This document shows, piece after piece, positions 1 to 33,132 of a stretch of DNA of 33,132 nucleotides (position 1 is the stretch's first letter; each line of letters opens with the position of its first letter). Source of the DNA: an uncultured Actinomycetes bacterium (GTDB lineage Bacteria > Actinomycetota > Acidimicrobiia > Acidimicrobiales > RAAP-2); assembly GCA_903871335.1 (NCBI GenBank), contig CAIQGE010000029.1:1-33132 (forward strand). The letters are read 5' to 3'. The notes beneath the pieces were generated by a model. The model did not search any database. It worked only from the letters and a program-made list of their open reading frames with translations, and was not told the DNA's origin. The position numbers and the translations under genes were made by a program.

Positions 1-74
1 CTTCCGGTGTCGATGACGCGGTGAGCCGCTTCAGTCCTGAACTCGAGAGTGAACTTCCTTCTGGTTGCTCCCAT
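1..74 (-). CDS. IS3-family transposase OrfA, N-terminal fragment (cut by window edge)
   Basis: The minus-strand ATG at 74 opens a frame beginning MGATRRKFTLEFRTEAAHRV, followed by IDTG. This is the familiar N-terminus of the IS3-family OrfA helix-turn-helix protein (basic start, then a [YF]-[TS]-x-E-F-[RK]-x-E-A pattern). OrfA binds the terminal repeats and, by programmed frameshifting with OrfB, normally gives the active OrfAB transposase. Only 24 complete codons are visible. A Shine-Dalgarno-like GGAAGGA lies about 7 bases upstream of the ATG. Family assignment is good; the subgroup cannot be decided from this fragment. Confidence 0.75.
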   Translation of the reverse strand, partial: MGATRRKFTLEFRTEAAHRVIDTG

Positions 75-90
75 TTGGACATCCTTCCAG

Positions 91-106
91 CCGACTCGTG
101 AGTCGG
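91..106 (-). promoter_or_regulatory. Inverted repeat in the IS3 leader, just upstream of the transposase RBS
   Basis: CCGACTC-GT-GAGTCGG on the plus strand is a perfect 7-bp inverted repeat with a 2-base centre. It lies between the terminal inverted repeat and the GGAAGGA ribosome-binding site of orfA. In a transcript entering from outside the IS it could fold next to the RBS. A protein-binding site is the alternative. Confidence 0.5.
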
Positions 107-140
107 ATTATTGGGTGTCCACTATTTCTGGGGAACCTCA

Positions 141-281
141 GTTCATTGACGCGAGCGCGAGAACTGAGACAACGACAGCAACGGCAAGTCCGAAGAACAC
201 GAATCGCCGTCGAAGACTTGCCCTCGGCGAACGATTCTCCTCACCTGCAGCAGAAGAAGTTGAATCGATAGCTTCGCTCAA
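141..281 (-). pseudogene. 5' remnant of a membrane-anchored or secreted protein gene, truncated by the IS3 insertion
   Basis: The minus strand encodes 47 codons from a TTG at 281. A polar, Ser/Glu-rich stretch (about residues 1-22) is followed by an Arg-rich LRRR and then a strongly hydrophobic segment FVFFGLAVAVVVSVLALAS. This is the classic layout of an N-terminal signal anchor or signal peptide with the positive side facing inward. The frame ends ATG AAC TGA, and the TGA is the first three bases of the IS3 terminal repeat, so the rest of the protein has been displaced. The TTG overlaps the TGA stop of the upstream 96-aa frame; a GTG at 308 in the same frame is an alternative start. The protein's function cannot be read from the anchor alone. 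Confidence 0.55.
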
Positions 282-568
282 CTTGAGGACCCGGGGTGGG
301 CGGCACACACCTGTGCGCGAGTTTTTCCAGGAGCGAACCAGGTCGGGTTGTCCATCGCGTCAGGTGGGTAGTACACGCCGGCGTAGAGTTCTGGGGTATT
401 TATTCCTACTGGATTCAAGTAAGTAGCTGAGCTTCCGCGGAGGTTCGAGAAATACATGTCACCCTTTTGCGGCCAATTTCGGGACGATTTGCGTTTGACA
501 TCCATCTGGAAAATCAGGGCCGAGATAAACCTATCGCCCCCGCGGTGACGCCACGTCGCATTAGCCAC
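278..568 (-). CDS. Hypothetical 96-aa protein (doubtful)
   Basis: This is a GTG-start frame whose start overlaps the stop of the carbinolamine dehydratase gene by 8 bases and whose TGA overlaps the TTG of the following truncated gene. The position fits translational coupling in a fumC-led transcript. The product has no motif I recognise. It is polar, with an aromatic and proline-rich middle (PELYAGVYYPPDAMDNPTWF) and no membrane segment. Codon third positions are less GC-rich than in neighbouring genes, which weakens the case. It could also be non-coding spacer or a decayed gene. Confidence 0.35.
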   Translation of the reverse strand: MANATWRHRGGDRFISALIFQMDVKRKSSRNWPQKGDMYFSNLRGSSATYLNPVGINTPELYAGVYYPPDAMDNPTWFAPGKTRAQVCAAHPGSSS

Positions 569-854
569 CCTCTACGGCGAGATCAAAAGCAGTCGCGATG
601 ACGAGGTCTAATTCGGTCACCCCACCGCGATCGTGGGTCCACAGTGTCACGCTCAACCCGTTGTACCCCACTTCACAGACTGGATGGTGGTCGCGTTCGC
701 GTACGACGTCACGAGTAGCGAGGAGGACGTCGAGGGCCTCATTGTAGGGAATGTGGTAGTCACAGCGCAGGCGATGCCCCTCGAGTCGCCAGCGCGGGTG
801 TGAACTCAAGAAAGACGCAATCGTGTCGTCGCCGAGAAGTGTCGGGCGGCTCAC
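561..854 (-). CDS. phhB: Pterin-4a-carbinolamine dehydratase
   Basis: The 97-aa product has the full length of the PCD/DCoH family, which dehydrates 4a-hydroxytetrahydrobiopterin after aromatic amino-acid hydroxylation. The active-site signature is present: an acidic residue before His56-His57-Pro58, then aromatic residues, His74 in LWTHD, and the late Asp83 in TELDLVIA. The GTG start shares GTGA with the stop of fumC, so the two are probably translationally coupled. No aromatic amino-acid hydroxylase is visible nearby. Many bacteria carry this gene without one, and a role with other pterin or molybdopterin cofactors is possible. The family call is firm; the physiological substrate is not. 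Confidence 0.88.
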
Positions 855-2239
855 GGGTGCGTCATCTTCGTGGGATCCACCGCCTCGTCAAACGCCTCGG
901 CGGACAGGAAGCCCAGCGCCAGCGCGCTCTCGCGCAACGTGGTCTTTTCCTTGTGCGCCTTCTTGGCGACCTGGGCGGCCTTGTCGTACCCGATAATCGG
1001 ATTGAGCGCCGTTACCAGCATCAAAGAATTGTTGAGGTGGTTCTGGATCTGGTCATAGTCCGGCTGCACGCCCTCGACACAGAACTCACGGAAGCGGTCG
1101 CACGCGTCGGTCAAGAGATCGAGCGAATGGCAGAAGTTGTAAATGATCACCGGCTTGCACACGTTGAGTTCTAAGTTGCCTCGAGCACCCGCGATCGACA
1201 CGGCTGCGTCATTCCCATAGACCTGAATGGCGACCATGATCATCGCCTCGGATTGGGTGGGGTTCACCTTGCCCGGCATGATGGAACTGCCCGGTTCATT
1301 CTCCGGCAACTGCAGTTCCCCGAGTCCACTGCGCGGACCGGATCCGAGCCAACGGAAGTCGTCGGCGATCTTCGTCAAGCTGGCCGCCAGGGTCTTCACA
1401 GCTCCGTGCGCGAAGACCAGTGCGTCGTGGGCCGCGAGAGCCGCAAACTTATTGGGTGCTGTCACGAACGGAAGACCGGTCAGGGACGCGATCTCGGCCG
1501 CGACGCGAGCGCCAAACTCGGGGTGCGTATTGAGTCCGGTTCCGACCGCGGTGCCGCCAGCCGCCAGTTCGTAGAGACCGGGAAGAACGACGCGGAGTCG
1601 TTCAATGTCAGCGTCGAGTTGTGACACGTAGCCAGAGAACTCTTGTCCGAGAGTGAGCGGTACGGCGTCCATCAAGTGAGTACGCCCGATCTTGGTCACG
1701 TCGGCGTATTCGATCGCTTTTTGATCCAGGGCGTCTCGCAGACGCTGCACCGACGGGATCAAACGCTCGACGATCTCGCGAGCCGCGGCGATGTGCATCG
1801 CGGTGGGGAACGTGTCGTTGGATGATTGGGACATGTTCACGTGATCATTGGGGTGCACGGGAGTCTTCGAACCCCGCTCGCCGCCGGCCATTTCGATCGC
1901 GCGATTCGAGATCACTTCGTTGACGTTCATATTCGTCTGCGTGCCTGACCCGGTCTGCCAAATACGAAGGGGGAATTCGTCAGCGAGCGTGCCATCGGCC
2001 ACTTCGGCGGCGGCCGCTTCAATCAGGGCCGCGCGCTCGTGGTCCAATTTTCCGAGCGCTTCGTTGACTCGTGCCGACGCCAGTTTCAAGACGCCGAAAG
2101 CGCGAATGACGGCGGGGGGCATGGTGTCGTGGGCAATGGCGAAATGATGCAAGCTGCGTGCCGTTTGAGCACCCCAGTAGCGATCCGCCGGGACCTCAAT
2201 CTCGCCCATCGTGTCGGACTCAATTCGTACATTGCTCAC
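851..2239 (-). CDS. fumC: Fumarate hydratase, class II
   Basis: FumC interconverts fumarate and L-malate in the cytosol as part of the TCA cycle, without an iron-sulfur cluster. The 462-aa product matches the family length. It carries the fumarase/aspartase signature [11 protein letters not shown] near residue 316 and the catalytic-region motif [16 protein letters not shown] near residue 183. I chose the GTG at 2239 because AAAGGAG lies 5 bases upstream and the protein then starts [16 protein letters not shown], as in homologues; the frame is open further upstream but without family similarity. It diverges from the PPOX gene and heads a short minus-strand unit with the pterin dehydratase. Confidence 0.97.
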
Positions 2240-2363
2240 TGGCACTCCTTTGCTCGCTTGGCTCCAGTTTCCACCTTCGCGCGCCTCGAAGTCCAAACCG
2301 AGAGCCGGGGATTTTCGTCCGTGGCAGGGGCTAACCTAAAGCAACGACCGAAGGGAAACTCCG

Positions 2364-2762
2364 TTGAGCGACATTCTTTCTGACGCGTCCCGCGCGATCA
2401 TTGCTAAAAAAGTCTTGGCCCACGTCGCCTCCCTCGGACCCGAAGGTGAGCCCCACGTCACCCCGGTGTGGGTGACCCTGGATGGCGATGATCTGATCAT
2501 CAACACCGCGCTCGGACGCGCCAAGGCTCGCAATCTGGCGAACGACGCCCGTGTCGCGGTGTCCCTGACCGACCCTGATAATGCATACTCCGTCATCGCG
2601 GTACGAGGCAGCGTGATCGGCTTCACGACCGACGGAGCGGACGACGTCATCGACTCTCTCGCCAAGAAGTACCTCGACCTCGACACCTACCCCTTCCGTC
2701 GCGAGGGCGAAGTTCGCGTCACCGTCCGCATACGCACTGATCGCATCGCTCAACAGCCGTAG
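2364..2762 (+). CDS. PPOX-class flavoprotein, probably F420-dependent
   Basis: The 132-aa product has the split beta-barrel pattern of the pyridoxamine 5'-phosphate oxidase-like superfamily: an N-terminal helix, then GEPHVTPVWVTLDGDDLIIN and a later DPDNAYSVIAVRGSV strand pair. Small actinobacterial proteins of this type usually bind F420 or a flavin and reduce or bind varied substrates, so the exact reaction cannot be assigned. The start is a TTG with AAGGGAAA upstream; a TAACCT hexamer at 2333-2338 could be its -10 element. It is divergent from fumC, with 124 bases between the two starts, and is followed 20 bases later by the acyltransferase gene. Confidence 0.8.
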   Translation: MSDILSDASRAIIAKKVLAHVASLGPEGEPHVTPVWVTLDGDDLIINTALGRAKARNLANDARVAVSLTDPDNAYSVIAVRGSVIGFTTDGADDVIDSLAKKYLDLDTYPFRREGEVRVTVRIRTDRIAQQP

Positions 2763-2782
2763 TTCCGCAAACGTCGCCGTCC

Positions 2783-4762
2783 GTGTCTCCTGAAGATCTC
2801 GCCACCCGCGAGGGTGCGCCGATCGTCGCCTTCACGTCGGACGAACATCCCGTTCAGCGCAGTCGGGCGCTCGATGGAATGCGCGCTTTCGCCGTCGTGG
2901 TGGTCATGGCGTTTCACGGTGGCCTTACTCGTTTTCACGGAGGCTTCCTCGGCGTCGATGTGTTCTTCGCCCTGTCGGGCTACCTCATCACCTCGCTTCT
3001 CGTCAACGAATTCGACCAACGACGCACCATCGCATTCGGCCGTTTTTGGTTGCGCCGGGCCAAGCGCCTGCTGCCCGCCCTCATGGTGGTCATCCTGGCC
3101 GTGTGCCTCAGCGCCCTCTGGCTTACTGCGCCGGGATACCACTCGTCACTGCACGCGGACGTGCTCGCGTCGTTCTTTTACGTTGCGAACTGGCACCTCA
3201 TGGGTCAAAATTCGAGCTACTTCGCGCTCCTCGACCCGCCATCGCTGCTGACCCACACGTGGTCACTATCCATTGAAGAGCAGTTCTACGTGCTTTGGCC
3301 GTTCGTGGTGTTCGGACTGATGAAGTGGCGACGCAATGCTCGACTGCTCGGGGTCGTCGCCGGCGCCGGCGCACTCGCCTCGGCGGGCATCATGGCCTAC
3401 GGACTGCACGCCAATTGGAGTACCGACCGCCTGTACTACGGCACTGACACGCACGCCGAAGGACTTCTCTGCGGCGCCGCACTCGCCTGTTTCCTCTTCG
3501 CGGCCCGCGAATCGGGAATGACGATGTCGCGCCTCACCGCGAACGTTGCTCACTGGATCAGGTTCGTCGGACCTCTCGCCATAGTGGGCGGCCTCGTTCT
3601 CATGGACCGGGCGTACGGAACCAGTACGTGGATGTTCCAAGGTGGTTTTCTCGGCGTCGCGATCTGCGCCAGTCTGACAATCCTCTATCTCGTGACGCTG
3701 CCGCAATCACTCGTGGCGCGGGGACTCGGGTGGGGACCTATCGTCTATGTCGGGCAAATTTCCTACGGCCTGTACCTCTGGCACTACCCGATCTTTCTCT
3801 GGATCACCTCTCAGCGTTCTTCGCTCCACGGACTCGCACTCTTCGCCCTGCGCGTAGTGGTTTCCGTCGCGGCTGCGGTCGTGAGCTACCACGTCATCGA
3901 AATGCCGATTCGTCGCCGCGCCTGGCCCACATCGCTGCGCGGAGTGGCGGTCGGTGTGCTCGCGCTGGCTCTCGTGCTCGGCACGTCGGTCACCATCGCG
4001 GACGCCGCGAACCGTATCCCGACGTCCACTCCACCAGGCGCGAGTACCTCACTCGCGCCCGTCCACGCGCTCATTCTCGGCGACTCCGAAGCACTCACCC
4101 TCGCGTTCAGCACGTCACGGTGGGGTCCGCACTACGGCCTGAAGGTCTACAGCGGCGCCATCTTGGGCTGTGGCCTTGTCCCCATGTCGCTCATGCGCAT
4201 CCACGGCACGGTCTCGTGGGCACGGAAGTTGTGTCGGCCACGTCGACACGACGCGACCGTCGCGCAGTTCTTGTGGGGCCGATCAATCCGTCGATCACAC
4301 CCGCACGTCATATTCGTGCTGTCCGGGCGCTGGGAGACACACGACATCTTTCTTCGAGGTCGCTGGCGGACGATCAATGACCCCCTCGTGCAACGGGACC
4401 TCGTCACCTCACTCACCATTATCAGCACTGACGCCGAGCGCGCCCACAGCACGCTGGTCCTCGCGACGTCACCGTGCACCTATGACGGCGAGCAAACGAA
4501 CGGCGAACCGTGGCCCGAGAACGATCCTCGGCGACTCGACGCCTACAACTACATCATTCGCGCCTACGCGTTGCCATTGCACTACCGCGTCTACGACCTC
4601 GACGCTCAGGTGTGCCCCGGTGGCCACTACTCAACGTTCTTGCACGGATACATGGTGCGCACCGCCGACGGGGTTCACTTTGCTCCGCAGTCAGCGCCTT
4701 TCGTCACACCGACACTCTTTCCGTACCTGCGCCGCGTAGCGACGAAATCACGTCACGCCTAG
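2783..4762 (+). CDS. OafA/YrhL-type membrane acyltransferase with C-terminal SGNH domain
   Basis: The 659-aa product has two parts. Residues of about 25-400 form an acyltransferase-3 domain: RALDGMRAFAVVVVMAFHGG with the conserved Arg/His pair, FLGVDVFFALSGYLITS, the hallmark TWSLSIEEQFYVLWP, and about ten hydrophobic segments. Residues of about 430-650 form a periplasm-facing SGNH-like domain with ILGDSEAL near residue 433 (nucleophile Ser) and DGVHFAP near residue 629 (Asp-x-x-His pair). Such fusions O-acylate cell-envelope glycans, the membrane part passing the acyl group across and the SGNH domain transferring it. The acceptor is unknown here. The GTG start follows the PPOX stop by 20 bases. 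The stop codon shares CTAG with the convergent gene. Confidence 0.9.
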   Translation: MSPEDLATREGAPIVAFTSDEHPVQRSRALDGMRAFAVVVVMAFHGGLTRFHGGFLGVDVFFALSGYLITSLLVNEFDQRRTIAFGRFWLRRAKRLLPALMVVILAVCLSALWLTAPGYHSSLHADVLASFFYVANWHLMGQNSSYFALLDPPSLLTHTWSLSIEEQFYVLWPFVVFGLMKWRRNARLLGVVAGAGALASAGIMAYGLHANWSTDRLYYGTDTHAEGLLCGAALACFLFAARESGMTMSRLTANVAHWIRFVGPLAIVGGLVLMDRAYGTSTWMFQGGFLGVAICASLTILYLVTLPQSLVARGLGWGPIVYVGQISYGLYLWHYPIFLWITSQRSSLHGLALFALRVVVSVAAAVVSYHVIEMPIRRRAWPTSLRGVAVGVLALALVLGTSVTIADAANRIPTSTPPGASTSLAPVHALILGDSEALTLAFSTSRWGPHYGLKVYSGAILGCGLVPMSLMRIHGTVSWARKLCRPRRHDATVAQFLWGRSIRRSHPHVIFVLSGRWETHDIFLRGRWRTINDPLVQRDLVTSLTIISTDAERAHSTLVLATSPCTYDGEQTNGEPWPENDPRRLDAYNYIIRAYALPLHYRVYDLDAQVCPGGHYSTFLHGYMVRTADGVHFAPQSAPFVTPTLFPYLRRVATKSRHA

Positions 4763-5217
4763 AGGCGCGTCGACTCTGCGGCGACTCCGGTCGCGACGTT
4801 CGTGAGAGTGATCGTGGCGGCGTAGGGCGCCGACGTCGTCGTCCACAGCTCCACTGGTCCCGTAATCAATGGGCGATTAAAGGCGTGTGCGAGTGATCCC
4901 GCCTCATTGGTCATGGTGACGTCGTCGGCGCTCAGCAGCGCGTGAATCAATGAGGCAGCGGCGGTCGCATGGGTACCGCTCAGTACGCAACCTCGAAGGC
5001 CCCCCAGCGCGTACAGCGTCTTGATATCGCGCGCGGCGATGCTCGCGACGTACTCGGACGTGATCGATATCCACAGAATCTTGTCCACCGCGAAACGGTG
5101 CGCGATGGCGCCAAAGAGGACGGCGGGCGCGGCGTCGGTAAACGCCACGATTTCGGCGTCGCCAACTCGTCGCGGAGCGTCACGCCATTCGGCGCCGTCC
5201 ACGACTACGTGGCGCAC
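4759..5217 (-). CDS. Conserved-looking hypothetical protein downstream of DUF2469
   Basis: I do not recognise this 152-aa product. It is mostly alternating hydrophobic and small residues (for example IVAFTDAAPAVLFGAIAHRF and ILWISITSEYVASIAARDIK), which suggests an alpha/beta fold rather than a membrane protein; no catalytic motif is evident. Its GTG start lies one base after the stop of the DUF2469 gene, so it is almost certainly co-translated with the end of the rplS unit. In many actinobacteria this slot holds rnhB, yraN or lepB; this protein resembles none of them. Coding potential is supported by the tight packing on both sides: a one-base gap upstream and a shared CTAG stop with the convergent acyltransferase gene. 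Confidence 0.65.
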   Translation of the reverse strand: MRHVVVDGAEWRDAPRRVGDAEIVAFTDAAPAVLFGAIAHRFAVDKILWISITSEYVASIAARDIKTLYALGGLRGCVLSGTHATAAASLIHALLSADDVTMTNEAGSLAHAFNRPLITGPVELWTTTSAPYAATITLTNVATGVAAESTRL

Positions 5218-5218
5218 G

Positions 5219-5518
5219 TTAGGGCTGCAACTCGTCGTCGGGCAGTCGCTCGACGTTGACGTCGCGGAAGGTCAGTACACGAACGGACGGAACAAAGCGC
5301 GCGGCGCGGTACATGTCCCACACCCAGGCGTCGTTCAGCGTCACTTCCAACAGAGTGGGATTGGCGTTGGACTTGACTTCGACGTTGACGTCATTGGCCA
5401 AGTAGAAACGACGATCCGTTTCCACCGCGTACGAGAACATTGACAGGACGGCCTTGTACTCCTGCACGAGCGCGAGCTCGAGAGTTGCTTCGTAATCGTC
5501 CAGTTCTTCTTCGCCCAT
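5219..5518 (-). CDS. DUF2469 family protein
   Basis: The 99-aa acidic product is a clear member of the actinobacterial DUF2469 family: it opens with an acidic helix (EEELDDYEATLELALVQEYK), followed by the family landmarks VETDRRFYLAN, EVTLNDAWVWDMYRAARFVP and VRVLTFRDVNVE. The family has no established biochemical role but is regularly found beside rplS, as here (11 bases downstream of the rplS stop). Its presence is one of the stronger taxonomic clues in the window. Confidence 0.92.
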   Translation of the reverse strand: MGEEELDDYEATLELALVQEYKAVLSMFSYAVETDRRFYLANDVNVEVKSNANPTLLEVTLNDAWVWDMYRAARFVPSVRVLTFRDVNVERLPDDELQP

Positions 5519-5529
5519 CGGCGGCGAAC

Positions 5530-5889
5530 TTAAGAGTTGGTGACGTTGACGCGGCGCTCTTTGATCTTGGCCGCCTTACCGCGAAGGTCGCGCAGGTAGT
5601 AGAGCTTGGCGCGACGGACGTCGCCGTAGGATTCCACGTCAATCTTCGCAATGGTCGGCGCGTGCACCGGGAAGGTGCGCTCCACGCCCACGCCGAAGGA
5701 GACCTTGCGGACGGTGAAGGTTTCCTGCAATCCAGCACCCTGGCGACGGATCACGACGCCCTGGAAGACCTGGATGCGCTCGCGGGTACCTTCGACGACG
5801 CGCACGTGCACCTTCAAGGTGTCACCGGCACGGAATTCGGGGATGTCATCGCGCAAAGAGTCGCGGTCGACGAGGTCAGTCGGCTTCAT
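5530..5889 (-). CDS. rplS: 50S ribosomal protein L19
   Basis: L19 sits at the 30S-50S interface of the ribosome. The 119-aa product has normal length and family motifs such as [26 protein letters not shown] and a basic C-terminus with [20 protein letters not shown] chose the ATG at 5889 ([15 protein letters not shown]) rather than an upstream start in the open frame, because the upstream part overlaps trmD and has no family similarity, and GGAAAGGA precedes this ATG. It follows trmD by 40 bases, the standard rpsP-rimM-trmD-rplS order. Confidence 0.97.
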
Positions 5890-5929
5890 GGTGAGGGGTC
5901 CTTTCCGGTCCACTTCAGGCTGGATAAGT

Positions 5930-6679
5930 CTAGCCGTTCGGCTGGGGTCCGTTTTCCTCGGGAAATTCGAGAAGGAGACGCCGATCGGCCTCGCTGAGCC
6001 CATCGGTGTCCAGCAGGTCGGGGCGGCGACTCATGGTTCGCCGTAGGGCTTGGGCTCGCCGCCAGTGGGCCACTCGTCCGTGGTCGCCCGACCGGAGCAC
6101 GTCGGGAACAAGTCGCCCTTCAAATTCAGCGGGTTTCGTGTACTGCGGGTACTCGAGCAGGCCGTCGGAAAAAGACTCCTCGACGACCGATTCGTCGTTG
6201 CCGAGCGCCCCCGGCCGCAGGCGCACGACCGCCTCAATCACGCACAAGGCGGCCAACTCGCCCCCCGCCAGCACGAAGTCGCCAATGGAGATCTCGTCGT
6301 CCACCACCGCGTCGAGGGCGCGCTGATCAATGCCTTCGTAGCGACCACACAGCAAGGTGAAGCCGTCCGTCGCCGCCAGTTCGCGGGCGACCGATTGATC
6401 AAAGCGCCGCCCCGAGGGAGTGAGTGCGATCACCGGTCGGGGCAAATCGACGACCGAACGCACGGTGCGCACAATGGGTTCGGCCCGCAGGACCATGCCC
6501 GCGCCACCACCGAAGGGCGTGTCGTCGACGGTGCGGTGCGGATCATCGGTCTCGTTGCGGGGATCGTGACACCGCAGGCGCCAGACTCCCTTGTCGGCCG
6601 CGCGCTTGAGAATCGTGGCGTCGGCGTAGTGCTCGAGCAATTCGGGAAAGAGGGTGATGACGTCGATCTGCAGGGTCAT
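5930..6679 (-). CDS. trmD: tRNA (guanine37-N1)-methyltransferase
   Basis: TrmD uses S-adenosylmethionine to methylate G37 next to the anticodon, preventing +1 frameshifting. The 249-aa product shows the N-terminal [14 protein letters not shown], the [13 protein letters not shown] block, and the trefoil-knot cofactor site [15 protein letters not shown] followed by [17 protein letters not shown]. Its ATG shares ATGA with the stop of rimM, so translation is probably coupled. The C-terminal helical domain that contacts the tRNA is complete. Confidence 0.97.
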
Positions 6680-7152
6680 TCGAACAGGCCCTCGGGGACG
6701 TCGACGGTGATGCGCTCGTGGGGGTCCACGTCAACGACAAAGGTGAGCGGTACCAGAGCTCCGGTATCAAGCACCAGCAGGTCGCTCGCGGGATTCTGTT
6801 CGATGCTGACGACCCGACCACGTTCCACGCCGTCGGTCGTCACGACGACGGCGTCAAAGAGGTCATCAATCCAGATCACGTCGTCATCCTCGAGCCGTTC
6901 AGCCCGTAGAACCACGCCGCGCCATTTTTCGGCCGCCGTGCGATCAGGAATCTCGGCGAAACTCACGAGAAAACGCGCCTGGTGAGCAATGGACGAGGTC
7001 ACCGTTAGTGGACCTCGGTCCGTATCGAGCACGGATCCCGGCGCCACTCGTTCGATGCGGTCGGTCCAGAGATCAACCGACACCTGACCGCGAAGGCCAT
7101 GGGCCTTCATGATCTGGCCGACGTCGAGCAGCGGGCGCTCGTCGGCGCTCAT
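6676..7152 (-). CDS. rimM: Ribosome maturation factor RimM
   Basis: RimM assists late assembly of the 30S subunit head by binding S19. The 158-aa product has the N-terminal RimM barrel (VGQIMKAHGLRGQVSVDLWT) and a C-terminal PRC-barrel ending [15 protein letters not shown]. The start is set at the ATG at 7152 (MSADERPLLDVGQIM), immediately after the khpA stop; the frame is open upstream but there overlaps khpA and lacks similarity. It is coupled to trmD through an ATGA overlap. Confidence 0.93.
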   Translation of the reverse strand: MSADERPLLDVGQIMKAHGLRGQVSVDLWTDRIERVAPGSVLDTDRGPLTVTSSIAHQARFLVSFAEIPDRTAAEKWRGVVLRAERLEDDDVIWIDDLFDAVVVTTDGVERGRVVSIEQNPASDLLVLDTGALVPLTFVVDVDPHERITVDVPEGLFE

Positions 7153-7153
7153 G

Positions 7154-7495
7154 TCAGTCGACGATGTCGACCGACGTCGTGACGTTGTCGCGGGCTCCCG
7201 CGGCGGCCACGACGGTGCGCAGAGCCTGCGCGGTGCGACCACGACGACCGATCACGCGGCCCATGTCATTCGGTCCGACGGTCAACGACAAGATGACCTT
7301 GTTGCCGACGTCCTTGGTCGCCACGTTGACGGCGGCGGGCTCTTCGGCGAGCGACTCGGCGATGTAGGTCAACACGGAGACGGCGGTGGCGGCACGCTCC
7401 GAGTTGGTGTTACCCGCGTCGTCGAAGTCATCCTCGTACGAATCGTCGATGGTGTTGATGTCACCGGCGACGTACTCGTCGTGAACGTCGCTCAC
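7154..7495 (-). CDS. khpA: KH-domain RNA-binding protein KhpA, with an acidic N-terminal extension
   Basis: The C-terminal part (about residues 38-113) is a single KH domain with the RNA-binding GxxG loop in MGRVIGRRGRTAQALR, typical of KhpA encoded between rpsP and rimM. KhpA proteins are usually about 75-85 residues. This one has roughly 35 extra N-terminal residues rich in Asp and Glu (DDSYEDDFDD), assuming the GTG at 7495 is correct. That GTG shares GTGA with the rpsP stop, which favours it over a later start. In other bacteria KhpA works with KhpB/EloR in RNA binding and cell elongation; a khpB gene is not in this window. Confidence 0.85.
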   Translation of the reverse strand: MSDVHDEYVAGDINTIDDSYEDDFDDAGNTNSERAATAVSVLTYIAESLAEEPAAVNVATKDVGNKVILSLTVGPNDMGRVIGRRGRTAQALRTVVAAAGARDNVTTSVDIVD

Positions 7496-7779
7496 TTCGC
7501 GGCCTTGGCGGCTTCGAAGGCGTCGAGGGCCCCGGACGCCTTGAGAATCTTGGCCACGCGCTCGGTCGGCTGGGCGCCGTTCTGCAACCAGCGCACGCAC
7601 TTGTCGTTGTCGATGTTGAAGACGGTCTCGGGCTCGGCCTGGGAAATACCGCGGGGCTGGTAGGTGCCCACGATCTCGAGGAAAGCACCATTACGGGCAC
7701 GACGGCTGTCGGCCGCGACCACGCGGTAGGTCGGCTGCTTCTTCTTACCCATGCGCACGAGACGTAGTTTGACTGCCAC
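7492..7779 (-). CDS. rpsP: 30S ribosomal protein S16
   Basis: S16 is an early-binding 30S assembly protein. The 95-aa product begins VAVKLRLVRMGKKKQPTYRV, the family N-terminus, and ends in an Ala/Lys-rich tail. The GTG at 7779 is preceded by AAAGGAAG at good spacing, so the longer open frame upstream is ignored. The gene follows ffh after 65 bases that contain a perfect 7-bp hairpin, and is coupled to khpA by a GTGA overlap. Confidence 0.96.
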   Translation of the reverse strand: MAVKLRLVRMGKKKQPTYRVVAADSRRARNGAFLEIVGTYQPRGISQAEPETVFNIDNDKCVRWLQNGAQPTERVAKILKASGALDAFEAAKAAK

Positions 7780-7800
7780 GAAAGTCTTCCTTTGAAGTTG

Positions 7801-7818
7801 CCGTTCCAGCGGGAACGG
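7801..7818 (-). promoter_or_regulatory. Stem-loop in the ffh-rpsP intergenic region
   Basis: CCGTTCC-AGCG-GGAACGG is a perfect 7-bp stem with a 4-base loop, lying about 20-40 bases upstream of the rpsP start and clear of its ribosome-binding site. There is no U-run after it on the minus strand, so a classical intrinsic terminator is unlikely. An mRNA processing or stability element, or an attenuator separating ffh from the ribosomal-protein genes, would fit. Confidence 0.45.
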
Positions 7819-7844
7819 TGGGTTTGACACCCGAGTCGGAAAGT

Positions 7845-9326
7845 TTAGCGTTGTTTGGGAGGGGTAACCCTCCCGCCCTTCTTCTTCTTGTTCTTTCCCC
7901 CTCCCGGCGACGCGGGTGCGGGCGGGCGCAAGGAGGACGCGAGGCCCTCCATGCCGGCGGGCAAGGTGCCCTTCGCGGCTTGGCGGGCGGCCGCGAGGTT
8001 GGCCATTTTTCCCATTCCACCGGGTAATTGGGGCATTCCGCCCCCGGCCATCTGCTTCATCATCTTCTGCATCTCGCCGAATTGCTTGAGCAATTGGTTG
8101 ACCGCGCTCACCGTCGTCCCCGCACCCGTGGCGATGCGCTGACGACGTGAACCGTTGATGATGGCGGGATTCAGGCGCTCCGCGCGCGTCATGGAATGGA
8201 CAATGCCCTCGATCCGGTTGATCTCACGATCATCAATGTTGGCGGCCGCGCTGCGCATTTCCTTGGTCATGCCCGGCATCAGGCGCATGAGTCCCCCGAG
8301 GGAGCCCATCTTTTTGACTTGGGCCATCTGGGCGAGGAAATCATCCAGTGTGAACGTCCCGCTCATCATGCGACCGGCCGATTCGGCCATCACGTCGGCG
8401 TCCATCGTGCGCTCGGCCTCTTCGATGAGCGACAGCACGTCGCCCATGCCGAGGATGCGCGAGGCCATGCGGTCGGGGTGGAACAGGTCGAAGTCCGCCA
8501 GGCGCTCACCCGTCGAGGCGAAGACCACCGGACGGCCGATCACGCCTCGCGCCGACAACACCGCACCACCGCGGGAGTCGTAGTCCAACTTCGTCACGAT
8601 CACGCCCGAGAGTTCCAACGTGTCATGGAAGCTGCGCGCGGTGTGCACCGCGTCCTGACCGGTAACGGCGTCGATCACGAGGAACGTGTAGTGCGGCGTC
8701 GTCGCGTCGCTGATCGCGCGGACCTCCGCCATGAGAGCTTCGTCGATGCTCAACCGACCAGCGGTGTCGATGATGACGACGTCTCGGCCGAGTCTCGTCG
8801 CTTCGGCCACACCGTCACGAGCCACGCGCACGGGGTCACTCGGTTCGCTGTAGACGTCAACGCCCACCTGGGCGGCCAAGACGCGCAATTGTTCGACGGC
8901 GGCGGGCCGCTGCAAGTCGGCGGCAATGAGGTAGGGCTGGCGACCTTGCTGTTTGAACCACGACGCCAATTTCGCCGCTGTCGTCGTCTTTCCCGCACCC
9001 TGCAAACCCGCGAGGAGGACGACGGTCGGGGGCTTGGGCGAATAGGTGACCTTGAGGGCGGAACCACCTAACACTTCGACCAGTTGTTCGTTGACCGCCT
9101 TAATGACCTGTTGGCCGGGCGTCAGCGACTTCGAGAGAACGTCGCCGCTCAGTCGTTCCCGCACGGCGGAGAGGAATCCCCGCACCACCGACAACTCAAC
9201 GTCGGCCTCCAGCAGGGCGGTACGAACATCGTTCAGCGCGGCGTCGAGATCCGCGTCACTTAAGCGCCCCTTGGAGCGAAGAGACGAGCCGAGCCGTTCG
9301 AGACGTTCAGAGAGGGCGTCAAACAT
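7845..9326 (-). CDS. ffh: Signal recognition particle protein Ffh (SRP54)
   Basis: Ffh is the GTPase of the signal recognition particle. With 4.5S RNA it binds signal sequences on the ribosome and delivers them to FtsY. The 493-aa product has the N-terminal helical bundle, the P-loop GLQGAGKTTTAAKL at residues 107-120, the DTAGRLSIDEAL motif near residue 185 and TKLDYDSRGG near residue 245. The methionine-rich M domain follows (about 330-450, including KMMKQMAGGGMPQLPGGMGK), then a Gly/Lys-rich tail. The ATG at 9326 is 18 bases after the ftsY stop, placing receptor and targeting GTPase in one transcript. Confidence 0.98.
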   Translation of the reverse strand: MFDALSERLERLGSSLRSKGRLSDADLDAALNDVRTALLEADVELSVVRGFLSAVRERLSGDVLSKSLTPGQQVIKAVNEQLVEVLGGSALKVTYSPKPPTVVLLAGLQGAGKTTTAAKLASWFKQQGRQPYLIAADLQRPAAVEQLRVLAAQVGVDVYSEPSDPVRVARDGVAEATRLGRDVVIIDTAGRLSIDEALMAEVRAISDATTPHYTFLVIDAVTGQDAVHTARSFHDTLELSGVIVTKLDYDSRGGAVLSARGVIGRPVVFASTGERLADFDLFHPDRMASRILGMGDVLSLIEEAERTMDADVMAESAGRMMSGTFTLDDFLAQMAQVKKMGSLGGLMRLMPGMTKEMRSAAANIDDREINRIEGIVHSMTRAERLNPAIINGSRRQRIATGAGTTVSAVNQLLKQFGEMQKMMKQMAGGGMPQLPGGMGKMANLAAARQAAKGTLPAGMEGLASSLRPPAPASPGGGKNKKKKGGRVTPPKQR

Positions 9327-9344
9327 GGTGACGAAAGGCTACCG

Positions 9345-10406
9345 TCACGCCTCGACGAGGGCGTCAACGAAGGCGTCGGGGTCAAAGGGAATGAGGTCGT
9401 CAGCCCCTTCGCCGACCCCAACCAGCTTGACCGGAATGCCGAGTTCGTGCTGAATCGCGACCACGATTCCCCCGCGCGCCGTGCCGTCCAACTTGGTGAG
9501 GACGATGCCGGTCACGTTCGCGGCCGCCAAGAATTCCTGGGCCTGCGACAATGCGTTCTGTCCGGTGGTGGCGTCCAACACCAGCAGCGTTTCGACGACC
9601 TGACCCGGTTCCCGGTCCGCGACTCGCCGGATTTTGGCGAGTTCGTCCAGCAAATTGGTCGAGGTGACTCGCCGTCCCGCGGTGTCGGCGAGAACGAGAT
9701 CGCTGCTGCGGGCGGCGGCTCGTCCGAGCGCGTCGTGAATCACCGAACCGGGATCGGCACCTTCGGCGGCCCGCACGATGTCCGCCCCGGTGCGCTCAGC
9801 CCACAGCGACAATTGGTCGGCGGCCGCGGCGCGGAACGTATCACCGGCGGCGAGAATCACTCGCTTGCCGGCTCCGATCTCTCGCTGCGCGAGTTTGCCG
9901 ATCGTGGTCGTCTTACCCACGCCGTTGACGCCGACGAAGAGCCAGACGGGCACCCGTCCCTCGTCGGCACTGTCCCGCAACGAACGATCGGCGTCGCCTA
10001 ATTCGCGGCGCAGCGCGGACCGGACAGTCGCGGCCACCCCGTCGGGGGCACCGTTGGTTCGCAGCGACTCAAGGAGGGCCTGGGTCGTCGCGACGCCCAC
10101 GTCACTTCGCAACAGAACCTCTTCCACCACGTCGAGCTGTTCGTCGCTGAGTTCACCCGCGCCGAGGGCTCGCACCCGATCGAAAACGCCGCGAGAGGAT
10201 CCGAGACGTGAGGCGAGGCCGGGCTCGTCCGCATCTTCCAACGTCGGGCGGGCCTCGGGTTCCTCCACGAGGATCTCGGGCATCGCCGCACGCGGCGGCG
10301 CCACCACGGGCACGAACTGCCGCCGACGTCGGCGTCGCGTTTGGATGAGGACCGCGATTAGGCCGAGGGCGAGAACGACCCCCAGAATGATGAGCGCGAG
10401 CGTCAC
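9345..10406 (-). CDS. ftsY: Signal recognition particle receptor FtsY
   Basis: FtsY is the membrane-associated GTPase that docks the SRP-ribosome complex at the translocon. The 353-aa product starts with a hydrophobic segment (about residues 3-21, LALIILGVVLALGLIAVLI) followed by a run of Arg, so this form is anchored by a true N-terminal membrane helix, as in several actinobacteria. A short acidic A-domain follows, then the NG domain with P-loop GVNGVGKTTTIGKL at 159-172, a DTAGRR motif, and TKLDGTARGG near residue 311. The GTG start shares GTGA with the smc stop. Confidence 0.97.
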   Translation of the reverse strand: MTLALIILGVVLALGLIAVLIQTRRRRRRQFVPVVAPPRAAMPEILVEEPEARPTLEDADEPGLASRLGSSRGVFDRVRALGAGELSDEQLDVVEEVLLRSDVGVATTQALLESLRTNGAPDGVAATVRSALRRELGDADRSLRDSADEGRVPVWLFVGVNGVGKTTTIGKLAQREIGAGKRVILAAGDTFRAAAADQLSLWAERTGADIVRAAEGADPGSVIHDALGRAAARSSDLVLADTAGRRVTSTNLLDELAKIRRVADREPGQVVETLLVLDATTGQNALSQAQEFLAAANVTGIVLTKLDGTARGGIVVAIQHELGIPVKLVGVGEGADDLIPFDPDAFVDALVEA

Positions 10407-13400
10407 GCCGAAGCCTCCGGCGCCGCGACTTCAACCGCGGTCTTCTTCACGCGCTGGGAGACCACCTTGGAAGATCCGCCCGGCGCCATGGTTACGCCGT
10501 AGAGAGCGTCGGCTGATTCCATCGTGCGCTTTTGGTGCGTCACGATCAACAGCTGGGCCTCGTAGCGGAACTCCTCGACGAGCGACAAGAAGCGTTGCAA
10601 GTTCACGTCGTCGAGCGCCGCTTCGACCTCGTCCATCATGTAGAACGGCGACGGTCGCGAGCGGAAGACGGCGAAGAGAAACGCGAGAGCCGCCATGGAC
10701 CGCTCTCCACCGGAGAGCAACGACACACGACGAACGTTGCGACCCATGGGACGCACTTCGATTTCCACGCCCGTATTCAACGGGTCGTCGGGCTCGGTGA
10801 GAATTAGTCGGCCCTGGCCCCCGGGGAACAGCATCCCAATGAGAGTGGAGAAATGCTCATTGACGTCCGCGACGGCCGCGGAGAACGTCGTCATGATTTC
10901 TTCGTCCAGCGCGCGCAAGATTTCCTGGAGTTCACGTCGGGCCACACGAACGTCGGACACCTGAGCGTCCAGTTCCTTGTAGCGCTCCTCGAGGGCGGTC
11001 AGTTCTTCGAGCGCCAACGGGTTAATGGGGCCGAGCGAGGTAATGCGTGCTTCGAGTTCGGCGAGTCGCTGCTCGATGGTCACACCCTCGGGCAACTCGG
11101 GAGCTGCCGCGTCGGCGATGGCGTGTGGTTCTTCGGCGAGATCGCGGCGAATGGCGTCGTGCAGGTTATTCACGCGCACGACAATCTCGGCTTGTTCGAT
11201 CTCGTAACGGCGCGCGGATTCGGAGACCTCCGTCAGTCGCGCCTCGGCCGCAGCGCGCTGACGACGAAGTGTTTCGAGTCGCTCGGCACCCGCACGAGAG
11301 GTTTCGAGTTGCTCACGGTACGTGGACTCGAGGGCCTCCTGGGCGACGGCAATGTCGTCGGCGGCGCTGTGCACGAGCGCGGCGAGACGGCCGAGCGCGG
11401 ACAGATCAAACTCGATCTTCTCGCGTCGGGTCGCGGCCTCGGCACGCTCGGCGCTGTGGCCTTCGAGTCGAGCTTCGACTTCCACTCGGCGTTGCTCGAT
11501 CAGTCGACGACGCTCCCCAAACTCCGCCTCGCGTCGAGAGAGCGCCGTGGCCAGCGCGCGCACTTGCTGCCGGTGCGCTTCCAACGTCTCGAGGGCCTCG
11601 GCCGCCCACATGGCTCGCTGGTCCGCTTCGGCGACGACGCGTTCGAGGTCCGGGATGGCGACCCGGCGTTCGCTGAGTTCCGCGTCCAGGTCGCTCAAAG
11701 TGGCCGACAAGGTCGCGCGCTCGGCCTCGAGCGTCGCGAGAGTGTCCGTGAGTTCCGCTAGTTGGCTGTTGCCCCGCTCGGTCTCACGCCGCAGGCGGTC
11801 GAGTTCGGCCTCGGCCCGCGCCAACTGGTTGGTTTCGTTGTTGAGGGCAGAGCGGGCCGCGACAGCGGCCGCGTCGGCGTCGCGACGCTGCGCGCTCGCC
11901 GGATCCACGGCGGCGGCGGCGGTGGCGGCGGCACGTTGCGCTTCTTCCACCGTCGATCTCGTCACCACCGCGCGACCCGACGTCACGCGCCATCCCGTGG
12001 AGGCGAAACGGTCGCCCTCGCGGGTCACGATGATGAGATCAGGATTCGCGGCCGCAATCTCAATACCGGACTCCCAGTCACTGGCGACGAACGAGCGAGC
12101 GAAGAGGGCGTCGAGCACCTTGCCCACGTGCGCGGGTGTGCCCGGCCGGGCTTGGACCAAGGACCGCAGGGCCACGCAACCCGCGGGTGTCGCCGGCACG
12201 GTGGCCGTCTCGTCGAAGGCGGGCAGAACCAAACCGGCCCCGCCCTCTCGACGCAACGTCTCGAGCGCGTGGTGCGCCGAGCGACGACCGTCGACGACGA
12301 CGGCGCTCACGGCGGCTCCGGCCGCGGACTCGACGGCCGCCTCGGCGCCCGCGTCCACATCGATGAGTTCGAGGAAGGAACCCAGGACGCCGTCCAAGTT
12401 CGCAATGAGGGCGCGTGATCCGGCCCCCGAGAATTCCTCGAGAGCTCGCGCGAGTGCTTCGGCGCGTGCCTGGGTGCGCGCGGCGACGTCCGTCACTTCA
12501 CGCAACGCGGATTCGGCGGCGCTGCGGGCTTCTTCTGCCCGCAGGGACGCGTTCTCGGCGTCGGCGCGAGCGTCGCGGCGACGTGCCACGTCACTCTCGG
12601 CGGTGGCGAGGGACGCGACCGCACCGTCGCGCTTGGCGAGAGTGTCGGCGTGACGGCGCTCGCTGGCCGCGACCCGCTCCCCCGCTTTTTCCAACGCGGA
12701 ACGAGCGCTACTCACCGAACGCTCGAGTAACGCGATGCGCTCGCGAGCCGCGCGCAACTCACTCTCGGCGTTCTGCGTACCCACGTCGCCCCAGGTCGCG
12801 AGATACTGCGCTTCGGCTTCGTCGAGTGCTGCTTCCGCGGCGACGAGTTCAGTGCGCTTCTCGCTCAGTTCTCGTTCATCGAGGTCGAGCTCGGCGAGGT
12901 CGCTCGCGAGTTTGGCCGCGTCGGCTTCCAACGTGGCGATCACGTTCTCGTCGGCCGAGGCCGCGAGAGCGGCCCGCAGTGACCGCTGGCGTTCGGCGAT
13001 GAGCGACTCGGTGCCCTTCGCGCGTTCGGCCAGTCCCTGCAGTTGACCGAGGGTGGAGGCAAGAAGTTCTTCTCGACGCGACGCCACTTCCGCGGCCGCC
13101 GTCGTGGCTTGAGCGTCGAGAGTCACTAGTTCGTGGCGCAACTCTCGCTCGCGTTGCGCCGCCGCCCGCAACTCGGTGTCGAGTTCGCGCTGACGAGCGG
13201 TGTAGGTCGCTAGTTGATCGGCGAAGTAGTAGCGCCGCGTCGCACGTAGATCGGATTCCACGTCCGCAAAGCTGCGCGCGGCGACCGCTTGACGTTCCAG
13301 CGGACGCATCTGGCGGCGAACTTCACGAACGAGGTCACCGAGACGTTCCAAATTCTCTTGCGTCGTGGCCAAGCGACGCTCGGCGCGTTCCTTGCGTCGG

Positions 13401-13912
13401 CGGTGCTTCAGAACGCCGGCGGCCTCTTCAATCACCGCGCGGCGGTCCTCGGAGCGAGAATTGAGCACGGAGTCCAACTGACCCTGACCAATGATCATGT
13501 GCTGTTGGCGGCCGACGCCGGAGTCGCTCAGTAGTTCCTGGACGTCGAGGAGGCGACACGGGGTGCCGTTGATCGCGTATTCCGACTCACCACTGCGAAA
13601 CAGAGTGCGCGAGATCGTCACTTCCGCACCGTCGACGGGCAATTTGCCCGAGGCGTTATCGAGAGTGAGGGAGACCTCGGCGCGTCCGAGGGCCGCCCGG
13701 TTCGCGGTGCCCACGAAAATGACGTCCTCCATCTTCGCGCTGCGCAGAGCTCGCGTCGACTGCGCGCCTAGCACCCACGTGACGGCGTCGACGACGTTGG
13801 ATTTCCCGGATCCGTTGGGTCCCACCACCGCGGTCACGCCCGGTTCGAACTCCAGGGTGGTCGCGTCGGCGAAGGACTTGAAACCCTTCATGGTCAGTCG
13901 CTTCAGAAACAT
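10403..13912 (-). CDS. smc: Chromosome segregation protein SMC
   Basis: SMC is the ATPase core of the bacterial condensin that loops and segregates DNA, working with ScpA and ScpB (not in this window). The 1169-aa product has the Walker A motif GPNGSGKS at 31-38. A long coiled coil is interrupted by a hinge at about residues 500-650 (with GVLGSFLELIDVDAGAE). The C-terminal ABC signature LSGGERSMAALAFLF is followed by Walker B FYMMDEVEAALDD. The ATG at 13912 (MFLKRLTMKGFKSFAD) matches the universal SMC N-terminus. A TAGCGT hexamer ends 7 bases upstream, hinting at a leaderless promoter of its own inside the cluster. Confidence 0.98.
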   Translation of the reverse strand: MFLKRLTMKGFKSFADATTLEFEPGVTAVVGPNGSGKSNVVDAVTWVLGAQSTRALRSAKMEDVIFVGTANRAALGRAEVSLTLDNASGKLPVDGAEVTISRTLFRSGESEYAINGTPCRLLDVQELLSDSGVGRQQHMIIGQGQLDSVLNSRSEDRRAVIEEAAGVLKHRRRKERAERRLATTQENLERLGDLVREVRRQMRPLERQAVAARSFADVESDLRATRRYYFADQLATYTARQRELDTELRAAAQRERELRHELVTLDAQATTAAAEVASRREELLASTLGQLQGLAERAKGTESLIAERQRSLRAALAASADENVIATLEADAAKLASDLAELDLDERELSEKRTELVAAEAALDEAEAQYLATWGDVGTQNAESELRAARERIALLERSVSSARSALEKAGERVAASERRHADTLAKRDGAVASLATAESDVARRRDARADAENASLRAEEARSAAESALREVTDVAARTQARAEALARALEEFSGAGSRALIANLDGVLGSFLELIDVDAGAEAAVESAAGAAVSAVVVDGRRSAHHALETLRREGGAGLVLPAFDETATVPATPAGCVALRSLVQARPGTPAHVGKVLDALFARSFVASDWESGIEIAAANPDLIIVTREGDRFASTGWRVTSGRAVVTRSTVEEAQRAAATAAAAVDPASAQRRDADAAAVAARSALNNETNQLARAEAELDRLRRETERGNSQLAELTDTLATLEAERATLSATLSDLDAELSERRVAIPDLERVVAEADQRAMWAAEALETLEAHRQQVRALATALSRREAEFGERRRLIEQRRVEVEARLEGHSAERAEAATRREKIEFDLSALGRLAALVHSAADDIAVAQEALESTYREQLETSRAGAERLETLRRQRAAAEARLTEVSESARRYEIEQAEIVVRVNNLHDAIRRDLAEEPHAIADAAAPELPEGVTIEQRLAELEARITSLGPINPLALEELTALEERYKELDAQVSDVRVARRELQEILRALDEEIMTTFSAAVADVNEHFSTLIGMLFPGGQGRLILTEPDDPLNTGVEIEVRPMGRNVRRVSLLSGGERSMAALAFLFAVFRSRPSPFYMMDEVEAALDDVNLQRFLSLVEEFRYEAQLLIVTHQKRTMESADALYGVTMAPGGSSKVVSQRVKKTAVEVAAPEASA

Positions 13913-13919
13913 CGGTTCG

Positions 13920-13925
13920 ACGCTA
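13920..13925 (-). promoter_or_regulatory. Candidate -10 element of a leaderless smc promoter
   Basis: TAGCGT on the minus strand fits the actinobacterial -10 pattern TANNNT and lies 7 bases before the smc ATG, so transcription would begin at or near the start codon. No ribosome-binding site is visible before this ATG. Similar TAGCNT hexamers precede the YloV/FakA-like gene and lepB. No convincing -35 was found. Confidence 0.35.
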
Positions 13926-13943
13926 GCAATATTGGGGACCACA

Positions 13944-13968
13944 CCCCCACGAGACTCTGCCGTGGAGG
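13944..13968 (-). promoter_or_regulatory. Stem-loop between mutM and smc
   Basis: On the minus strand CCTCCACG and CGTGGGGG flank a 9-base loop, giving an 8-bp stem with one G-U pair, in the 80-base gap between the mutM stop and the smc start. No U-run follows, so a factor-independent terminator is not supported. It could reduce read-through into smc or affect transcript stability. Confidence 0.3.
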
Positions 13969-13992
13969 CACCCGTTCAGGGCGAGGTCGCTC

Positions 13993-14895
13993 CTAGTTCT
14001 GACACTTTGCGCAAAAGAACGTTGATCGCTGGCGGACCGTCACTCGCTGAATCGGGGCTCGGCACTGCGTGCACGGAAGGCCCTCGCGGTTGTAGACGCG
14101 GTGAAAGTTCTGGTATTCCCCGGGGTTGCCGTCGGGATCGACAAACTGCTCATCGTCGAGCGTGGACCCGTGGTGTTTGATGGCGTCGGCTAATACCTCG
14201 GTCATCGCGCGATGAAGTCGACGGATTTCGATGGTCGAGAGTGTCTCGGCCGAACGGTCGTAACGGATACCCGCGTCGAAAAGGATCTCGTCGGCGTAGA
14301 TATTGCCTATCCCGCAGATGATGTCCTGATCGGTGATGACGCCCTTCATGATGGTGGTACGCGAACGAACAATGGCCGCCAAGCGATCCCAGCCAATCTG
14401 ATCCTCGAGCGGGTCGATACCCAGGTGCGCCAGTTCGGGCACCTGGGCGCGCAGGGCCAGTCCGTCGCCGCCGACGGACAGCCGAGCGAACTTCGACATC
14501 TCGAGCGCGACGCCCTCGGCCAAGGGCTCGGAGACGAAGAATTCGCCGAAGGTGCGCGGGTCCACGAAGCGCAACTCGGGTCCTTGCGTGAAGGTAAACA
14601 CGACGTGCGTGTGCTTCGGTTTGGGATCCTTGGCGTTTTTGGCCTTGAGCAATTGCCCGCTCATCCCCAAGTGCCCCACCATCTTCGTGCCGTCATCGAA
14701 TCCGAAAATCAGGTACTTCCCGAGTCGCGCGACGTTCTTGATCGTGCGACCTTCGACCTTGGCGCGAAAGTCTTTCGGCGCCTTGTGACGCCGCACGGCG
14801 CGGCCATTGGTGACGGCCACCGTCTTGATCTTCTTTCCGACAAAGTCACGCGCCAGCGAGCTGCGGACCGTTTCTACTTCCGGTAATTCAGGCAT
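13993..14895 (-). CDS. mutM: Formamidopyrimidine-DNA glycosylase
   Basis: MutM (Fpg) removes 8-oxoguanine and ring-opened purines from DNA and nicks the strand by beta/delta elimination. The 300-aa product begins MPELPEVETV, where the processed N-terminal Pro is the catalytic nucleophile and Glu the partner. Lys in HLGMSGQLLK, the helix-two-turn-helix region around the middle, and a C-terminal zinc finger (two CxxC pairs, the last in FFCAKCQN) complete the family set. GGGAGGG lies upstream of the ATG at 14895; the longer open frame upstream overlaps rnc. The start overlaps the end of rnc by 8 bases. Confidence 0.97.
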   Translation of the reverse strand: MPELPEVETVRSSLARDFVGKKIKTVAVTNGRAVRRHKAPKDFRAKVEGRTIKNVARLGKYLIFGFDDGTKMVGHLGMSGQLLKAKNAKDPKPKHTHVVFTFTQGPELRFVDPRTFGEFFVSEPLAEGVALEMSKFARLSVGGDGLALRAQVPELAHLGIDPLEDQIGWDRLAAIVRSRTTIMKGVITDQDIICGIGNIYADEILFDAGIRYDRSAETLSTIEIRRLHRAMTEVLADAIKHHGSTLDDEQFVDPDGNPGEYQNFHRVYNREGLPCTQCRAPIQRVTVRQRSTFFCAKCQN

Positions 14896-15577
14896 CGTTG
14901 CGTCCCTCCCACGCCGCGAGCGCGGCCGCCACTTCGGCCGCTTTCTTGGACCGACCATTCCCCGTGCCGGCGAGGACGCCGTTCACGAAGACCTGGGCGG
15001 CAAAGAGCGTGGCGTGCGACGGACCCTCGCCGTCGACGCGGTACGTGGGCGCCCCGAGACCGCGGGCTTCGGCCCACTGGCGCAAACGGGACTTGGGATC
15101 CACCTCGTCGGGTGTCGCGGCGGCGTCGCGCAACGCGTCTCCCAGTTCACCCAGGACAAAATCACGCGCCGCGTCGTAGCCCCGATCGAGGTACACGGCG
15201 GCGACCAGCGCCTCGAAGGTGTCCGCTAACTGCGAGGGCCGAAACGCGCCCTGAGACTTCTGTTCGCCCCGCCCGAGCAGCACGGCGTGCGCCACTCCGA
15301 GTCGTTCCGCGGCCTCGGCCAGCGTCGCCTCATTGACGACCTTGGAGCGCGCGAGCGAACCCGTTCCTTGGTCGAGGCTCGGGTAGTCCCGAATGATGGC
15401 GTCCGTCACGACGAGATCAACGACGGCGTCGCCGAGGAACTCGAGACGTTCATTGGACGTCACGCCGTGTTCGGCCGCGTAACTCGAATGCGTCAGCGCG
15501 GTGCGCAGTAGGGGCGCGTCACTCGCGAGCCCCAAGTGACGCGCTAACGCGTCGGTCGCAGAGAGCAGATCGCTCAC
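14888..15577 (-). CDS. rnc: Ribonuclease III
   Basis: RNase III cleaves double-stranded RNA, for example in rRNA precursor processing. The 229-aa product contains the catalytic signature ERLEFLGDAVV at residues 43-53 with the metal-binding Glu and Asp. A second acidic cluster appears in ADTFEALVAAVYLDRG, and a C-terminal double-stranded RNA-binding domain (about 155-225) includes GAPTYRVDGEGPSHATLF. The start is a GTG preceded by AAGGGG, which itself overlaps the acpP stop codon, so the gene is read together with acpP. The plsX-acpP-rnc order is widely conserved. Confidence 0.97.
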   Translation of the reverse strand: MSDLLSATDALARHLGLASDAPLLRTALTHSSYAAEHGVTSNERLEFLGDAVVDLVVTDAIIRDYPSLDQGTGSLARSKVVNEATLAEAAERLGVAHAVLLGRGEQKSQGAFRPSQLADTFEALVAAVYLDRGYDAARDFVLGELGDALRDAAATPDEVDPKSRLRQWAEARGLGAPTYRVDGEGPSHATLFAAQVFVNGVLAGTGNGRSKKAAEVAAALAAWEGRNDA

Positions 15578-15584
15578 GAACCCC

Positions 15585-15851
15585 TTAGGCGGCCTGCAGC
15601 TTGGCGGCCACGTAATCCACGGCCAAGCGGACCGAGGTCAGGTCTTCGAGGTCTTCGTCGTCAATGTGGAAACCTTCGGATTCCTTGGCGAGGGATTCCT
15701 CGAGCGCTTCAACGAGTTCAATCAGCGCGAGTGAGTCGGCGCCGAGATCGGCGAAGGTGGCGTCTTCGATGATGTCGCTCGGCGACTTCTCCAAGATTTC
15801 ACCCAATTGGGTTTGAACGAGACTCAAAATGTCGGAACGACTCACGGACAT
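15585..15851 (-). CDS. acpP: Acyl carrier protein
   Basis: ACP carries growing acyl chains on a phosphopantetheine arm during fatty-acid synthesis. The 88-aa acidic product has the attachment motif DLGADSLALIE with the modified Ser at position 40 and the usual four-helix pattern. The ATG at 15851 is preceded by AAGGGAG at 5-base spacing; a start 18 bases further upstream is in frame but would overlap this site. The internal segment ESEGFHIDDEDLEDL makes the loop before helix 3 slightly longer than in E. coli ACP. It lies between plsX and rnc. Confidence 0.94.
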   Translation of the reverse strand: MSVSRSDILSLVQTQLGEILEKSPSDIIEDATFADLGADSLALIELVEALEESLAKESEGFHIDDEDLEDLTSVRLAVDYVAAKLQAA

Positions 15852-15911
15852 GGCTGCTCCCTTGCTCACCGGTCGCCCAAGACTACTGATCCGGTAGGGA
15901 TTCCTGCGCGA

Positions 15912-16898
15912 TTATGCAGTTTGATCAGGGCGAATGGTGGTCCGTAGGGTGTCCACGACCCCCGCGTCGGCGAGTTCGGCGCCCTGTTTCAGAGCATTCA
16001 TGATGGCCGTGGCGTTGGACGATCCGTGAGAAATGATGCAGATGCCGTCGAGACCGAGCAGCATCGCGCCCCCGTAGGTATCGGGCGACAGCTGGCCCGC
16101 GAGGGGCAGGAGGTGAGGAAACAAGACGTCACCGGCCGCTCGAGTGTCCTCGTTGGTCGCAATGACCTCGAGCAGCATCTTGAGAATGAACTTCAAGGAA
16201 CCCTCGAGGGTCTTGAGCGCGACGTTTCCGGTGAACCCGTCGGTTATGACCACGTCCACGGGTGAAGGAATCAAGTCGCGTCCCTCGACATTGCCCACGA
16301 AATTGATGCCGTCGAGTGCGGTGAGGAGCTTGAAGGCTTCCTTGCCCGCGGGCGATCCCTTGGTCGGTTCCTCGCCATTGGCCAACAGGGCCACGGAGGG
16401 TCGTTCAATGCCGTAACGCGTTTTTGAGAACGCGCTCGCCATCTGGGCGAATTGCACGAGCATCTCGGGGGTGCATTCAGTATTGGCCCCCGCGTCGGCC
16501 ATCACGGTCGGCGCACGACCCGGATTCGGCAGAGGTGTTGCGATACACGGCCGTACGACACCCGGCAGGCGTCCCATGCGAAACAACGCCGAGGCCATGG
16601 TGGCACCGGTATTGCCGGCGGAGACCATGGCGCTCGCCTGGCCGTCGCGAACGAGCTCCGCGGAGCGAACGAGGGACGAGTCTTTCTTTTTGCGCACACT
16701 GGCCCCGGGATCGTCATCCATCGCGATGACTTCCGTGCAGGGCACGACCTCGAGTCCTTGGGGGTCACCAATGAGTTCGGGTGGACCGACCAGTACGACG
16801 TGCAGTCCCAGTTCGTCCACGGCCCGTCGGGCACCGGTGACAATCTCACCGGGGGCGAGATCACCGCCCATCGCGTCAAGAGCGATGGGAAGGGTCAA
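15912..16898 (-). CDS. plsX: Phosphate acyltransferase PlsX
   Basis: PlsX makes acyl-phosphate from acyl-ACP for the first step of phospholipid synthesis. The 328-aa product has the family N-terminus LTLPIALDAMGGDLAPGEIV, the block AMVSAGNTGATMASALFRMG, and VVITDGFTGNVALKTLEG. I chose the TTG at 16898, one base after the rpmF stop. The frame stays open far upstream, but that part runs across rpmF and yceD in the wrong frame and carries no similarity. The neighbouring acpP gene and the upstream FakA-like gene fit a lipid-precursor role. Confidence 0.93.
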   Translation of the reverse strand: MTLPIALDAMGGDLAPGEIVTGARRAVDELGLHVVLVGPPELIGDPQGLEVVPCTEVIAMDDDPGASVRKKKDSSLVRSAELVRDGQASAMVSAGNTGATMASALFRMGRLPGVVRPCIATPLPNPGRAPTVMADAGANTECTPEMLVQFAQMASAFSKTRYGIERPSVALLANGEEPTKGSPAGKEAFKLLTALDGINFVGNVEGRDLIPSPVDVVITDGFTGNVALKTLEGSLKFILKMLLEVIATNEDTRAAGDVLFPHLLPLAGQLSPDTYGGAMLLGLDGICIISHGSSNATAIMNALKQGAELADAGVVDTLRTTIRPDQTA

Positions 16899-16899
16899 C

Positions 16900-17079
16900 T
16901 CAGTTGACCTCGATAGCGGTGCGGCCCTTGTACCAGCCACAGTTCGGGCAGACCACGTGCGGCAACTTGGAGGTCGCGCACTGGGGGCACACGCTGCGTG
17001 CCGGGAGTTCCAAGCGCCAGTTCGCGGCGCGGCGGCTACGCGTCTTGGCCTTGGACGTCTTGCGCTTAGGGACAGCCAT
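16900..17079 (-). CDS. rpmF: 50S ribosomal protein L32
   Basis: The 59-aa product starts MAVPKRKTSKAKTRSRRAAN and contains two CxxC pairs (CPQC and CPNC), the zinc-ribbon form of L32, which sits near the peptide exit region of the large subunit. It is positioned in the classic yceD-rpmF-plsX order, with a 48-base gap after yceD and a single base before the plsX TTG. Zinc-type ribosomal proteins are replaced by Cys-free paralogues under zinc limitation in some actinobacteria; no such paralogue is in the window. Confidence 0.96.
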   Translation of the reverse strand: MAVPKRKTSKAKTRSRRAANWRLELPARSVCPQCATSKLPHVVCPNCGWYKGRTAIEVN

Positions 17080-17127
17080 CGTTGTTCTCTTTCGACCAGA
17101 CGGGTATTTCCGTCACCGACTTGTTCG

Positions 17128-17667
17128 TTACTGGGACGAGTCGTCCTCAGACCGAAGCGCATCAAGTGTAGCCCAGCGCGGGTCACTGGCCGGCTGGCAG
17201 GCGCAGGTGGCCTCATTTCGGTCGATTCCGCACATCGGGCACAGGCCCTGACAGTCCTCGCGACACAGCGGCGCGATGGGTAGTTCCAGGAAGATCGCGT
17301 CGTGAACCATGGTCGCGAGATTGATGAAATCTCCCTCGACGGGGTACGCCTCTTCGTCCTCCGGCGGCAGATTCTCGACGTAGCGCTCGTCGACGGGAAC
17401 CTCGAGGAGTCCGACGATGGGCGCCGAACAACGTCGACAGACGCCGCGCCAGGGAGCCGCGACGGTGCCTCGCACGCGAATCCCTCCGCGAAAACTCTGG
17501 ACCCGCACCGCCACCGTGGCGTCCGCGTCGGGCATGACGTCGCTGTCGGCGGCCGGGAGTGGCTCGAACTCGTGCTCCTCGTCGAAGGGCGCGGAAAAGT
17601 TGACCTCGACGCTGCTGGGAACATCCCGCAGTAGTTGTGCGACCGGCACGAGGTACGGCGAATTCAC
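17128..17667 (-). CDS. YceD / DUF177 family protein
   Basis: The 179-aa acidic product belongs to the YceD family, which is nearly always encoded just before rpmF and is linked to 23S rRNA or large-subunit biogenesis. Visible landmarks are RGTVAAPWRGVCRRCSAPI, a following DERYVEN strand, an acidic stretch, and the Cys-rich end CREDCQGLCPMCG typical of the family. The GTG start follows the sepIVA-like stop by 5 bases. The C-terminal tail after the Cys cluster has two more Cys (ATCACQP), which may complete a metal site. Confidence 0.88.
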   Translation of the reverse strand: MNSPYLVPVAQLLRDVPSSVEVNFSAPFDEEHEFEPLPAADSDVMPDADATVAVRVQSFRGGIRVRGTVAAPWRGVCRRCSAPIVGLLEVPVDERYVENLPPEDEEAYPVEGDFINLATMVHDAIFLELPIAPLCREDCQGLCPMCGIDRNEATCACQPASDPRWATLDALRSEDDSSQ

Positions 17668-17672
17668 GGCTC

Positions 17673-18494
17673 TTAGAGGAGGTCCTGATCGAAGAAGGCG
17701 CTCTCGTCGCTCGCGCCGTCGTCGTAGGCCGGTGCCTCGTAGGCGGGTGCGTCGTAGGACGAGCTCGCGTAACTCGGTTCGGAGCGCACCGCGCTGGAGG
17801 CGACGTAGGCCGGCGACGGTGACGCGTACGTCGGGGCGGGTTCGCGGTAACTCACCACCTCACGGGCACTCACGCCGTCGCGGTAGGCCGCGGTTTCACT
17901 CGAGGCGTCGTACACCGGCTCATCGACGGGTGCGACGCTCGGACGCAAACGCTCGCGACCCGAGCGCACCGTCTTGGTCAAACGGTCGAGGACAATTTCC
18001 ATGCCACCCAACTTCTGGTCGCAGTAATCCTCGGCCTCGTTGATGAGGGTGCGGGCCCGCTCTTGGGCTTCGGAGACAATTTGATCCGCCGCGACGCGGG
18101 CCTGACGCACGATCTCGGTCTTGTCGACCATGCGCGCGGCTTCCGCGCGTACGCGATCCATGAGTTGTTCGGCCTTGCGAATCTCCGCCGCCATCAACTC
18201 TTCGCGGTCACGCAGCGCCCACCGGGCCTCGCGAATCTCCTCGGGTAGGACGCGCTGAGCGTTGTCCAGGATATTGAGTAGTTCTTCGCGCGACACGAGC
18301 ACGGAGGCCGATAGGGGCATGGCCTTGGCCTGTTGGACCATTTCCGTGGCCATCTGAAGCAACGATTCAATGTCGTATCGAGCGTGAGCGCCGGGCACGG
18401 TTCCGTAGGCGGGCTGCTCCGCGTAGGTCTCATAGCCGCCCGCCGCTGTCGACTCGTAGGGCTCGTAATCGTCGTAACCGTCGTATCCGGTCAT
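17673..18494 (-). CDS. SepIVA/DivIVA-like coiled-coil protein with Tyr-rich ends
   Basis: The 273-aa product has a central charged helix rich in Glu, Arg and Ala (about residues 60-180, for example REELMAAEIRKAEQLMDRVR) predicted to form a coiled coil. It is flanked by low-complexity, Tyr-rich ends: GYDGYDDYEPYES near the start and YDAPAYEAPAYDDG near the end. Its place beside yceD (DUF177) and near rnc matches mycobacterial SepIVA, a DivIVA-domain protein needed for septation and cell-envelope growth. The functional transfer is by gene order and general architecture, not by a diagnostic motif. Its ATG shares ATGA with the coaD stop. Confidence 0.7.
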   Translation of the reverse strand: MTGYDGYDDYEPYESTAAGGYETYAEQPAYGTVPGAHARYDIESLLQMATEMVQQAKAMPLSASVLVSREELLNILDNAQRVLPEEIREARWALRDREELMAAEIRKAEQLMDRVRAEAARMVDKTEIVRQARVAADQIVSEAQERARTLINEAEDYCDQKLGGMEIVLDRLTKTVRSGRERLRPSVAPVDEPVYDASSETAAYRDGVSAREVVSYREPAPTYASPSPAYVASSAVRSEPSYASSSYDAPAYEAPAYDDGASDESAFFDQDLL

Positions 18495-18979
18495 GGCTGC
18501 CTCCCCGCGAACTTTTCTTGCAAACGAACCGCAACCGCCGGCGGCACGAAGGGCGTCACGTCACCGCCGTAGCGCGCGACCTCACGTAAGAGGCGTGAAG
18601 CGATGAAGGAATGACTCGATGACGTCGGGATGAACAAGGTCTCGACTCCCGACAATGAGCGGTTCATCTGGGCCATCTGCAGTTCACTCTCGAAGTCCGA
18701 GACCGCGCGCAGTCCCTTCACAATGGCCGTCGCGCCCACGTCGCGGGCCACGTCCACGAGCAATTTCGCGATGGAGACGATCTCGACCTTGGGCAAGTGG
18801 GCGCAGGACTCCGCGATCATCTCGCGTCGCTCGTCGAGGTCGAAGAGTGCTTCGGATTTCTGGGGATTACGAATCGCGGCCACCACAATCGTGTCGAAGA
18901 TCAACGCGGCGCGCTCGACGACCTCGAGGTGACCGTTGTGAAACGGGTCAAAGGACCCCGGAATTAGCCCGATGGTCAC
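18491..18979 (-). CDS. coaD: Phosphopantetheine adenylyltransferase
   Basis: CoaD transfers AMP to 4'-phosphopantetheine to form dephospho-CoA. The 162-aa product has the nucleotidyltransferase motif GSFDPFHNGH at residues 8-17 and the conserved SSSHSFIASRLLREVARYGG (the family (T/S)-x-x-S-S-x-x-V/I pattern) near residue 119. Length is normal. The GTG start shares GTGA with rsmD and its stop shares ATGA with the next gene, so three genes are chained. rsmD-coaD adjacency is widely conserved. Confidence 0.97.
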   Translation of the reverse strand: MTIGLIPGSFDPFHNGHLEVVERAALIFDTIVVAAIRNPQKSEALFDLDERREMIAESCAHLPKVEIVSIAKLLVDVARDVGATAIVKGLRAVSDFESELQMAQMNRSLSGVETLFIPTSSSHSFIASRLLREVARYGGDVTPFVPPAVAVRLQEKFAGRQP

Positions 18980-19503
18980 TGCTCGTCCTCAATCTCACGC
19001 TCCAACATCGTCACGAGCGTAGTGCCGTACCGCTTCTCTTTGGTGACCTTCCAGCCCTCGGGGGCCTCCGCGAAATGGTCATTTTCGATAATCGCGCGAC
19101 GCGCGCGCACGTCGCGGAGAAGTCCCGCAACGTCGCATTTTCCGTACGGGGGATCAGCCAGGACGAGATCGAGATCGGGTGCGGGTGTCCACACCGGCAG
19201 CGTGGCTCGCACGTACACCGCCTCGCCATCCAAATTGAAGGGCGTCAGATTGGCGCGCGCCGCGGCCAAACACGCGGGGTCGGAGTCGACGAAGTACACC
19301 CGACGCGCCCCGCGCGACAGGGCCTCGATCCCGAGCGCCCCCGAACCGCAGTACAAATCGGCGACGACGAGGTCACTGACTCCACCGCGGGACTCCAACA
19401 TCGAGAAGATGGCCTCTTTAGCCATGTCCGTCGTTGGTCGCACCGTCGGCGGCAATTTTGCCTTCAGGGGTCGGCCCCGGGCCTCACCACCCACTACTCG
19501 CAT
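18976..19503 (-). CDS. rsmD: 16S rRNA (guanine966-N2)-methyltransferase
   Basis: The 175-aa product starts MRVVGGEARGRPLKA, as RsmD proteins do. It carries the SAM-binding stretch VADLYCGSGALGIEALSRGA and the N-methyltransferase catalytic motif DPPY at 117-120. The enzyme methylates G966 of 16S rRNA during 30S assembly. It lies between recG and coaD, the usual order, with 20 bases after the recG stop. Confidence 0.95.
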   Translation of the reverse strand: MRVVGGEARGRPLKAKLPPTVRPTTDMAKEAIFSMLESRGGVSDLVVADLYCGSGALGIEALSRGARRVYFVDSDPACLAAARANLTPFNLDGEAVYVRATLPVWTPAPDLDLVLADPPYGKCDVAGLLRDVRARRAIIENDHFAEAPEGWKVTKEKRYGTTLVTMLEREIEDEQ

Positions 19504-19523
19504 GCACCCAGCGTAGGGGTTTG

Positions 19524-21737
19524 TTACGACTTGAAGAGAAAATCCGCTTCGTCGTCGTCGACGAACAGCCGCAATTCGTCCACCAAATCCGCCGACAGGC
19601 CGCTCGCCCCGTGCTCGGTCACGAGATCCGTGGCCACCCGGCGGGCGTCGACGAGCAGATCGCCGTCGCGCAGGAGTTGGGCCAACTTCAGATCACTGCG
19701 CCCTCGTTGACGCGCTCCGAGAAGCGTGCCCTCGCCCCGAAGTCGCAAATCCTCTTCGGCGAGAACGAATCCGTCGTGGGATCCAACGAGCGCCTCCAAG
19801 CGAGCCGTTCCGTCCTCGGTCGTGGGCTCGCCCAACAGGTAACACGAACTCGCAGCTGAACCCCGACCCACGCGACCGCGTAATTGATGGAGCTGAGCGA
19901 GACCGAAACGCCACGCGTCCTCGATCACCATCACCGTCGCCTCGGGCACGTCGACACCGACTTCGATCACGACCGTCGCGACCAAGACATCGAGCGCGCC
20001 CGAGCGAAAATCATCCATGACCGCGTCCTTGTCGGGCCCCTTCATCTGGCCGTGCAGGAGACCCACGCGCAGCCCGGCGAGTTCGTGAGCGACCAGGCGG
20101 TCGCGTTCCTCAACGGCACTCGTGGCCTCGACGCGCTCGGACCCTTCGACGAGGGGGCACACGACAAAGCTGCGCCGTCCGGCGGCGGCTTCGGCGCGGA
20201 CGTGCGCCCAGACCTCGGCCACCTCTTCGGGTTCGCGGCACCACGTCGTGGCGATGGGCTCACGGCCCGCCGGCAATTCGTCGATGATCGAGAGATCGAG
20301 GTCACCGAAGAGCACGAGGGCCGCCGTGCGGGGAATGGGCGTGGCGGTCATCACCAACACGTCGGGATCAATGGCGTCGCGCGACGCTCCCCGACCTTTG
20401 TCGCGTAGTACCGCTCGCTGCTCGACCCCGAAACGATGCTGTTCGTCGATCACGACGAGTCCGAGAGCGTCAAAACGAACATCCTCCGTCAGCAACGCGT
20501 GCGTTCCGACCACGATGTCGACGGCTCCCGTCGCGAGTCCCTCCAGGACGGCCGCCCGTTCTTTGGCGCGCAGACGGCCGGTGAGCAATTGCACGTTGAG
20601 CGGTCGTTCACCACCGAGTACGTGAGGATCGGGTCGTCGCAGGTCGCCGAGGTCACGACGCAGGCCGCTCGCGTGTTGCTCCGCCAAGACTTCGGTGGGT
20701 GCCATGAGGGCGCTTTGTCGTCCCGACGACAAGACGGCGAGCATGCTCGCGAGAGCGACAGTGGTCTTGCCCGAACCCACGTCACCTTGCAGCAGACGAT
20801 GCATGGGGCGCGGCGACGCCAGGTCAGTGAAGATCTCCCGCAGCACCCGCCGTTGTGCCCCCGTGAGTGCGAAGCGATGTTGTGCGAGGAACCGACGTAC
20901 GAGGGACGAGTCGGACGAACTCAGGGAGCCGGGGGTCACATCGAGATCGCTGACGTCAACGTCGTGCGCCACGCCGGCTTCGGTTTCTTCGAGTCGTTGT
21001 CGTCGGAGCACCAGTAACAACTGCAGGCGCAAGAATTCGTCGAAGACCAGGCGACGTCGGGCGACGGTGATGTCGGCGTACTCCTCGGGCAAATGGATCC
21101 CGCGAAAGGCGCTGGTGCGGTCAATGAGGTCGAGTTCGTCGAGCACCGCGTCGGGCACGGGATCGAGGAAGGCGCCGGCGCGTCGTAACGACTCCTCGAT
21201 GAAGCCACCCATTTCCCAACTCGTGAGGCCCGCCTTGCCCGACGCTGGATAGATGGGCACCACGCGACCGACACGCGAAGGATCGCGTTCAATCCCTCCC
21301 ACGCCGACCAGCACGTCCACCACCGGGTTTGACATTTGGCGCCGGCCTCGGTAGTCGGTGACCTTGCCGAAGAAGAGCGCCTGCGTGCCGACGGGTAATT
21401 GCTTGTCGCGCCAGGGCTGATTGAAAAAGACGACGCTCATGCTGCCGCCGGTGTCGCTCACTACGAGCTCCACCATGGAACGGCCCTGCTTGGTGCGACG
21501 GGACGAACTGCGATCCACTCGGGCAAAAATTGCGACCTCTTCACCAATGGTGAGGTCGGAGAGATCGACTTGTCGCGTTCGGTCGACGTGCCGGCGCGGA
21601 TAGACCGTGAGCAAATCAAAAATGGTCTCAATGCCGATACTCGCGAGCGATTCTCGACGACGATCGCCCACGTTCTTGAGTTCGGCCACCGAGATGGTGG
21701 CGAGTTGCGAGAGACGACGGGGCGCGCTCTCGGTCAC
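19524..21737 (-). CDS. recG: ATP-dependent DNA helicase RecG
   Basis: RecG reverses stalled replication forks and branch-migrates Holliday junctions. The 737-aa product has an N-terminal wedge/OB-like region (about 1-230, with RRHVDRTRQVDLSDLTIGEE). The superfamily 2 helicase core follows, with Walker A QGDVGSGKTT near residue 316, the DEQH box in VVIDEQHRFGVEQR near 432, TATPIPRT, and the late QLRGRVGRG motif VI. The GTG start shares GTGA with the stop of the upstream YloV-like gene. All main motifs are intact. Confidence 0.97.
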   Translation of the reverse strand: MTESAPRRLSQLATISVAELKNVGDRRRESLASIGIETIFDLLTVYPRRHVDRTRQVDLSDLTIGEEVAIFARVDRSSSRRTKQGRSMVELVVSDTGGSMSVVFFNQPWRDKQLPVGTQALFFGKVTDYRGRRQMSNPVVDVLVGVGGIERDPSRVGRVVPIYPASGKAGLTSWEMGGFIEESLRRAGAFLDPVPDAVLDELDLIDRTSAFRGIHLPEEYADITVARRRLVFDEFLRLQLLLVLRRQRLEETEAGVAHDVDVSDLDVTPGSLSSSDSSLVRRFLAQHRFALTGAQRRVLREIFTDLASPRPMHRLLQGDVGSGKTTVALASMLAVLSSGRQSALMAPTEVLAEQHASGLRRDLGDLRRPDPHVLGGERPLNVQLLTGRLRAKERAAVLEGLATGAVDIVVGTHALLTEDVRFDALGLVVIDEQHRFGVEQRAVLRDKGRGASRDAIDPDVLVMTATPIPRTAALVLFGDLDLSIIDELPAGREPIATTWCREPEEVAEVWAHVRAEAAAGRRSFVVCPLVEGSERVEATSAVEERDRLVAHELAGLRVGLLHGQMKGPDKDAVMDDFRSGALDVLVATVVIEVGVDVPEATVMVIEDAWRFGLAQLHQLRGRVGRGSAASSCYLLGEPTTEDGTARLEALVGSHDGFVLAEEDLRLRGEGTLLGARQRGRSDLKLAQLLRDGDLLVDARRVATDLVTEHGASGLSADLVDELRLFVDDDEADFLFKS

Positions 21738-23374
21738 TCGATGCCGAAGAGGTACGGGTAGAGCGGCTGGCCCCCGTTGTGCACTTCGACGGCCACGTCC
21801 GGATACTCGTCCGCCAAGAATTCAGTGATGCGTCGCGTATTGGCGGGGGTGGCGTCGTCACCCTCGATGATGGTGACCAACTCGTGCTCTTCCGTCAACA
21901 GTTCGTCGAGCAGTCGGTTCGCCGCCACCGCGATCGATTCGGCGATCGCCAACACACCCTTTTTCGAGAGTCCAATCCAGTCCCCGACGCGCACCTCACC
22001 GGCGTCCGTCGTCGTGTCGCGCACCGCTTGGGTGACCTCGGCGGCGATGACGTGCGACGACGAGGCGGTCATGGCGTCACGGTTCGCGTCGGCCGTGGCG
22101 TTCGGGTCGTAGTTCAGCAACGCCGCGAAACCTTCGACGATGGAATTCGTCGGCACGACGGTCACCGGAATATCCACCAGGGCGGCCACCTGCTCGGCCA
22201 CCGGTCGAATGTTCTTGTTGTTCGGAAGAATCACGACGGCGGACGATCCCGTGGCGCGCACCGCTTCTACGAGTTCGGCGGTCGACGGATTCATTGACTG
22301 GCCGCCCTTCACGAGCGTGCGCACGCCGAGGGATCGGAAGATGCGACCCACGCCGTCGCCGACGACCACTGCGACGACCGCGGTCGGCGGCGCGTCCCCC
22401 GCCTCCGGCTCGACGGACTCGGCGGCCCCTTCGCGCACCCAGCGCTCTTCAATGACCTGCTCCGCGAGGTCGGTCACGCGAATCTCACGGGGACGACCCG
22501 CGTCGAGGGCGGCCTCAATGGATGCACCAATGTCGTCGGTGTGGATGTGGCAGTTGTAGAGACCATCTCCCCCGACGACCACGATGGAGTCGCCGATGCC
22601 GGCCCACACTTCCTTGAAGGCCCCAATCTTGGTGTCGTCCGCGTCGAGGAGGTACATGACTTCGTACCGCAGGTCCGCAACGTCACCCGGTTCCTTTTTC
22701 GTCGGCTCCTCGTGAGCATTCACGGTGATGCCTTCGAGCGGCGGCGGTTCCGGAAGCGGGTCGCCGGTGACCTGGTGGCAGAATGCGTCCATCAACAACA
22801 ACAGACCCGTGCCCCCGGAGTCCACGACACCGGCCTGCTTCAGCACGGGAAGTTGCTCGGGCGTGTTCGCCAGCGCGGCCGCGGCGGCCCCTCGGGACGA
22901 GCGCACGAGCGCTTCGAGCGATCCCGTCGCGGCACGGGCGCCGACGGCGGCGGCCCGGGCCACGGACAAAATGGTGCCCTCAATGGGGCGTACCACGGCC
23001 TGCCGCGCGAGTTCGTCGGCGTTGGTCAGCGCCTCGGCCAATAGAGCCGGGGTGATCTCGCCGACGACCTTGAACTTCTCGACCAGACCGCGCAGGAGCT
23101 GGGACAAAATGACGCCCGAATTTCCTCGCGCACCCATCAAAGAGCCGTGCGCCACCGCTCGGCAGACCGCCTCCATGTCGGGGTTCTCCCCGGCGTCGGC
23201 GAGTTCCGTGACCACCGATTCGATCGTCAAAGTCATGTTCGTGCCGGTGTCACCGTCCGGGACGGGATAGACATTCAGTCGATTAATGACCTCTTTATGG
23301 CTCCGCAGGAGATCGGCGTACGTGTTGACCACGTCCCGAAAATCGGCGGCCGTCAGCGTTGAGGGTGCGGGCAT
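21734..23374 (-). CDS. YloV/FakA-like DAK-domain protein (fatty acid kinase-like)
   Basis: The 546-aa product has an N-terminal DhaL/DAK nucleotide-binding domain with [18 protein letters not shown] and [20 protein letters not shown], followed by a middle domain and a C-terminal DegV-like-associated domain ([20 protein letters not shown]). FakA-type proteins phosphorylate fatty acids presented by a FakB/DegV binding protein, and the acyl-phosphate feeds PlsY with PlsX in the same pathway; plsX lies downstream in this cluster. No FakB gene is in the window. I chose the ATG at 23374, 8 bases after a TAGCAT hexamer; an ATG at 23398 is the alternative. Kinase function is by homology. Confidence 0.85.
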
Positions 23375-23382
23375 TGGCTCCG

Positions 23383-23388
23383 ATGCTA
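23383..23388 (-). promoter_or_regulatory. Candidate -10 element for the YloV-like gene (head of the large cluster)
   Basis: TAGCAT on the minus strand fits TANNNT and ends 8 bases before the ATG at 23374, which would give a leaderless or nearly leaderless transcript. It overlaps by two bases the TACAAT proposed for the divergent rpmB promoter. No good -35 hexamer was found at 16-18 bases. Confidence 0.35.
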
Positions 23389-23392
23389 CAAT
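23384..23392 (+). promoter_or_regulatory. Candidate extended -10 promoter element of rpmB
   Basis: TGCTACAAT combines an extended -10 TGn with a near-consensus -10 TACAAT, which can act without a strong -35. The TTGAGG at 23359-23364 is 22 bases away, too far for a normal -35. A start near 23399 would give a leader of about 57 bases carrying the AAGGAG ribosome-binding site of rpmB. Confidence 0.5.
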
Positions 23393-23455
23393 GGACATCC
23401 GGTTCACGACGGCTTCGCGACTCTCGCGAGGTCCACGACAAGGAGAACGTTCAAC

Positions 23456-23665
23456 ATGGCATCCGTCTGCGAGATCTGCGGCAAGAAGCCGAACTTCGGT
23501 ATGAACGTGTCGCACTCCCACCGTCGCACCAAGCGTCGTTGGAACCCGAACATCCAGCGCGTGCGCGCCCTCGTCGGTGGCACCCCCACCCGTGTCAACG
23601 TATGCACCGGATGTCTGCGTTCGGGCAAGATCCAAAAGCCCGTACGTCGCAACGTCAACGCCTAG
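23456..23665 (+). CDS. rpmB: 50S ribosomal protein L28
   Basis: The 69-aa basic product has the L28 pattern: [20 protein letters not shown], then [14 protein letters not shown], and a second Cys pair in [10 protein letters not shown]. It is the zinc-binding (CxxC) form of L28. AAGGAG lies upstream of the ATG. The gene is transcribed divergently from the YloV-like gene, a common arrangement, and converges on thiL with only 15 bases between stops. Confidence 0.96.
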
Positions 23666-23672
23666 TTTCCGC

Positions 23673-23692
23673 CACCAGCGCTAGAGCTGGTG
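23673..23692. terminator. Candidate bidirectional hairpin between rpmB and thiL
   Basis: CACCAGC-GCTAGA-GCTGGTG forms a perfect 7-bp stem with a 6-base loop, beginning 8 bases after the rpmB stop and covering the thiL stop codon (CTA at 23681-23683). Position and symmetry suit a shared terminator for two convergent genes. A T-run is missing on both strands, so efficiency is doubtful. Confidence 0.45.
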
Positions 23693-24592
23693 CTGCCACC
23701 CCGTGGGATCAAGTTTCTGGTCTCGCCACGTCCGGTGCGCGACGTCACGAACGACGACACCAATCTCGAGCGGCTCGCGTAGGCCCCGACTGAAGAAAAT
23801 CGCCCGCAGCCGGTCCGGGTCATTCGTCGTCATCAGGAGTTCGTAGTCCTCACCCCCGCCCAGCGCCTCTTCTTCGGTCGCGCCCTCCGCGATAGGGAGA
23901 TCCGTCAGTGTAAATCCCACCCGTGACGAGTTCGCTAAACGGTGGAGGTCAATCCCGAGGCCGTCGGACAGGTCCATCATCGCGTTGACGCCGGCGTGAC
24001 GGGCGGCAATACCCTCGGCGAGTCGGGGCCACGGACGACGGTGGGCGACGACCAAAGGATCATCCAGCGGCGCCCCGGCGCGACGGCGACGGAGACCAGC
24101 GGAGGAACGGCCCAAGGGACCGGTCACCAAAATGACGTCGCCCGGTCGTGCGCCACTTCGCAGAACTGAGCCTTTACCAGGGGTTTCTCCCAAGACGGTG
24201 ACGGCGACCGACACGTCGGTCCCCCTCACCAGGTCCCCACCCACGATCGGGCACTCGGTCATTGCCGCGGCGTCAGCGATTCCTCGATGAAGTTCCTCCA
24301 AGTCGGTGCCGGGTGGTGAAGTCACGGCCACGACCGCGGCCCGCGGGCGACCGCCCATGGCCGCGAGATCCGAGACCGCGGAGGTGACCGCTTTAAATCC
24401 CAGATCTTCTAGTGGAAAGAGGGATCCGTCCAAATGGACACCGAGAACCGCCACGTCGGTGGAGATCAAGGTTTCCCCCACGATGGGCGCGAGGACGGCT
24501 GCGTCGTCGCCGACGTGAACTTCTCCGTCCGGAATGTTGCGCCGACCCACTATGGCGGCGATACGCTCCAGTACGGCATCCTCGCGCCGCAC
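23681..24592 (-). CDS. thiL: Thiamine-monophosphate kinase
   Basis: ThiL phosphorylates thiamine monophosphate to the active diphosphate cofactor. The 303-aa product shows the N-terminal [10 protein letters not shown] and [13 protein letters not shown], then [11 protein letters not shown], and [17 protein letters not shown], all characteristic of the AIR synthase-like ThiL fold. The GTG at 24592 is preferred because AAAGGGA lies 5 bases upstream and the protein then begins close to the family start; an in-frame TTG at 24634 would add 14 residues. It diverges from pckG across 101 bases holding a 15-bp palindrome. Confidence 0.9.
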
Positions 24593-24655
24593 GAGTTCCC
24601 TTTCGGGGGCAGGTGGGTCGTTACGCGCGGGCAACGCTCACGCCCACCACAGACA

Positions 24656-24670
24656 CGTCACAATGTGACG
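24656..24670. promoter_or_regulatory. Perfect 15-bp palindrome between thiL and pckG (operator candidate)
   Basis: CGTCACA-A-TGTGACG is a perfect 7-bp inverted repeat around a single A. It lies 23 bases upstream of the pckG GTG and just ahead of its GGAGG ribosome-binding site. The half-site TGTGAC resembles half-sites of CRP/FNR-type regulators, but the arms are in the TCACA-TGTGA order, opposite to the E. coli CRP site. The embedded CACAAT could be a -10 element, which would make this an operator overlapping the promoter. Confidence 0.55.
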
Positions 24671-24693
24671 CACGAAAACCGGAGGTAACCGCA

Positions 24694-26484
24694 GTGTCCA
24701 CACCCACCACGAATAAGCGTCTGCTCGACTGGGTCGAAGAAGTCGCAGCGCTCACAACACCCGATCGTATCCACTGGTGCGACGGATCTGCCGAAGAGTA
24801 CGACGCCTTGTGTCAGCTGCTCGTCGACAACGGCACCTTTACGAAATTGTCCGAGGCCAAGCGCCCCAACAGCTACTACGCGTGTTCGGACCCCGGTGAC
24901 GTCGCTCGCGTGGAGGACCGCACATTTATTTGCTCCGAGAAGGAAATTGACGCGGGTCCGACCAACAACTGGACGGAACCCTCGCAGATGCGCGCCACGT
25001 TGAACGGTCTGTTCAAGGGCTGCATGAAGGGTCGCACCATGTACGTGGTGCCCTTCTCGATGGGACCCCTCGGCAGCAAGATCGCGCACATCGGCGTCGA
25101 GCTGACCGACTCGGCCTACGTGGCCGTCTCGATGCGCATCATGACGCGTATGGGCAAGGGTGCCCTCGACGTTCTCGGCGAGACCGGCGAGTTCGTGCCG
25201 TGTCTGCACTCGGTGGGTATGCCCCTCAACGACGGTGTGACCGATGTGCCGTGGCCGAGTAACGCGGAGAACAAGTACATCGTGCACTTCCCCGAGACCA
25301 AGGAGATCATCTCCTTCGGCTCCGGGTACGGCGGTAACGCGCTGCTCGGAAAGAAGTGCTTCGCCCTGCGCATTGCCTCGACCATGGCGCGTGACGATGG
25401 TTGGTTGGCCGAGCACATGCTGATCCTGAAGCTCACGAGTCCGGCTGGTGAGACCCGTTACGTGTCGGCCGCTTTCCCGAGCGCCTGCGGTAAGACGAAC
25501 CTCGCCATGTTGATTCCGACCCTGCCGGGTTGGAAGGTGGAGACAGTCGGCGACGACATTTGCTGGATGAAGCCCGGTCCGGATGGTCGCCTCTACGCGA
25601 TCAACCCGGAAGCCGGCTTCTTCGGCGTCGCCCCGGGCACCAACATGGAGACCAACCCGAACGCCATGTACTCGGTGGAGGCGAACACGATCTTCACCAA
25701 CACCGCCTTCACCGCTGATGGTGACGTGTGGTGGGAAGGCATGGGCGAGCCGCCCGCGGGCCTCACGGACTGGAAGGGTCAGCCCTGGACCAAAGAGCTC
25801 GGCACCCCCGCCGCGCACCCGAACTCGCGTTTCACCGCCCCCGCCGCCCAGGACCCCGCCATCGCGGCCGAGTGGGAAGACCCCGCCGGCGTGCCGATCG
25901 ACGCGATCTTGTTCGGTGGTCGACGCGGCAGCGTGATTCCGCTCGTGTTCCAGTCCTTCGACTGGCAGCACGGCGTGTTCCTCGGTGCGACCATGTCGTC
26001 GGAAACGACCGCCGCGGCCGCCGGTGCCGTCGGCAACCTCCGTCGCGACCCGTTCGCCATGTTGCCCTTCTGTGGCTACAACATGGCGGACTACTTCGCG
26101 CACTGGCTGGAGGTCGGTGCCGCGAGCAGCCCCTCCGCGTTGCCGAAGATCTTCTACGTCAACTGGTTCCGCAAGGGCGATGACGGTCGCTGGTTGTGGC
26201 CGGGCTACGGCGAGAACAGCCGCGTGCTGGAGTGGGTCTTCGAGCGCTGCGCCGGTCGAGGTGCCGCCGACGAGACCGCCATTGGTTACGTGCCCACCCG
26301 CGACGCCCTCAACCTCGAGGGACTCAACATCGCCGACGAGGACCTCACCGAGTTGCTCAAGGTGAACGTCGACGAATGGCGTGCGGAAGTGCCGAGCATT
26401 CGCGAGCACTTCGCCATTTTCAACGAGCGACTTCCGCAGGCTCTTCACGAAGAAGTGGACGCTCTCGAAAAGAGACTGGGCTAG
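24694..26484 (+). CDS. pckG: Phosphoenolpyruvate carboxykinase (GTP)
   Basis: PckG interconverts oxaloacetate plus GTP with phosphoenolpyruvate, CO2 and GDP, at the entry to gluconeogenesis. The 596-aa product matches the GTP-dependent family in length and motifs: [13 protein letters not shown] (kinase P-loop with the reactive Cys) near residue 260, the R-rich substrate region, [17 protein letters not shown], and [11 protein letters not shown]. The GTG at 24694 is preceded by GGAGG at 8-base spacing; the frame is open for 94 further codons upstream, but that stretch is antisense to thiL and non-homologous. The stop shares CTAG with the convergent MFS gene. fumC in the same window supplies malate for the same carbon route. 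Confidence 0.97.
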
Positions 26485-27776
26485 TTCACCATTCGGCGAC
26501 CGAGGCCGTAGACAACCCCGGTCACACCCGCTAACACTGCGACAATCCCGTCGCCGTCCGCGAAGTTCAGCGCGACGGCGACGGGAATTGTTGCTCCTAT
26601 GACCCATAACAACTGTTGGCGGACGGCAAAACGCGCGAAGGTCTGACCCTGGGCGCCTTCGGGAACGTGTCGCTGGGTGATGGCGTCAAAACTGGGTTGT
26701 GCCACAGCCGCGCACGCACCCAACCACGCCGCCAGAATGACCTGCACCGGGGCTACCGCGTCAAAGGTCGCCAGGGCGGCACCCAAGGCAATCGCGAGTA
26801 ACGACAAGGTCAACAACGTCGACTCGGGCAATCGATTTCGCACGCGGGTCACGAGTCCGAGTCCGGCGAGAGCTCCGAGACCGCTCAGAACGAGGGCCGC
26901 GGCAAACCACCCGAGTCCGGCGTGACTACGTCGTAACCCGAAGGCCAGCAGGAACGTGGAGAAGCCCACCGTGAAACGCACGACTGCCGTGGCCGTGAGT
27001 CCCCAACTCACTTCGGTATCGCCGTGGGGCTGTAGGACCTGAAGATCTCGCTGGACCGGAGCGAGCGCCGGGTTCGTGACGCGACGTGCCGGCGTGGGTC
27101 GACGAAGACGTAGTGACGCAAAGGTGGCGACGAGAAAAATCATGCTCGCCACGATCAGCACCGACGTCGCACCAATGCTTTTCAATATGCCGACACCGAC
27201 GAAGCCCGCGAGGAGCCCCACCATCGTGCCGAGGAGGGTGAGTTGCGCGTTGAATCCGGCGAAGCCCGGTTCGGCGTCATCCGTTCGTGTCGGCCACCCC
27301 GCCGCGTCCACGCCGCGCGCGTGGTCGGCGAATTGATCAGTGCGGGCCATTTCGGGAACGAGCGTCCCTCTCGTGACCACGTAGAGCTTGGAGGACACGA
27401 GCACCAAGAAGGCCAAAGGGAACAAGATCCACCCATTGAGGTGTTGACTCATGAGAACGCAGAGCACGACTCGAGCGAGCGCGGACAGGGCGACGAGGAT
27501 GCGGCGACCCGACGACGAGCGATCAATCAACGGACCGAGGAGCGGCGAGACGACCGCGAACGGCGCAATCGTGAGCAACAAGTAGGCGAGGACCTTCGTC
27601 TTGGCCTCCGTGGGTGAGACCGAGAAGAATAGTGATCCGGCCAGTGAGATGGTGACAAACGTGTCCCCCGCCATCATCAAGACGTGGACGAGGGCGAGCC
27701 GACCGAAGGCGGTCGTCTGATCAAACAGATCCAGCGTTGACGCCCACGCGAGGGAGAGCAGTCCACGAGTTCGCAC
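26481..27776 (-). CDS. Major facilitator superfamily transporter
   Basis: The 431-aa product has about twelve hydrophobic segments in two halves, with the MFS loop between segments 2 and 3 visible as [15 protein letters not shown] and another charged loop before the second half. There is no substrate-specific signature, so it is left as a general MFS permease (efflux-type architecture). I set the start at the GTG at 27776, 8 bases after a TACGCT hexamer; a GTG at 27818 in the same frame would add 14 residues but leave only 29 bases to the divergent gene. It converges on pckG with a shared CTAG stop. Confidence 0.8.
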
Positions 27777-27847
27777 GCTGACTGAGCGTAGGGCACCAAC
27801 GGGGTTGCACCGCACCACCGCCGCCCACGAACCACTAAAACGAGGTC

Positions 27848-28687
27848 GTGCACGTCTCCGCGTTCTTCTTGAATCTTCCTCTCGCTTTGCTCACGGCCCT
27901 CGTCTGGCTGACGTTGGCCTTCGTCGCGAGCCGCGTCGTACACCGCCACGCCGTCGTCGACGTGTTTTGGGGTGCCGGCTTCCTCGTTGTTCTCATCGAG
28001 AGCCTCCTCGTGTCGCACGCCTGGTCCACTGCGGACCAGCACCCGTGGTGGCATCAAGGGTCCGGTGACACGGTTCGCTACGTCGCACTGGCGCTCGTAG
28101 CTCTGTGGAGTCTCCGGCTGTCCGGCTACCTCGCCCTTCGACAGCGCGGTGCCGGCGAAGATCCTCGCTACACGATGATTCTTCGTGGCGCCAAGGGGAA
28201 GAATGAGACCCTCTACGCCTACCGGACCATCTATCTCCTACAAGCGGGCTTGCTCTTCTTCATCTCCGTGCCCCTCCAGTGGATTGCCTTCTCGCCTCAC
28301 TTCGCCCTCCCGGTCGTCATCGTCGCCAGCATCGTCGTACTCGTGGGCGTGTGGTTCGAAAGTGTGGGTGACTACCAGCTGCGTCGCTTCTTGGCCGACC
28401 CCGCGAACAAGGGCACCACCATGGACCGGGGCTTGTGGGGGTGGACGCGGCACCCGAATTATTTCGGCGACGCGGTCGTGTGGTGGGGACTGTTTGGTGT
28501 CGCGGCCGCGACCGGGTGGGGTCTACTCAGCGTCCTCTCGCCGCTCGCGATGAACCGGCTTCTGACATCGGTGTCAGGCAAACCTCTCCTCGAAGGCAAA
28601 TTGACCAAGACCCGCGCGGGCTACCAGGAATACGTCGCGGAAGTTAGCCCCTTCTTCCCTCGCCCGAGGCGGCGAGCATCGTCGTAA
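27848..28687 (+). CDS. DUF1295 family membrane protein (steroid 5-alpha-reductase-like)
   Basis: The 279-aa product is an integral membrane protein with about six to seven hydrophobic segments. It carries the DUF1295 landmarks VVDVFWGAGF near the start, the loop YTMILRGAKGKNETLYAY, and the strongly conserved GLWGWTRHPNYFGDAVVWWG, shared with isoprenylcysteine methyltransferase and steroid-reductase-type enzymes. A reductase role on lipid substrates is plausible but unproven. TAAAAC ends 6 bases before the GTG, with no clear ribosome-binding site, suggesting a leaderless start. The cupin gene follows after 26 bases. Confidence 0.85.
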   Translation: MHVSAFFLNLPLALLTALVWLTLAFVASRVVHRHAVVDVFWGAGFLVVLIESLLVSHAWSTADQHPWWHQGSGDTVRYVALALVALWSLRLSGYLALRQRGAGEDPRYTMILRGAKGKNETLYAYRTIYLLQAGLLFFISVPLQWIAFSPHFALPVVIVASIVVLVGVWFESVGDYQLRRFLADPANKGTTMDRGLWGWTRHPNYFGDAVVWWGLFGVAAATGWGLLSVLSPLAMNRLLTSVSGKPLLEGKLTKTRAGYQEYVAEVSPFFPRPRRRASS

Positions 28688-28713
28688 AGTGAACCGCGAC
28701 GAGGGAGATCACC

Positions 28714-29184
28714 ATGTTTGAGACCATTCCGAAAGCACTGCACCGGGCCGAGAGCGATCTGCCCTTCGTCGATATCGGTGACGGATCGTCGATGCAGGTT
28801 CTACACATTGATCTCGACCGCGACCTGTGGGTCGTCCGCACGCGCTTTCAACCTGGCTACACCGTGCAGACCCACCGCCACACGGGTGACGTCTACGCCT
28901 TCACCCTGAGCGGTTCCTGGCACTACCTCGAGTATCCCGAGGTGAACCGCGCCGGAAGTTACCTGTACGAACCGGCGGGATCCACCCACACTTTGAATGT
29001 TCCGGCCTCCAACAGCGAGGTCACCGACGTCTTTTTCGCCATCTTCGGGAAGAACGAAAACATCGACGCCGACGGCAACGTCACGAGCGTGTGGGACGCG
29101 GCGTTCATTAACTCCGTCTACCGGATCTTGTGCGAGGCCCAAGGCTTCGCCGCACCCGCCATTGTGGGTGTCGAGATCGTCTGA
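28714..29184 (+). CDS. Cupin-domain protein, 2,4'-dihydroxyacetophenone dioxygenase-like
   Basis: The 156-aa product has a single cupin fold with likely metal ligands in THRHTGDVYAFTLSGSWHY and the second motif YEPAGSTHTLNVP. It resembles the small cupins annotated as dihydroxyacetophenone dioxygenase or acetylacetone-cleaving-like enzymes, but no aromatic-degradation genes lie nearby, so the substrate is open. GAGGGAG precedes the ATG. It converges on the TetR gene with 5 bases between stop codons, which makes it one possible target or partner of that regulator. Confidence 0.8.
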   Translation: MFETIPKALHRAESDLPFVDIGDGSSMQVLHIDLDRDLWVVRTRFQPGYTVQTHRHTGDVYAFTLSGSWHYLEYPEVNRAGSYLYEPAGSTHTLNVPASNSEVTDVFFAIFGKNENIDADGNVTSVWDAAFINSVYRILCEAQGFAAPAIVGVEIV

Positions 29185-29189
29185 GGGTC

Positions 29190-29807
29190 CTACGGCGTCA
29201 GGAACGACGCAAAGATGATCTGAACACCGGTGTCCCACTCCTCGGAGTCAATGGGGTGGGCGGAGATGTCATCGACGGTGCGACCGATATTGGTGGCCAT
29301 CATCAACACCGCCATCATGCGAGCGCTGACGTCAGTACGCAACCACCCGCGGACTTGGCCCTCCGCGCACAAACCCGTCAAGACGTCCGTCACTTCGCTC
29401 TGCACCGCACCGATCTCTTCACGGAGTGCCGGGCGGGCGAGAGCGGCCGCCACAATGCGAGCTCGCATCTGCCGTCGGGGTAGTCGAGCGGGATCGGAAT
29501 TAATGGACGAAAAGAGCTGCGCCATGGAGATGGCGAACTCCGACTTGGTCTTGGAGCCGCCCAAAATCTTTGTCATGCTCTCAACGTCGGTGCGAATGAG
29601 ATCGGTGAAGATACGAACCATCGCCGCGTCGATCACGCCCTCGCGCGAACCAAAATGGTGGTACACCGAACCGTAATTCACACCCGTCGCATCGCAGATG
29701 TCAGGAATTCGAATCAGCGACTCGTCCGTATCCATGAGACGCTCGGCCACGGCCGTGATGACCGAATTCATTACTGGTATAGAACGCGCTTGCTTGTTCA
29801 CTGTCAT
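29190..29807 (-). CDS. TetR/AcrR-family transcriptional regulator
   Basis: The 205-aa product has an N-terminal helix-turn-helix of TetR type: IRIPDICDATGVNYGSVYHH followed by FGSREGVIDAAMVRIFTDLI. The C-terminal ligand-binding part is helical, with no recognisable ligand motif. The start is either the ATG at 29807 or a GTG two codons later at 29801; the proposed -10 ends 3 or 9 bases upstream, so the GTG would suit a leaderless mRNA better. The upstream 323 bases are unusually AT-rich for this window and may hold its operator. Confidence 0.88.
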   Translation of the reverse strand: MTVNKQARSIPVMNSVITAVAERLMDTDESLIRIPDICDATGVNYGSVYHHFGSREGVIDAAMVRIFTDLIRTDVESMTKILGGSKTKSEFAISMAQLFSSINSDPARLPRRQMRARIVAAALARPALREEIGAVQSEVTDVLTGLCAEGQVRGWLRTDVSARMMAVLMMATNIGRTVDDISAHPIDSEEWDTGVQIIFASFLTP

Positions 29808-29810
29808 CGA

Positions 29811-29838
29811 GTATTACATTTTCCGTAAAGTCGTGCAA
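29811..29838 (-). promoter_or_regulatory. Candidate promoter of the TetR gene
   Basis: On the minus strand TTGCAC (-35) and TAATAC (-10) are separated by 16 bases, the best sigma-70-type pair I found in the window. Initiation would fall close to the start codon of the TetR gene. Confidence 0.5.
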
Positions 29839-30118
29839 TGAAATGCGCAACTGCATGCAAAAGTAGGGCGAGAAAATACCAAAAAGTTTTGTAATTCAAC
29901 TCTCGAATAACTTCTTTTTGTCTACAACTAGAACATTTTCCGAACGAAATATTGCACCTCACCACAACGCGGGCGCTCACGCACTCGCCCGGATCTCAAC
30001 GCGCTCCCCGTCGACGCGCCAGAATCTCAGGGAAGTGGGCTCACCCCAACTTTGTTCCGTGTCGAGCGCTCGCCGGCCTCACGATCGAGCACGATCTCAC
30101 GACGCGGTCAATGTTCAC

Positions 30119-30124
30119 TAGCCT
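30119..30124 (+). promoter_or_regulatory. Candidate -10 element of a leaderless lepB promoter
   Basis: TAGCCT fits TANNNT and ends 6 bases before the GTG of lepB; no ribosome-binding site lies between. It is the third TAGCNT hexamer found at this spacing in the window. Confidence 0.4.
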
Positions 30125-30130
30125 TGCTTT

Positions 30131-30757
30131 GTGACAATTGATGCTCCGGACGTGGAGAACTCTCCGGCGTCCCCCGATGCGACGTCTCCGACAGCTTCGT
30201 CGTCTCCGTCCGCCACCCGCCGTTTTCTCCGGCAGGCGACTGAGTGGACTTTGATCATCGTCGGAGCACTGCTGTTGGCCTTTCTCTTTCGTACCTACGT
30301 CGCGCAAACTTTCTACATTCCGTCGGATTCGATGAACCCCAATCTCTTGATCGGCGACCGGATCCTTGTTTCCAAGATTTCGGTCGAATGGGGCACGGTG
30401 CACCGCGGCGACATTGTCGTCTTTGACTCACCCAACAACTTGGTCTCGGCCTGCGGCACGACGCCGGAGAAGTATCTGGTCAAGCGCGTCATCGGGGTTC
30501 CGGGCGATCATCTCAAGTCCGTCGGCGACAACATCTACGTGAACGGGGCTCTGCTCTCCCAACCGTGGGCCCACATCGAACCATTAGGAAGCCGACCGAT
30601 CTCCCCGACGATTGTGCCCGCGAATCACTACTTCATGCTCGGTGACAATGAACCCATCTCGTGTGACAGCAGATATTGGGGCACGGTGCCTCGATCGTCG
30701 ATCATCGGCAAGGCCGTAACGATCATTTACCCGTTCAACCGCATCGGCTTCCTCTAG
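30131..30757 (+). CDS. lepB: Signal peptidase I
   Basis: LepB cleaves signal peptides from exported proteins at the outer face of the membrane. The 208-aa product has a Ser/Pro-rich cytoplasmic N-terminus and one membrane helix (about 37-55). The catalytic Ser is S67 in YIPSDSMNPN, the general-base Lys is K118 in YLVKRVIGVPGD, and GDNEPISCDSRYWG matches box E. Actinobacteria often place lepB right after rplS; here it stands alone. The start is a GTG without a ribosome-binding site. Its stop shares CTAG with the convergent oxidoreductase gene. Confidence 0.95.
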   Translation: MTIDAPDVENSPASPDATSPTASSSPSATRRFLRQATEWTLIIVGALLLAFLFRTYVAQTFYIPSDSMNPNLLIGDRILVSKISVEWGTVHRGDIVVFDSPNNLVSACGTTPEKYLVKRVIGVPGDHLKSVGDNIYVNGALLSQPWAHIEPLGSRPISPTIVPANHYFMLGDNEPISCDSRYWGTVPRSSIIGKAVTIIYPFNRIGFL

Positions 30758-32166
30758 GAATCAAAGCCGAGTCCGAGGGCGTCCATGGCTTTCAGCCAGA
30801 CGTTGCGACGACCCTCGTGGCGATCAGCTCGAGTAATGGACCATTGGGTCAGGCGTATGAAGACCCAGCGAAAGGGCTCCGGCGGAAACGGCAGAGGCTT
30901 TCGTCGCACCATGGACAGGCGGGTTCGTTCGGTGTCCAGGTCGTCGAGGAGGTCCAACATGGTGGCCGCTCCAAAACGTGTGGACGCGACACCGAGTCCG
31001 GTGTAGCCGAGGACGTAGGCAACTTTCCCCTTGTGTGAGGTACCCCAAAAAGGCGAGAACCTGGTGCACGTATCGATGGCCCCACCCCACGCGTGCGTGA
31101 ACTTGATGCCCTTGAGCTGCGGAAAGGTCTTGAGGAAGTGACTTGCTAGGGTCGCGTACGTTTCGGCGTTGAACTCGTACTCGCGGCGCACCTTGCCGCG
31201 AAAATTGTAAATCGCGTCGTAACCACCCCACAAGATCGAGCCGTCGTTCGTGAGTCGGTAGTAGTGGAACTGGTAGCCGGCGTCGGAGATTCCTTCGCGA
31301 CTTTCCCAACCAATGGACGCACGTTGCTCGTCGGTGAGGGGTTCGGTGACGAGCTGATAGTCGTAGACCGGTACGACATACTTGCGCGCTTTGCGAACGA
31401 GGGACGGAAAGACATTGGTGGCGAGAGCTACCTTGGCCGCCGTCACGGCGCCGTAGGGCGTATGCGCCCTGATGCCCTCGTCAACGTCTTCGAGCCATTC
31501 GACTTTCGAGTTCTCAAATATCTTGACTCCCAGCGACAAGCACGCGCGCTCCAGACCCCAGACCAACCGCGCGGGATCAACCAGCGCGGTGCCATCGGGG
31601 TCGTAGAGACCGGCTTCGTAACTCGGAGAATTCACCCGCGCACGGACCGCCTCACGGTCCAGGACCTCGACGTGATCACCTAACGCGTTGCGCAAAGAGG
31701 CTTCTTCCTCGATGTTCTTTACTTGCCAGGGAGCGAGAGCGACGCGGATTTCACCAGTGCGTTCCCAGTCGCATTCGATGCCGTAGCGCGCGATCGTCTC
31801 TTCAATCTCATTGAGGTTCTCTCGCCCGAGTCGTTCGATGACGTCCATCTCGTCGCGAAACCGGTTCCAACCATTATTAAATCCGTGCGTCAGCGACGAA
31901 TTGCAGAAGCCACCGTTGCGTCCCGAAGCCCCAGCTCCCGTTTCGTATTGCTCAATGACGACGACGCTGCGTTCGGGGTCGCGCTCCTTGGCGAGGAGCG
32001 CCGTCCAGAGACCGGTATAGCCCGCACCAATAATGCAGAGGTCCGCGCCCAGTTCACCCACCAGGGCAGGGTGTGATGCGGGTTCCAAAGGATCTGAGTC
32101 GAGCCACCACAGGTCGGGTTGGACTTCGGCGAGATGACGGAGGACGAAGGGGTCCTTCTTTTGCAT
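30754..32166 (-). CDS. FAD-dependent oxidoreductase (DAO family, amine/amino-acid oxidase-like)
   Basis: The product (about 470 aa) has a Rossmann dinucleotide-binding motif near its N-terminus, DLCIIGAGYTGLWTALLAKE, with the matching acidic strand end VVVIEQYETGAGASGRNGG. A typical D-amino-acid-oxidase-fold C-terminal strand-helix follows, VAYVLGYTGLGVASTRFGA. The overall pattern is closest to gamma-glutamylputrescine oxidase or glycine/sarcosine-type enzymes, but the substrate is not readable. I prefer the ATG at 32166 because an 18-bp palindrome sits directly upstream; a GTG at 32193 in the same frame would place that palindrome inside the gene. Confidence 0.88.
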   Translation of the reverse strand: MQKKDPFVLRHLAEVQPDLWWLDSDPLEPASHPALVGELGADLCIIGAGYTGLWTALLAKERDPERSVVVIEQYETGAGASGRNGGFCNSSLTHGFNNGWNRFRDEMDVIERLGRENLNEIEETIARYGIECDWERTGEIRVALAPWQVKNIEEEASLRNALGDHVEVLDREAVRARVNSPSYEAGLYDPDGTALVDPARLVWGLERACLSLGVKIFENSKVEWLEDVDEGIRAHTPYGAVTAAKVALATNVFPSLVRKARKYVVPVYDYQLVTEPLTDEQRASIGWESREGISDAGYQFHYYRLTNDGSILWGGYDAIYNFRGKVRREYEFNAETYATLASHFLKTFPQLKGIKFTHAWGGAIDTCTRFSPFWGTSHKGKVAYVLGYTGLGVASTRFGAATMLDLLDDLDTERTRLSMVRRKPLPFPPEPFRWVFIRLTQWSITRADRHEGRRNVWLKAMDALGLGFDS

Positions 32167-32171
32167 ACTGT

Positions 32172-32189
32172 GGTCGGCCACGGCCGACC
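32172..32189. promoter_or_regulatory. 18-bp inverted repeat at the start of the FAD oxidoreductase gene
   Basis: GGTCGGCC-AC-GGCCGACC has perfect 8-bp arms around two bases. It ends 5 bases before the ATG at 32166, so it may be an operator or an mRNA hairpin that blocks translation initiation. If translation instead begins at the GTG at 32193, it is coding sequence for residues 2-8. Confidence 0.45.
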
Positions 32190-32262
32190 TCACCCACTCT
32201 CGAAATTCACGGAATTCCTGAACGCCTCAGTGATTTGAGGCTGACCTACAGATTACCCTTCG

Positions 32263-32775
32263 GTGCGGACACTCCCGCGCCGCGTGAGCCTCGCCGATAC
32301 CAACGACGTCGACAGCGAGCAGACTGTCGTCGTGATTATGTTTCCGAGTGTGTCCGTTCGCGACTTGGAAGGGCGCTCCATGTCGACGCCGACCTGTTTG
32401 ACGGGATCCCCGAATGTCGTGATGGTGGCATTTCGTCGCGAGCACCAACGTCTCGTCGACTCGTGGATTCCGTGGCTGGAAGACACCCAACGAACTCTCC
32501 CCGACCTTCGGTTTTACGAAGTACCGGCGATATCCGGCACGTGGAAGCCGGTCCGACGTTTCATCGACGGCGGCATGGCGCAAGCCATCAAAGTTCCCGC
32601 CGTCCTCCAGCGAACTTTGACCTACTACGGCGATCTTTCGTTATTGACAACACCGCTGCAGATCACCGACCGTAACGACATCCACATTCTGAAGGTCACG
32701 GCCGGTGAAGTGCTGGCGCGCACGACCGGCGAATTCTCTCCGTCCAAGGCCGAGTCCCTCGGTCTCACCGACTGA
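32263..32775 (+). CDS. Thioredoxin-fold-like hypothetical protein (ATP10-like pattern)
   Basis: The product (145-170 aa depending on the start) has the strand VVMVAFRREHQRLVDSWIPW, then YEVPAISGTWKPVRRFIDGG and a late strand-helix region. This layout resembles peroxiredoxin-like or ATP10-like thioredoxin-fold proteins that lack the CxxC active site; no catalytic Cys pair is visible. Start codons are uncertain: GTG at 32263, GTG at 32287, or ATG at 32338 (MFPSVSVRDLEG). None has a good ribosome-binding site. It is divergent from the oxidoreductase gene and followed by 171 bases of spacer before the IS256-family end. Confidence 0.6.
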   Translation: MRTLPRRVSLADTNDVDSEQTVVVIMFPSVSVRDLEGRSMSTPTCLTGSPNVVMVAFRREHQRLVDSWIPWLEDTQRTLPDLRFYEVPAISGTWKPVRRFIDGGMAQAIKVPAVLQRTLTYYGDLSLLTTPLQITDRNDIHILKVTAGEVLARTTGEFSPSKAESLGLTD

Positions 32776-32946
32776 CTCAGCATTGCTCGTCAAGCCTGCT
32801 CGGTCAGCCTCAGTTGGCCTCAACGAAAAAGAGAATCAAAGACCGGCCGTTGACGGATCGATGTCTCCAACCACCATTGCTTTGCGAGCTATGCGGGAAA
32901 GTTGTGGCTGGCCGAATTTGAGGAGTTTCACCACGTGACGTGAATT

Positions 32947-33004
32947 GGGTCAGATCCCTTGTTGAATGTCTTTTGCGAATTCAACCAACAGGGAGAACTG
33001 ACCC
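32947..33004 (+). promoter_or_regulatory. Imperfect inverted repeat enclosing the transposase RBS
   Basis: The left arm (from 32947, GGGTCAGATCCCTTGTTGAAT-like) and the right arm (ending 33004, starting ATTCAACCAACAGGG) pair over GGGTCAG/CTGACCC, CCC/GGG and TTGAAT/ATTCAA with small bulges. The AGGGAG ribosome-binding site lies inside the right arm, so folding would hide it. Confidence 0.5.
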
Positions 33005-33132
33005 GTGACAATCGTAACGCCCAACTTCAACGCCACGCCTGATCTGCAGCGCCAGGTGGCTGACCCGATCACCGAACTGCTGCGAACTCACGCTCGAACC
33101 CTGATCCAGAGCGCTCTCGAGGTGGAGGTCGA
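33005..33132 (+). CDS. IS256-family (Mutator-type) transposase, N-terminal fragment (cut by window edge)
   Basis: A GTG-start frame begins VTIVTPNFNATPDLQRQVAD and continues with THARTLIQSALEVEV, the N-terminal pattern of IS256-family transposases, where an LL-x-x-A-L-E-x-E-V helix precedes the DDE catalytic domain. Only 42 complete codons are visible. AGGGAG lies 9 bases before the start, within a predicted hairpin. The group assignment rests on this short pattern. Confidence 0.65.
   Translation, partial: MTIVTPNFNATPDLQRQVADPITELLRTHARTLIQSALEVEV

Follow-up and report, generated by a model that had tools for sequence, protein, structure and literature searches.

The first bases of the contig studied here raise the question of what an insertion sequence (IS) interrupted at this site, and whether the interrupted frame was a gene belonging to the unit led by fumC. 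The window, i.e., the whole stretch of 33,132 nucleotides that we analysed, is contig C29 of the genome of an uncultured Actinomycetes bacterium, which is assembled in 39 contigs. An earlier note on this DNA had described a short minus-strand frame encoding a hydrophobic anchor, ended on a codon boundary by the terminal repeat of an IS3 element, and had proposed that the fumC-led unit once carried at least one more membrane or secreted protein.

The left end of the element and the frame it stops

Our re-reading of contig C29 agrees with that description in its sequence, its coordinates and the 47-codon frame starting at TTG 281. The frame ends with ...RASLRRRFVFFGLAVAVVVSVLALASMN, followed by the TGA at 140-138, and an alternative GTG start at position 308 would lengthen the same frame to 56 codons (Table 1). 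By eye, we recognised no ribosome-binding site before GTG 308 or TTG 281. The 5' part of the frame found no match in Pfam and only sub-cut-off matches in NCBIfam. It encodes a basic N-terminus (LRRR) followed by an 18-residue hydrophobic segment with a mean Kyte-Doolittle value of 2.83. This order of basic and hydrophobic residues suggests a secreted or membrane-anchored protein with putative export. When the 421-nt stretch was shuffled 1,000 times with its dinucleotides preserved, no frame matched this hydrophobicity, and it was equalled in 2 of the 78 tiles of the window.

Table 1. Features near the left end of the window and the continuation of the interrupted frame on contig C8.
Feature	Position	Strand	Remarks
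IS3-family element, left end	1..140	-	element cut by the contig end
orfA start codon	74-72	-	placed by comparison with orfA of L074
Terminal inverted repeat of the IS, tip TGAGG	115..140	-	26-bp match, both tips of the L074 element
TGA stop, outermost triplet of the IS	138..140	-	IS boundary from the alignment to L074
Target-site duplication AAC	141..143	-	second copy at C8:138-140
Putative interrupted orphan gene, 5' part	141..308	-	GTG 308 or TTG 281 start; 56 or 47 codons
Putative orphan gene, continuation	C8:141-464		same genome
Hydrophobic segment FVFFGLAVAVVVSVLALA	150..203	-	LRRR before the segment; signal peptide or anchor
Weak 96-codon frame between pcd and the orphan gene	278..568	-	probably not a gene
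pcd, pterin-4a-carbinolamine dehydratase gene	561..854	-	PF01329, 58.8 bits, cut-off 26
fumC, class II fumarase	851..2236	-	PF00206 and PF10415; start codon unsettled

The boundary of the element could be placed with a complete relative of 1,282 bp (L074:306-1587), to whose bases 1-140 the first 140 bases of the window are 89% identical. Because the first base of this complete element aligns with C29:140 (and likewise with C33:142332), the TGA is the outermost triplet of the left repeat. The earlier note had read the stop in the same way from the letters of the window, and had placed the insertion exactly on a codon boundary; the frame indeed reaches the TGA at the tip without a leftover base. 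The left tip of the IS reads TGAGGTTCCCCAGAAATAGTGGACAC, and the right tip, found on contig C8 (see below), is identical at 24 of 26 positions, i.e., the C29/C8 copy carries the terminal inverted repeats of the IS3 family.

The domain evidence comes from the relative, the window's copy being known from its ends with its interior unassembled. OrfB of L074 scores 247 bits with the NCBIfam model transpos_IS3 (cut-off 160) and carries an rve/DDE domain of the IS3 type (PF00665 and PF13276). Upstream of orfB lies orfA, whose product matches PF01527 (HTH_Tnp_1) at 50.7 bits and scores 35.3 with transpos_IS3, under the cut-off of 160, a value that refers to the complete transposase. An exact copy of the 27-base IS tip occurs in seven stretches from six named genomes, five labelled Acidimicrobiaceae (bog or palsa) and one an Actinomycetota bacterium (Porcupine7, L074). 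Over the 3,500 bases compared, L074 and G110, a genome of the same genus as the window, are the same DNA, which places the organism of the window among the actinobacteria of that genus. Among seven pairs of tips on the same contig in relatives, three have matching 3-bp flanks and four (L046, L048, L049 and L054) have non-matching ones, which suggests recombination between copies or mis-assembly.

How the element ends a gene depends on the phase of the insertion. A frame that enters the left end with zero leftover bases meets a stop at codon 1; with two leftover bases the stop comes at codon 7 (TAG), and with one at codon 37. Because a stop at codon 1 needs zero leftover bases, the IS tip itself stops a gene in one of the three insertion phases, and the codon-boundary position in the window is a 1-in-3 event. 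Across all loci we examined 34 IS tips, including those of related but different elements; the coding phase exceeded the threshold at three of them, and none of these three was in sense phase 0. For the 300-bp flank of the C29 copy, the best-scoring phase was phase 2, by an uninformative margin of 0.01. The first 141 bases of C29 are also the last 141 bases of contig C33, the 140 bases of the IS left end being 100% alike; such a shared end would be commonly expected where an assembly halts in a repeat. This second left end, at the end of C33 (L003:6099-6335 and 6333-6472), splits an alcohol-dehydrogenase-like gene (PF08240), again on a codon boundary, and the frame ends at the tip TGA.

The far flank and the joined frame

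A search of the genome with the complete element, in which 40 of 52 first-look candidates were scored, gave one right end besides the left ends on C29 and C33, located at the start of contig C8, and found neither the interior of the IS nor the right flank of the C33 copy, which is expected to begin with GTC. The right end occupies C8:1-137 and is followed by AAC (C8:138-140), which corresponds to C29:143-141. Target duplications of 3-4 bp are the range of the IS3 family; AAC stands on both sides of the C29/C8 copy, and AAT on either side of the L074 element. Farther along, C8 carries an acyltransferase gene (884-2974, plus strand) as well as pspAB (PF22742), a gene for an htpX-like M48 peptidase, and pspA, all three on the minus strand. 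Because the AAC duplication matches and the pcd...pspAB gene order agrees with that of relatives, C29 and C8 flank one insertion, and we infer that the two contigs are physically joined.

When the flanks are joined without the IS and with one AAC removed, the frame is open for 163 codons, with 107 residues past the site. The earlier note had proposed this reconstruction, in which the far flank is translated after removal of the target duplication, and its suggestion that an IS3-family element split a frame continuing beyond it was borne out by the uninterrupted reading across the empty site.

We compared the joined frame with dinucleotide shuffles. On the C8 side it is open for 108 codons, and 105 of 2,000 shuffles do likewise. 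From stop to stop it spans 180 codons, a length found in sense frames in 244 of 2,000 shuffles, and an antisense frame is longer (204 codons); open-frame length alone is unremarkable for this composition. The joined frame is the best of the six by codon use. Only 7 of 1,000 shuffles score as high in-frame, and 137 of 1,000 match the score in at least one of six frames. The score itself (-0.16) falls under those of all 38 pieces of 163 codons from 23 known genes (minimum +0.15), and the first 56 codons alone show no codon-usage signal (556 of 1,000 shuffles as high). Taken together, codon usage backs the joined frame moderately, and the hydrophobic segment is the strongest evidence for a gene.

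The joined frame stops at C8:462-464, and a 98-codon frame then follows one base out of step (L077, 441-739 on C8). This second frame has its start at seven consecutive T (C8:441-447); 74 of 2,000 shuffles open as long. Scored as one, the joined and the 98-codon frames surpass all 1,000 shuffles in-frame, and 15 of 1,000 shuffles equal them when the best of six frames is taken. The orphan gene may be longer and frameshifted, or may use slippage. Structure prediction of the two far-flank pieces, run without an alignment, gave mean pLDDT values of 36 and 48, and the models were set aside.

Homologues of the joined protein were sought in 98 other genomes of the genus, 396 of the order and 395 of the phylum, the order and phylum draws overlapping with some of the genus genomes, as well as in viral contigs and plasmids. 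The 98 genus genomes held no convincing homologue, the best E-value being 0.002: there were 14 weak matches in 11 genomes (E 0.002-0.1). Of these 14 loci, five were inspected as alignments and the other nine were judged on E-value alone; the alignment of the single phylum match was inspected too. No match was found at E 0.001 in the order genomes and none in the viral contigs or plasmids, and the phylum genomes gave one weak match (G798, E 4e-4). In the best genus match (G075), the similarity is confined to the basic and hydrophobic beginning of a LytR_cpsA_psr protein, and it was rejected. The match in G798, a flavin-reductase-like protein, shows 27% identity over 111 positions with 15 gaps and spans both frames, and it was likewise rejected. 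Loci L105 and L104 gave E-values of 2e-4 and 0.002 in a six-record database without composition correction and of 0.085 and 0.06 in the genome search, and were also discarded. We rejected the weak matches to the joined protein as presumably due to chance or shared composition. By these comparisons, the interrupted gene is a putative orphan, known from one bacterium among the genomes searched.

The fumC-pcd neighbourhood in the genus

A search for pcd in 36 other genomes of the genus gave matches in 21 and yielded 19 loci for comparison, in all of which fumC adjoins pcd. The sequence downstream of pcd ran to 1,491-1,515 bp in 17 loci, 621 bp in L020 and 331 bp in L023. In 17 of the 19 loci, pspAB is the next gene after pcd, on the opposite strand and 7-136 bp away as counted from the alignment ends. 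In the other two, an MFS transporter gene (MFS_1) shares the strand of pcd and begins about 0.4 kb beyond it (L021:2182-3252 and L024:2-1117), and pspAB was not found in them within the stretch examined. The MFS transporters are membrane proteins unrelated to the orphan frame.

None of the 19 loci has a relative of the orphan frame as a same-strand gene after pcd, just as there was no convincing match in the 98 other genus genomes. At E 1e-5, the 19 fumC-pcd loci gave no match to the joined frame or to the frame 278-568. The proposal in the earlier note that the fumC-led unit once carried this gene is contradicted by these loci, 17 with a convergent pspAB and two with an unrelated MFS gene. 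Relatives lacking any gene that continues in this frame downstream of fumC and pcd were what that note had named as evidence against its proposal. In this light, the orphan gene is apparently a lineage-specific addition and not an old member of the fumC unit, which corrects the view of it as part of the fumC-pcd neighbourhood of the genus.

The pcd-pspAB interval measures about 3.2 kb without the IS, as calculated from the coordinates, and includes a second acyltransferase gene. Because pcd and pspAB are neighbours in the 17 loci, this stretch is absent from them. The acyltransferase-3 proteins (PF01757) encoded at C8 884-2974 and at 2783-4762 of the window share 37% identity over 458 positions; their genes flank fumC-pcd, and the one on C8 sits within the stretch missing from the 17 same-genus loci.

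We also considered the 96-codon frame at 278-568 as a gene. It has no match in Pfam or NCBIfam, and it found a match in 1 of the 98 other genus genomes (E 0.006) with an internal stop in the matched sequence. Its codon score was reached in-frame by 50 of 1,000 shuffles and in the best of six frames by 209 of 1,000. With a single weak match containing a stop and no family, this frame was rejected as a gene and left as probably non-coding.

Interpretation and comparison with known systems

The reading we favour, at a probability of about 75%, is that a single IS3-family insertion broke a small lineage-specific gene between pcd and pspAB and left a stub product. The element would have inserted once and generated the 3-bp duplication AAC; judged by its complete relative, it would measure about 1.28 kb. 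Its target would have been a small gene restricted to this lineage. In the product, a single hydrophobic segment presumably followed a basic N-terminus and preceded a part that was exported or extracellular. The element would have entered directly past the hydrophobic segment and between codons, so that the TGA of the tip would be read as the next codon and the broken gene would give a stub of 47 or 56 residues. An IS-broken gene at C29/C8 is likely; the status of the frame as a gene, the export of its product and its inactivation by the insertion are our inferences. The stub would amount to hardly more than an anchor or signal peptide and is most likely without function.

Alternatively, the DNA that separates pcd from the acyltransferase gene could have been non-coding or already decayed when the element landed there, with the 163-codon frame and its hydrophobic stretch both accidental. 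We consider this unlikely, even though it would account for the want of a convincing homologue in the collections searched, for a weak codon signal that is absent in the first 56 codons, and for an open length that by itself is unremarkable. An accident would, however, have to produce a hydrophobic segment that none of the shuffles matched, a continuation across the site that few of them showed, and a combined score for the joined and out-of-step frames that was never reached in-frame and seldom in the best of six. A more elaborate idea builds on those two frames, namely that the broken gene belongs to a class of exported proteins that is very young and limited to one species, that its 163 and 98 codons gave one protein by slippage at the T run before the insertion, and that the IS stub survives as an anchor peptide; we hold this to be highly improbable.

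The earlier note had held that the cell could still make a clean 47-residue anchor peptide. It is more doubtful still that the insertion created a stable and useful mini membrane peptide of this kind, retained through the codon-boundary placement. The stub does end cleanly right after the hydrophobic segment, but one insertion in three falls on a codon boundary, the other copies show no visible phase preference (3 of 34 tips callable, none in sense phase 0), no ribosome-binding site was seen by eye, and the stub has no convincing relative in the 98 other genus genomes. We give the least credence to the idea that C29 and C8 are not the flanks of one insertion and were brought together by recombination between two IS copies. 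The same-contig tip pairs with differing flanks in relatives would fit such an event, but the AAC matches on both sides, which has a 1 in 64 chance of arising by accident, and 17 of the 19 same-genus loci share the order pcd...pspAB-htpX.

The broken gene is of little importance beyond annotation. A frame overlooked in a draft genome for its size and start codon can be checked via the far side of the element.

Compared with known systems, the element resembles the two-orf IS of the IS3 family with a DDE transposase in its tip TGAGG, its near-matching far repeat and its 3-bp duplication, as well as in the orfA and orfB present in L074. The assembled part of the window's copy consists of 140 bp on the left and 137 bp on the right, in which we found nothing unusual relative to the family. 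The event itself is ordinary insertional inactivation of an orphan gene. Among insertion-truncated genes that keep a partial product, it is akin to the case of ISAba1 in adeS, in which, according to PMC3498117, an IS also divides a membrane-protein gene. There, an IS promoter drives expression of the portion behind the IS, whose effect was tested, whereas here it is the part before the IS that is in question, and it is known from sequence alone.
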